DNA of 64,000 nt from NCBI RefSeq assembly GCF_000740895.1, contig NC_025260.1, positions 1,840,001-1,904,000 on the forward strand, read 5' to 3'. The stretch comes from Theileria orientalis strain Shintoku. Lineage: Eukaryota; Apicomplexa; Aconoidasida; Piroplasmida; Theileriidae. Under the pieces are notes generated by a model. That model did no database searches, had not been told where the DNA came from, and saw nothing but the letters and a program-made list of their open reading frames with translations. Shown piece by piece: positions 1-64,000 of the stretch (position 1 is its first letter; each line of letters starts with the position of its first letter). Both the position numbers and the translations under genes were made by a program.

Positions 1-2048
1 GACTATCATCAACAGTTATTTCAAATACATCAACCTCCCATTTACAAGGAGGTCGTTCCCAAGAGGATTAAAGTTTATGTTAGTTTGAACCTGATAAATG
101 ACCTTCAGATACCACTGTGTGTTGCTGACGGACCTGATTCAAGCAATAATATTCCCGACGCTCTCGGACCTATGCATATACTCAGTGTTCGGAGATAGCG
201 TCTTCGTAAGTTTGCTCACATATGACGCCTTCAGATCAGTCACATAAGTGCGCTTCACCACATGGGAGCGACGCTGGGAGGACTATACTGGTGCCTAATA
301 TCCTACTTCAATCTGACGAATGTCATGTACAATACTCCCCTGTTCTCGTCAGTGCTGACGTATTTACACCTAAGTAAGAACAGTGTAGCATAGGCAGTTA
401 GTCACTTCGTTTTTTGTGCATCGACTTAGTCACCGACAGCGCTCAACAATGTTTAGTAATATATGCACGCTACTACACATACAAGGGTAGGATGTTCCAC
501 ATCATATGGCACACGAGCTACTACACAATATACTCATCAATGAACGTAGCACTAACGAACTTGATAGTGCTATCAATTAAGTCGAGTGAGTGCACAATTA
601 GATAGTTAAAGGAAAACAGCCGTTGGCACTGCCTTGATATGATCAGGGGTATAGAAAACAACACCGGAGATAGCAGATTTTAATATGTAGTGGACAAAGG
701 AGGATTCATAGTACACTACAACGTACTCGCAAGGATAGGTCACATAGTGGGACCACTGTTAAACATACTGGTGACGTTCCTGCCGCCACTGAAGAGGAGT
801 TTTTTCTACTTCAACTCTATCAAGTTTGAGAACCTGGAATACGTATACATACTAATATCAGTCACGTGTATACTAAGGGTGAGTTCAGGTTTATGTCTGC
901 GCCCACGGACGAGTAGTAGTAAATAGGTGTAATGTATAAACGCAGGTATAACTAATGATTCATTTTAGATCTATGTGTCGTATGTACTCAAGAATGAGCC
1001 GAGGCCGACAGCAATGGCGTTGTACTCAAACGACATCATCAAGGAGTCGGGAACGTACTTTCAGAAAGACAGTGCGAACTATTCGCAAGGAAGGTACAAG
1101 TACCTGCCGTGGACGATATTCGTAATGAACACGCTGACGACGTTCGGCTCAGGTACGGAGTGAATTTAAGTGGGAAGCCTCAACACCTTTTAGGTCTCTC
1201 AATTAGTCTGATGAGCATATACATGATCAAGACGTTTAACATCGACTACATGTACCTGTGGATAGGCTCGCTGCTGATACCAGTCATTACAACGCTGCTG
1301 TTATTTGGTAGGTTCAGAGAAAAAGGAGCGGATAAATAACGAATGTTCAGTTTTAAACAGTCAACAGAAAAAATATGGTAAACTGCCAACCATATTTATA
1401 TCGAAGATTATCGCATTGGGGTAAGTTATGTAGAGTATTATGAGCAACATGGTAGCCAGGCAGACGTACACAGTTATGTGTTGGTGGCATGGATGCATGA
1501 GCGTCCTTGCACAAGCACCGTTGCATAGCGTCGTTGCTTAACCGTCGTTGCACAGTGTAGTCTAGTTATATGTTTGTCGAATTAGTTGATTAGTTGATGC
1601 TTTAATGTCTAATATGGTAATCATTTGACTGTACTGAGAAAGTAGCACGCTCGCCATTGATTGACGGTGTAGACTGCTCTTTTATTTTGGATACTCGAGG
1701 GACGTCGTGGTCATAATGATAGTGTACGTACTGAGGTAAGTGAAGGGAAGATAGATAACAGCGCATAGAGCGTCGTTTCAAAACGCACCGGGACCCCTGA
1801 AGACGTCAATACTGCTGCAGTGCAGCAACCTGGAGTCGGCAGGCTACTGGCTCTCCTCAGAGTACCTGACGAGGATCATCATGGCAGTAACGACAGTGGT
1901 GGGAGGCCAGATAGTGCACATGTACGGCTTCCACAGGTGCTTCCTGATGACAGGTGAGAACAGAAATAAATCACGGCCTTCAGCGCTCTTCTACACAATA
2001 TCGCTGCTGATTCTCCTGATCACGATGCTGGTGTTCCCAAACGTGTAA
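1..2048 (+). CDS. Multi-pass membrane transporter, MFS-like, 5' part outside window
   Basis: This gene runs in from the left edge and ends at the TAA at 2046-2048. It is split by many short GT..AG introns, for example one of about 30 nt ending near 110 and another ending just before 969. Joined exons give hydrophobic segments around 120-360, 480-590, 690-880, 1190-1310 and 1690-2045. The last part contains an exon reading NAPGPLKTSILLQCSN (about 1785-1830) and then a segment with GGQIVHMYGF. That pattern resembles the C-terminal half of major-facilitator proteins, where a PLTRS-like motif precedes a helix with GG..VD..GF. The substrate cannot be inferred. Intron boundaries between 1340 and 1690 are uncertain. 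The family is inferred from pattern only; the membrane nature is directly visible. Confidence 0.55.
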
Positions 2049-2376
2049 CATTTTAATGTGTTAAGCATACAAGTACGAGCTAGGTAGATGTGTCGCTAGG
2101 AAGCGTCGATTTGATTCTGGTATGTGGAGGCCGGCGGGCTTCACCTTCCACCCCTGATTTCGCAGTACACATTACTTTAGAAAAAATAGTAGAGAGAATC
2201 TCACCTGTTTCGTATAAAACGCCTACTTTGTAATCGCAAACACGTTTCCACTGCACCTGGTGTGTTTACTCACGTTGTACAACTGTTGTAATGATTCTTG
2301 TTCGGTTTTAGGCAACAGACGTCACCATAGCCCTCACCGACACAAAAAATACAGAAAGCAATAAAACAGACTTAAA
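2049..2376. other. Intergenic spacer between transporter and Tim9
   Basis: No convincing ORF. It holds the 3' flank of the transporter and the presumed promoter and 5' UTR of the Tim9 gene. A short imperfect inverted repeat (GTGGAGG at about 2124, CCTTCCAC at about 2144) could form a hairpin. No known RNA family is recognisable. Confidence 0.5.
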
Positions 2377-2652
2377 ATGTCGCAATCTAGTGGATTAGGG
2401 TCGGATTTGAACCATCTGACTGCCGCCCAAAGGTCAGCCGTTCTCGACAGGCTCAACCAGATCCAGTACCAGGATACAATGGACACCTACAACGGCCTCG
2501 TCGAGCGGTGCTTCAACGAGTGTATAACTGGCTTCAGGTCGAAGGATCTTGACATGAAGGAGTCCCAGTGCGTGGAATCCTGCGTGAAGCTGTTCTTCGA
2601 CTTTTCCCAGAGGGTTTCCACTCGTTTCGGCGAGAAGCAATCGAAAATTTAG
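2377..2652 (+). CDS. TIM9: Small mitochondrial intermembrane-space chaperone Tim9
   Basis: Intronless 91-residue protein. It carries the twin CX3C signature of small Tim proteins: CFNEC near residue 45 and CVESC near residue 65. The second helix ends with a QRVSTRF motif that is characteristic of Tim9 (QRV..RF) rather than Tim8, Tim10 or Tim13. In the family, Tim9 pairs with Tim10 to chaperone hydrophobic carrier proteins across the mitochondrial intermembrane space, and the four cysteines form two disulfides via the Mia40 route. Length matches the family (80-100 residues). The first ATG is used, preceded by an A-rich leader. It converges on the HPR gene on the other strand. Confidence 0.9.
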   Translation: MSQSSGLGSDLNHLTAAQRSAVLDRLNQIQYQDTMDTYNGLVERCFNECITGFRSKDLDMKESQCVESCVKLFFDFSQRVSTRFGEKQSKI

Positions 2653-2739
2653 CCAACGCAGCTCGCGATTCAGCTATGACTCAGTGTAACTAATATATTT
2701 TCGTCTTAATGTAATAAACTCATGATTCTACATTTACAC

Positions 2740-2870
2740 GGATCAATGCCCACCTATAAGTACACGTACATACCATTAGTCACTCGTAGATCAATTTATC
2801 ATTAGTCACTCACTCACACATCAATTTATCATTAGTCACGCGTATATGCCTACACAGTTACGTAGATATG
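2740..2870. repeat. Short tandem repeat between convergent genes
   Basis: About three imperfect copies of a roughly 30-base unit built on ATCAATTTATCATTAGTCAC lie in the 3' spacer between Tim9 (+) and the HPR gene (-). No coding potential is seen. Confidence 0.6.
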
Positions 2871-2939
2871 CAATTAATCGTAGATGTGTGTACAAACATA
2901 GCTAAATACGGTTAACACATTTGTGTTAGCAAAGCTGCG

Positions 2940-5337
2940 CTAGTCCAAGTTAAAGTTGTAGTTTATGTGATTATCTATTGCCTCTGAAAGCTTCCTGTTC
3001 ACGCAATCAGCATCGTCCACCTCTACAAGCCTTCTTACGTGCTCAGGAATGTGCACGTAGATAACATCTGTGTCGTCTTCATCGTCGTCTAAATCATCGC
3101 CCTGTACATTGCCTTCTTCGTCGTGTAAATCATCTTCGTGCAAATCATCTTCGTCAGTTACACGCGGCTTTTCAGTCAGTGGATTTGTCAGCAGCTCCAA
3201 GTATAGTGGCTTCGATGCCGGCACGTCCTCGGTCACTATCCTCCTGATTATTCTTAGGGTGCCTCCCTCCTCACTTCTGTGCTTTTCGACTACTTTCTGG
3301 AAGTCGAGTCTGTTGAACCTATACACTCCATAAGTTCGTGGACTAAGTCGATATGACTTAATTGAGTTGTGAATTAGGGCGAGGTCCTTCTGGTCAAACT
3401 TGAATCCTATTCTAGGGTTTGCCACCTCATTCAGGAGCATTTCCAGACAGGCTGTGTGCCTGAAACCTAGTTGCGTGAACGAGTGCAGGAACCTGGAGAC
3501 CAGCGGCGGCGTCAACTCGCCCATTCGCACCACCAGCTCGTTTGCGATCCTCGTCAGCGCCCGTGTAACCTGGTCGTTCACGTGCAGGAACTTGGCGTAG
3601 GCCTCAACTACCCACAACAGCGAGTGCGTCTTCCCGTTTGCCAGGTAATTGCTCGACTCGTGACTTGTGGGCTCCACTACTTCCAACAAGTTTATATTGA
3701 ACCCTTCACACTCCTCATCTTTCTCATTTACTTGATATTCGTGGCTTTTCTCACTCTCTTCACTTTCCTCGTTGTCCTCACTTTTTTCACATTCGTGGCT
3801 TTTCTTGTTTTTTTCACCTTTTCCCTTTTCTGTACCTACGCTCATCCTATCCTTACTTTCCAATGGCTGGTGTACCCTTTCATCTGCACACTGATCTTCA
3901 AACTTTACTGTCACATAGTCTGGTGTGTTTTTCACTATGTACTCTGACACTGCCGACATCACGCCCTCATTTTTCACGTTCAACAGTGCAAACGACCTCA
4001 GTATCATCGCCATCTCATCGCAACTGTACTTATCCAGGTTAACTTCCACGTGTTTTCCTGAAAAGTAGAAGAGCGGCCCGTGCAGGTGCTTCGCTCTCGC
4101 GTACGAATACAGCATTGATGCTATTGCCCTCGGATACAGCTTTAATGAGTTCCTCCCAATATACTCCGCTATTTTATCATAGGTTTTCGCATCCTGTATA
4201 TACGTTATTGCCATCGTCAATAACTTGTTAGGGAAGTTGCCAATAACATAAACTTAAGCACAGTTTATTACCAGTAATCCAACTACTTGTGTACATGACT
4301 AAGTCACTCACCGATAGTGAAACTCTACTGAATGCCGACAAGGCCAAGCACAGCGAGTGCAGGTCATACTCCTTTATTCTCTTGAGCACGTTCTAAACAT
4401 TCTCATTCTATGCCTTACCAACCTGCGATAAGAACGTAAACAGCGGCGTGCAGCTCTCGTAATGCCTAGATAGTGCGTTCAGTATCAGCGATATCGACTT
4501 CGACGGGAGCGCCTCCCTCGCGCCCTTAACTCTGCTGTACACCTCCGACTCTATCAGTCCCGGCAGGTACTTGTGGTTGCAGAAGCCCAGCCTCGACAGC
4601 GCGTTCACTGACTGCGAGAACAGCTTATTGTCGAACGTGTCCAGCATCTTGCAGAACTGGAACGAGAGCACTGTGAGGAACCTAGCGTCGAACCCTCTCT
4701 GGTTCCTGCAGTGCCCATTCAGCAGCAGCGTGAGGTCGTACGCGCCCACCTGCTCAAGGTTCTTATACATGTACGACTGTATGCTCCGATACAGGTTCCT
4801 GTTGTAGTAGCCCAGGTTCGCGTAAGAGTAGAATATCGAGGCCACTTGGCCCACGGTCATCATGTCCATCCTCAGCGAAATCTCTGGCATTGCGAGTCTG
4901 AATAGGAAGTCGCTTCTGAAGTTCAGTATCGAGTACGCTCTCAGCGCACTTGCTATCTGCGCGCAGTTCAGCATCCTCACGTTCTCGATCAGCCTTCCTG
5001 CCATCAACTCCAGCATACTCCTGTCTCTGTACTTCATGTATCCGTACGAGTGCAGTATTGAGCAGACTCCTCTCAGGTCCAGCTTGTCCATGTACTCCAC
5101 TGTCCTCGCGGTGCACTCTCTCCACAGCTCAACGCTCGTCTGACCTGTCCTTGCCAACTTATATATCCTTCTAACGAGCTCAGCAGAATCTGTTACCTCG
5201 GCCTCTTCCTTGCCGAGGCGCTCATTTATAGGCCTATCTCGGTCACTCCCACCCCCTCTTCTACTTGCTTGAGAGCCGACACTCCTCGTCCTCAATCCCA
5301 TCCAATATAAAAAAGGTCTCCTCATCATATTCCTCAT
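2940..5337 (-). CDS. Heptatricopeptide-repeat-type (HPR) organellar RNA-binding protein
   Basis: Two long minus-strand reading frames (5337-4423 and about 4220-2940) are joined through a small exon (about 4392-4310, NVLKRIKEYDLHSLCLALSA) by a 30-nt intron at 4393-4422 and a second intron of about 90 nt. The first part is helical, with repeated degenerate units such as ALRAYSILNFR, VASIFYSYANLGYY and SVNALSRLGFCN. These are typical of the heptatricopeptide-like repeats found in apicomplexan proteins of mitochondrion and plastid. The N-terminus (MRNMMRRPFLYWMGLRTRS) is basic and hydrophobic, like a mitochondrial presequence. The second part has a Glu/Lys/Ser-rich linker and an acidic tail. No RAP domain is recognisable. 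HPR/RAP proteins are thought to bind fragmented mitochondrial rRNAs; that role is inferred here. An upstream in-frame ATG at 5355 would overlap the neighbouring gene. Confidence 0.75.
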
Positions 5338-5338
5338 A

Positions 5339-6527
5339 CTACTTTGCTGCTTCATTTATTCTGTTAGCTTCCAACACGTCCTCTGAGTACAACGGCAACG
5401 ATTCTGAGCCTCCCCAGTTTAAAAACACTGAGCAAATATGATTTTTGAAGACCTCGTCATTCATGTGAAACTTCTTTACTGACTCGAGTGTGCTAAAATC
5501 CCTTTAAGATTGCTTTAACTTACTCCTCAATGTTCTCAACGATGTGTTGTGTTGACATTGACGTGGTTGCGACCTTGACCGATCTATACATCAATGTACC
5601 AGCATCCATTGTTATACACATATATATTATGTGTGTGCATATTTATATACGTGCATGGCTGTATAAGGTGCATATTTAAATATGTGTATGTTTATATGTT
5701 TGTGTAAATACATACATAAATATCTGTGTATGTCTAAACTCTTACACGCAGGACCCTTGCGAGAGCTTATAATATGTCGCGTTCAGTGCTCTCAGGAGAG
5801 CCTCCTTCAACTTATTCTTTGTAAAGGCCACTCCTATGGGCAATCTGAAAACGGTGGTGAGTCTGCCAACCTACTTTTTCTTTTCTATGAAGTGTGAGCC
5901 CAGCAGTGACGGCAACGACGGCACTACCGACTTATCGCACAGAAACAGGTCAAAGCTGTTGCACAGCGCCTTCCTGTCTTCGTGCGTCTTGAACTTCTTG
6001 CGCAGCTTACTAACTCCGATTACCTAAAATGCGTTATTTAGGACCACGGTACCTTCTTTATCTCCGGCATTTTAAGTCCAAATAACACCTCCTTCCACGT
6101 TTTCTGCGGGTCCTTCACAAACACACACACATCCTTTCCCGCGTATATCGGATGTTTCAGTGTACTGTAAATTATTATTAAAAGTGTGAACTAACATTTG
6201 CAGGGGCTTAACGTGCGCCTCTGGCGGCAATTTCGACAACTTAAACTGTAAAAAAACGTATTTTCTGGATAAGTCCTCTAGCAAGTCGTGTTTTCTGGAA
6301 TCATCTTCGGCTTCTCTGTTTTTGAACGTATTTACTACCTTTTCTAGAAATGTGGAATCCAGCGATATGTTTTTGTTATCCAATGAACTGGCGCCCTGGG
6401 TGTGTTTCGAACCAGTATCCTTATTTTTTAATTTCGACTTGGTGGTCTTCTCATGTTTCTTTGTTTTTTTGATGGACTTGCTGGTAGTGCTTCCCTTGTT
6501 TAATTTATACAGCAAAGAAACTGCCAT
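5339..6527 (-). CDS. Ribosomal L1-domain nucleolar protein (RSL1D1/Utp30-like)
   Basis: Reads leftward from the ATG at 6527 to the TAG at 5341-5339 through about six exons. The N-terminus is very lysine-rich ([19 protein letters not shown]), like a nucleolar signal. After the first intron come [20 protein letters not shown], then [38 protein letters not shown] and [20 protein letters not shown]. These are diagnostic of the L1-like fold in Utp30/RSL1D1 proteins: an HPIY core strand, a KLRKKF basic helix and FD.FLCD. The 3' exons end in [20 protein letters not shown]. Family members act in early 60S/40S pre-ribosome assembly. The stop codon lies one base before the preferred start of the HPR gene. 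Introns near 6180-6213 and 6028-6056 are about 30 nt. Confidence 0.8.
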
Positions 6528-6970
6528 CACAACTATTTTGTGGACAATATATGTATATATTTACTTATATAAAATAATGTACAAAAATGTAATATAATAT
6601 TTGATTATGTACATAAAATTGTACAATGTTGTTCTGGGGGCGAATAAATCTCAGATTTGATGATTCCCGGGTAAACATAATATAGAAATAGTAAAAAACA
6701 TGATTAGAATTGTTAAAATGTTAATATATGTTAATATCGCTGTGTGAAGAATAACGTTTTTGTTAAATCATCAATTAACATGAATATAAATATTTAGAAT
6801 AGATTATAGTCAAAATATGTGTACCTAATGATGTTTATATGATGTAAAATCAATGTGTAAACTTTTAATTTAAAAATCCTCAATTCTTTTACTTTTCTTC
6901 TGATGATGTCGTTTTACAATATGGTGTTACACATTTTCAAATTAGTATTTGAATAATGAGTTTAATGTAA
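6528..6970. promoter_or_regulatory. Divergent A+T-rich promoter region
   Basis: 443 bases between the divergently transcribed L1-domain gene (-) and aspartyl protease gene (+). Very A+T-rich, with no ORF of note. It presumably holds both promoters; no specific motif can be named. Confidence 0.5.
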
Positions 6971-8585
6971 ATGTGTTTGTATATTATTTTAGCAACTTAT
7001 ATTTTCTTTAATAAAATCTATTCTTGTTCGTACGCTAAGGATATTTTCCCTACGAATTCCTATTATGAAATTAAACTTTATAAATCGGATAAACTTTCGG
7101 ACGAAGACTATTTTAAGGTTCTTGATGCGAAAAGATATTCAGAGAATTCAACTAGGTTTTATGATTTAAAGAATGTGTTATCCAGCAGCATTGCTTTGAA
7201 GGCTGATTACACATCTAAGCTCTGGGCCACCTATTACGGCAATATAATAGTCGGTTCCGCCAAAGAGACGAATTCATTCAGGGTACTGTTTGATACTGGG
7301 TCATCTGAATTCTGGGTTCCATATGAACTGTGCGTATCGAGGCAGTGCTTAAGCCGCAAGAGGTACCATAAAACCTACGAGTGGCGAGCCAAACGTGACA
7401 ATAAGGGAAACTATGTTCCTATCGAAATTAAGTACTTATCGGGTGAAATTGATGCAATAGACGGGACGACAAATGTTAATTTGTTAAACGGAATAACTCT
7501 GAAGGATGTAAACGTCGGACTTGCTGTTAGTTCGCATTATTAATGCTTCCCTCTTAGACTAATATCAATATTCCTGCACTGGGTGACACACACTGGGACG
7601 GAATCGTCGGCCTGGGATTTAAGACAAAGGAAATGGAATCCAGGGGTTCAAGGCCTCTTTTAGAGTCAATTATGTGCAATAAATCGCTATATCCCAACTA
7701 TAGAAACCAAGTAGCCTACTACGTATCGAAAAACGGTTCGATTAAGCAGATATAAAAAGTCAAATTTTCAATTTTTAGGAGGAAATATCTCATTTGGTGG
7801 CATCAATCCCAACTATAAAAGATCGCAAAACGACGAATTTGTGTAAGTGTTTAAGTTAGTAACACACCAACTTATTATAGATGGGCTCCCATCGTAAAAG
7901 ACTCAGTTTACTGGAGCCTTAAGTTAAAAGACGTTAAATTTAAGACAACGACAAGACATAAGAGCCCAAATAGCCTGAGTGCAAACAGTGATTTCATATC
8001 CTTAATGAGCAAAATAGATGGTAAGCTTACTTCTCTCTATAAATTACCGCATTAGATGTGAAGGTTATCATGGACACAGGTAACAGGATTCAGTAAAACT
8101 TGATTTTTAGGATCATTTCTAATCTACGCGCCCCAAGTAGGTATTAATTATTAATTATTTGGCAGAGTATGAGTCCGCTTCTGGCCAAACTGCAGGTCAC
8201 ATCCTGTGACGAAGTAATGGATAAACCGGTTTTAGTGTTTATAATCGAAGGAAAATCAGGTTTGCATAGTTAATGAACGATATATCCCATTTGTGCGATT
8301 AGATGTTAACCTGGAGCTGAAGCCTGAGGACTACATCATCATGTATGAGGACTCTAATGGAACGAAACATTGTACACTCGGAATAGTACCAGATAATCAG
8401 CAAGAGGTAAGAAAATAACAGAATAGTATAATCATTAGGAATTGGGATTTAACGCGTGGACATTCGGAGAGGTAACACACAAATACACTCATGAGCGCAA
8501 ATAGTTGTTTTTGAGGGCATATTATACAGTTTATGATTACGAATCCAAACAAGTTGGTTTCGCACCAAGCAAGAAGATAGATTAA
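6971..8585 (+). CDS. Pepsin-like (A1) aspartyl protease with signal peptide
   Basis: The ATG at 6971 opens a protein with a hydrophobic leader (MCLYIILATYIFFNKIYSCS), so it is predicted to enter the secretory pathway. The first catalytic motif is FDTGSSEFWVP (about 7287-7320). The in-frame stop after 7540 is removed by a 32-nt intron (7527-7558), giving VGLA joined to TNINIPALGDTHWDGIVGLG. Further introns fall at 7736-7778, about 7842-7880, 8021-8055, 8089-8109 and others. The second catalytic Asp lies in VIMDTGS (8062-8113), and an intron splits that DTG motif. The C-terminus shows the family hallmarks GFNAWTFGE and YTVYDYESKQVGFAPS. Apicomplexan relatives process secretory-organelle proteins or act in egress, invasion and food vacuoles; which role applies here cannot be told. 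It is noticeably more A+T-rich than its neighbours. Confidence 0.85.
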
Positions 8586-9351
8586 AAACAAAATCAAAAT
8601 GAATAAAAATCAAATTTTAAAAATAATTTAGAAACCAGACGAGTACATACAATATTTAAAATTTATACGACAGCTTATGTGCAATTTCATAAAAAAAATA
8701 TATTATATGCAAATGCAATAACTCATTTACATGAATTTGATCCCATATTTAAATTTGAGTGTAAAAGTAAGTAGGCCAGCCCGGTAGTGATTCTGCACAT
8801 TTACGAAAAGAAAATTGTAAAGAAAATGACCTAGATTTTTATAACCAAAAAGGGAACCAAATTCTTAGCAAAATAAAAGAGGAAAGGGGAATGAACACAG
8901 TTAAAATTGCCTGTGTGCCTTATAGCACCGAAATGCTATGTACAATCTCTGGGGTTATATATGATTAACAAAACAGTAATCAGTTAATCGGATATCATTT
9001 GAAACTTAAAATATTTACCAACAGGTATTATGCGAGCACTCTTTCGATTGTTTACCTCACTAATGTTAAATTTTTAAATCTTTTGTACATTACTTTAATT
9101 CAATTGAAATTAGTGCACATCTAAATTATATTTAAATACTGACTTCTGTTTAACTTTTTTGTTTTATTCCAATATTCCTTTCGTTTGAACAACTATTTAT
9201 AGCATAAGGCATCTATCCTATCAATGTTTGTCATATTTTTATAGTTATACCATGTAATTATTTTTTAGCTACCTATACTCAGTTATTTAAATTAATTTAG
9301 TTTCGAAACACTTTTATAAACTTATTTAATATAGATTAGGTTCATTTTATA
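8586..9351. other. A+T-rich intergenic spacer
   Basis: 766 bases between the aspartyl protease and the E2 gene, both on +. No supported ORF or RNA gene. It holds the protease 3' UTR and the presumed promoter of the E2 gene. Confidence 0.5.
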
Positions 9352-10053
9352 ATGGCTTCCAAAGGATCACATATAAGGAAGCAATGTGATTTTACAAAAC
9401 TGTAAGTTTATACACAAGTAAATAGTAATGCTTAGCTTAATGGCTGGTTATGACCTGGAATTGGTAAATGGTAGTACTCAGGAATTCAATGTCACTTTTC
9501 ACGGACCGAACGGAAGTAGGTTTACACTACACTCATGTTCCTGCAGCTATATACGAGGACGGAGTCTGGCAAGTACATGTGATATTGCCGGACGATTATC
9601 CATTCGCATCTCCTTCAATAGGATTCATGAACAAGATGCTCCACCCTAATGTAGATGAGTCGTCAGGCTCTGTGTGCCTGGATGTCATAAACGAGACATG
9701 GACTCCAATATACAGTAAGTATCACAAATACACATTGTAATCTAGGCCTGGTTAACGTTTTCGACGTATTCCTGCCTCAATTGTTGACATACCCTAACCC
9801 ATCGGATCCCCTCAACAATGAGGCTGCAGCACTCATGATGCTCGATAAAACGTCCTACGAAGAAAAGGTCAGAGGTTAGTTCCGAGTTCAAAATAACAGT
9901 CAAATTATAGAGCACGTAAGAATGTACGCAAGTCGAGAGATGTGGGAGAAAAAGAGAGGATTCCCATCGCAGGAATCCATAACCATAACGAACGAAGGGG
10001 ACCCGAGCGATATAGAAAGCCTAGTGGATGATGCCGATTTGGAGGATTTTTAA
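9352..10053 (+). CDS. Ubiquitin-conjugating enzyme E2, UBE2H/Ubc8 type
   Basis: Five exons with four introns at 9402-9435, 9516-9546, 9715-9745 and 9875-9910 (31-36 nt). Joined, the protein starts [17 protein letters not shown] and continues with [17 protein letters not shown], then [16 protein letters not shown]. The active-site segment follows: [16 protein letters not shown], where the Cys accepts ubiquitin as a thioester. [20 protein letters not shown], the NEAAALMM helix and an acidic tail ([14 protein letters not shown]) complete it. HPN before the catalytic Cys, the FLPQLL..PNPSDPL block and the acidic tail are specific to the UBE2H/Ubc8 group. In yeast and animals this E2 works with the GID/CTLH E3 complex. 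Length is about 185 residues, as expected. Confidence 0.93.
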
Positions 10054-10301
10054 TACATACATCGTATATAATACACATCGTTCCGTTTGACGCTCGTTTC
10101 AACTTGGATTCCTGACATTGCTATCGCACACTCCTGATTGTGTCATTACAACGCAAGCTTTTACGTTTTAACCGGTTTTAATCTGTTAAAATCACATTGT
10201 AATCTGAATGCCATTTTTATATGAGTTAGCGATTCCGTAGTGGTTGGAATCTGTGTACACACCATACATAATTCATTTTATTCATTATACTACATGGACC
10301 G

Positions 10302-13300
10302 ATGAGAAGATTATTTCCACATGAAAAACGAGTTAAACTGTAAGAATTTATAAATATAAATTAGTTAAATTGATAGACCTTAAGTTTTGAGAGATAAATA
10401 GTCACACATCGAATAGAACGCAACTAAATATAATATAATTTTGCAGAAATGACGATACAGTTGGATATTCCAGTTTTAATAAGGGGTATGAGTGGAAAAA
10501 AACATAAATGCGGTTCAGGAATAACCAAACGAACATATGTCTAATAAGAGCGCCATTGCTGAGTTTGCTAACAGTAGAAGCAGGGACGCCGATATGGCTT
10601 AAGCCGTTTAAAAGTCCCCTGGAGGGACATACGCCAGGTATAACAGATTTATTAAGCCTGTGAGTAGGGATCAGCGAGGAATCGCAGAGGAAAACCTTGG
10701 GATGTAGAATAAGGACGGACACGAAGTCGTTTCTGAAGGACTTCAGAACAGGCACATACGAAGAGAAGAGGGAAGTGATAGAAGATCTGCCGCCAGATAA
10801 CCCACTGGTGCTGTACACGTCGGCGCCGGAAGACCCAGTGCAAGTGACAATCAAGGTGGATTCGATACTGTCGAGGTAAGTCGAGCAGAGAGAAAAGAAT
10901 CGTAGGTTCCTGAGGGACCACCAGAGGCAGGGAGTGCAGTTCATATTCGACTGCCTCATGGGACTGAAGGACTTTGAAGGAAGAGGATGCATACTGGCGG
11001 ACGACATGGGTTAGTGTGTGTGGACTAAGGATAATTAGGCCTGGGAAAAACGCTGCAAAGCATCACAGTGATGTGGACGCTGCTGAATCAAGGGCTGGAC
11101 AACAAGCCAGGTAAGAAGGAAAAAAGAAACTGGAGCGTAGCGGCGAGGAAGTGCGCAATCATATGCCCAGCGAGCCTGGTAAACAACTGGGAAAGCGAAA
11201 TAAAAAAGTGGCTGCGAGGAAAGTGCCCATGCACAGCAATAGCGGACTCGAGCAGAGAGAGAGTTATCTCATCATTTGAAGGATTTAAGTACGACAGAAA
11301 CGTAAGTTAGGGACATTGATGAAGACCGTAGTCGCGAGTGATCATATCATCGTACGAGACGTACCGAATGCACTGCGGGTACCTGGAAGGAGTAAACATA
11401 GACCTCTTGATTTGCGACGAAGCACACAGTGAGTGGATTGCGGTTTAAATGGGTGTTTAGGACTAAAAAACGATAAAACGAGGACGTCACAGAGCATATC
11501 AGCGTCATCAGCAAAGATGAGGCTGATGCTGAGTGGTACGCCAATACAGGTTAGGTGGAAAGATGAAACAGATGGATGTAGAACGACCTGAACGAGTTCT
11601 ATTCACTCATATCGCTATGCAACCCAGACGTACTGGGCGACGTAAACAATTTTAGAAAGAATTTTGCAGTAAGTCACAGTTATATAAGTTAACTTAATGG
11701 TAGTTTAACAGTTTATATTAAAGAGATAAATTAAACAGAATTTTTTTTAATAAATACAATAACTGCAAAACAATAAAACTATACAAAATAACCGTACAAC
11801 TGTAAAACGTGATTTACAATATTTTTAGAATCCGATATTGATTGGAAGGGAGCCAGACGCAACACCAGCTGAACAGCAAAAGGTTTGTGGAACGATGGAT
11901 ACGGAATGAAACTGTGTTTAGGCCTCTGAAAGGTTACTGGAGTTGTCAAACATAACAAACCAGTTTGTACTGAGGAGAACGAACGCACTATTGGCGAAAG
12001 TGTTACCTCCAAAGATAATAATGGTAAGTGTCAAATTAAGCCTCAGACGATGTAAAAATTAATGTAGAATGTATTTTGCAAGTTATCGGACGTTCAAAAG
12101 AAGCTATACAGATCATTTATAACCTCTAAAAAGTAAGTTGATAACCCAGAGGGGAACAAATTAAAAATTTTAGGTGTAAGAATATGATAAATCAAGAAAC
12201 GGTCCCGAAAAGCGGGCTCACAGCAATACAGTCACTAATGAAGCTGTGTAACCACCCGTACCTACTAAAGAAGGGAGGAGTGCTGGTAAGATTGAATGCA
12301 ATAACGTTGTGCATAGTCGTCACCGGACGTGGACAGTTTGCTCACAGCAATAGAGGACAACTCGAAGAACAAGTACAAAAATTGTAGATCGGACCTCTCG
12401 GGAAAGTTCCTACTGCTGTTTAGACTGCTCTACCACATCAGAAGAAGCAGCAACGACAGAGTGGTGATCATCAGTAACTACACGCAGACACTAGACCTGT
12501 TCGAGAGGCTGTGCAAGGAGTGTAAGTACCCCTTTGAAAGACTGGACGGAGCAACGAGCATAAAGAAGAGACACAAGCTGGTGACGGTAAGGCGCACGAG
12601 CTTTATGCGAGGTTAATTTAGTCATTCAATGACCCGAACTCAAACAGCTTCATATTCCTGCTGAGCTCAAAGGCGGGAGGCTGCGGAATAAACCTGATCG
12701 GAGCGAATAGACTAGTGCTGTTCGACCCAGACTGGAACCCAGCAAACGACAAGCAGGTACGCAGAAAACCACAGCTGCCACTAGTGCAATTCTATAACGC
12801 AAGACAGTAACCGCAAAAATATAGGCACTGGCGCGCGTATGGAGAGACGGCCAGAACAAAGTGTGTTACATCTATAGGTTCTTCAGCAGTGGAACCATAG
12901 AGGAGAAGATATACCAGGTGAGTTCCCAGTGCAGATTACGTTGGACACAGAGGCAAATATGCAAGGACGGACTGAGCTCGATGCTGGTAACAGATGGAAC
13001 AAATGAACTGAAGGACAGTCTGTCAGGAGAGCTGCTGAAAAACATATTTGACTACAAGGAGGAAGTCATTTCTGACACTCACGATCTGATAGAATGTAAA
13101 AGGTGCTACACAGAAGAAGGTACGGCTATTTGCAATTGTTCTTCATATTGACGTTGTCTAACCCTAAGCTAAGTAGTTAACTAAGTAGCAGCTAACGAGT
13201 CAATTAACCAATACACTATTTTCTAAACTAACTAGCAACTACCAGCAGCTCACTACCGGCTACCCAGTAAACTAAGTAGTAATCTAACACGTTTTAATTA

Positions 13301-13732
13301 GGGCAGTTACCACATGTGCCTCAGTTGAAGGAATTTCTAGAAGATGGTAAGAAAATAACAGACTTGAGGAAATAATAAAACAATAGACTTGAACACATGG
13401 GCACACCACGCCGATCTGACCACAGTGCCAGACGAGTATCTGGTCAAGGCAGCACTGAGCAAAGAACCAGCAGTGGAATACGAAGACGCAGAAGTGGACG
13501 TGAACTTCATGCCAGTCTCGTTTGTAATGAGTTGTAGAATAGAATTTGAAAAGGTGCAAGAGACACCGGAAGTGGAAATGAAAGCAAAGGTGAGTACACA
13601 AACGAGAGATAACAAATTAAAATTTAGAAAATTGTTAAGTCGGAAACAGTGTCGACGGCGTTCAACTCAGAAAGCGAAGATGAATACGTGCCGGAAGAAG
13701 ATAACCTCTTCAGCTCAGACGAGGAAGACTAG
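10302..13732 (+). CDS. RAD54: RAD54 DNA translocase (SWI2/SNF2 family)
   Basis: Begins at ATG 10302 ([13 protein letters not shown]) and ends at TAG 13730-13732, with about 15 short introns. A KPFKSPL motif near 10597 matches the conserved RAD54 N-terminal KPFK. Helicase motifs follow in order: [16 protein letters not shown] (Q-like), ADDMGLGKT with the Walker A split by an intron (about 11010-11042), [19 protein letters not shown] (about 11410-11428), SGTPIQ (11532-11549), [49 protein letters not shown] and ARVWRDGQ with [18 protein letters not shown]. The motif VI, SDTHD and cysteine-containing tail (LIECKRC) is typical of RAD54 rather than other Snf2 proteins. RAD54 works with RAD51 in homologous recombination by remodelling DNA and stimulating strand exchange. 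The C-terminus is acidic. It converges tightly on LSm5 (55-base gap). Confidence 0.93.
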
Positions 13733-13787
13733 CTGCCTTAAGCCGTTCAGAGTTGGACTGAGTTATTGTACAGACAGGGGCACGCAA

Positions 13788-14089
13788 CTACTTGACGTCA
13801 TCAGGCTTGCCGCCAGGAACCAGCATAGCGATGTAATTGCCATTTACGAGGGCATCCGGAAGCTCGGTGGTCCTAACGCCCTCGGCAGTGTAGGTGTAGT
13901 CGACCACGTCCTCAAGCACCTGAGCAGTCAGTAATGTGATAAACTAACCATGTTCATGTAGTCGTCAAAGCCGCGCAGTGTGCCGGTAATCTCCTTGTCG
14001 TTCTTCATGATAATCCAAATCTTGCTCCCAAGGCACTTGTCAATCAAGGCCAGAGGAAGGTAAACAGCACTGGCCTCAATGGTTGACAT
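13788..14089 (-). CDS. LSM5: LSm5, U6 snRNA-associated Sm-like protein
   Basis: Two exons split by a 29-nt intron at 13920-13948. The protein is about 90 residues. It starts [20 protein letters not shown]. The Sm1 motif [20 protein letters not shown] and [13 protein letters not shown] are present, and the Sm2 motif ends in [12 protein letters not shown]. The choice of LSm5 rests on [16 protein letters not shown] and the VPGG end, both specific for that subunit. LSm5 is part of the LSm2-8 ring on the U6 3' end and of the cytoplasmic LSm1-7 decapping ring. The gene faces RAD54 tail to tail and the Cys-rich membrane protein gene head to head. Confidence 0.95.
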
Positions 14090-14570
14090 AACGAGGAAAA
14101 GGGTAAAAAAAAGTGCAAACGGATAAAATAAATAAAACCCAAAATGAAGAACGAGCTAAAAATAATAAAAAGTGATATACACAACCGGAGCCCAACCAAC
14201 GATGAGAACTGACGGAATTCAGTCAGTAAGATCGAAAACTGAGCCATAGCACACATACACGGTTTAAAACATGGCTTGGCTTATTTAATTTCGCCAATTG
14301 AACCGAATTGTGGTTCCCTTAACCCTGTATTTAATTTGTATTTTGAGTTTTAATGTTTTGTAAGATAATATAGCCATCGCCTCTATTATAAATTCGAAAG
14401 CCGATATAATGTAGATAAGTTTTAATTTCAACTCAAAGGAGATATAATTTTTAAAATGAAGTCTGTAGTATAGAGTATATTGAGAATGGTAATGTACAGT
14501 GTCAATTCAGCAATCGGTGGAATAAAAACACCCAAATGTACAATAGAGTAAAGAGTAAAGAAAAGTAAGA
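14090..14570. promoter_or_regulatory. Divergent promoter region
   Basis: 481 A+T-rich bases between LSm5 (-) and the Cys-rich membrane protein (+). No supported ORF. It presumably holds promoters and 5' UTRs for both genes, possibly including untranslated introns. Confidence 0.5.
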
Positions 14571-17500
14571 ATGCCAAAGTTTAGAAGGGACCAAATACCC
14601 TTCATGCCCTCGTGCTTCATCAACTTCGTATGGGCGTTCTCATCGTTCCTGAGCGTGGACATGATCAAGCTGTACTCGTACCAGTTTATGCACGACGTTA
14701 ACTACCCAGGACTGTTCTACGGAGTCTTCGCAATCTCGTTCATGCTGCTCATATTCCTGAAGTTCAACAGAGTGTTCACGACAGTCATGGTAGTGTGGTT
14801 CAACTTCGGAGTACACCTGATGTTCATGTCATTCATATACTTCCCAGCGAGAAACAGAATATTCTTCATGATCATATTCGGTCTGTGGAGCCACCTGTAC
14901 GCAATGAACCTGATCTCGACAGTGTACCTGGCCTCGTATAACCTGGGAGGACTGCACGGGTTGATCATGGGCACGACGATGGCGTACTACCTGGGCTACT
15001 TCCTGCAGCACGCAGTGGAGCACCCGTCGGACTTCAGCATCGCGTCTAGAAGGTCGACGTGCAACTGGTTCATAGCAATCAGGTTCATCACGTCAGTGAT
15101 CTCGTTCAAGTTCTACAGAGACTACCTGGAGTTCTTCTTCTACTTCGAGTACAACGACGCAGTGAAGAGGACGTCGATGACGGACATGTTCAAGTGGGTG
15201 GACGGGAAGCCTGTGGAGATCATGAGCTCGGTGAGGATCACGGAGCTCATGCCGTCCTCGATAGACTACGAGTGCCTGAAGCACCTGTTCATGGACCACA
15301 AGGACACGAGCACAGTGTACCTGGTACTGATCTACCTCTCGTACGTGACGTCGTCGTTCTTCTCGCCGCTCCTGTCGCCGACGCCGCTGGTCCTCTCGAT
15401 CTTCGTGAGGAACGACGTGTACTTCGTGGAGTTTTGGGGAGGCCTGCTGGGCATAACGGCGGCAATACTGCTGAGGCGGAACATCGAAAACATGGCGCTG
15501 GTCGTATACGGGGTGCACGTGTTCATCGCAATCGCGTCATCCTTCGGATTCAACACGCGCCTGTTTAACACGTACAAGCACAAGAACGTGCTGTACGGAC
15601 TCTCGTTCCTGTCCTCGTGCCTGGGCACGTTCGTGCTGGTATACTCGTTCATCAACTTCATCTCGTTAAACTCAATAGTCTCCTGCACAAACCAGAAGAA
15701 GAAACACACGACGATCGAGGAGTGCGTAGTGTGCTGCAAGAATGACACGGCGACGTGCCTGTGTTACAACAAAAACACGAACGAGACGTGCTCGCACACG
15801 AAGAAGGAGGACGCGCAGGAAAACAGGCTGGCGTGCGCGAACATATGGGTGCCCTGGAACAACCACTCGACGTACAGAGACTGGACGTACAGCGACTGCG
15901 AATTCTGCCTGTCGCAAAACTACAGTAACACGAAGGCGAAGTGCAAGTGTAGTACGGAGAGCGACAAAGGAGGAAACGAGTTTCACTGTTGCACCTGCGC
16001 CTGCTCTATATGCAAAGAAAAGGACGTGTGCGGCTGCACCTGCAAAGGAGTAGAAGATTGCGCGCAGACCTGTTGTTGCAAGAAGAAGAACAAGGGAGTG
16101 GTGAACTACCTTCTGAGGAACTGCATAGTGTCATGTTGCCCGTACTGTGACATGTGCCTCATGCTGGAGTGCGTGAAGGTAGACTGCGTGTGCCCGTGCA
16201 AGCACAAAAAGCACGAGCCGAGGAACGCAATAGAAAATGAGACCAAGGAGGAGCAAATGTCGCTGACGAAGATAAGGCTGAGGATGGACATTAATCAGAA
16301 TAAGCACCTGTTCCTGTGCACGTACTCAGATGCACCGGCATCGGACCTGGAGTATCTGAAGAAACAGTTCTGCTGCTGCGAAGAAGAAGAAAAATGCAAG
16401 GGGCAGGAGTGCTGCATCAAGTGCTGCAAGAGGTGTAAGAAGAAGGGCGACTCGTGCGGGAAGCACTTCAACATCGCAGACTACAAAACGTCCTCGTGCT
16501 GCCACTACGACTTGAAGGTGTGGATGAGCCTCAAGGAACTTAACACGATGTTCCACATAGGCCAGAGGCCGTTCAAGAACAAGTATGAGCAGATCAACTC
16601 ACTGGTATTCGCAAACGAGGCCTGCAGGCACTGCTGCACAGGCTCAGGCTGTTGTGCAAATGCTGAGAAAGGAAAGTGTACAGACTGCAGGTCGGCGGAC
16701 GTGGTGAAGTTGATTGAGAATTCGAGTCTATCGCAATCAGGAGGAGCAGTGAAGATGAAGTGTGGTGCCAGAGGGTGCAATATTAGTGTTAGTAGTGTTA
16801 GTAGTGCTACTAGTGCTAGTAGTGCTACTAGAAGTGACAATGTAGCTGGATCTAGTACTAATAGTGGGCCTAGTTCCACTACGAGTGGTGCCGTTGGGCC
16901 CAGTTCTGGTAGTGACAATCCTAAGTCTGAACCTAGTAGCTGCAAGTGTTGCTGCTGCTGCGGTAAGGGAGGTGCTTCGGAAAGTGGTACGCATAGCGGT
17001 AGGGGAGCTGGTGCCCCTAGTGGTACAGGTACCGGTGGTGCTACTGAAAATGGTATAAACAGTGCTAAAAGTGGTAAGGAAACTAAGGATGGTAAGTGCA
17101 AGTGCTCATGTTCGTCACGCACCACTGCAGAGTGCCAATGTAAGGAAAACAGATGTAGAGCGGTAAAGGTGTTGCCGACGAACCTGCCGTACCAGTTCAG
17201 AGGAGTGGACATAAAGAGGAACGAGGTTATCTCGCTGCTGGGATTCACAGTGGTGCTCTTCTGCGTGGTAAAGCTGATCATGGCACTGGGGTTCTCGCTG
17301 ATAAACCAGAGAGACAGCCTTAAGCTGAGCTTCGTAGTGGGCGACTTCACGAGCATCAACGGAATGACAATCAAGACGTTCCCAATGGAAGACTACGAGT
17401 CAGACAAAAAATGCGCACTGCAGAGAGTAGAAAACTACAACGGGCCCGACGAGTTCCTGATCAACTACGCAATAGACCTGGAGGTTAAGGACTTGGAGGA

Positions 17501-18167
17501 CAGAACGAGGGGAATCAAGGAGATGATGGACGAGCTGAACTCGCTGAAGTTCGACAGGTGGCTCGAGGAAATCATCAAGGCGCCCTTCGAAGTAATGTCA
17601 GTGGGATACACGAAGCTGCGCTTCTACAAGCACCTGAACAGGTACATCGACCAGGCGCTGATGAACCACGCATTCAAGACGGCGGACAGGATCTTTGTGT
17701 ACTTCGACAAGTTCCCGGAAAGGTGGAACATCGAGTGGAGCGACTTTGAAAGAAGGTTCCTGCAAAACCTGAAGGTCTACACGAGCTACTCGCTGAGCCT
17801 GAACAGCGTGGGCTACTTTGACACGAACACGGAGTTCCAGAAACTTATCAACAACAGGCAGTCGCTGATCCTGGAGCACCTGAACTCGAAAAACGATAAC
17901 CTGACGGGATACCTGACGAAAAACAGAGACCTGCTCGAGAAGTACAGGAAGGCGAGTCCGCACAGGAAGCTGCCGAGGTACATAGACCTCTGGGAGTACA
18001 GGACGAACCTGATCAAGGGCTGGGCGGCAGACAAGACGCTCTTCCTCAACTGGACGCCATTCGTGGTCTCGATGGAAAGAATACTGCTCTGGAACAAGCT
18101 CTACAGAGGGTTCTACATGAGAGCGTTCAGAGAGAGGTACGGGGAGGCCGACAGCACGCCCCGCTAG
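14571..18167 (+). CDS. Large multi-pass membrane protein with a very Cys-rich insert, unknown function
   Basis: Single exon, 1198 residues, starting MPKFRRDQIPFMPSCFINFV. Residues about 10-390 contain roughly ten hydrophobic helices, with an overall look of a transporter (for example GGLHGLIMGTTMAYYLGYFL). Residues about 390-870 form a cytoplasmic or luminal insert with about 67 cysteines by hand count, many in CC, CxC and CCCC clusters, mixed with Lys/Glu. Part of it (about 730-850) is a Ser/Gly/Thr low-complexity run with unusual codons. Another hydrophobic helix (SLLGFTVVLFCVVKLIMALG, about 905-925) is followed by about 270 helical, charged residues. I do not recognise a family with confidence. 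The N-terminal part could be a divergent MFS-like carrier; dense Cys clusters suggest zinc or other metal binding, or disulfides if luminal. Lack of introns contrasts with most neighbours. Confidence 0.85.
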   Translation: MPKFRRDQIPFMPSCFINFVWAFSSFLSVDMIKLYSYQFMHDVNYPGLFYGVFAISFMLLIFLKFNRVFTTVMVVWFNFGVHLMFMSFIYFPARNRIFFMIIFGLWSHLYAMNLISTVYLASYNLGGLHGLIMGTTMAYYLGYFLQHAVEHPSDFSIASRRSTCNWFIAIRFITSVISFKFYRDYLEFFFYFEYNDAVKRTSMTDMFKWVDGKPVEIMSSVRITELMPSSIDYECLKHLFMDHKDTSTVYLVLIYLSYVTSSFFSPLLSPTPLVLSIFVRNDVYFVEFWGGLLGITAAILLRRNIENMALVVYGVHVFIAIASSFGFNTRLFNTYKHKNVLYGLSFLSSCLGTFVLVYSFINFISLNSIVSCTNQKKKHTTIEECVVCCKNDTATCLCYNKNTNETCSHTKKEDAQENRLACANIWVPWNNHSTYRDWTYSDCEFCLSQNYSNTKAKCKCSTESDKGGNEFHCCTCACSICKEKDVCGCTCKGVEDCAQTCCCKKKNKGVVNYLLRNCIVSCCPYCDMCLMLECVKVDCVCPCKHKKHEPRNAIENETKEEQMSLTKIRLRMDINQNKHLFLCTYSDAPASDLEYLKKQFCCCEEEEKCKGQECCIKCCKRCKKKGDSCGKHFNIADYKTSSCCHYDLKVWMSLKELNTMFHIGQRPFKNKYEQINSLVFANEACRHCCTGSGCCANAEKGKCTDCRSADVVKLIENSSLSQSGGAVKMKCGARGCNISVSSVSSATSASSATRSDNVAGSSTNSGPSSTTSGAVGPSSGSDNPKSEPSSCKCCCCCGKGGASESGTHSGRGAGAPSGTGTGGATENGINSAKSGKETKDGKCKCSCSSRTTAECQCKENRCRAVKVLPTNLPYQFRGVDIKRNEVISLLGFTVVLFCVVKLIMALGFSLINQRDSLKLSFVVGDFTSINGMTIKTFPMEDYESDKKCALQRVENYNGPDEFLINYAIDLEVKDLEDRTRGIKEMMDELNSLKFDRWLEEIIKAPFEVMSVGYTKLRFYKHLNRYIDQALMNHAFKTADRIFVYFDKFPERWNIEWSDFERRFLQNLKVYTSYSLSLNSVGYFDTNTEFQKLINNRQSLILEHLNSKNDNLTGYLTKNRDLLEKYRKASPHRKLPRYIDLWEYRTNLIKGWAADKTLFLNWTPFVVSMERILLWNKLYRGFYMRAFRERYGEADSTPR

Positions 18168-18563
18168 CGCAGGGGAGAGATAATGTGTTGGAGGTACACG
18201 TGTACATGTTAGATGTAGATCCAATCTAAGAGTTGGAGCTAACACAAGACTGAAATAGATGGATAAAAAAGCTGGAACACCAAATATACAGAATGAAAGG
18301 GTGAGAGTATAACGAGTGTGATAATGGATAAGTGATGAGGAGTATATACACTACGTACCAGCGTACAGGAATAATATTTGTATTTAAGTGTATTTACATG
18401 GAATTTTGTTAAAAACAGAGAAGATTAATCTTATAAAGTTATATAATAAAATAGGAGGACCAGATTATAGGGAATAACAAATAAGTAGTGATTGTGTCGT
18501 GATGATTTGGCGGAAGGGACACGCGGATAAATCTGGAACAAGCTAGAGAGATTGTTGAAAATA
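18168..18563. other. Intergenic spacer before UFD2
   Basis: 396 bases between two + strand genes. No supported ORF. The in-frame TTG at 18552 upstream of the first ATG is not used as a start here. Confidence 0.5.
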
Positions 18564-21500
18564 ATGCCCGAAGACGCCGTTAAAGTAAATATTTTGCATA
18601 CATTGATACAAAATGTGCTCAATATAACGATAAGGAAGTCGGAAAGGAGCCAGGCGCAGCCAAACCAGTCGGAGCAGCCGAAGTTGTACGTAGGCCACCT
18701 GTACGGAAGAGTAAGCGGCGTGGAAGACACGGAAAACAAGTACCTGGGAGTGGAAGACCTGGACGACGTGGTTCGCTCAGTGATATACGTGTGCATACTA
18801 CACAACAAAAACGTGCTGGTAAACCTGAACGACTCGTACACGAGGATTAGCAACGGAATCACTAAAATAAGCAAAGGCCAGGGGCTGAGTCAGCTGTTTA
18901 AAGCAGAGGAGGTGACCAGAGCGAGCAGTGAGCCGCTGAAATCGGAGCTGATTTCGGCGCTGGAGAATGTGCAGGCGACGCTGGTGGCGAACGCGTCGCT
19001 GATCATGATCTTCCCAATATACTTCAACCTCACTGACGTAATCAACGAAAGCGAGATCAAGAGAGCGTACCTGGACGTGTTAGACGAGAAGGTGCTGTCT
19101 GAGGTGTTCCTGGACTTCGCAACCTCCACACACAACAGCAGTTTCCTGCAAAACATGACGACGGCGATGTGGGAGAGCGACAGCAACGCAGCGAAAGTGA
19201 GCTACACGAACGTGTTCAACATGATGAGAGTGAGGATGGCGGCGAGAGGGCTGAAGAGCAGCAGCGCAAGCGAAGTTAAGTTCCTGACGGAGGCGCTCGG
19301 ATGTAAGCCAGTGGCGGAGCTGTTCCTGGAAAACATACGCAAGTTTGAACTGGAACAGCCGTTCTTCAAGTCGTGCGGAGTGAAGAGAGAGCTGATGACG
19401 ATATTCGGAAGAATGCTCTCAGTAACGTCGCTGGACGAGGAGGCGTACCAGGCGTGTAAGCTGCTGGGCCTGAAGAACATATACGAGGCGAGCAAGGTGG
19501 ACAGAACGAGCGACTTCTACGGAAAGAGAGACCTGAACCACATCAAGTCGGTCATCAACGCGAAGAGGTTCGAGGCGGAACACGCAATGAACGGACTGCT
19601 GCAGATGCTGAAGGTGATACTGAAGTCCGACGCAGCAGCGAGGAACGAGATCCTGTCGATCCTGGGGAGGATAGTGGCCTTCAACGTGAACAGGAAGAAG
19701 ATATACGGACTGACGAACATAGACAGCGCGCCCTTTAGCATGGACAGCATGTACTACCACAAGCTGGTGATGATCTCGGACAACACCTTCGGCTACGGCA
19801 TAAACCTGACGTGGCTGCTGCTGCTGCTGGCGCAGGGAATCAGCGTGGCGAAGGCGGACGAAATAGAGCCTTCATACTGCCAAACGGCAAGCATGGCGAG
19901 CAGGAAGCTGAAGTCATTGAAGGTAAAACCAGTAAACGGAGTGGCCGCAGAAGCCACCTCAGAAGGCGCAGAAGCAGAAGACGCGGAAAACGGTACATCA
20001 GGCCGGACTAGCACCGACACACAGACAGCTAGTTCTGAAGCCGCTAACACACTATCCGTTAGTTCTGCAGTCGGTAACACACAAGTGGCCGGTACAACCA
20101 CATTAGTTGGTAACAGACAAGCAGGTACTAGTGCTGCAACCGTAAATACTGCACCCGGGGCCACGACAGCAGTTGGAAATACAGAAGGTGAAGCATATAT
20201 GAAGGAGCAACTGACAAAAATTGAGACTGAAATGACAAATATACTGGGATTCCTATGTAACTCATCGTGTATGGGAGACGAGAACGACGTGAGGGAGGCG
20301 CTGAGGACGATGGGAGTGGACGCAGTGACGCTGTACAATAGTAAGTTCATAACGCAGATATTCTGGCTGACACTCAAGGGAGTGAACATGCTGTTCATGC
20401 CAGCACTGCAGGAAAACCTGAAGCTGCTGACGCAGGCACTCAACTACGCAAGCACGTCGCAGAACCTGAGCGCGAACGACGATAAGCTGGCGAACTACAT
20501 ATCGCACGTGTACGTGTGGAGGACGCCGCTGCAGCACCCGGCGCTGCTGAAGGCGCTCTGGCACTACGTGAACATAGCGCTGCGAGTGTTTCTGCGCTGC
20601 TTCCTGCTCTACGACGCGAAGGGAGGAGTGAAGGAGGACTACAAGGGGCTCTACGACAGCGCGAAGGGCAAGTTCAGCGCGCTCGTGGAAAAGTACTGCG
20701 AACACGTGCTCGACACGGACAAGGCGGCGGCGCCGCCGCAGTTCACAGCGCTGCCAGTGGAGCTGATAGAAACGGTGCTCGACCTGGTGAAAAACATGAC
20801 GATTCTGAGGCAGTACGACCACTACATCAAGCCGGCGGAGGGAGACCCGCTGGAGGGGATGGACTTCGAGCTGGTGATCTCGGCCTGCATCTTCATCATG
20901 AAGTGCCCGAACGACGTCATCAAAAACATACACATCAAGTGCGACATGGCGTGCTCGACGATACTCTACCTCTGCAAGTTCTCGGAGCAGTCGGCGGCGA
21001 AGTTCGAGAACAGCAGCGTCTGCAAGCAGCACCTGATGGACGCGCTCGTGCGCACCTTCATCTCCTCGCAGAAGTCGAACTACAACACGAGGATCTCCTC
21101 GCGACTCAACATCATCCAGAGCTTCACGCAGTTCTTCGTGCACGCCTCGTACAAGAGGAGCTTCGTCTCATGCATCATCTCGAAGAAGGACCTCTTCGTG
21201 CAGTTCATGCACCTGCTGCTAAACGACACGAACTTCCTGGTGGAGGAGGTGGTCTCGTACCTCACGGAGATTCGGAGGCGCGAGGTCGCAGGAATATCGC
21301 TGGAGGAGGCGCCGGGTCAGGCCGGTGGCGGAGACCAGCAGGGGGCGGCGAGCGGGGCCTCGGGCTCGGGAGGAGGCTCGAGCAGCAGCTCCGCCGCCAG
21401 GAACCCCAGGGGCCAGGACTACGACGACGCCGACCAGTACGTGCAGGAGGGCGCGATTGACGCGAACCAGCTGAAGTCGATGAGCGGACCCGAGCTGAAG

Positions 21501-22445
21501 AGCAGGACGCGCAGCTTCGTCGAGTACGGCTTCGAGATATGCTCGCTGCTGAACATTCTGTGCAGCGAGTTCCCCTCCGACATCACCAGCAGCTCGGTGC
21601 TGCTGCCGCAGGTGGCCACGTGCCTCGGCTGCTGCCTGGAGAGTCTGGCGGGCCCGAAGTGCCTGCAGCTGAAGGTGAAGAACATGGACGAGTACGGGTT
21701 CAAGCCGCGCGAGTGGCTGTCGAAGATAATGAAGTGCTACATCGCCCTGTACGAGAACGACCCGGACTCGAGGTCGACTGCGAGTTCAATAGACAGCTTA
21801 TCGTCAGGTTCTGTCGTCGGTACTGCTACCGGTGTACCTGTTGCCGGTGTTACCGCCTCCAATGCTACCGGTACCATTACCACTGGTGTTACTGGTACTG
21901 TTGCTGGTGATACTGTGTCTGATGTTACTGGTACTGTTGCTGGTGATACTGGCACCGCTGTGGGCGCTCCCTCAGACCAGGCGAACTCCGAAGAAAACTA
22001 CGACTACGAGGACGAAAACAACCCCTTCGTGAAGGCGGTGGTGGCGGACGAGCGCTACTACAAGCCGGAGCTCTTCACGCGGTGCGTCAGGTTCGCGACG
22101 CGCGAGATGCTGCTGAGCTACAAGTCAATCAAGTCGTTCAACAAGCTCGCAAACAGACTCCTGGAGCACGCCAAGAGGACGAGTCTGCTCTACGAGAACG
22201 CGTCGAACGCGGAGATCCCCGAGCACTTCCTCGACCCGATCATGATGGACGTGATGGAGGACCCTGTGCTCCTGCCCACCAGCGGGAAGGTCATGGATCG
22301 CAAGAACATTGAGCGCCACCTGATGTCCGAGGCCACGGACCCCTTCACGCGCGCGCCTCTGGACCGCTCCCAGCTCGTCGACCAGCCCGATCTGAAGAGG
22401 GAGATAGTTGCCTTCCTGAGGTCGCTTTCACGGTCGAGCGCCTAG
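18564..22445 (+). CDS. UFD2: Ubiquitin conjugation factor E4 (UFD2/UBE4), U-box E3/E4 ligase
   Basis: Intronless, about 1293 residues from ATG 18564 (MPEDAVKVNIL). The C-terminal 75 residues are a U-box: IPEHFLDPIMMDVMEDPVLL, then PTSGKVMDRKNIERHL, then TDPFTRAPL. This is the RING-like, zinc-free fold that recruits E2 enzymes. The preceding region is helical and matches the UFD2 core in length and features (for example LNDTNFLVEEVVSYLTEI and SLLNILCSEFPSD). UFD2 proteins extend ubiquitin chains on substrates delivered with Cdc48/p97 in protein quality control. Two low-complexity inserts break the core: Thr/Ala/Ser-rich near 19980-20190 and Thr/Gly/Val-rich near 21780-21960. A Gly/Ser-rich linker lies near 21310-21400. 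The inserts use different codons from the rest. Confidence 0.9.
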   Translation: MPEDAVKVNILHTLIQNVLNITIRKSERSQAQPNQSEQPKLYVGHLYGRVSGVEDTENKYLGVEDLDDVVRSVIYVCILHNKNVLVNLNDSYTRISNGITKISKGQGLSQLFKAEEVTRASSEPLKSELISALENVQATLVANASLIMIFPIYFNLTDVINESEIKRAYLDVLDEKVLSEVFLDFATSTHNSSFLQNMTTAMWESDSNAAKVSYTNVFNMMRVRMAARGLKSSSASEVKFLTEALGCKPVAELFLENIRKFELEQPFFKSCGVKRELMTIFGRMLSVTSLDEEAYQACKLLGLKNIYEASKVDRTSDFYGKRDLNHIKSVINAKRFEAEHAMNGLLQMLKVILKSDAAARNEILSILGRIVAFNVNRKKIYGLTNIDSAPFSMDSMYYHKLVMISDNTFGYGINLTWLLLLLAQGISVAKADEIEPSYCQTASMASRKLKSLKVKPVNGVAAEATSEGAEAEDAENGTSGRTSTDTQTASSEAANTLSVSSAVGNTQVAGTTTLVGNRQAGTSAATVNTAPGATTAVGNTEGEAYMKEQLTKIETEMTNILGFLCNSSCMGDENDVREALRTMGVDAVTLYNSKFITQIFWLTLKGVNMLFMPALQENLKLLTQALNYASTSQNLSANDDKLANYISHVYVWRTPLQHPALLKALWHYVNIALRVFLRCFLLYDAKGGVKEDYKGLYDSAKGKFSALVEKYCEHVLDTDKAAAPPQFTALPVELIETVLDLVKNMTILRQYDHYIKPAEGDPLEGMDFELVISACIFIMKCPNDVIKNIHIKCDMACSTILYLCKFSEQSAAKFENSSVCKQHLMDALVRTFISSQKSNYNTRISSRLNIIQSFTQFFVHASYKRSFVSCIISKKDLFVQFMHLLLNDTNFLVEEVVSYLTEIRRREVAGISLEEAPGQAGGGDQQGAASGASGSGGGSSSSSAARNPRGQDYDDADQYVQEGAIDANQLKSMSGPELKSRTRSFVEYGFEICSLLNILCSEFPSDITSSSVLLPQVATCLGCCLESLAGPKCLQLKVKNMDEYGFKPREWLSKIMKCYIALYENDPDSRSTASSIDSLSSGSVVGTATGVPVAGVTASNATGTITTGVTGTVAGDTVSDVTGTVAGDTGTAVGAPSDQANSEENYDYEDENNPFVKAVVADERYYKPELFTRCVRFATREMLLSYKSIKSFNKLANRLLEHAKRTSLLYENASNAEIPEHFLDPIMMDVMEDPVLLPTSGKVMDRKNIERHLMSEATDPFTRAPLDRSQLVDQPDLKREIVAFLRSLSRSSA

Positions 22446-22539
22446 CACTCCGAGTAGCGCCATCGGCTACGCTAATGCAAATCAGTTTGTACACTACGTT
22501 AATCTATTACCATTTTACGCACCGTGATTATGCTGTTAT

Positions 22540-22700
22540 TGTAGTACGTGTAATATGATTTACATTGGTGTTAATCGTGTTAACACAATGTGATTATAGT
22601 ACCAGTTAACACCGTGCTTATAGTACCAGTTTATACCGTTATTGTAGTACCAGTTTATACCGTTATTGTAGTACGTGTAATATAATATACATTAGTGTTA
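22540..22700. repeat. Tandem repeats in the convergent spacer
   Basis: The 281-base gap between UFD2 (+) and RNA polymerase I (-) contains several imperfect copies of TACCAGTTTATACCGTTATT and of a GTACGTGTAATAT block. No coding potential is seen. Confidence 0.6.
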
Positions 22701-22726
22701 AGGGTGTTTAAAGCATAGATTGGCCT

Positions 22727-25700
22727 CTAGAGCTCATAATTGCTGTTGAACATGTTGAGGTCCTGGTGCTGCCTTCCGTCGAAGTCAACCACTTGCATCA
22801 GTCTGCACAGGCTAGAGCCCACGTGAACGGGCCGCCCAGCCATGAGTGCCCCCGAGGGCGTCTTCAGGTTGTCGTACGCTCCTCGCTCCGAGGCGCTCAT
22901 GAGGAACTTCATGGTGGACTCGAACGACATTTGCAGCAGTGGAGATGTGTGTTTTGCCATGCCGTATCTCGTGAAGGTTCTGACGTCGCCTACAAAGTTT
23001 ACATTAGTACTAGTTGACTAGTAATTTGGTTAATAGGTTAGTTGGCTGGCTATCTAACGATGAGTTAATGACTACGTTAATGATGCGTTAATGACTACGT
23101 TAATGATGCGTTAATGACTACGTTAATGATGCGTTAATGACTACGTTAATGATGCGTTAATGACTACGTTAACGATGAGTTAATGACTACGTTAATGATG
23201 AGTGCGTGGCTATATAACAGTAAAAACACCAATAACAGTAACCAGTAACTGAGTAACTATGATAAAAACGAATAACTGCGTGACCCAGTACCTTGCTGCG
23301 TCATGAAGTCGGCCAACAGTGTTAGGTGTCTGTAGTCCACCGTGATGCCGTACACTGAAAACACCTTGTTCAACTCTGAAACGATGCACGACCGCGCCGC
23401 CTCGATTCCGTAGTACTTCAGCACCGTCGCCACGTCGTTCAGCTTCACGACGTTGAAGTCGACGATGTCCTCCCTGATCATGAACAACCTCGTCAGGTTC
23501 GTCCCGTCGCAGTGCAGCGTGAACTCGTCCTTGTCGTTCACCGTGTGGCAGACTATTCTCGACTGCCTTATGTTCGGAGAGTCCCTAAGCGTCTGACGGG
23601 ATATTTCCTCCTTGAGTATAGGGTACAGGTCCAGATAGCTGAATCAATTGTTACTAGCTGCAGCATCATAATCTATTATTTAAACGGCTGTTGAACCATC
23701 TATTATTATTTAGACGCCTGTCGTACTATACACAAGAACTTATATACATGTGTGAGTGGCTGACGTGTAAACTTACTAGGGGCACTTTGCGAAGGGCCAT
23801 CCGAACTTGAGTTTAAGAGTCGACGTTTCCTCGGAGAAGTCCAGCGACTTCACAAATTGGAACACTAAATAATATTTGTTGGATTGTAGGTTGTACTGAA
23901 TAACTAACTGCTACCAGTGCGTAATTTGAGTAAATATCTAGTTGCCCGGATAGTTGAATGGTTGTACTATGAACCCTATCAATAATCAGGCCTAATAGAC
24001 TAAGCAGCTATTTACATAGACTGGTGGCCGATCGCCGGCTACTAAATACCTTTCCTGTCTATTGACGATATGTTCTGCTTTCTGAACTTAAGCTGCGGCG
24101 TCTTCTGCTCCAGCACTGGGTCGTCCGCGTCCTGCTCGTGCTCGAACGCGTCAATGTCCACGCTCAGGTCCGCCTCTTCTCCTTGGTGCGGAGTCCCCTC
24201 GACGTCCTGCGTGTCCAGCTCCGGCAGCTCTGCTTCCTGCGTCGCGCTTGAACTGTAACTCGCAGAACTGCTCAGCTCCCCGTCAGAGTAGTAGTCCTCC
24301 TCGTCCTCGTCAGTGTGTGTTCCGTAGCCCTCTTCTGAAGCGGCGCCATCGCCTGCAGCCGCCTTCTCACTAGACTTGCGTCCACGCGCCTTGTCGCCGT
24401 CGCCGTCGCCGTCGTTGCCATCTCCCCTTGCTCCGAACTCGTTTTCTTCCTCATCATCCTCATCAACGTCTGCGTCCTCGTCGTCGTAGTCTCCTTCGTA
24501 CTCCTCTTCCTGGTCAAACTCGTCTTCCTTCTCCTCCTGCTCCACCACTCCCATTTCTCTTTCCGAAGCCTCCGTGTTCAGGTTAATTATTTTATCGTGG
24601 TCTTCGAAATGTTTCTGAGGCACTCTCGTCGAGGAGCCTGATGCCAGCACCATTTTCCTTATCCTGTTCGAAATCTTGTCCCTCTTCACTATCTGCTTCT
24701 GCATCACGAACATGTTCCAGAACTCCTCCAGCTGGTCGCTCTTGTCCTGCAGCTCGAAGGGCACATTCACGTCCATCGTCACGATCATCTGGCCCATCAC
24801 TCTCTTCATGAACGACTTGAGCAGGCAGTTTGAGCACAGCTTCAGTATGTCCTGCGTCTCAAAGTCTCCGATCTTGCTTTTGAACTGCTCCAGGTCGTCA
24901 AACTGTATTGTTGCCTCGTACTCCCACTCCTTCTCCGAGTTTGCGTTGACGTACACGTTGCTTTCGATTCCCACTGAGTGCACGACGTCTGACAAGTATA
25001 TTTTCCTCAGTGCGTTCGTTGCGTTTTCTGCGTTTGCTGCGATTTCCTTTTCGCTGTTTCCTCTGATTGGCGCTGAGAAGAACGGCGTCGAGCAGCTCGA
25101 CGTGTTGTGCAGTATTTCCAGCAGCCTCGGTATTCCCAGCGTCACGTTCGTCGCTCCGTGTCCCGCAAGGTGAAACGTGTTAAGCGTCATCTGCGTTGCT
25201 GGCTCTCCTATGGACTGCCCTGCTATGCATCCCACTGCGTCTCCCGGCTCACACTTACACTTGTTGAAGTACCTTTCAAAATCCGGGTCGTAGTCTCCAC
25301 TCGTTTTCTGGTTCCCTGGGTTTCCTGGGTTCTCTGAATTTCCTGGGTTTCCTGGGTCCTCGCCGTACTCGTGCCCGTACACTTGTTCACCCTTACTGTG
25401 GTCCAGCTTCCTCTTCTTCACAATGCTGTCAACACCCTCATATGTATCAGTACGTTGGGTCCTGCTGTTATAACCGTCGCCACAGTGGCTACTGCCCGTT
25501 TTGGAAAAGGCGCTCCCGCTCGACCTGCGGCCCGTCGAGTAGTACAGCTGGTTTACCTGCAGGTCCTGCAGCTGCGACAGGTACGAGCTCTTGGACACGT
25601 CGATTCCGTCCTCGCCGTACTTGAACTGGATCACGTTCCCGTTCGAGTCCCTCACCGTCGCGTCGTAGCAGACGATCACGTCCTCCATGGCCTTGAGAAC

Positions 25701-28700
25701 GCACCTCTGCAGGTATCCCGTCTTCGCCGTCTTCACGCACGTGTCGACCAGCCCCTCCCTCCCCGACATACAGTGGAAGAAGTACTCCTGAGGCCTCAGC
25801 CCCGTCAGGAACCTGTCCGTGATGAATCCTCCTGCCCTCGAGCCGAAGTCTCCGAAGGCGAAGCAGGGGAGCGTCCTCACCGAGGGCATCACGGGCACTC
25901 TCTTGCCCTCGAGCGTCTGCTGCGATAGTGCGCAGGATATCATTGCGAAGTTGACCTTGCTTCCCTTCGCGCCCGTTGCCACCATGGTTGCGAAGCCGTT
26001 TCTCGGGAACTTGACCACCGTGCTGTCCACCAGCTCGTTGATGTCGCTCGACACTCCCACGATGTTGCTCTGGAAGAACCTGTCGAACGTGCTCAGGATG
26101 TCGTTCCCTCTCGGGCTTTTGCAGACCATGTTGTAGAACCTGCTGCACGTCGTGTACGCGTCTCCTAGCTTATATTTTGTGCTGTCGTCGCCTTCTGAGG
26201 ACCTGCTACTCAGCGAGCCCTGCTCTCCCTTTCCGTTTCCGTTGTGCAACCCGCTTGCTCCATTCCTGTTACCGTTCGTGCTAGACACTCTTTCCGAGCA
26301 CTCTGACAACCATGTAGGGAAACACAGCTGCACCATGTTCAGGTTCGAGTCCTCCGGCAGGTCTGCAAAGTACTTCAGAATCGCGTTCTTCACTTTCGGC
26401 ACTCTGCAACACGACTCCAGCAATCGATGCACATAGTTGTTGACTCTTTCTCTCATGATACCGCCTGTGCTGTGTCCAATACATTCTGTCAAGACCTTGA
26501 ATAGCAGCTTTCCGAACTCTCCAAATGATCTGCAGGCGTCTAAATCCCCCGACGTAACACTATTCACTTGACTTTTCACCTGTTCGCAGAAAACCTTAAG
26601 GTCATCCTTCAACTCAACTAACAATCTCTTCTCCCTCCCATTCACTTCACTGTGCCTCAAATGACCTTCTTTGTCCCTCCCACTCGCTTCACTATTGTCC
26701 AATTGCATACTTTCTCCTTTTGTTCCATGACTTATTCCCTGGCTTGTTGACTGATTTCCTTGACTACCTTCTCCAGTTACTTCCGTAACACTCAATTCCG
26801 TGTTAATGTCTTTCAACTTGCTCGAGCCGTTTGTGAGATTCTGTTTTTTCGTGTTCCTTGATAGCGCCATGAACAACTCCTGCAGGTGCAGTCCTGTGTA
26901 CTTTATTCTTCTCAGTATTTTCAACCTTTCCTTTTCTGCCGATTCCGTCAGCAGGAAGTCCCTCGGACTGCAAGTCGCTCCTCTCATCTGCAGATATGAC
27001 GTGAACAGGTACGAGAAGCTGTTCAGCAGCATTCCGCACACTCGCGGTCCCAGCAGCTCGAATATCAGGTGCGTGAGTCCGTACGAACTTGCTCCGAACT
27101 GCGACTTGTCCAGCACTCCCTGGAGCAGCTCCGAGTTCCTTATCACGATCGTCGACTCCTCCTTGTCTCCGTCGTAGCACCCTCCCCAGGCGTCTCCCGG
27201 CGTCTTCGACTTCGACGTCAGGTTAATTCCTCTGTACTTCTTCTCGAACTCCAGGTCTCCCAGCCCCAGCGCGATGTTGTCGATCAGCGTTTTAAACACG
27301 CACGTTACCACCTGCTTGCCCGTGTACAGCTGCTTCGGGTACAGTATTGCCGGCAGGTCCAGGTACACCTGGATGCTCCGGTTCGTTATTCTCCTCGCGA
27401 ATGGGTCCGAGAGCATCTTCAGCCTCTTCGCCAGCTGGTGCAGCTGCACGTCCAGCTTAACGTCCTCCTCGATGTGGTGCAGGTCCTGTCGTCCCAGGTA
27501 TATCGAGGAGGTCGCGCTCACGAAGGAGTTAACCGCCAGGTATACGAGGTTGCAGAACTCCGCCTTCGTGAAGAACGTGTCTCTGCTCGTCAGCAGCGCT
27601 CCTCCCTGGCAGTGGTCCTGGATCAGCCCTCTGATCGGCTGTCCGTTTTTGGGCACCACGAACTGGCAGTCCGCGTTTGCGATTAGCTGCGCCTCCGACT
27701 GCGACAGGTAGTCCTGCGGCAGGTGCAGGTTCATTTCGTCTCCGTCGAAGTCCGCGTTGTAGGTGCTGCAGTTGACGTAGTTGAGCCTGAATATCTTCTG
27801 GCGCGTGAGCACCTTAACGAAGTGCGCCATGATTCCCGGCTTGTGCAGCGTCGGCTGTCTGTTCATCAGCACCACGTCTCCGTCGAGGATGTGCCTGTAG
27901 ACCACCTTCGGCGCGTTCCCCTCCGCCAGACCCACCAGCAGCAGCTTCGACTTCGCCACCCGCTCGTTGTGGCTCAGCGCCGAGAGGTTGTAGACCTTCC
28001 CGTTCGTGTCTCTCAGGAGCTTCGCTCCCGGGTACACCTTAGGCCCGTTGATGACCATTTTCCTCAGGAAGTTGACGTTGAACCTCGTCACGTACTCCGG
28101 CACTGTCAACTCCATTGCGAACTTGAGCGGCATTCCCATCTGATTCGTGTCTATGAAGCAGTCCGGCGCGATAACTGTCCTTGCTGAGTAGTTGACTCTC
28201 TTTCCTATCATGTTCTGTCTGATCGTTCCCGTTTTGTGCTCCAGCGTCTGCTTCAGTCCTGGTCTCGGGTTCCCGTTATCCATGTACTGGAACAGCTTCT
28301 TCTGCAAGACTACTATCTGATCTCTTATTGCTTCGTTCAGGTCATTATAGTCCTTCAGGTAACTCTCGAATTGCTCCAGCTGCTTCTCATCTATCTGGTA
28401 GTTCATCTTCACCAGGTATTCGATCAAATTGTTTTCTTTGCGTCCTCTCTTGGTCCCATTTACTCCCTCGCCACCATCACTCCCACCTTCTGTCCTACCA
28501 GTTGATTCCAACTCATTCTTAACTTGCGTACTTTTACTGACTCCATTTACCTCCTTTCTGTTTCCGTATTTAAACTGCAGCAGCAACTTTATAAACTCGT
28601 TTGACGTCACTATGTCCAACAGTGATGACGACCTCGTGTGCAACACTATTTGCTTGTTTGCCGTTATTAGCGGCGGTCTAAACCTATTTGCTGACACTCC

Positions 28701-29944
28701 CATGCACTCCATGAAGAATATTTTATACTTGTGTACTCTCGACTGTGGAAATAGGTGCGATAGCAGCTTAGCGTAGTTTGCGAACAGGTGCGATAGGTAC
28801 GGTATCAGGTGAAACGACTGCAGCTCCACTTTGTTCACCGACTTTCCCGTCGGGTTCAACATGTCCATTTGCGACGACGATATATCTGAGTTAACCATGT
28901 TAACAACCTCCAGCATCTTCGCTTCGTATTCGTCCAGCTGCTTATCGTGCTCACCGTCACCGTTGTATAGTCTGGGTTCTGAACCGTTGCTATCCCATCC
29001 TTCTCCCACTGAACTAGCTTCATTTTCAGCCCTCTTCTCGTCCTCTTCAGCTTCTGAGCCTTCACTTTCACTTTTCGGTTCACTTTTATTCATTTCTGCC
29101 TCCGAGTACAAATCACAGTCCGTTTCCAGAAACTCTCTGTAGCTCTTTATCAGGTTCGGCTTCAGGTACGTCTGCGGCCAACTCAGCTCTATTGAGCACG
29201 AGTCGTTTGCTTTTATTGAGAACTTCGCGTTTGACCCGCAGTGCGAGCACTTACTCAGCTTCGCTCCCTCCTCGAAGAACCTGTTCCTTATCTCGTTCCA
29301 CACGTTGTACTCCTCGTCCTTCTCTCCCTTCCTCTGGCCTCCTCCTTCCCTCCTCTCCTCCTTCTGGGTGTTCTCAATTTTAGTGAGAATGCTGCTTATC
29401 ATCTCCTCTCTGCACTCTCTGAACAACTCTCCGTGCTTATCCGACCTACCTGAACAAACCGTCACTTCCTCTCAACTTACTATCAAACTCCTGCAGCATT
29501 TGGTCCAGGTACTTCGTGTCCGACAGCATTCCCGTTTGGCACATCTCGAACAGCGCTACGTACTTCGAGAGCTTCCAATCTCTGAACTTGATCCTTCCGC
29601 AGTAGAAACACACCTACCCATTAACATTATATCCTTTTACTTACCGTCTTCAGCAGCTTACACAGGCTCTTCATCATCATCGGGTGGTACAGTGGTATTG
29701 CGAACTCTATGTGTCCCAGGTGTCCGTCGCAATTCGACATTTCGTTGCAGGATCCGCAGAGCCTGTATATCTCCGTCGACCCGAGGCAGGGGTCGTAGAT
29801 ACACGACTTTCCTGCCGACTCGTGTCCCATTCTTCCTACATTCTTCACTTCCGAGAACGAGAGCGACCTTATGTCTCTGCTCGAGAGAAAGGAGAAGGAA
29901 AGTCCCTCTATCTCAGTAGATACTGTAGAATCATAACTCAGCAT
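22727..29944 (-). CDS. RPA1: DNA-directed RNA polymerase I largest subunit (RPA190/RPA1)
   Basis: Starts at ATG 29944 (MLSYDSTVSTEIEGLSFSFL) and ends at 22727. It has at least six exons; the main exon covers about 29450-24050. The N-terminus has the clamp zinc site (CGSCNEMSNCDGHLGHIEF and, after an intron, CFYCG). Key motifs are NMIGKRVNYSARTVI, RQPTLHKPGIMAH, the catalytic NADFDGDEMNLHLPQ (three Asp bind Mg2+), GSRAGGFITDRFLTG, and GCIAGQSIGEPATQMTLNTF followed by HLAGHGATNVTLGIPRLLEIL (bridge/trigger helices). A long acidic insert (about 24100-24560) in the jaw and the C-terminal end (SPLLQMSFESTMKFL, LMAGRPVHVGS) identify the Pol I enzyme, which makes rRNA in the nucleolus. C-terminal exons at about 23880-23785, 23640-23290 and 22980-22727 complete the jaw and cleft. 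One C-terminal intron carries a minisatellite. Confidence 0.93.
23064..23202. repeat. 23-bp minisatellite in an RPA1 intron
   Basis: Six nearly identical copies of a 23-base unit (GTTAATGACTACGTTAATGA plus TGC) lie inside the intron between the last two exons of the RNA polymerase I gene. Variation is limited to single bases in the last copies. Confidence 0.9.
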
Positions 29945-30590
29945 CTTGCTGATCTATTCCTTTTAATTTTACTCAGTATGAATAACATTTACAACGATTT
30001 TTTGTTGAATTAAAGGGTATAATTACGAATTCACAATGAATCTATTCTATTATTTTATCAATAGACCATTCTGTTCTGATGTGCAGCTCATATTAGCCTA
30101 TTATACACAATACACTCAATATTTTACAAGATTCCTGTTCCAAATGTGTTTTAGGAAATAAATCAAATTATTTTATGTTGCTCAACTTTGATTCACTAAG
30201 CCTTCCATACTCGTTGTTTCACCTCATATTCTCCATACAGTTTACTTTTATTTTAATCAATCTGTCCATTTAATTTTACCAATCACCTACATTCTTATTC
30301 AAATCTTATATTACCAATTCAAATTCTAATCTTCTGTGGTCTTATTTGCAAATTCCGTGGATTACATCTCCACTCCTCGACTCTCACACCTTACACCGAT
30401 CCCACTCATTATGTCTAATGTGTTCTTGAAAAACATACTACATATTTCCACACACCCTATGCATCAAGAGATTATGCTTCATTTAAATCAACAACTTCGT
30501 ATCTTGTCAACATAGTTATCTTTGTAACCTCAAACAGTCCTGACAGCCAGCTCTCTGGTTCTGCGCCCTTTCTAGCTTAACACAATCAAT
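29945..30590. other. A+T-rich spacer upstream of RPA1
   Basis: About 650 bases between the 5' end of RPA1 and the 3' end of the ArfGAP gene (both -). No supported ORF or RNA. It should hold the RPA1 promoter and the ArfGAP 3' UTR. Confidence 0.5.
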
Positions 30591-31764
30591 TCACTTGAAT
30601 GAGGATTTTTTAAATGGTCCCATCATTGGATCGTCGTCTAAATCTTTAGTCTGACTGCTCCACAGCGATGCTCCTCCGCTCACTCCAACTGGCTGGGTCG
30701 ACAGTCCACTGGGCTGTCCGTCGTCAAATGAGGCGTGTGGACTCTGCGACGATACTGGTATTCCCGTCACTATGCGTTGAAACCACTCGGATGCGTTGCT
30801 CGCGGCCTACTCATGATTTAATCAAACGAGAAACATGTTTCACTTACGTGCGTCAGCTGCGTTGCCACCTTCTGGGCTCCCACCTTCGCCTTCATCTCCT
30901 TCTCCTCCCACCAATCCGGGTCCTGCACTTGGGTCGCCAGCTTCTTACTCTTATCTTTGAACCAAACTTTACTCTAAAGGACAGTTACGTTGCACAAAAT
31001 GTTTACAAGTATACCAATATTCTGTATACGCTGTGTGAATAAGTGTGTAATCTACTAATCTGCTTGTGCAAAACTAACCGTTTCCAGCACCCCCTTGGCA
31101 TTATCAAACACGTGACTCGATTGTATGTCTGACACCGCCTTTTCGGCATTCGCGTACGCCGACTGGACAAAGGATCCCAGCGTCGATCCTAGTGAGTTGA
31201 ACACATCGCTTTGCACAAAATTCGATGAGGAGTAGGGAAGGCCCTTCTTCGAAGGCGGTCTTTTCATCTCCTCTGGCGCCATCACGGGCTCGGGAGTCGC
31301 GCTGTTGTAGTAGTCTGATATCTGGGACTCGGGCTGGAGCGCAATCGCCGGGTCCAGAGCCGGCGGTATTGGCGTGCCGTCAACAATGGCCCTCAGTCTT
31401 CTTCTGTAGTAGGCGGCGCCCTCAGTTTTGTATCTGGACGTTATCGGCAGGTCCATGATCTTATATTCGTCGAAAAACGACTTCAGGTTAGCGTTTCCTC
31501 CGTGCTTCATGTACAGCAGCTGGCGCGTGGTCCAGGAATCCATGGTTATGCTCTTAACGAAGCTGACCTGAAGCCCAAAACCCCTAAAGCAATTAAATTG
31601 CGCAGTTCGACGTACCTGTGGATGCCTGAACAGGTGAGGCATATGAAACTTCCGTGAGATAGTGACGCCCAGGTCGGACCCACCGATCCGCAGTCAAAGC
31701 AGGTATTGTTCGTCTCAATGGCGAGCAGTTCATGTAAGTGGATAATCTCCTTGCCTTCTGCCAT
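30591..31764 (-). CDS. ADP-ribosylation factor GTPase-activating protein (ArfGAP)
   Basis: Starts MAEGKEIIHLHELLAIETNN at 31764 and ends SGGASLWSSQTKDLDDD then MMGPFKKSSFK at 30591. The ArfGAP zinc finger is intact: CFDC, 16 residues, then CLTC followed by SGIHR, which carries the catalytic arginine finger. A 34-nt intron (within 31585-31622) joins SGIHR to GFGLQVSFVKSITMDSW, matching the family core. The rest is low-complexity, with SEWFQRIVTGIPVSSQ in the last exon and an intron near 30850-31055 region. ArfGAPs inactivate Arf1 on Golgi and endosomal membranes and so release COPI coats. Overall it resembles the ArfGAP1/Gcs1 or ArfGAP2/3 groups; the exact subgroup is not certain. Confidence 0.9.
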
Positions 31765-32135
31765 GTTAACTGTACAGATGTATGACTAGGTATGGAATTA
31801 ACAACTAAGTTCAAGTACGGGTAATCAGGCGGGCACAAATTTAAAATTTGTGTTATAAACAACTCTGGCTGTGGTCGCTGGTTAAAAAAATACTCTGATA
31901 TTGTACACCTTAAATTACAAATGGTAAATTCCCGCCCCAATTTTCACGTGTGCGGCATACCGGATACTACTCATCGCTGTACCAACGTTCTAATCCACAT
32001 TAAAATTTAGACACTGCCCGGCCACTTTATTTCCTTTAAATAAAACCCCTGTTGAAATTAAGAGATATGTACTGCGTGTCTAGTGTGTATTGTAATTACT
32101 TTATTTGTACGAGATTAGGGCTCGCGCAGTCGCCC
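31765..32135. promoter_or_regulatory. Spacer with ArfGAP promoter
   Basis: 371 A+T-rich bases between the ArfGAP start and the dephospho-CoA kinase stop (both -). No ORF or recognisable motif. Confidence 0.45.
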
Positions 32136-33279
32136 TTACAGCAGATACTCCCTCATCAGCTTCTCCGCGCTCCTGTGGTACTCCTCTATCGTGGACTCGT
32201 TCTCGATTACCACATCTCCCCAGGCCAGTAGCTTATCGTACGGCGTTTGCGACCTACAGGCTATATCATCTCCTCCACTCACTTCATGATGTTCAAGTAC
32301 GTGTTCTTCGGAATTTCAGAGTTGCGCCTCTGGCACCTCTGCAGCCTCGTTTCCTCGCTCGCCGAGCACACTATTATGGGCCCACACACCCAGGAGAGGT
32401 GCGTCTCATAGAGCAGTGGGACCTCGATGACTAATCAATGTTGGTTAACTGCTGACTATAATACCTAACCGTCATACGTATTTGTTCACAAGTGTGTATA
32501 TTTAACTGATCTGTTATGGCCTCCTTCGCGTTTAGTATATAGTGGCGGATCAGCCTTAAATATTCATAAAATAACTGACAGGCTGAATGAGTTGTGTAGC
32601 TACTGGTTACCTATTAGACTCTTCCACGAAAGTATTCTATATTTTACAACATCCCAAACGATTTTTGAGATGATATACTTGTGCAGGCACTTGTTGAGCA
32701 GCTTCCTTTTCGCCGGATCGCTGTATACCATCTCCCTCAGCACTGCCTTGTCTATTTCTCCGTCAGGTGACAAGATGCACTCCCCGAAGTTCTTGACGAG
32801 ATTCCTGTATCCAGCCGTCCCGGACACCAGAAACTGCAACATCTTACACTTGTTCCAAACTCACCTGACGTCCTATCGAGTCTGAGTCGATTACATAAAA
32901 CCCGTTCTCGGACAGGTATTTACCTATTTGCTTTGCAAAGTGTGTGGAACTTACCCAGCGTCGACTTACCGGCTCCTATACCCCCCGTTATCGCCGGAAC
33001 GCACAGCCTTCTCCCTACTATGTGTACCAAAACACCCAAAATCCCATAGATCGGGTATTTATGGCTGACGAGCACCTGAAAATTAATCATTTACTCAATG
33101 TCGTCAAATATCAATTTTTCAAAAGTTAAACTCACCAAATAACGTATTGCTGCTACATATAACACCAGTTTGTATAAGAATCCATTGCGATAATATGATA
33201 TTTTTTTTGCTAATACCGATAGAGGCAGTAGAGAAAGTATTCCGGTAGTATACAATAAATGATAAGTTATTTTACTCAT
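32136..33279 (-). CDS. coaE: Dephospho-CoA kinase (CoaE) with N-terminal membrane segments
   Basis: Several exons from ATG 33279 to TAA 32138-32136. The first exon encodes hydrophobic segments (YHLLYTTGILSLLPLSVLAK and YKLVLYVAAIRYLVSLTF), then RRLCVPAITGGIGAGKSTLG, whose GGIGAGKST is the P-loop. Then KYLSENGFYVIDSDSIGRQ holds the nucleotide-site Asp motif of CoaE (the D..D.I segment). Next come AVLREMVYSDPAKRKLLN and VIEVPLLYET (CoA-lid strand). WVCGPIIVCSASEETRLQR follows and the end is VVIENESTIEEYHRSAEKL. CoaE performs the last step of coenzyme A synthesis, phosphorylating the 3'-OH of dephospho-CoA. The N-terminal helices suggest attachment to a membrane, possibly ER or an organelle. Confidence 0.9.
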
Positions 33280-33659
33280 TAAAACGACATTTACTGGTTA
33301 CTTTAATTGATATTTATAATTTACATGTTACATATATTTAATTTGATTTAGATCTTCTATTTGAGCCCTATTTCGTCCATACACCACTCTAGGAATAACA
33401 TCAGCGTATGTTTTTAATTTAAACCTGATTGTTAGGTTCCTGTTACAATTAATATGATTTACAAAGATACATATTATATATGTTTTTATTTTAGCATATA
33501 TAGGCCTTATTTGAAATTTAAATTAAGATTCCTTACACACTTGCCCTACCGAGTATTCTCTGTGATTCCAACCTGGTTTTACCATCAATCCCACTGTTTA
33601 TTAGAATCACGTCATGTAAACCACCACTAGGACATCCTATCGCGGAATCTTTGGTCACA
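33280..33659. other. Intergenic spacer
   Basis: 380 A+T-rich bases between the dephospho-CoA kinase start and the RNF113-like stop. Nothing recognisable beyond presumed promoter and terminator sequence. Confidence 0.45.
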
Positions 33660-34875
33660 TCAACTCTTACTTATCGATTCCAGCAGCTTTTCTATCGCGC
33701 TTGCCCTGTTCATGATCCCGTCGGTTACCACGTCGCACTTCGGGCACTTCAGGTCGTTCGAGTACGCCTCGATTACGCACCTTTCGCAAAAGTAGTGGTT
33801 GCAGGAGGTCACAACGGGATTCATCTCGGCTGTCCACAGTTTTTTGCAGGAGAGGCAGCAGAAGGGCACCTTCAGCTTCCTCGCCCTCAGCTTAATGATC
33901 TTCTTGAGGCTGGCGTCGGCCTCGTCGACGCCACTCTCCGAAGAGTCAGAATCTGAATCCGAGTCAGAGTCATCTGAGTTCGAGTCCGAATCCGACGATT
34001 CCGCGTCTTCATCCTCCTCGTCCTCAGACGCCTTCGACTCCATCCTCCGGTGCCAGCGTTCCAGCTTCTTCTGCATCTTCTGCCTCTTTTCCGCCTGCTG
34101 CTGCTCCCACTCCTTCTCCAGCTGCCACCCTGACTTGTAGTCGCTGCGATCGTGCAGGAACTTGCACGTATCTCCGAAGCCGCAGTACCCCGTCTCCTTG
34201 TAGTCCTTGCATATGTCAGGCTGGTAGTCGATTCGCAGCGTCGTCCTCACGTTCGTCGCCGATGCTCTCACTGGTCCGTAGAGGCCCGTGTACTTCGCCG
34301 CTGCTATGCTATCTTCTCGTACGTTCATCACTGGCTTATATGCTCCCCTTCCTCTGTACACCTTGTCCTCCAGTTCTCCTGCGAGTATCTTCTTTCCAAT
34401 CTCCAAGTTCCTCTCCAGTATACTTCTCGTATCCATCGACTTATCCGTGTCAATTTCATATGTTGACGTCGCTCTGTTTATCGGCTCCTCTGACGACTAC
34501 AGTGTTTATTGTGCTAATTTTAATGTCAATTTACCTGTAGGTCTACGATAGTCGATTCTAGTGGCACAACATCTTTTTTATCGACATTTTTACTCTTATT
34601 GCCCTAAATTCGTCAATATATTTCCCCTTTTATCCCTACCGTTATATTAATTTTTGCGATTTGTCTCTTTTTAAATAACTTAACGCCTCCTTGTGGATTC
34701 AATTCCGCTTCTACATATTATTATTATAAACTGGTGCTTATATTTTTATTTGTACAAGAATATTTCTATGCGATCCTATGATACACTTACCATCATCAGC
34801 TGTCACTCCTTCCTCCTCCTTTTTTTCATCAGATTTGCGATTTTTTATTGAAGCCAGGTTCCTCTTATTAAACAT
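33660..34875 (-). CDS. CWC24: Splicing factor RNF113/Cwc24: CCCH zinc finger plus RING
   Basis: Starts at ATG 34875 (MFNKRNLASIKNRKSDEKKE) and, after two or three small exons (GNKSKNVDKKDVVPLEST, then EEPINRATSTYEIDTDKS), continues in the long exon to 33660. RTTLRIDYQPDICKDYKETG precedes the CCCH finger (C-x8-C-x5-C-x3-H, ending in CKFLH). An acidic Ser/Asp/Glu-rich linker follows, then the RING domain (CCLSCKKLW, then CNHYFCERC, then CPKC). The order CCCH then RING, with the ID.QPD.CKDY block, is the hallmark of RNF113A/Cwc24. That protein joins the spliceosome at the Bact stage and contacts the 5' splice site. This is notable in a genome with so many tiny introns. Confidence 0.93.
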
Positions 34876-35284
34876 GGCCTTTTATCCATATGTTACATAT
34901 AAATATTCAATTTTAATCTTTATATAGTCTATTTCCTTTCAACCTTGTGGGTACCACAATACCATTACTATTTCCTTTCACACACATTTTATTCTCTCTT
35001 TTCCTCCTTGTTTACTTATAACTTTATCCTTTATCTTGGATTCCTATTTAATTATTTACCTTTATTATCATCTTCCACTAAAACATCCCCTCTGTTATCA
35101 CCTTCCATGCTACTATCCTTTTTTTCACACTTACACATCATCTTATTATTAATACACTCTTATCATTAATACACACTTCTATATTATTAACATATAGTTA
35201 TATATCATTAACACATACTTCTATATCATTAATACACACTTCTATATTATTAATATATACTTGTTTATTACATGTTTTATTCAA
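34876..35284. repeat. Spacer with short A+T-rich repeats
   Basis: Between the RNF113-like start and the CCCH gene stop (both -). The stretch 35150-35270 contains about six degenerate copies of a 19-20-base unit (ACACACTTCTATATTATTA). No coding sequence seen. Confidence 0.5.
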
Positions 35285-37066
35285 TTATTTACTTTTTTCC
35301 TGGGATACTTTTTTTGCTTCTATAACTATATCTAGTAGTTTTCTACAGTCGTTGATCACTTGCGTCCAGTTAATTTTACTTTCGACGTACGGTTTCGTGT
35401 TTTTCTTTATCAGTTCGCACTGCTTCAGGATCTTAATGTACACTTCGTCTCCGTTGATCGAGTTCATGCTCGACGTCAGGTCTGATGTCTGGAACACGTC
35501 ATCGTAGCTTCTATATGAGTCCTCCACTATGCTCGGCACTGTCGACACTCCATTGTTGTTCGAATCGATGATGCTTGACACTGTTCCCAGTGCGTTGTTC
35601 GACTCGATTATTTTCTTAGTGCTCGAATCGTTCCACATATTAACATTTCTTCTCACCAACGACTCATTTCTCTTATCTGTTTCATAACAATTCAGGTCAT
35701 CTTCATAGTGTCCGTTGTATGGACTAATCTCATTGTTGTAGATGTTCAACTGATTAAATTCATTCAACGAGTTCTGAAGTTGCCTATCGTATATTTTCAA
35801 TATTGAATAATTTTTATCCATTTCGTTGATCCCATTTTCATTATCTATATTGTATTTATTTGTTATTTGTATCAATTGTATTGTTAATGCTTATTATATA
35901 TTTGTATCAATTGTACTGTCAATGTTCCTATTTCATATGTTCCTTTATCTTTTATTTTACACAAAACTTGCACTTTACACTTTGTACGCATTACACTCAC
36001 TACCTACTACTACTAACTACTTACTATTATCCTTCACTATATTTCAATATCTACCATACACTTACCGTGGTACTCCACCTTCGTCGTCGCTATCAACTTG
36101 TACCAGTCGTACACTGACTCGTCCTGTTTTTCTGCTGCATCCAGTGACTTCATGCTCCTCAGCGATTCCTCGTTGTTTTTCTTACTGACTTGGCTACTGA
36201 TGCTATTGTTCTGGACTTTTGCTATTCCGTTTGTCGTGCCATTGACTAGTTTACTTGTGACTCCGTTGCTACTCTTTTGCAGCCCGTTGACTCCGTCACT
36301 CTTAGCGTTTCCATTGATCTCCGTTTTACGTTCGCCGCTATTCGACCTAAGTGGCACCCAGTCTTTATGGTTCGAGTAATCGACCACGTCTGCACATTTT
36401 TTATACTCCACACACTATCACTAACTCATATCAACACACTATCACTAACTCATATCAACACACTATCACTAACTCATATCAACACACTATCTAATTCTCA
36501 ATATGCTTACCCTTCTCTCCTCTAGTTGACCTGTCCACTGATTGAATGCTCGACTTCCCTCTCTGGAAACAGCCTACTGAGGCGTTGCCCGTGCTTATCG
36601 ACCTTATGTTGTCGACCAGCTTTACGTGCGGTAGGAGCGGAATGTCCAGCCCCGCCTTCCTCGGGAGCACGTACTCCCTGGGCACTCTGTACTCCGCCAG
36701 CCCGTGCACCAGGTGGCAGTAGTACGTCTTGCACTTGCCGATCCTGTAGTCCTTGCAGACCTGCGTCTTGTACACCAGCGGGTGGTAGTGTATCTCCTCG
36801 TAGGAGTGCGCGAAGGAGCAGTTGTTCCCTCGCGGACACGAGTTCCTCAGCACCGTCGTCCCCTCCCCCAGCTCCACGTCCGGGCAGACGTGCGGTATGT
36901 ACCTCAGGATCGAGGAGTCGCGCAGGTAGAACGGACACCTTCTCGCCCAGTAGAGGTTGTGCGAGTAGTTGCACCTTTCCACTCCGAAGTCGCACCTCAG
37001 CGACGAGGCGAGCGTACACACCTTCGTCCTGAAGCGCTCCAGATCCTCCTCGCTTAGTATTGGCAT
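35285..37066 (-). CDS. Triple CCCH zinc-finger RNA-binding protein
   Basis: Starts MPILSEEDLERFRTKVCTLA at 37066. The in-frame GTG slightly upstream is not used. The first exon carries three Cys/His clusters. First, KVCTLAS..CDFG..CNYSHN, with RRCPFYL after it. Second, CPRGNNCSFAHSYEE. Third, TQVCKDYRIGKCKTYYCHLVH. The layout CNYSHN, CSFAHS.EE..YHP..YKT and C.H.HG..EYR resembles the plant TZF and animal Unkempt families, which bind mRNA and control translation or decay. The next exons are Asn/Ser-rich (SNGVTSKLVNGTTNG) and the last one ends CRKLLDIVIEAKKVSQEKSK. Introns include one with a 24-bp repeat (36410-36491). Confidence 0.8.
36410..36491. repeat. 24-bp tandem repeat in a CCCH-gene intron
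   Basis: Three perfect copies and a partial fourth of a 24-base unit (ACACACTATCACTAACTCAT plus ATCA) in an intron of the CCCH gene. Confidence 0.9.
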
Positions 37067-38424
37067 TTTCAAGCTCACCCACTCTCTGCTTTCTTAACTA
37101 AAGATCTTCTAACTCTAACAAACTACCGTTCAGATTCTTTCAACTGTATGTTTCTCTTAAACTGCTTTCGAGTTTAGTTAAAACTGCATTCAAAGAAGTA
37201 AATAAATAAATTTACACCAAGTTACTGACCGAGTGCGCCAGTAACTTCAGGTACTATCTTTCGCTAAAGCGTTATAATCGCTGCGTTCAAAAGCCTAATC
37301 TACCGATTCGACTTAGTTATCTTTGTTTTTATAAACTTAGCTTTGAACCATCAAAATTAAATTAAGCTGTCAAATTATGTTTTGGAACAATTCATTCCTC
37401 AAAAGTACTAAAATACAAACCTTGCAATTTCAAAGAAAAAATGACAAAGTAAACTAAAAAAACCTAAATTTTAAAGAGACTGGAGTGTGTAAATCAAAGG
37501 GTTAACATAATTAGAACTAAAAATCTAATACTGTTCAAAATTAAAATCCGATAGAAATGTGTCAAAATGACTTAGAATACGAAGATGAATACGAACTGAA
37601 TAAATTAAAAATTTAAGTGTACTCTACACAACTGTAATAAAAAAGGTTTCTTTTTTTATTTTAAATTATATTTGCCCTTGACAGGTGAAACTGCTGTGAA
37701 AATTTTCTAGGGTACTCCGCTGCCGTTGCAGATTTAGACAATATATAGATCCGATGCATTGTTTTAAGTATAAATACGGTTACTCTCGGCCGATTTTCCT
37801 AAAAATTTAAAACTAATCTAGTTTGATCTACACATTCGCGTGATTGTGTTTCAAGTTACCTGAGAATGGCTAGCTATTTCTCTTTTATTCTTCATTCCTT
37901 ATTCTTATTTTCCGATCTAATTTTCAATTCATCAACTTTTTCTCGATCTTCTCAGATCGATCTAAGTTATTTTAACTGCATATATGTATATTTTTATCCG
38001 TTTTTGGCCCCTGCTGCTTTTAGTCTTGCTGTCCGACTTTTTGACAATTTTTTAGATTTTTGCAGCATTTTTCATTTTTAGCAGATATCTACCTGCATAT
38101 GTATCAGAATACCTTTAATTCTTCCATTTGTGACACTTATTAACCTTGTATCTAATGATCGACATAATTAGTGTTGTCTCATTATCTTCTTACCTTGAAG
38201 TCTCAAGCCCATATTTTATCACTATATTCATTGCCTTTGGCACATAAAATTTTACTCTGTGCTTATTTATTAACTCGATTTGATTTGTTAGTCCATCTAC
38301 GCTTTTCTGATTAAAAGTTATACAATAGACATAGTTGATTTTATCGTATGTGTAAGTGCTTACACACAGGTATATACAACAGATTAGTTTATCATACATT
38401 TTGTATATACAAATAAATATATAA

Positions 38425-38456
<32 letters not shown>

Positions 38457-38588
38457 GAACATTTAATATACAACGGCAATGAATCTTTATCCATAAATTG
38501 TATTGAAATATAATATTCTATAGCTACATTAGTTGTATTGGATTAAAATTAGCAGTTGCGATTCCTTATGAACAAACTTATTCACATT
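37067..38588. other. Long A+T-rich intergenic region
   Basis: The largest gap in the window (1.5 kb), between the CCCH gene start and the PPWD1 stop (both -). It holds a (TA)n microsatellite at about 38412-38458 and a possible small coding stretch at 38078-38400. The rest shows no supported gene or RNA. Confidence 0.5.
38078..38400 (-). CDS. Possible small unidentified protein
   Basis: A minus-strand frame reads NQKSVDGLTNQIELINKHR and KFYVPKAMNIVIKYGLETSR. Via a possible intron of about 50 nt (GTAAG near 38184, ending near 38139) it joins LISVTNGRIKGILIHMQVDI and a stop at 38080-38078. The amino-acid mix looks protein-like. The N-terminal part is unclear: the upstream frame runs into the (TA)n microsatellite, so the true start is unknown. 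No family recognised. It could also be a chance ORF. Confidence 0.3.
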
Positions 38589-41319
38589 CTACAGTATTGG
38601 CTTTATGCTGACGATGACCACGTCCTTTATGGGCTTATCGTCCTTATTTGTGGGAATCTGCATTAGAATTAGTTGCTGCGTCGTGGAATATCACTGTCTA
38701 GGTACCAGTTTGCACATATCATTAAATAAAGATTGGAAACTAGTTTTTATCTGTTAATCAACAAATGCCACTAATTTATCAGCGTTACCTTTTCTATGTC
38801 CTGTACTATGTCCATTCCACTCGTCACTCTTCCAAACACCGTATGCTTTCCGTCTAACCAGGGACATGGGACCGTGGTTATGTAAAACTGCGATCCGTTT
38901 GTGTTTGGCCCAGAGTTTGCCATTGCGAGCGTGAATGGTCTATCGTGTTTCAGCGACGGGTGTATTTCATCTTCAAACTCGTTGCCCCAAATGGACTCCC
39001 CTAATAACATGCGTTACACACAGGCGTTGTACCAACGTATTTATATAACCTATTGCTACTTCGTACCTCCCGTGCCGTCTCCTGTAGGGTCTCCTCCTTG
39101 AATCATGAAATTTTTAATCACTCTGTGGAATATTGTTCCATTGTAGTACCCGTTTAGTGAGTGCACTGTAAAGTTTTCCACTGTCTTCTTACACTCGTTG
39201 TAGAACAGCTGGACGTGTATATCCCCTTTACTCGTGTGTATTATTGCCTCCTTTGCTAGTTTCCCGCCCTTGTCGACGACTAAATTCACTCATTAGTGTT
39301 CCACTATTATTCTCGTACTTACCCTTTGTTTCCGCCTTTTCACCATGCTGGTCACTTATCACGTCTCTAGTCTCAATTTCATCATCGTCAGGGTCCTTAT
39401 CCGTGAATATATACAGTCTAATTGTTTATTAATCGTGTCGTTAACTACATAAATGCTAAATTAAGGAAATGGATACTAGGTTAACTGCATAAATACCGTG
39501 TCGTACTACCAATATCTAGATATAAGGGCCATATACTACAGAATTATCTTTCAAAGTATCAGATAGTTACTTTGACTTTTGAAATGCGGTTGCTATTAAA
39601 ATCGGCGGCAATACATCCTGATTAGCGTCCATCGATGGCTTGTATCGTTTCTACACATATGTGTTAGGTCACCTCCATGGGACAGTACGATAACGACACA
39701 TAAGAGTATTATGGACTTTACAGTCTCACTATATAATGGCAGTAGCAGTGGACGTAAGTGCAGTAGTAACTGCAACAGTAACCGTAAAAGTAGCAGTGGC
39801 AGTAACAATAAATAACTCAAGTCTCACCTTGTCCACAACGTGCTGCAGTAGCGATATTTTCATGTATCTCAATGACGGCTCTGACTTCCCAATCACTCTC
39901 ACCAGCTTATTCGTGATTATGTTTACGATCTTCACTCCCAGCATACAAGGGTACATTAAATAATTCGACGATGAGTCAAACAGCAGGTTCGTGTACTCTC
40001 CCTCGCCGGTCAATTTACTTATTTCGTTTTCGCACGACTGCCTCCTCAGAAAGTCGCTCGAGTCAAAGTGTAACACAGACTGATTCGGGTCAGTCTGTGC
40101 CACTGAGTACATTGTCACCGTCTCGTCGTACACTCTGTACAACTTCATCGTTTCAAATCGGAATATCCTTATCATTCCGTCGTTGCAATACATTGCAACC
40201 AAATTCCAGTTTGGCGATATACTCATCGATACCACATGGGTGTTGTACTAAATTATTTATATAAGAACATCAGTTTAAACTAAACCAACTACTTCTATAG
40301 CCATATATATTTGCTATGTGTGTGTGCTACACACTTTTACTGTCACCAATAGTAGTGTTACTATATGTGTATACTATGTATGCTATATGTGATATATCAC
40401 TAATGGTATAATAAGTTTGTACGGTACATCCACTCACCTTTCGCATTTCGTATAAATCGGTATCACTCTTCATTTTTACTCTAAAATACTCGCTGCACTT
40501 GGGGAATTTAAATGTTTCGACGTCGTACAGGTCCACATCGCCTGTGTTGTTTGCTACCAAACACACTCCTGCCCTCGGATTAAACAGCATCAGGTGCGGG
40601 CTCGTCGTTCCTATTTCAAACTTGCTGACGCTCGTCGACTGCAGCGTGGGCTTGAAAATATGAACTTCTCTGCTTGAATTCATTCTAAACGGCGTTATAA
40701 CCTATCACACTTACATTGCAACCACTGGGTGTGGAGAGTTCTCCGATGTCAGAAACTCCAGTGCCACTGGTACGAAGTCCAGCTTAATGATGTTTACTAG
40801 GTCGAAGGACTGAAAGTCGATGTGCTTATACGTTTTATCGTATGAAATACAGCCCAGGTGAAGCCCGTCTACTGAGGCCCTCATCTGAATAATTGCGCCT
40901 AAACCACCTTTATTTTCTCTTAACTAACTCGTGTGCGCCGTCAAATGCTTTACAAACTGAACTCCATCCTGGTCGTAGTACCAGAATTTTATACACCCAT
41001 CGTCGCTTCCTGTCGCTATATAGCGCGTCGAATGGCTTGCAACAACTGAAAACAGGTTATTCACAGTCCAAACCATACCGTGCTTGACAAACGTCCTATG
41101 AGTGTAACTCCTCGAGTAAAAATTAGAGCAAGGGAAGTGACTCAAATAAAGCGAATCGTTGAATTGGACTAAAACATTTTATTTCATCGATTTAATACCT
41201 GTTTTCCTCTTCTTTACAACTGGAACTGGCACTGGTCCTAAAATATTTATTAAAATGCGTTTTACGTTACCGTATTCGTCTTCACTGGAAGACTCCGAAT
41301 TTAAGTCCGGATCTGACAT
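38589..41319 (-). CDS. PPWD1: PPWD1: WD-repeat plus cyclophilin peptidyl-prolyl isomerase
   Basis: Starts [16 protein letters not shown] at 41319 and ends VIVSIKPIL at 38589, with about ten short introns. The N-terminal half has WD-like units: [20 protein letters not shown] and further exons with [20 protein letters not shown], and SEYFRV. The stretch [19 protein letters not shown] is a PPWD1 signature. The C-terminal half is a complete cyclophilin: [19 protein letters not shown], then [20 protein letters not shown] with catalytic Arg and the F..Q pair, then [16 protein letters not shown] and [19 protein letters not shown]1 is a nuclear cyclophilin found in the late spliceosome (C complex). 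The length and domain order match. Confidence 0.92.
39729..39835. repeat. Degenerate GTA/GCA-type repeat in a PPWD1 intron
   Basis: An intron of the PPWD1 gene consists largely of degenerate 6-base units such as GTAACT, GCAGTA and GTAGCA. This makes a spurious ORF on the opposite strand. Confidence 0.6.
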
Positions 41320-41581
41320 ATTTTTATACTATACTCAAGTACAATGTATGAAAACCTAATTTACTTAAAAATTGTAATTAAAAAATACTTTTAAAGATCA
41401 GTATTACAAAATTCTGTTGTTCTCAGCACAACATGTTGTACTAGATATTTACCGATTAATACACATTATTCTATTACACACATACTACACATAATTAATT
41501 ATACAATATACTGTGTATTTATAGACTATTGTTTTAAATTTTGAACTTTAAACACCCTAAGAATCTATATGCTCTTCTCTC

Positions 41582-43151
41582 ATGATGTCAAACGATTTCA
41601 ATCCAGACAATATACGGAACTCTCAGCCAGAGTTGCGTGTAGGAATATGGATTCCTAAAACGTTTCAATCATTTGATTCTGTTTTGGATTTATTAAGAAA
41701 GGAAGTTGAGGCATCAACTGCCGATTTGGAGATATTCACGAACAACATGGACAGCTTAATTCCAGAAACTGTGTATAAATATCTATGCCGACACAATAAC
41801 GTGTGCCTTGTTACCACCAATTTCCCCTATTACACCCAGGTGGACAAGTCGTTTAAGAAAAAATCGAGTGGTACGTCGTATGTGTAAACATTTACTTGAT
41901 ATTTCAAATGATATTCTGCCTGTTCCCAATGAACGCACTAATTAAAAATCTATCTTCAGATGTAGAATTGATTGAAGGCAAAGAATTGGACACTTCCCCC
42001 GTTATTCTCTTAAGCCCAGTATGTTTTAACTCGATTAATGTATCAGAATTCATGTGACATTAAACACCTTTACGATCAAATACGTCAACACAATTGTTTT
42101 TTCAGAGCTCCAGTCCCAAATCCGACACATTTTATGAGGACGTTTCTTGTTCTGGCACAATGACGGTGGCTGCTGTGTTCATAGTCCTCACTAAAGAAGA
42201 CTTGCAGTGTAAGGACGTGGAGTACATCAAGTGTCGAATTAACGAGATCATCGAGTCGTTTAAACTGTTTAACGAACACGTGAAGTTTATGCTCATCGTC
42301 CACGGAATAAGAGATTTGCACCTTATCAATCCCATAGGAGTGGGAGAAAACAAGGGACTGCAAGACGATAATACAATTTTGCTAAAGATGGCAATGATGA
42401 ACGAATTGACCTCGTATCTACTAGTTTACCACGATGTAGACACTATTGAGACTGATGATAATTCAGACCTGGTTAGTTACTGTAAAATAGAGCTAGCGTT
42501 AAGTTAACCTACAGGGATGATAGATTGCTGATAACAAATAACCTAGCTGCTGGAAATGAATGAAAAACCATTTAGGCAAATGTTATCGTAATATCATCGA
42601 AGTCAATAAGGTCCAGTTACGGGAAGAAACTATCCTCAAAATTTAAATCGAAGCCAAACAGTCTATTGAACGAAGAGTTGGAGGAAGATAAAACGTAAGA
42701 TTAGTAGATAGAGATTGAGATAGAAAGGAACGAGTGAAGAAAAAAGCCAACCACACCCAGAAATGATAGTAAATAGCCTATAATACTGTAAAATAACAAG
42801 AATACAAAAATGTGTTCAGGTGGTTATCTCAACTGTTACAAGTACCGAACATCGGAAAAAACGAAGCAGTAGCAATAGCACAAAAGTAAGTTTCAGGTTA
42901 TAAATTAGGAAACAAAAGATGATGAAATCAACAAATGAAAAATTAGGTACAAAAGCCCGTCAGAAATAATAGAATCCATAGCCAAATCGAAAGAAGAGTT
43001 TGCTGAAACGCTCAAGTCAATAAACATTGAGGGAGTTAAGAAGACGAACATAGGGAAGACGACAATAAACAGGTATGAGAGTAAACGTAGTAAAATGTGT
43101 AGACTGTCCACACTGTATTCGTACACAGTGGTGCCTGATGAGATTCTGTGA
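41582..43151 (+). CDS. ERCC4/EME1-like nuclease-complex subunit
   Basis: About six exons. The first has MMSNDFNPDNIRNSQPELRV and a Rossmann-like segment (LRVGIWIPKTFQSFDSVLDL). The middle carries an ERCC4-like core: MTVAAVFIVLTKEDLQC then FNEHVKFMLIVHGIRDLHL, and the canonical catalytic ERKxxxD is not visible. The C-terminus is a helix-hairpin-helix: WLSQLLQVPNIGKNEAVAIA, then KYKSPSEIIESIAKSKEEFA, then GVKKTNIGKTTINR. This arrangement (inactive ERCC4 fold plus (HhH)2) matches the non-catalytic partners EME1 or FAAP24/ERCC1. EME1 is the best guess, as partner of MUS81 in crossover and fork resolution. A 30-nt intron precedes the last exon ending YTVVPDEIL and TGA at 43149-43151. Confidence 0.6.
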
Positions 43152-43360
43152 AGCAGCAATGAGCCAGTAAATAGTTTTGTAAAATAATTGTAAGGGCGCA
43201 ACCCTAAAATAATTTGAAATCTAAATTATTGATAAGTTTTATTTGACCCTCTACTGCTCTGTTTTAATGTATGTCGACACATAGTTCTCAGTACATAGAA
43301 TACGTACACCCTCTGCTAAAATTAACCGAGACTCCTGAATTGACATTCAGATAAAATGTC

Positions 43361-44905
43361 ATGGAAGTTCCAGGAAGAGTAATATTCAGTTTCGTAATAG
43401 TATGCGTGGTCTCGTCCTTTTGCGTGGCAATCGGAATAGGAGGAGGCATACTGTACGTTCCACTCCTAGGATACCTATACTCAGATGTGCCGAAAGGAGT
43501 TTATTTGTCAAAAACCTCAATATTGATGACATCGTTCATCGGAGCATCCTACCACCTGTGGAACGATGTCGCGGTTATAGTTAAAGCCTTTAAAAAGAAA
43601 AGGTCGTCAGAGAAGGCTGATAAAAAAATCGATTCCGATGTAAAAAATGAAAATACAGAGACTGTTGTAAATGAAGATGAGTTAAAAGAGGGCAACGTTG
43701 AGGGACTGGAGCCGACAGATGAGCAGCTTGAACACACGCCCGAAGAGACTGAATCTTTATCTCAAAACACAGAAATAAAAGAAAGCAAGGAATCAAAGGC
43801 TTTTGAAACGCCACGAGTGCACTTGGTGTTGTCACTTTCACTCATACCGTTCTGTATTCTGGGCAGCTATTTAGGTACGACCTTCCACTTCTTCGCAAAG
43901 GATAACATTAAGCTCGTGGTGACAGTGATCGTGTCGCTATCCCTGCTGGTCACAATTTTGAAACTGATTATGCTGTGTGTCAATAGAAAGAAGGACGATA
44001 GAGAGTCACCGGAACATACAGACCCAGATTCTGTGTCAAGCACACATGAAAATACGGAGTCGAATGAGGATCATAAACAGGAAGTGGAGTCGGAAAAGGA
44101 GATTGAAATTGAGGAGATGAGTGAAGTGGATTCAAAAGACGTTAAGGTCATTTGCGACGACGACGAGTCGGACGAAGAGGATAGTGTAGCATCGAGATCA
44201 GACTCGACCCAAAGCGTCATCAACGGAATAAATAGGCTCTTTAAGTCCTACAACAACGTGACGGTGCACACGGCGGATAAGAGACTGGTGTCATTCATGC
44301 TGATAGTGTTCTGCCTGCTCTTGTACTTCTTGGCAATCAAGGTGGACAAGCCGCTCCTGTACGCACCGGTGTTTGTGCTGATGCTGTCACTCGGACTGTT
44401 CTACGCAGTAAAAACCCGGTTGTCATTTAAGCCGAGGAAGATCGCGGAGAGCTGCTCCAGGGGACTGGACAAGGTGCGGGACAAAGTGTGCAGAAGAATG
44501 GGAACTAAGAAGGCACAAAAGTGGCTGGACGCAGGAGTCCACTACATCCTGCTTAACCTGCTGGTGGCCTTCCTGTCAGGGTTCTTCTCAGGAAGCGCAG
44601 GCACGGGCTCAGGGATATTCATGGTGCCGCTGCTGCAGTACCTGGCAATGAGCCCAGTGTCGTGCTCAGCCACGTCGAACTTCCTGACGCTGTCAATGTC
44701 TATCGCAACCCTGTCGAGGTTCGGCCTGAAGGTGGAATTTAAAGTCGAGGAGCTGCTGCCGGCGCTCTTCGGGTCCCTCGTCGGAACTTCGCTGTCCCTA
44801 TTTCTGATCAGGACGATAACGAAGGACAGGATATCGGCCTACTTCGTGAACGCCACCCTGGTGGTATTCTGCATATCATCGATAGTGCTGACCTGGACGA
44901 TATAG
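43361..44905 (+). CDS. TauE/SafE (TSUP) family membrane permease
   Basis: Single exon, 514 residues. The N-terminal half has FCVAIGIGGGILYVPLLGYL, a GGG glycine cluster followed by P-L-L as in TauE/SafE proteins. The C-terminal half repeats this pattern: LSGFFSGSAGTGSGIFMVPL, then SCSATSNFLTLSMSIATLS and LFGSLVGTSLSLFLI. Two acidic, Lys/Glu-rich loops (about residues 80-150 and 215-285) separate the membrane halves. TSUP members move sulfite, taurine-derived or other small anions across membranes; the substrate here is not known. About ten hydrophobic segments are visible. Confidence 0.85.
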   Translation: MEVPGRVIFSFVIVCVVSSFCVAIGIGGGILYVPLLGYLYSDVPKGVYLSKTSILMTSFIGASYHLWNDVAVIVKAFKKKRSSEKADKKIDSDVKNENTETVVNEDELKEGNVEGLEPTDEQLEHTPEETESLSQNTEIKESKESKAFETPRVHLVLSLSLIPFCILGSYLGTTFHFFAKDNIKLVVTVIVSLSLLVTILKLIMLCVNRKKDDRESPEHTDPDSVSSTHENTESNEDHKQEVESEKEIEIEEMSEVDSKDVKVICDDDESDEEDSVASRSDSTQSVINGINRLFKSYNNVTVHTADKRLVSFMLIVFCLLLYFLAIKVDKPLLYAPVFVLMLSLGLFYAVKTRLSFKPRKIAESCSRGLDKVRDKVCRRMGTKKAQKWLDAGVHYILLNLLVAFLSGFFSGSAGTGSGIFMVPLLQYLAMSPVSCSATSNFLTLSMSIATLSRFGLKVEFKVEELLPALFGSLVGTSLSLFLIRTITKDRISAYFVNATLVVFCISSIVLTWTI

Positions 44906-45189
44906 TGTAAAGTGTTGTCAACGTACCGGCGAATAGCCGAGAAGTCACGGAGAGCCTGAACTCACACACCTCACGGCGCAGGCTCGAAAACATTTAAATC
45001 ACCAGTTAACCACATCTGTACAATACACATAAGATTTTAATATTTTTAAAAACATAAAATGATAAGTGTGTGTAAAGACATTTTGGTTCAAATAGAATAA
45101 ATTTGTGTGTATATGCCCATGGTGGATGACACTATAATAGGTAGTGGAATCCATATTAAAATTAGTTTATTTTTACAATTTATAATAAA

Positions 45190-47589
45190 ATGGTGTATAC
45201 TGAACTTTTAAATAAAATTTTGAATGTAGTTTGTAGATTGGTGTTCGCATATTTCACTCACCCACACCAATTGATGTTTATCATATCGCTTATATTGTAC
45301 TTTAACTGTAATAGTATCGAAGGATTCCGTATACCACTAGCCAGTAATACACAAAACCTATTAGTATACGGAGATGGCTCGATTGGAAATAATACGCAAA
45401 ATTATAGACACACACATAACCATAATGCGTACAGCCCAGAGAATTTAATGCACAATTTGACAACAGTTTCAGAGGAATTGGATCCCTATGAATCATATAA
45501 GACTAAAACAGGTTAGAAAGAGCAATAATTGTGGCTTTTAGATTTCGATCACAGTAATTCTGATCGGAATTTTTACTCGATATCAGGACTGTTTACATAC
45601 ATAAAAGAGTATTATAAATCGCACAGCAGGTACCCATTTCCATTCGCAACAAGCGTGTTCGGTTCGGTGGTGTCTGTGAGAAGAATTCCGTCGCAGAAGA
45701 TAATTTTTATTGACCTTAACGATGGATCGACCATCGAGAACCTGCAGATAGTAGTTAACAACTACAGTGCCTTCAGAGACCTGGAGTCCATAAAACCGGG
45801 AGACGACGTGTTAGCAATAGGAATCATAGACTACAGGAAGGGGAAGCCGTCGGAAAGGTCGCTCTCAGAGTTTGACCTGCACGTAAACGAGGAAGACCCG
45901 AAACATAAGATGGAGTTGCACACACACGCGAACGGAGACGACGTGAACCCAGTGCTGCCAAACGTAAGCTACTCCGACGAGTATCTCAGAAAGCACCCGC
46001 ACCTGAGGTTCCAAAACAAGCTGTTCGCATCGGTGATGCGTATAAGAAGCGAGTTGATGCACCTAACGTTCAATTTCTTCGCAGTAGGTTTCGAGAGTGA
46101 ACTGAGTAGCTAATTTTCAGAAACACGGGTTTTGCTACATAGAAACGCCATGTATCACAAGAATGAACTGCGAAAACTTACATTCATTCCACGTAAGTGG
46201 TAGAGATAGGGATGAAATGAGAAACGTTTAGCTGAAAACTAAAGAGGAAAGTGAGTTGGGAGGCTCATCGTTTCTGAGTCCAACAGGGCAAATGGAACTG
46301 GAATACGCGTGTTACGCACTGAGGCGCGTGTGGAAGTTCGGCCCAGCATTTAGATCAGAAGTCTCAGATGTAAGTTTCAGAATGAGTAGTGTTTGTTGGC
46401 TTATTAACCAATTCATCTGTGAATTGCTGTAATAACTATCTGATATGCCAATATGATTTACACTAACAATAAACTGATTGACTCATAGACAACGAGACAT
46501 TCTCCAGAGTTTTCTATGATAGAAGCTGAGATGTCAAATTATAGCATCGAGGTAAGTGGCGAATGGTAACAGTTGTCACCAGGGGATGATAAGGTTCATC
46601 GAAAACTATATTCAAGCGTGTGCAAAACATATACTTGAGAAGTGTAACGAATATGTACAGTATTTAAACAAATTTGACAGCAACTACGAGGAACACCTGA
46701 GGCACTTGGTAGGTTTATTACAGTGATTAGTTGGTATTAACAATATTAATAACGATAATAATGTTGCTGACGATAACAATATAGTCCTCTGCAAAAATTA
46801 AAATAATAACATATGACGAAGCCGTACAAGTGTTAAACGAGGTAAATATAAAGTACTAGTTATAACCTTAATTATAACTCTAATTATAATAGCATCAAAG
46901 ATTTAATTGGATTTACACACACACGTAATTACACGTAGTTACTGGAATCAGAACCAGGTTCTAGGAAGTATAATTATGGACCAGTCAGCTGGGGAAGACG
47001 GTTGACAGATTCAAATGAAAAGGCACTAGTTGAGCACTTCAATAACCAAATATTGGCAATAACTAACTACCCAGAGTCCATAACGGCATTTTATATGAAG
47101 TAAGCTGATGCCTAGATATGTGGTTGGCTTCAATAACAATAATAAAAACAATTACGATTAAAAGATAACAATAATAAAAAAAATAACAATGACAACTATA
47201 TAGGGAGTCGACCAACAAAGAGGAGCAAAGTAATCTAAGTGATACAGCCGGAGAGGAAATCAAGAAAACGGTGGACAACTTTGACATAATAGCTCCATAC
47301 GGGTACGAAATAGCAGGAGGATCACTCAGAGAAGATGATTACGAAGTGCTGAAAAGGTGTGATCAGAATTAGCCTAACGCCCTTTCGCAGGAAAATGGAG
47401 GAATTAAACATGAACGAGAGTGGCTACCGAAGGTATAGAGCAAGGATTTATAGAGAATATAGGTACTTGGATCTGAGGAAGTATAGGTACCTGCCGCACG
47501 GAGGATTCGGCATAGGATTCGATAGACTGATAATGCTGATGACCAAAAAGGAAAACATCAGGGACGTCAAACCATTCGATAACAAGTGA
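45190..47589 (+). CDS. Asparaginyl-tRNA synthetase, predicted organellar (apicoplast)
   Basis: About nine exons. The N-terminal extension has a hydrophobic signal-like stretch ([18 protein letters not shown], at 45274) then Asn/Thr-rich residues, the bipartite layout expected for apicoplast targeting. An anticodon-binding OB fold follows: [20 protein letters not shown] and [12 protein letters not shown]. The catalytic core shows [19 protein letters not shown], then [18 protein letters not shown] and PAFRSE, which is class II motif 2. [13 protein letters not shown] comes next and [16 protein letters not shown] is motif 3. The AsnRS choice over AspRS rests on HLR.R.N-like spacing and FLSPTGQ..LE. 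Class II synthetases charge tRNA-Asn with asparagine. Introns are frequent (for example at about 45511-45540). Confidence 0.85.
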
Positions 47590-48246
47590 AGCCAAACAGG
47601 CTCTAAATCATGTTAAAACGTTGTTTATAGCTACTTTATTACATATTTACACAGTGTACTGCCAGGTTTTAAAAATGTAATGGGTATTTGGTATTGTTTA
47701 ATAATACGACGGGGTATTGTTGACAATAAAAGTGTTTATAAAATGAGTTTTTTTAAACATAAAATGAAATCTGATTTGAAATGGTGGAAATTAAAATATT
47801 TAAAAGTTCTTGTAAAAAATTATGAGAGATTATTGAAAAAAATAATATAATTGTGTAAAATTAAAAATTATAAAATTTAAAGGAAAATAATGAATGTAAA
47901 CAAAATAAATGATAAAGAATAAAAAATAATACAAGTTTACAAAAAATAATATAAAATAACACCAAAAATAACAAAAATGTGAAGGTTGTAAGTTCATTAA
48001 TGGGCACAACTTTTTGGGAATTATGGGTAAAATAATAAAAGTTTTACGAAAATAATTATAATTTTTTAAACAAGATTGTGTATTTAAAAAGATTAATATG
48101 TAATGTACTGGATTTTAAACGATTTTAATAGTAAAATAACAAATAAACCATAAAATTAGGCCGGATGCAACATATCTGTTGAGTATTTATTCACAATGAG
48201 CACAATTTAAATTAAATTCACAGTGTTTTAACATAAATAGTTTTAA
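47590..48246. other. A+T-rich intergenic region
   Basis: 657 bases, almost entirely A/T with many A-runs, between AsnRS and PI4K (both +). No ORF or RNA gene seen. Confidence 0.5.
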
Positions 48247-51200
48247 ATGACACTCGAAGACGCAGGAAATAGTAAAATTGTGGAAGATGAGCATCACAAC
48301 GGATCATCTTCCTCAAATAGAGCGGATGTAGAGGAGAACGACAGGAACGATCTACTAGATGATCCTGAAAACTTGAAAGACCGAGATGTGAAATATCGCA
48401 ATGAAAACAGTAACGGATCGACCTCGCCGAACCTAAGTACACAAGAAAACGGAATTGACGCAGACGACGAAAGTAAGAAGGAAGAAGAGGAAAGCGTCTC
48501 TAAGGAAAGAAAACCGCCGGGTCGAGCTGAGGAAGAGAGCAGAAAGTCAGTCGGAAGCCCAATAGTGAAGAGGATGGAAGAAGTGGACGAGTCCCTCCTC
48601 AGCGACATGAAAAAGACGCTCGACAAAAACACAAACCCACTGCAGATGTTGATGGAAATGGGAGAGGCGAAGGAAACGAGAACTAAGAGCATGACACGGA
48701 GAACGGAGAGCCTCAAGTCGCACCACTCAACGAAATCACACGACTCGGAAAGAGGGAAGAAGAAGAGCTCGAGAAAGGCTGAAAAACACGGCACGAGCGA
48801 GAACCCGCTGGACATCACGGAAATGACAGTGGACTGCGGAAGTCTGCTGGAGCTGTACCAAAACGACTACTTCGACGCGTTCATGCACATGTACCACCTC
48901 TACCACAAGAAGGAGCCGGGCGTGCACGAGTACCTGGTCAACATGCTCTACACGAAGAGGACGGACGAGGAGATAGGGTTCTACCTGCCGCAGCTGTGCC
49001 AACTCTCGATATCGAAGTACGGAAAGTCGTCGCTGCACAGGTTCCTGCTGGACAAGGCGTCAGTGTCGATGCACTTCGCACTGCAGCTGTCGTGGTTCTA
49101 CCAGGCGGCAATTGATGACCAAATCCCGAAGTACGACAGCCTGACGCAGAAGATGACGCAGGACACGGAGATGGCAGTGGTGAACTCGAAGCTGATTTCG
49201 CCGAACTCGTTCGCAAGGCCGAGTCAGGAGATGCCGAACGCGGAGAACATGGCGTTCCCGTGCCTGCTGGACAGAAGGCTGCTGCTGGAGTCCTTCTCGA
49301 AGAGAAGGAGGACGGGAGAGGCGAACTTGTACGAACAGTGCACGAACGTGGACTCGCTGCTGAGTCCGCAGATGCCGACGGCGCTGGTGCACAACACGTT
49401 CACGCTCTCGACGCCGTGCTCGAAGGTGAAGCTGCTGGGCGTGCACACGAAGCTGGGGAACCCGCTGGACCTGGAGACGCACCCGATCCTGGACTACACA
49501 GATGACCTGCACCTGGAGCTGCAGAAGCTGATGATGAAGCAGAGGAGGCTGAACTACTTCAACACGCTCAACAACTTCGTGGTGCTCTGCATGGAAAACT
49601 CGTCACTGCTGACGACGGAGACGAAGAGAGAGTGCAGAGAGCCGCTGCTGAAGGTGTTCGTGAGTGCGCTGAACGAGTGGATGCTGCTGAGAAGGTCGAC
49701 GGTGGCAGCGTACGAGGAGAGCTTCGCGTACACTGGGCTCTCGCTGCCGTTCCAGTACCTGAATGAGCCGGAAAGAGCGTACAACGGGGCGAAGCACAAG
49801 AGCACGAGTAACCAGGACCAGGCGTTCTCGCAAATACTGAGAATCGTGGAGAGCGAGACGAAGATATTCTTCTCGAAAAAAAGAGCGCCCTTCGTGTTCT
49901 ACGTGGAAATGGCGAACCTGGACGAGGACATCGAGTTCATATCACAGAATGAGAAGGGGAGCAAGAACGTGAGCATGAAGAACCTGTACGTCTTCGACGC
50001 AATAGTGGAGGACCTGCTGAAGAATGACCTGATCACGGAGACGCAAGTGGAGACGATAAAGAACCCTCTAGAGTGCATCAGGTACGCGCTGGACATGCTG
50101 CCAGACGAGTCGCTGGAAAGGTACAAGAATATGCTGGACAAAGCGAAGTCGAGTTCGGAAGAAGAGGAGGAGGACTCGCAGAACGAGTCGATGAGCGTTA
50201 GCAGGTCGAGCTCGAGTTCTAGTTCAAACTCAAGTTCAGTCAACTGGGAGGAGTGCGAAGAGTCGAAAGAAGATATGGGAACAGAGGTGAAAGGGTCAGA
50301 CGCAGTTGCACAAAAAGGTGTCGTCAGTGATCAGAGTCAAGGAGCGGCAACATCAGCAGCCGACATGGATGTTACGAAGGTGGAAGTGCTGGGTGGCCTG
50401 AATGGAGGAGTTGAAGAATCAACGTCAGAAATAGCAGCAGAAGGAGAAGTGGAAGAAGCCGGATTTGAACCTGTAGCTGAAGCCGGATTGGAAGCGGTAG
50501 CCGAAGCAGGTGGATTAAAGGTGGAACAGTCAGGGGAAGGAGTAGAGCCATCAGGTGTGATAGATGCAGATTCGCCAAAGTCGAGTGCAGTTGAAAGGAA
50601 TGTGGAAACAGAAGAACTTAAGCGCAACCAATCGGCAGATAGCATATACCCAGATAGTGACGATGATGAGGGAGAGGATGATGAATCTGGTAAATTGGAC
50701 CAAGAAATAGACGAATTGAGTCAGGAAACAGCAAAGATGAATGTCGACTCACTTAAATCAAATGCAGATGCAACACCAATACTCAATGGAGATGCATCTA
50801 AGATGATGGTAGACTCAGATAAGACAGTTGGAGAAACGTCTAATGCGAATATAGACTCGGTTAAGACAGCTGGAGAAACGTCTAATGTGAACGGAAATGC
50901 AACACAGAATCTAAACGGAGACCCAGCCAATCCAAATCAAGACCCAGCCAAGCTAAATGGAGAAGCCCCCAAAATCAACGGAGACTCAGCCAAGCTAAAT
51001 GGAGAAGCCCCCAAAATCAACGGAGACTCAGCCAAGCTAAATCGTGACTCATCTAAGCTAAATGGAGAAGGGAACACGAGCGTAAATAGCGATCACGGAG
51101 AGTCGCCGAGGTTGAACGGAGAGGTAAAGGCGGCGGAAAAGGATTTGAGTGAATCGGGGAAAGAGTCGCCGAGAGAAAGGGACCTGAAAGCACCAAACAT

Positions 51201-52092
51201 AAAGAACATGACGCCAGAAGAAGTGAGGAGCGTGCTGTCGAAGGAGACGTTTGAGAATAAAAAGGATAGAATAAGAAGAGCGTCGCCGTACGGAATGCTT
51301 AAGTCCTGGGACCTGTACGCGTTCGTAGTGAAGGGGAACGACGACCTGAGGCAGGAAAAAATGGCAAATCAGATCCTGGAGTCGTTCAGAAGAATATTCA
51401 CAAAGGCGAAGCTGCCACTGTGGCTGAGACCAATCGAAATCCTGGTGACAGGCTCAAACTCTGGCATCATGGAGTTCCTGCACGACACGTACTCAGTGGA
51501 CGTGATCAAGAAGAAGTTCAACTCGGAGTCGCTGGCGCCAGTATTCGAAAAGCTCTTCTACGCGAACATCTTCGAGGCGCGCAAAAACTTCATCGAAAGC
51601 CACGCAGCGTACTCGATCGTGGCGTACCTGCTGCAGGTGAAGGACAGGCACAACGGGAACATCCTGCTGGACCCGCAAGGACACGTGATACACATCGACT
51701 ACGGATTCTGCCTCTCGAACTTCCCGGGGAAGCTGATCAGCTTCGAGACGACGCCGTTTAAGCTGACGAAGGAGTACCTGGACGTGATCGGAGGCGCGAA
51801 CTCGGACAACTTCCTCTACTTCAAGACGCTGGTGGTCAAGGGGCTGCTCGAGGCGCGCAAGCACGTCGACGAGATCGTCCTGCTGGTGGAGATGATGACC
51901 ACGGCGAACAAGATGCCCTGCTTCCTCGCGGGCACGACGGCGACGATCGAGATGTTCAAGGAGCGCTTCATGCTCACGCAGTCGGAGGAGTCCTGCATCA
52001 GGAAGATCACGGAGATGGTCGACGCCTCGGTGAACAGCTTCTCGACGATCCAGTACGACAACTTCCAGAGAATCACCAACGGAATCATGTGA
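48247..52092 (+). CDS. PI4K: Phosphatidylinositol 4-kinase III beta
   Basis: Single exon, 1281 residues. An N-terminal low-complexity part precedes the lipid-kinase-unique region ([40 protein letters not shown]). A Ser/Glu/Asn-rich insert with short repeats follows (about 630-980), then the catalytic domain. [20 protein letters not shown] carries the ATP-lobe lysine region, [14 protein letters not shown] is the catalytic loop (DRHNGN), and [15 protein letters not shown] is the activation loop (DYGF). [20 protein letters not shown] and [19 protein letters not shown] end the protein. The loop and the C-terminus match PI4KIIIbeta rather than alpha. It makes PI4P on Golgi membranes; the Plasmodium orthologue is a validated drug target. 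Confidence 0.95.
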
Positions 52093-52424
52093 AGCGGGCT
52101 TGCAGTGGCGCATCAGCACGGAGCACGGACTCTACACAAGCAACCGCGCTCAATGTGCTTGCGAGATACGGGTGTACACTATAGTCACAGTTTTACGTCC
52201 ACAGTTCATTCATGTTTAGTTAGATATAGTAGATATTCAAGTTGGCGCCGATTCGCCTGTCAATTGGTTGGGAAACTCTGTCGTGGCCGCAGATTCTACC
52301 GCTAGCGCCGCCCACACAACAATCAGTGAGAATGTTCATCAATATACGCACATCCAGGTAGAATCCACTCAATTTGTGTAAAAAAAATTAGAAGTCGCTT
52401 TAAGGTCAAGCTGTGGAAGTTCAC
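52093..52424. other. Intergenic spacer before Nse4
   Basis: 332 bases between two + strand genes. No ORF or RNA supported. It contains GTTGGCGC, also seen upstream of the gene at 62356. Confidence 0.4.
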
Positions 52425-53387
52425 ATGAATCAGCAGGCACCAGATGTCGAGTCACTGCGTGACGTCTGCGACGAACTCACGTTCGACCAAATCGACTCCA
52501 TCATTGAAAACTTGACTGCAGGGAACCTGTCCAGCTTCCTGAACAACGAAAAGCTGAACGAGGCGCTCGAAAACGACGCGTACCTCATCAACAATGTGCG
52601 CACACAGACGGGGATCACGAAGTCGTGCGAGCACGGGCAGAAGGTATCCTCCATAATAAAGCAGAAGGCGCTGAAGCTCAACGAGGCCACGGCCCTGGAG
52701 CTGCTGGACACGATTTTGAACCTGCTGCTCGAGAAGTTCGGCGCAGAGCGCGAAGTCACGGACGCCCGGGACCCGTCCGGCAAACACACGCGCCGGTGTC
52801 TGGACTTCGCGCTCATGTCGAAGCACTTCCCCTCAGGAGCACTCGCGCTGAGCTCGTTGTCGTGGGACAGCCTTCCCCTATCGGGACTCATAGCACACGA
52901 GTACGCGTCGCAGCAGCGGCAGCGGCGTCCGGCGCAGACCTTCTCAAACCCGGCCTCGTACAAGGAGCTCGACGCGCTCGTCGAGTACGAGCAGCAGCTG
53001 GAGACGAAGGAGCGCGTGGAGCGCATGAAGAGGCGCATCGGCCTCCTCTCGGCCGCGGCGCCCGTCGACTTCTGGGAGTTTGTGCTGGACCGGGACCCTC
53101 AGAACGGGTTCAACAACACGTGCTTCAACTTGTACTCGTTGACCTTCCTGGCGACGAACGGGGACATCGAGGTGTTCAAGAGCCCGCGGTCTGACGTTCT
53201 TATAAGGGTATCGCCTATTTACGCCCATGTATTCTAGTTATTATGTAGTTGCAGTACAATGTATGTTCTGCTTACACGCGTTTAGGCCAGGAGTAAAAAC
53301 GACTCGAACAGCGTGAACTTCCAGTCGATAGTGACTGGGTGGTGCTACGACCAGTGGCTGAAACTGGTGGATAAGTACTCAACGTGA
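52425..53387 (+). CDS. NSE4: Nse4 kleisin subunit of the SMC5/6 complex
   Basis: Starts at ATG 52425 (MNQQAPDVESLRDVCDELTF); the upstream GTG is not used. One intron of about 80 nt (53208-53285) precedes the final exon (NFQSIVTGWCYDQWLKLVDK) ending at TGA 53385-53387. The C-terminal winged-helix region APVDFWEFVLDRDPQNGFNN, then CFNLYSLTFLATNGDIEV, matches the Nse4 core of FEFV.DP..F..TVEN.FYLSFL.RDG. Nse4 bridges the SMC5 and SMC6 heads. The N-terminal part is helical (ALENDAYLINNVRTQTGITK). The identification rests on the C-terminal motif. Confidence 0.75.
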
Positions 53388-53589
53388 TGTAACATAGATG
53401 AGCTGGAGAGAACGCGTTGTCCAGTCTGCCACCTGTGCAACTGACGATTAACATATTAAATACACTGTGTACACTCCACTTAGATTTGTATTATTAACAG
53501 GTTACGTCCACTGATATTAAGCACAGCTGATGATATTAACAGGTTGCATCAACTCTTTAAATACTGCCCAGGTTGTAAGCAGTGACCCT

Positions 53590-56156
53590 TTACAGAATCA
53601 TGTTCTTTTCCTTGAGGTACTTAAGTGCCATTTCAGCTGCACTCTGCGACTCGGCACTTAGGTTCAACTTGGGCTCCCTCGCTCGCCTGTCCGAGTGCAT
53701 CTTAGGCGCCCTTTTCTTTCTCGCTTCTGTACTCGTCTGGTCCTTCCTGCTCATGAGTTCAGTGGGCTTCATGTTTAGACAGAAAGAAGTGGCGTAGTGA
53801 CCCAAGTGCAAGCGTCTAAAGTTGAACGCCTTCCTCAACTCCTTGGCGTAGGTCTTATAAGATCTAAAGGTAAATCATAGTTATTGTCATGGGTGATACT
53901 ATTACTAGTAAATTTGCTGTTACCACTAGTGTTAGTCAGGTTAGTACTGTTAATAAAACTAGAAATGTTTCACGGTAAATGTTACCACTATTACTAACAC
54001 TGATATTATTACCAATACTAGTGAGGCTATGCTTACCTTATAGATGACTTGAAAGCGTTCTTGGCTAGTTGCAACAGCTGACTGTCTTCCTTGACGTCAG
54101 TGCAGAATCTATTCCTCATGAATCCAACCAAGTCCCCCTGTAGTTATTTATATTCAGTAAACGTCAGAGGCACTTTATTTATATAACCAGTATAACCTTT
54201 ATTAACAGAAACACTAACTAGCCGAATCTGCAACACTAACTAGTCTAATCTACCATACTAACTAGTCTAATCTACCATACTAACTAGTCCAATCTGCAAC
54301 ACTAACTAGTATAATCTACCACAACCGTCCAATAGGCTAATTACCTTAAAATTCTTCAAATACTTAGGCGTGTGTATATTCTTAATTGGATTCCATACTT
54401 CACCTTCCCCAATTTCCTTTAGCTTCATGCCCTTTCTGTTGAGAACTTGCACGAACTCGCTTTCGTGTTTCATCAGTATTAGTAGGCACGTTCCAGAGTC
54501 ACCTATCCTGGCCGTCCTTCCTGATCTGTGTATGAACTCATCCAACTGCTGCGGCGGGTCGTATTGAACAACTCTGTTGACCTTGGAGAGGTTAAGCCCT
54601 CTGGATGCAACGTCCGTTGAGACCATTATTGACGACTTCGAATTTATAAACTGATCCATCAGCGGCATTCTACAGCATTACGGATCTTTGTTTATCTATA
54701 ATTTTAAGCGTACCTTTCTTTAGACTCCATGTCGCCATGTAACTTGTAAATGGGCACTTCAAATATTTGCCTTTCCGTGTCCTTATTCACTGCAAACTTG
54801 TTTGCCAAAACTCGGTCCTTCTCCAATTCCGACAAATTTAAATTCGTGTTCTTCATCAGGCTCCCTTGTGGCCCTTCTTTCCTTTTCAAACTCGGCCATG
54901 ATAGCATTTTAAGCAGTCTTTCCATATAGTTAACTGTATCACAGTTTGATACGAATATCAGAATCTACTCATTTTCCATTTTACTTATATACCAAAGATC
55001 AATAGTATCAACTGTAAACCATAACACACATCACTAATCTAATTACTTTCGTACCTTCTCGTGGTTGCCTACAAACTTTAGCAGCATTGACACCAAACAC
55101 ATGAATTTGTTGTTACAGTCTACCAGTGCGTATTCTAGATTTAACTTCGTTGGCATCTTGTGATTTTCTATAACAGTCGTGAACTCTTGTATATGCGCGT
55201 ACCTTCGTTCACTCCTATCAATAGGGGCTTAGCTACGAAACACGTGTCTACCAACTTAGTGACTCTATCGGTTATCGTTGCTGACGTTAACACGATCTGA
55301 ATTCCTGCGTTTTCCGCGTTACTCTTCTTCGAATCCAGGAGGTGGCTGTGGATGTTCCTTATTTTATTCTCGAAGCCCATATCCAGCAGCCTGTCCGCCT
55401 CATCAAGCACTAACATGTCCATGTTCGTCAAATTGAACGAGGAGGTGCTCTCCATGTGGTCCAAAATCCTCCCGGGCGTCCCGATTACGATCGTTATGCC
55501 CTTTCTTATGCGCGCCTTCTCCGACTTCCTGCTCTCTCCGCCTACACCTCTATAACAGTGAACGACGATACCTTTGATGCAAGATACCACGATCCACGGG
55601 AACGGCTTAGACAAACTCTCAGTCACTTTAGAAATTTGAAACGAAAGCTCCCTCGTGGGCGTTATAATGAGAACCTAAAAGCTTCCATGTAAGCTATAAA
55701 TGGTACCTTGGTTCCGTCTTTCCGTGTGATTTTGACATTATCTGGTGGAGAAACTAGTTTTTGAAGTGCAGGGATTACAAATGTTAGGGTTTTCCCTGTT
55801 CCTGATGCACTTCTAATCAAAACCGTCGATCCTTTGAGGACTTTTGGAATGGATAATTTCTGAATTGGTGTTAATTTTACGAATCCGTTGGATTCCAATG
55901 ACTTAAGGAGTCTGCTGTTCAATAAACCCGAAAATTCAGAAAAATTTGACACAAAGGTTGAAGAATCCTCAAGTGTTATTTCATCTGACGGAGAATACGA
56001 TTCATTGTGTACTGGTTCAACATCATCAGGGTCAAAACTAGTTTCTAATTCATGTGTGTGTTTAATAAAGCATTTATTCACCCTTTTCAGGTTGTGCGAT
56101 AGTGTAACTAGCTTGAGAAGTTTGAAACGTGACGATCTACCTCGATTAAGGTACAT
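53590..56156 (-). CDS. DBP7: DEAD-box RNA helicase, DDX31/Dbp7 type
   Basis: Starts [14 protein letters not shown] at 56156; the GTG at 56180 is rejected as a start. Motifs in order: [16 protein letters not shown] (Q motif), [16 protein letters not shown] (Walker A), [13 protein letters not shown] (motif Ia), [25 protein letters not shown] (DEAD), VLTSATI (SAT), [26 protein letters not shown], and [19 protein letters not shown] (motif VI). The C-terminal exon [20 protein letters not shown] is the feature that identifies Dbp7/DDX31, a nucleolar helicase of large-subunit pre-rRNA processing. A basic tail follows. Seven or more short introns split the gene, one with a 22-bp repeat. Confidence 0.88.
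54209..54321. repeat. 22-bp tandem repeat in a helicase intron
   Basis: Five imperfect copies of a 22-23-base unit (ACACTAACTAGTCTAATCTA plus CC) fill an intron of the DDX31-like gene. Confidence 0.85.
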
Positions 56157-56885
56157 AATGTTAAAATAATATGAGAACACATTAGGTATGAATATATACT
56201 ATAATACAGGTAACACAAATATAAAAACAATGAGTCTATTAAAAGTTACAGAACCAGATGCTCACTATAACACAACATATACGAAATAACTAATTGGCAT
56301 CTAATTATCAAAATTTTTCTTTAATTGTGTAAATAAGGGGCTCTAGATTCCACATACTAAGATCTATTCGGTTCAACGTTATAGACATTGTTTGCCGAGT
56401 TTCTAACCAAATGTTTAATTAAACAGGATTATTGTAGTATAAATATAATTGTTCGTCTTTTGTAAATTTAATATTCTTTTTAAAACTTGTGGCACTCGCT
56501 TGCATCCATTTAAGTTTCGACGTTAACTTTCCAATTTAGGATATATTCAAGTGTTTTATGCGTATGCTTATTAATTTCATATAATAGAAAAAGTTTTATT
56601 TAGGGCCGAATATATATTACGGAAATTTGCAAATTTAACTCCAGATTTGATATTTTTTGGTCAACACCTGATTTGTAATTTATACTCGACTGTATACATC
56701 AGTCTCACGATTGTGTAATAGTTTTTTTGATTCCAGATTAACACTTGATATTTTAAATAATCTGTCACCAGAATATTTATATTCAGGTATGTGGAATAGT
56801 TTTTTATTGCAAATGAGATAATTTGTCAATTTATTCTCAATTTTTACACACATAACCTATTTTCACTTATTATTTCACATTAAAA
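56157..56885. promoter_or_regulatory. Divergent A+T-rich promoter region
   Basis: 729 bases between the DDX31-like gene (-) and the repeat-protein gene (+). No ORF or RNA seen. It presumably holds both promoters. Confidence 0.5.
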
Positions 56886-57989
56886 ATGTATTTTATAGAC
56901 GAACTTGCATTTGACATGACAAACGCGTCTCTTCTTAAAGACAATAACTTGAAATCAACACCAGTATCCAGGTTGCTATCCTTTGCTAAGCAGAGGCACG
57001 AAAAATACAGTTTTGAGAAAGACCCAGAAGCCTCAAAGTCGGACGCAAGGAGCGCGGATAATGTTACGACAAATCAGTCACAGTTTATGTTTGAAAACGA
57101 GCCAATGATGTCGAAAGCGTACGCCCGCTCGACGGACGCCGTGGTGGATAAGAATAAAACCTACCTGTTCGAAAACGTACCAGAATTGTCAAAAGCTCAT
57201 GCAAGGTCCTCAGACTCGGTGAACGATAAGGCTGGCAGCCAGGTCTTTGAAAATCAGCCACAGGAATCAAAGGCGCACGTGCGGGCAGCCGACACGGTGG
57301 TCCAGAAGCTGGGATCCCAAGTATTCGAAAATGAGCCGCAACTGTCGAAAGCAAACACCGGCTACTACGATTCGGTGGTCGAAAAGCCGAACGGATTGGT
57401 GTTCGAAAACGAACCGGAACTATCCAAGGCCCACGTGAGGTCGTCAGACACAGTAACGACTAAGTCGGAAAGCCAAGTCTTCGAAAACCTGCCCTCAGAC
57501 TCCAAGGCCCACGTAAGATCCACGGACTCGCTGGTCGAGAGAAAAGATGGACACGTGTTCGAGAATGAGCCAAAATTGTCGAAGGCGCACGTGAGGTCGT
57601 CAGACTCACTGTCAGATAAGGCGGGAAGCCAGGTGTTCGAAAATAAGCCAGGAGAGTCGAAGGCACACGTGAGGTCGACGGACACAGTGGTGGGAAGGAA
57701 GGGGCCGCAGGTGTTCGAAAACAAGCCGGCGTCAGTGTCGAAGGCCGACGTGAGGGCGTTCGACAAGCTGCCTGACCGCTCGGACTCACAGACAGTGTTC
57801 GAGTGCCAAAGAAGCCAGCAAAGCACAGCCGACTTCAGCGCCTTCAAGCCTCTCGAGCCGAAATCGCAATACGTCACAACATACGAGGCTCAAACTTCAA
57901 AGAAGAGCAAGGCAGACGTGGTGTACGACCGCAACCACACACTTATGAAGGAAATGGCAGAAACGATGGACAAGTGCCGTTTTGAATAG
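56886..57989 (+). CDS. Protein built of 26-residue repeats (VFENEPxxSKAHVR), unknown function
   Basis: Single exon, 367 residues. After a 40-residue start (MYFIDELAFDMTNASLLKDN) it contains about ten to twelve tandem repeats of about 26 residues with the core VFENEPELSKAHVRSSD. The last copies decay (QTVFECQRSQQSTADFSAF). Repeat cores keep F-E, P and the SKA.(V)R..D positions, while the linker varies between copies, so these are diverged protein repeats and not a recent DNA expansion. No signal peptide or membrane helix is visible. I do not recognise the family. The F-E-x-x-P spacing is loosely reminiscent of Xin or actin-binding repeats; this is only an analogy. It could be a cytoskeletal scaffold or an immunogenic surface-associated protein. 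Confidence 0.85.
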   Translation: MYFIDELAFDMTNASLLKDNNLKSTPVSRLLSFAKQRHEKYSFEKDPEASKSDARSADNVTTNQSQFMFENEPMMSKAYARSTDAVVDKNKTYLFENVPELSKAHARSSDSVNDKAGSQVFENQPQESKAHVRAADTVVQKLGSQVFENEPQLSKANTGYYDSVVEKPNGLVFENEPELSKAHVRSSDTVTTKSESQVFENLPSDSKAHVRSTDSLVERKDGHVFENEPKLSKAHVRSSDSLSDKAGSQVFENKPGESKAHVRSTDTVVGRKGPQVFENKPASVSKADVRAFDKLPDRSDSQTVFECQRSQQSTADFSAFKPLEPKSQYVTTYEAQTSKKSKADVVYDRNHTLMKEMAETMDKCRFE

Positions 57990-58262
57990 ACGTAACAATA
58001 TGTAATAATGTATTAATCACTAATATTACATGTTACTAGGGTAAATGGCCGTAGAATAGTAGAAGATTATATTTTTAAATTAACAATGTATATTAAGTAA
58101 AAATGTGTTAGTAAAATGATGAAATAGGGGTGGATGGTGTAACCCGTAGTGTAAAAGGCGATTGAATAATTAGTACTAATGTAAAATAAATAAATGATTA
58201 TATCATTATTGGAAAATTATGTAAATAAAACATGAATTTAACCAGTTGTATGGGAATTACAA

Positions 58263-61200
58263 ATGGCGTACATAAGAAATCGTGTGGAATCACACATCAT
58301 ACTGAACGTTGAAAGAATAGACTTCAACGAAAAACTTCAATACGGTAAGTGGCCATACAAGGGATTAAATAAATGTACGTAGGTGAGATAGAATCTGGAG
58401 CGCTGGAAAATAAGCTTCATGGGATCGTCACTGAAGGATTTGAGCACCTGAAAGGACTAGACCACGTAAACGTGTGTAAATACACAAATGTGATAAGAAT
58501 AGACGGAAACTCATACCTGTTTGTTTCGGAAGGATACTCACTAACGTTAAATAGAATCTTTAAGAGCGCCAGTGAAGAGTTTTTGAAGATAAATTTCGCA
58601 AATATTGTAAACCAGATCATATGTGGATTGCAATACCTGCACAGCTCAGGATTCTCACACGGAAGACTGACGCTGGACTGCATAGCGATATCAGACGAAG
58701 GATTGGTAAAGATAGGAGGATACGCAAACAACTATGTGAACAACATAGTAAGTTATATGATCAGTAAGATGGAAATGGAAGAAGAAGAAGAAGCTAAAGA
58801 AAATCAACACAGAAGAAACTATATTATGAACGGGTTTGGAATGGATGATAGAAATGAGTTCATTGAGTGTGTAAAGAATTCAAACTACCTGTATAACCTA
58901 ATGTTGTATATGCCGCCAGAAGTAGTGTTTTGGAATGAAAAGAAGGTAAAGAATGGTTTATTCTGGTTTAACGTTGATGTTTGGTGCCTGGGAATATGCA
59001 TACTGCTGATGGCATTTTACGTAATATGGGAAAGCGAAGTTAAGTTAGACGCTCAGCATACACACACTGAAGAAGGTTGTAAAATAGGATCGGGGTTTGA
59101 AAGGTTGAAAAAATTGTTCAATTTAGGAGTAGGAGAAAACACAACGGTAGTGGAAGCATACCTGTTTGTACAATATTTGCTTGTGTTAATAAATAAAATG
59201 GAAAGGAACAATAGTCAACTTTCAACAATAGGACTGAACATATGCAAAATAGTAACGTCACAGTTTAAGTTCTCATCAGATGAAAATGAATCTGAAAGCG
59301 TAAAATTAATAAATAAAATATTTGAAAAGGTAAAATATAAAGAGATAAATTGTAAAAATAATAAAACACACGTCAGTAATAATGGCTATGAACAATTGGT
59401 AGTACCGAAGGGAGGGAATGAGGAGAAGAAATCTGATGTGAAAAGAGAAATATCCTGTGAAGAAGCAATATCAGTATTGATAGAGCTGTTGACAGGAGAG
59501 GATGTGTTGAGAAATTTGATAAAAATAAACGAGAAATCGGAAGGATGGAGTGTCGAGCACAAGAAATACGTAGAAAGCTTGAATTACCTGCTGAGTGTAG
59601 CAAATTATTGCCTAATAATAGAGAACGCACAAAGGCCATCGGCATTGGATTTATGCTCAAGGCACTTCATGCTGAAGTTATCTCAAAAAAATATACGTAA
59701 TGTGTGTGATAGGGAAAAAAACGATGATCGAGAAGATATACAACGACCACTAAAGCAGCAAGAATATTGTGATTACTCATGGTTCACATATAAGGAAAAA
59801 TACGAATACGCCACTGAAGTAGATAGCTTCGGTCAGCATTACACAGTGGAGCAGTTTAAAGAATCGCAAGCGACATTCTCGGAATCGAAGTTCTTCTTAA
59901 ACTGCGTGGGACTGGAAAATGTGTTATACTACTGGGTGTTAATGGGAAATGAAGTAAACAACCTGATGCCATTCCAAATAATAAAAAGAGTAGATTCAGA
60001 AGAGGAGTCTAGGAAGAGGAAGTCAAGTTACAAGGTAAGTTCATTGAAGTAAAAACGAGTATAATAGAGTAATATACGATGATAAGTTTATGTAACTACA
60101 GTAGAGGAAATTAATGGAAATATAGACACTTGAATACTTTAAGAAGTACAAGGTGGGAAGGGTATTTCTGGGAGAGTTGATAAACCACGTTAAGTTGGCG
60201 AACCTATTTCCAATGATAATAGAGCACCAGCTGAGGCCGTCGTGTGTATACGCAAGGCACCAGTGCTTCATATACCAGCTGTTGAGAATAAGAAGGTTCA
60301 AGAGACTGCTGACAAACGCAGCGGAAAACAGAAGACAGATCTACGTGGAGGCAATGATAGACATACCGCCGCTGCTGAGGAGTCAAATCTGGTGCAATTT
60401 GTTGGAGGTGGTATACAGGCCAGCGACGAAGGGGTGTCCGCTGAGCACCGGATACGACTTTGGTCCAATACCGCCGGAGCTGGAGCAGAACTTGAGTTTC
60501 TATGTAAGTAGAATCAGTCACCGTTAGTAATAAAAGGCTACAATAGAACAGTGTTAAAAGTATTGACGCTGATTAATAATGAGTAGAATAATGACCTCTT
60601 GTACTCGACGACGAATGTGAAGAGGTTGCTGTCGAGTGTGGAAGACCTGAAGAGGAAGATAATACACCAGCAGCTGCCAAGGTAGGATGAAACAGAACCT
60701 AAAGAAGTATTTTAGCTCAATATACTCGTTCTCAATACCGCTGATGATGCTGTACCACGATTCAAGCGTGTACAACGCAATGTTGGACAAGATATTCCGT
60801 AAATACCTCAAGGTAAATTGGAGTTTCTCAAGCGATTTAGGACTTTTACGCACCAACAGGATCGTTCGTGAACAACTACCTGAGTGAATTCAGCACAATA
60901 TTAAACTTTTTTGACCCAGAGATATCATATCACCTGAGAAGCATAGGTACAAACACATAAGTTGAGTAAAAGGGTTATTTATTACTAGTATGATAGTAGT
61001 TATTGAAACAATAAGCATAAAAGGAGCAAATAGATAAATTGTTAGGAGCGTATGCAGATTCGTACGCACTGCCGTGGTTCATGTCGCTGTTCGCAGAAAA
61101 CACAACGGTGGATCAGCTGTACATGATATGGGACTCGGTGCTGGTGCAGCCGAAGCAGTACATTAAGTTCCTAGCAGTGATGATAGTGCACAACATAAGA

Positions 61201-62067
61201 GAGAGGCTACTGGGTAAGTGTTAACGCTAAGTAAAGAATGTGCAGCCATCACGGATGCAAGGATAGCAATATCCTTCATATCGTGCGTAGTAAACTCGCT
61301 GAACGTGCCAATGCTGATGTACCTGACGACGCACATGTACACGACCTGGCACGAAGTGCTTAGCGCGAAGGCGTCTGCACAGAAGTCGAGTCCGCTGAGC
61401 GAATGGCTGGATCAAAACGGTAACAGCAAAACGGCAAAAGAGGCGAAGAGTGACTCTGAAGGATTTAACCTGGAGAGAAACACGTTCATATTCGTGTCGG
61501 ACGAGTACCCGTTTGAAAGGTGCTTCAGGCTGCCGATAGAGACGTTCTCAAACGTGTTCAAGGACTGCGTCATAGTGGACGTGCGGTCAGCGGAGTCGTA
61601 CAACATGGGACACATACCCAAGTAAGTTGGCAGAGTAATTGAGCACTGACGGGTAGTTCAATACACATAAACAAGCTGCTCTCGTCGTTATCGGACGCGG
61701 ACAAGAAGACTGCGCAAATATCGATACCAATATTTAACGAAAAGAACACGTTCACGACGAACCTGGACTTTAAGGTGAGTTTGCGGCGAGGAGGTGGGTG
61801 AAATTGGAAAATGTGCAGGCGATTTCAGCCCACAATCAGTCGATTGCAGTGGTGAACGCACTGAGGAATAACACGAGGAAGCCGTGGCTGCAGGTTACCA
61901 CGGCGAATTCGAACAAGATCGTGTTGGTGGCTGGAGACGGGTACGACGAGGAGAAGGAAATGGGCCACCTGAGGAAGCTGGTCTTCGAGCATAGGCTGCA
62001 GCACGTCTGCTACTACAGAATAAACACCGAGGAGTGGCCGAAAGTGTTAACGCTTTCAAAAATATGA
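58263..62067 (+). CDS. TBCK: TBCK: pseudokinase + TBC domain + rhodanese-like domain
   Basis: Starts MAYIRNRVESHIILNVERID at 58263. A 38-nt intron (58345-58382) leads into the long kinase-like exon. The kinase fold is present (IICGLQYLHSSGFSHGRLTL, LMLYMPPEVVFWNEKK, WFNVDVWCLGICILLMAF), but HRD reads HGR and DFG reads IGG. The TBC part includes IDIPPLLRSQIWCNLLEV, NDLLYSTTNVKRLLSSVEDL, FSIPLMMLYHDSSVYNAML, NYLSEFSTILNFFDPEISYH, YALPWFMSLFAENTTVDQLY, MIWDSVLVQPKQ. The rhodanese region has VIVDVRSAESYNMGHIPK and ends at 62067 (LTLSKI). This three-domain order is unique to TBCK, a member of the FERRY complex in mammals, which links mRNA and ribosomes to early endosomes. Ten or so introns. Confidence 0.88.
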
Positions 62068-62355
62068 TTTAAAAGCAGCGTTGCGATTATTCGTTATGTA
62101 TTCAGTATATGATGACGAGATTGGTGTTCTTGCACACCATAACAAAGTCACACGGTAGACATGTATAATGAACCTTTGTAACGAAAATCATTGTATAAAA
62201 ATAAAAAAGTATATAAATGTGTGATAATAGTCAGTGGAATCCAGATACGGGAGCTTTGGATTCTGCGATGTGTAAAGGATGTAAGCAGAATGTGTAAAAA
62301 CGTAAACGTTATGGCGGTTGGCGCTGTCTTCTGTCTGTAATACTAAAGAGCGCCA

Positions 62356-63673
62356 ATGTTATGTTTACAACTGTATATTATAATTCTGATACAAACGAGA
62401 GTCAGTAGTTGCTACAATAAAACACACGGGGCCAGGTACAAGTTCATATCGCCAAAAGCCACGAGATTCAAGTGGAAAATACACTCGCAAGACCCGAAAA
62501 CGCTCGCAAGCTATAGGAAGTATAACGTTATCAGCAGTCTGGAGGAGTGGGAGAATGACATGGACAGCATGACAGGAGTGTGGTACGCATTCTACCCACC
62601 GGCGATGAGCAAAGCAAGGCAATTCGTCCCAAACCAGTACATAAGGGAGTTGCCGCTCTACCTGGGAAACACGGGAATCGTCGCGACAGCTGACGACATA
62701 GACAGCGCAAAGGGAGCGTACCTGCTTGACTCGAAGGACTCTCATCACCTGGCGGACGACGACAATGCAGTTCATTCGAGAAGGTAAAAGAGGCAGTGCA
62801 CACAAATTGCGTAGGTGCGTGATGGTCTTGAAGAGCCCAGAGTACCACAATAACCTCAGAGTGGTGATGGCAGGAAGAGTTTTCTACTCGGACCAGGCCG
62901 AGCCCCTGGACTTTGAGCAATTTGACATCCGCCCAGCCCTTTTCATAGGCCAGACGTTCATAGAATCATTCGTAAGCTGCACGAATACTTGGTTTATACA
63001 GTTAATTATCACGTTTAGTTACACACCTGCATGGCTATCACAAGTAGTTACACATCGGTACGGCTACTTAGGTGGGTAGCTAGGGGATAACACGAATCTT
63101 TAGGACAGCGAAGTTATGAAGGAGGCAATGAACAGACTGGTTAGAAAAATGAGAAGGGTAAGACATTAAATATGCGTTTCACATCCCGTTCATTAGTACA
63201 CAAATGAAGGGGTCCAGTACCCAGCTAAGACGTGGAGGCTGTACTCGCTGGAAGGAAAGGGCTCGGAATTCAGGTGGATGCACGGCAACGAAAAGTGGAA
63301 GCTGCTAGGCCCGTTCACCTGCTACAAAAAACTAAAAGTGGAGTGCCGAGAGAACTACGAAGAAGAAATAGGCACAGTGGACTACTTCGACGACGAGTAC
63401 GAAGAGGAGTACCCAGTGGATGAGCTGTACTACAACGTAGTGGACCCACTGACTCTGGTTCGCAAGGGCCACCTCGCAAGGAGCAAGCTGGAGGAGGAAG
63501 TGGCCAAATTGGTGAGTGAAGTGTTCACAAATCGCAGCGGCATGTACGGAATCCGCATAGAAAACGGGGAGTATCTAAAAGCACTGGAAAAGGAGGTATG
63601 TTTTATTTGTTGGACTGTTGTTTACGCACTATTAATTTTTCTATAAATTCAGGATACATCGATGTTTAGTTGA
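62356..63673 (+). CDS. Predicted secretory or plastid-targeted protein, unknown function
   Basis: About five exons. The start MLCLQLYIIILIQTRVSSCY looks like a signal peptide, followed by a basic stretch (KFISPKATRFKWKIHSQ), the kind seen in transit peptides. Then come LEEWENDMDSMTGVWYAFYP, ELPLYLGNTGIVATADDI, a ~30-nt intron at about 62788-62818, CVMVLKSPEYHNNLRVVMAG, DFEQFDIRPALFIGQTFI and, after introns, the exon YPAKTWRLYSLEGKGSEFRW with GNEKWKLLGPFTCYKKL. It ends with KALEKE and, after an intron of about 57 nt, DTSMFS and TGA (63671-63673). I do not recognise the family. Intron borders near 63000-63200 are uncertain. Confidence 0.6.
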
Positions 63674-63849
63674 TTGCTCTGGGAGACAAGGGGCCAGATT
63701 ACTACAGAGACTCTTTTGAATGACACAAGTTAAGTTAACGAGTGTTGCATGGACACCAGTTTCAGGATACATCAGTACAGTGTACTTAAATGAGACTACG
63801 CATACCCTAATTTCATAAAAAATTATGTGCTTTAAGGTGGTGTGCAAAG

Positions 63850-64000
63850 CTACTCAGTTCTTATTTCAAACTCCTCGTCACTGCTCTGCTCCTCGATCCA
63901 ATCCTACAAATAAGGATAAGTAGCCAAAACAATTGAAAATTCACAAGAGTAAATTCGAGTAAAACGTACGCGTTTGAAATCGTCGTCCTTCTTTAGATCA
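63850..64000 (-). CDS. 3' end of an unidentified gene (5' part outside window)
   Basis: Minus-strand coding end. The exon DLKKDDDFKR (from the right edge to about 63971), an intron of about 67 nt, then DWIEEQSSDEEFEIRTE and a TAG at 63852-63850. The acidic tail is too short to assign a family. Confidence 0.5.

Follow-up and report, generated by a model that had tools for sequence, protein, structure and literature searches.

In the window, by which we mean the whole 64,000-nucleotide stretch of the Theileria orientalis strain Shintoku genome that was analyzed, one gene encodes a conserved Theileria protein (P0001) in which a polytopic membrane domain is followed by a cysteine-rich domain, a further helix, and a tail that is also conserved (Table 1). 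The protein family is real, conserved, and so far without a name. Within residues 371 to 870 lie 67 of the 73 cysteines of P0001, in agreement with the roughly 67 that an earlier reading, made from the sequence alone, had assigned to a single insert. That sequence-only reading had the insert begin after residue 390, whereas it starts at about residue 372 and has its last cysteine at residue 862; the further membrane helix placed behind it is present.

Table 1. Positions of P0001 and its parts, of the neighboring genes, and of the tandem paralogues (window positions, except those prefixed L004)
Feature	Position	Strand	Remarks
P0001 gene	14571-18167	+	Single open frame, ATG start, 1,198 residues; orthologues align end to end
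Polytopic hydrophobic domain (residues 1-370)	14571-15680	+	About 7 to 10 helices; only 4 Cys
Cys-rich insert (residues 372-862)	15684-17156	+	Cys conserved across five orthologues
Core common to second subfamily (residues 633-683)	16467-16619	+	Contains CCH
Ser-rich low-complexity spacer (residues 737-790)	16779-16940	+	Largely missing in four orthologues
9-base tandem repeat inside Ser-rich spacer	16784-16831		
Gly/Ser-rich spacer (residues 798-842)	16962-17096	+	Length varies among orthologues
Post-insert membrane helix (residues 886-906)	17226-17288	+	Strongest hydrophobic segment of P0001
Conserved C-terminal tail (residues 907-1198; 292 residues)	17289-18164	+	One Cys (948); homologous to second-subfamily tail
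UFD2-type ubiquitin elongation factor	18552-22442	+	Ufd2P_core and U-box; one frame of 1,297 residues from TTG
RNA polymerase large subunit	24045-29465	-	One frame of 1,807 residues; Rpb1 domains 2 to 5 matched, domain 1 not
Tandem paralogue, first	L004:934-4173	-	Single-frame gene, 1,079 residues
Tandem paralogue, second	L004:4687-8040	-	Single-frame gene, 1,117 residues

The densest 50 residues of P0001 contain 14 cysteines, which is the joint highest value among the window's 370 stop-to-stop frames that are 60 residues or longer (median, 2). The dense packing described in the earlier reading stood for CC and CxC when the letters of the protein were shuffled: CC occurs 16 times against 8.8 expected (reached by 22 of 2,000 shuffles), and CxC occurs 17 times against 8.8 (reached by 0 of 2,000). 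CxxC is barely over-represented (13 against 8.9; 174 of 2,000 shuffles). The N-terminal domain had been credited with about ten helices, a figure that is fair and not firm. At one threshold, 7 hydrophobic segments precede the insert in P0001, P0002, P0003, and P0005 and 10 precede it in P0004 from T. parva, while a home-made topology calculation, described below, has 8, 10, 10, 9, and 9 pre-insert segments in its best paths for P0001 to P0005, respectively.

When about 5.8 billion proteins were searched for sequences with exact five-residue words in common and a length 0.55 to 1.75 times that of the query, four relatives of P0001 were found, all from Theileria: MACK_000682 and MACJ_003464 from T. 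orientalis, one T. parva Muguga protein named “putative integral membrane protein,” and A0A3B0N1L2 from T. annulata. A search with the five-sequence profile found no relatives beyond these four at E ≤ 10. Of the two genera in which an orthologue search had been proposed, Theileria and Babesia, orthologues were found in Theileria, and no Babesia relative was among the protein-database matches of this search of limited sensitivity; the apparent absence from Babesia and T. equi is to be read with the limited reach of a word- and length-limited search in mind. If upheld by a better search, the apparent absence outside Theileria would make the family a trait of the genus.

The orthologues are 1,074 to 1,136 residues long and resemble P0001 from end to end, with identities of 79 to 82% in T. 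orientalis and 52 to 53% in T. parva and T. annulata and with nearly identical cysteines. Over residues 371 to 870, 63 of the 67 cysteine columns are gap-free in all five sequences, and 58 of those 63 are invariant, compared with 98 of the 307 gap-free columns occupied by other residues. The cysteine pattern is therefore strongly constrained, and the conservation in orthologues on which the sequence-only reading had staked its case is present. The sequences differ in the lengths of the spacers between cysteine clusters, and some cysteines have been gained or lost in T. parva and T. annulata. Two variable Ser/Gly-rich spacers account for the extra length of P0001 over its orthologues. Three histidines, each within three residues of a cysteine (His545, His632, and His645), are invariant in all five proteins, as is a run of five cysteines at residues 793 to 797.

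P0001 also has more distant relatives in its own genome (9,010,364 bases in 6 contigs), where it gave two weak matches (E = 6.1e-4 and 0.0168) to one 1,122-residue frame on another contig. At that place lies a tandem pair of paralogues, each with the same layout of N-terminal hydrophobic segments, cysteine-rich middle, strong helix, and tail, and the two are 32% identical to each other. At least three family genes are present in the genome; queries with P0007, P0011, P0006, P0004, and three pieces of P0001 found no further ones, and residues 1 to 370 of P0001 alone had no paralogue match there. In the protein search, the pair had four relatives among the 7,997 candidates sharing the most words, three from T. 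orientalis (MACL_00001375, MACK_001294, and MACJ_003656) and one from T. parva (Q4N727). P0007 shares 99% identity with MACL_00001375. Q4N727 is about equidistant from the two paralogues (34% and 31% identity); the duplication may be old, or a second T. parva copy may have been lost or not found. Compared with P0007 and P0009, P0010 (MACJ_003656; 961 residues as deposited) lacks 76 residues at its N terminus and 43 farther inside, and from this comparison its deposited gene model may be wrong.

Profile comparisons link this second subfamily to that of P0001. A first comparison of whole profiles aligned 137 tail columns (E = 4.7e-11), and further comparison aligned a block of 51 columns in the cysteine domain (37% identity; E = 1.9e-6) and 272 tail columns (17% identity; E = 1.1e-6), each E value being that for a single comparison. 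No homology of the two N-terminal domains was detected by the same means (E = 0.21). The 51-column block is not a by-product of cysteine richness, since it scored 50.2 and the maximum was 19.6 in 60 controls in which the cysteine columns were fixed and the rest shuffled. Within this core, CCH is the sole cysteine-containing motif kept in all 11 proteins, including all six of the second subfamily; the T. orientalis members also preserve the xDL that follows it, which is variable in the T. parva and T. annulata proteins. The common CCH core and the homologous tail were found across both subfamilies, which are alike in layout, cysteine core, and tail. The second subfamily differs in having fewer cysteines (49 to 61 in total, versus 72 to 87), a possible additional hydrophobic tail segment (5 of 6 members at one threshold), and N termini that cannot be aligned with those of the first. 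An internal duplication of the cysteine domain, to which SCC strands that looked repeated by eye had pointed, was rejected by profile comparisons. Among six comparisons of four candidate segments, five gave scores that were reached by 14, 40, 28, 20, and 8 of 60 controls, and the cross-subfamily core alone stood out (0 of 60).

The statement that no named family has this architecture held, in that the protein as a whole matched no described family. P0001 matched no Pfam family at E ≤ 10, and neither did the paralogue pair match any; six further family proteins gave one subthreshold match to an unrelated family, Fucose_iso_N2 in P0005 (E = 0.014, under its cutoff), which was dropped. NCBIfam held nothing credible for four family proteins (weak matches to MPN313 and PspC were dropped), and PDB sequences held nothing credible for either subfamily. 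An AP2-I chain (8rwu) matched with the single sequence at E = 0.01 and was missing from the five-sequence profile matches; the other PDB matches of P0001 had E values of 0.51 to 3.1, and those of the second subfamily to D-tagatose 3-epimerase, SLC53A1, and a signal peptidase subunit had E values of 0.13 to 3.7. All of these were dropped, as were weak matches to DUF7315 and DUF1179. No family profile of the major facilitators or of another named carrier was matched, and “carrier-like,” the term applied earlier to the N-terminal helices, derives from the helix count alone and found no counterpart in Pfam, NCBIfam, or PDB sequences. Full-text literature searches brought up no description of P0001 or its kind in titles or abstract openings among the matches listed, and the locus tags MACJ_003464 and MACK_000682 are absent from the available main text of two papers (PMC9323827 and PMC9610513).

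Piroplasms have evolved several multihelix membrane families of unknown or uncertain function, such as mtm and Tpr, from which the present family differs in its few genes, its unusually large cysteine domain, and the conservation of its cysteines between species. The available text on the Tpr/Tar proteins of Theileria describes single-exon, multihelix membrane proteins of unknown function whose conserved C-terminal region typically has five predicted helices (PMC10730637). P0001 is like them in occupying a single frame, one that aligns with its orthologues throughout, and unlike them in that no segment after residue 906 passes the threshold. The mtm proteins of Babesia bovis are described in the available part of their source as exported, with ten helices and about 49 kDa, and in the table there T. 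annulata and T. parva have none (PMC7561165). The number of helices is similar, but about 49 kDa would leave no room for an insert like that in P0001, with its 1,198 residues.

For the function of the cysteine domain, we tentatively favor, at less than even confidence, a reducing location, for which the parasite cytosol is the most likely candidate, and a fold built around zinc or copper ions bound through thiolates. If the domain is cytosolic, its roughly 67 free thiols, spaced as CC and CxC and accompanied by conserved histidines, would point to metal. Conserved histidines near cysteines (in CCH, CGxH, and CxH) would help to hold the metal, and the domain would buffer it or exchange it with the neighboring membrane domain; the membrane domain as a transporter, the identity of the metal, and the direction of transfer are guesses. 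The broader proposal, that these are Theileria-specific membrane transporters in which about 40 to 70 cysteines form a metal-thiolate sponge between helices, serving zinc or copper uptake or buffering in a parasite naked in the host cytosol, is speculative and, taken whole, unlikely.

Metallothioneins, which are small, soluble, and about 30% cysteine, offer the nearest likeness in CC and CxC clustering, and this likeness holds in part of the family. CC was over-represented in seven of eight cysteine domains (at most 50 of 1,000 shuffles) and more weakly so in P0011 (87 of 1,000), and CxC was enriched in five of the eight and not in P0004 (198 of 1,000), P0006 (158), or P0011 (263). The domain is unlike metallothioneins in being part of a membrane protein, in its length (375 to 500 residues across the five orthologues), and in having no profile match to them; nor was any metal-binding family matched by the family proteins. 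Lysine or arginine next to cysteine is a metallothionein habit. It is enriched in P0001 (13 of 1,000 shuffles) and P0007 (41 of 1,000) and not in the other six domains tested, and metallothionein-like Lys-Cys pairing was set aside as not conserved (2 of 8 domains). It also counts against metal that, for large cysteine-rich domains containing aromatic residues, disulfide bonding and an extracytoplasmic location are the more common case. In favor of metal, Theileria lies free in the host cytosol, so that during such stages even an outward domain would be in reducing surroundings.

The choice between metal and disulfides would tell whether the protein more likely handles metals or sits on the surface. 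The sequence-only reading had made this choice hinge on topology and was right to frame it so: a cytosolic cysteine domain would argue for metal-thiolate binding, and an outside one for disulfides by default. By the positive-inside rule, the side richer in lysine and arginine is the cytosolic one. Counted over the 15 residues that flank the post-insert helix together with its two end residues, these residues are more numerous on the cysteine side in 10 of 11 proteins (the exception being P0006, with 4 versus 6), which fall into two subfamilies with two members 99% identical and are not 11 independent witnesses. A positive-inside topology calculation, which is a crude, simple dynamic programming on an unreferenced hydrophobicity scale, places the cysteine domain inside in 7 of 11 best paths (P0001 to P0004 and P0007 to P0009) and outside in 3 (P0005, P0006, and P0011) at a weight of 0.6; in the truncated P0010, the domain is split by a doubtful helix within it. 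The C terminus is placed outside in all five members of the P0001 subfamily; in the second subfamily, several members of which gain one tail helix, it is placed inside in 5 of 6. The score gap between the two placements is small (0.31 to 4.07 units at a weight of 0.6 and 0.12 to 2.12 at a weight of 0.3). Taken together, the charges and the calculation lean weakly toward a cytosolic cysteine domain; N-glycosylation sequons, counted as a possible guide to topology, were set aside.

A disulfide-rich ectodomain is almost as likely as the metal reading. The cysteine domain, cross-linked by disulfides, would then face outward, at the parasite surface, at an exported location, or in the lumen of the endoplasmic reticulum, with a role in binding or shielding, and the tail would be cytosolic. 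Conserved aromatic residues and hydrophobic stretches between the cysteine clusters suggest a folded domain, and the presence of only one cysteine in the tail of P0001 is consistent with this arrangement, as are the three outside placements in the topology calculation. Furthermore, outside its cysteines and with its variable low-complexity spacers, the insert diverges faster than the rest of the protein: the identities of P0001 to the T. parva and T. annulata proteins are 46 and 44% in the insert, compared with 57% to both over the N-terminal portion and 51 and 50% over the C-terminal portion. However, the charge bias at the post-insert helix and the seven inside placements speak against an outward domain, as does, weakly, an odd number of insert cysteines in 3 of 5 orthologues (totals of 67, 67, 68, 70, and 73). 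A compositional precedent in the same order is VESA1 of Babesia bovis, an infected-cell surface protein that has an N-terminal domain rich in Cys and Lys, according to the available text of its source (PMC12064010). By that description VESA1 is set apart from P0001, whose cysteine domain is internal and follows 7 to 10 hydrophobic segments, and no VESA1 was among the protein-database matches of the family.

It is improbable that the cysteines serve to carry lipid, with runs like CKCCCCC and the stretch at residues 514 to 537 palmitoylated and a cytosolic loop held against the membrane. Such strings resemble those of cysteine-string proteins, cysteine-rich windows in residues 514 to 537 reach a hydropathy of 1.39, and the invariance of the five-cysteine run would suit this role. 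However, hydrophobic neighbors of cysteine are unenriched in all eight cysteine domains, and no family match points to it. Other frames of at least 100 residues are open across parts of the same stretch, but four orthologues that align over the full length at 52 to 82% identity, together with two paralogues of the same layout, leave a spurious frame or an assembly error with a negligible chance.

The contrast once drawn between an intronless P0001 gene and intron-rich neighbors stands for the gene itself, which is a single frame, and for its upstream side, where no stop-to-stop frame between window positions 8000 and 14570 exceeds 202 residues. It does not stand downstream: the UFD2 and RNA polymerase genes are also long single frames, so the absence of introns from P0001 is not unusual locally. 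The true start of the UFD2 gene is probably a later ATG, and the RNA polymerase gene may have a first exon upstream. Antisense within the RNA polymerase gene, at window position 26042 on the plus strand, is an 80-residue stop-to-stop frame with 22.5% cysteine, which is probably a shadow frame.
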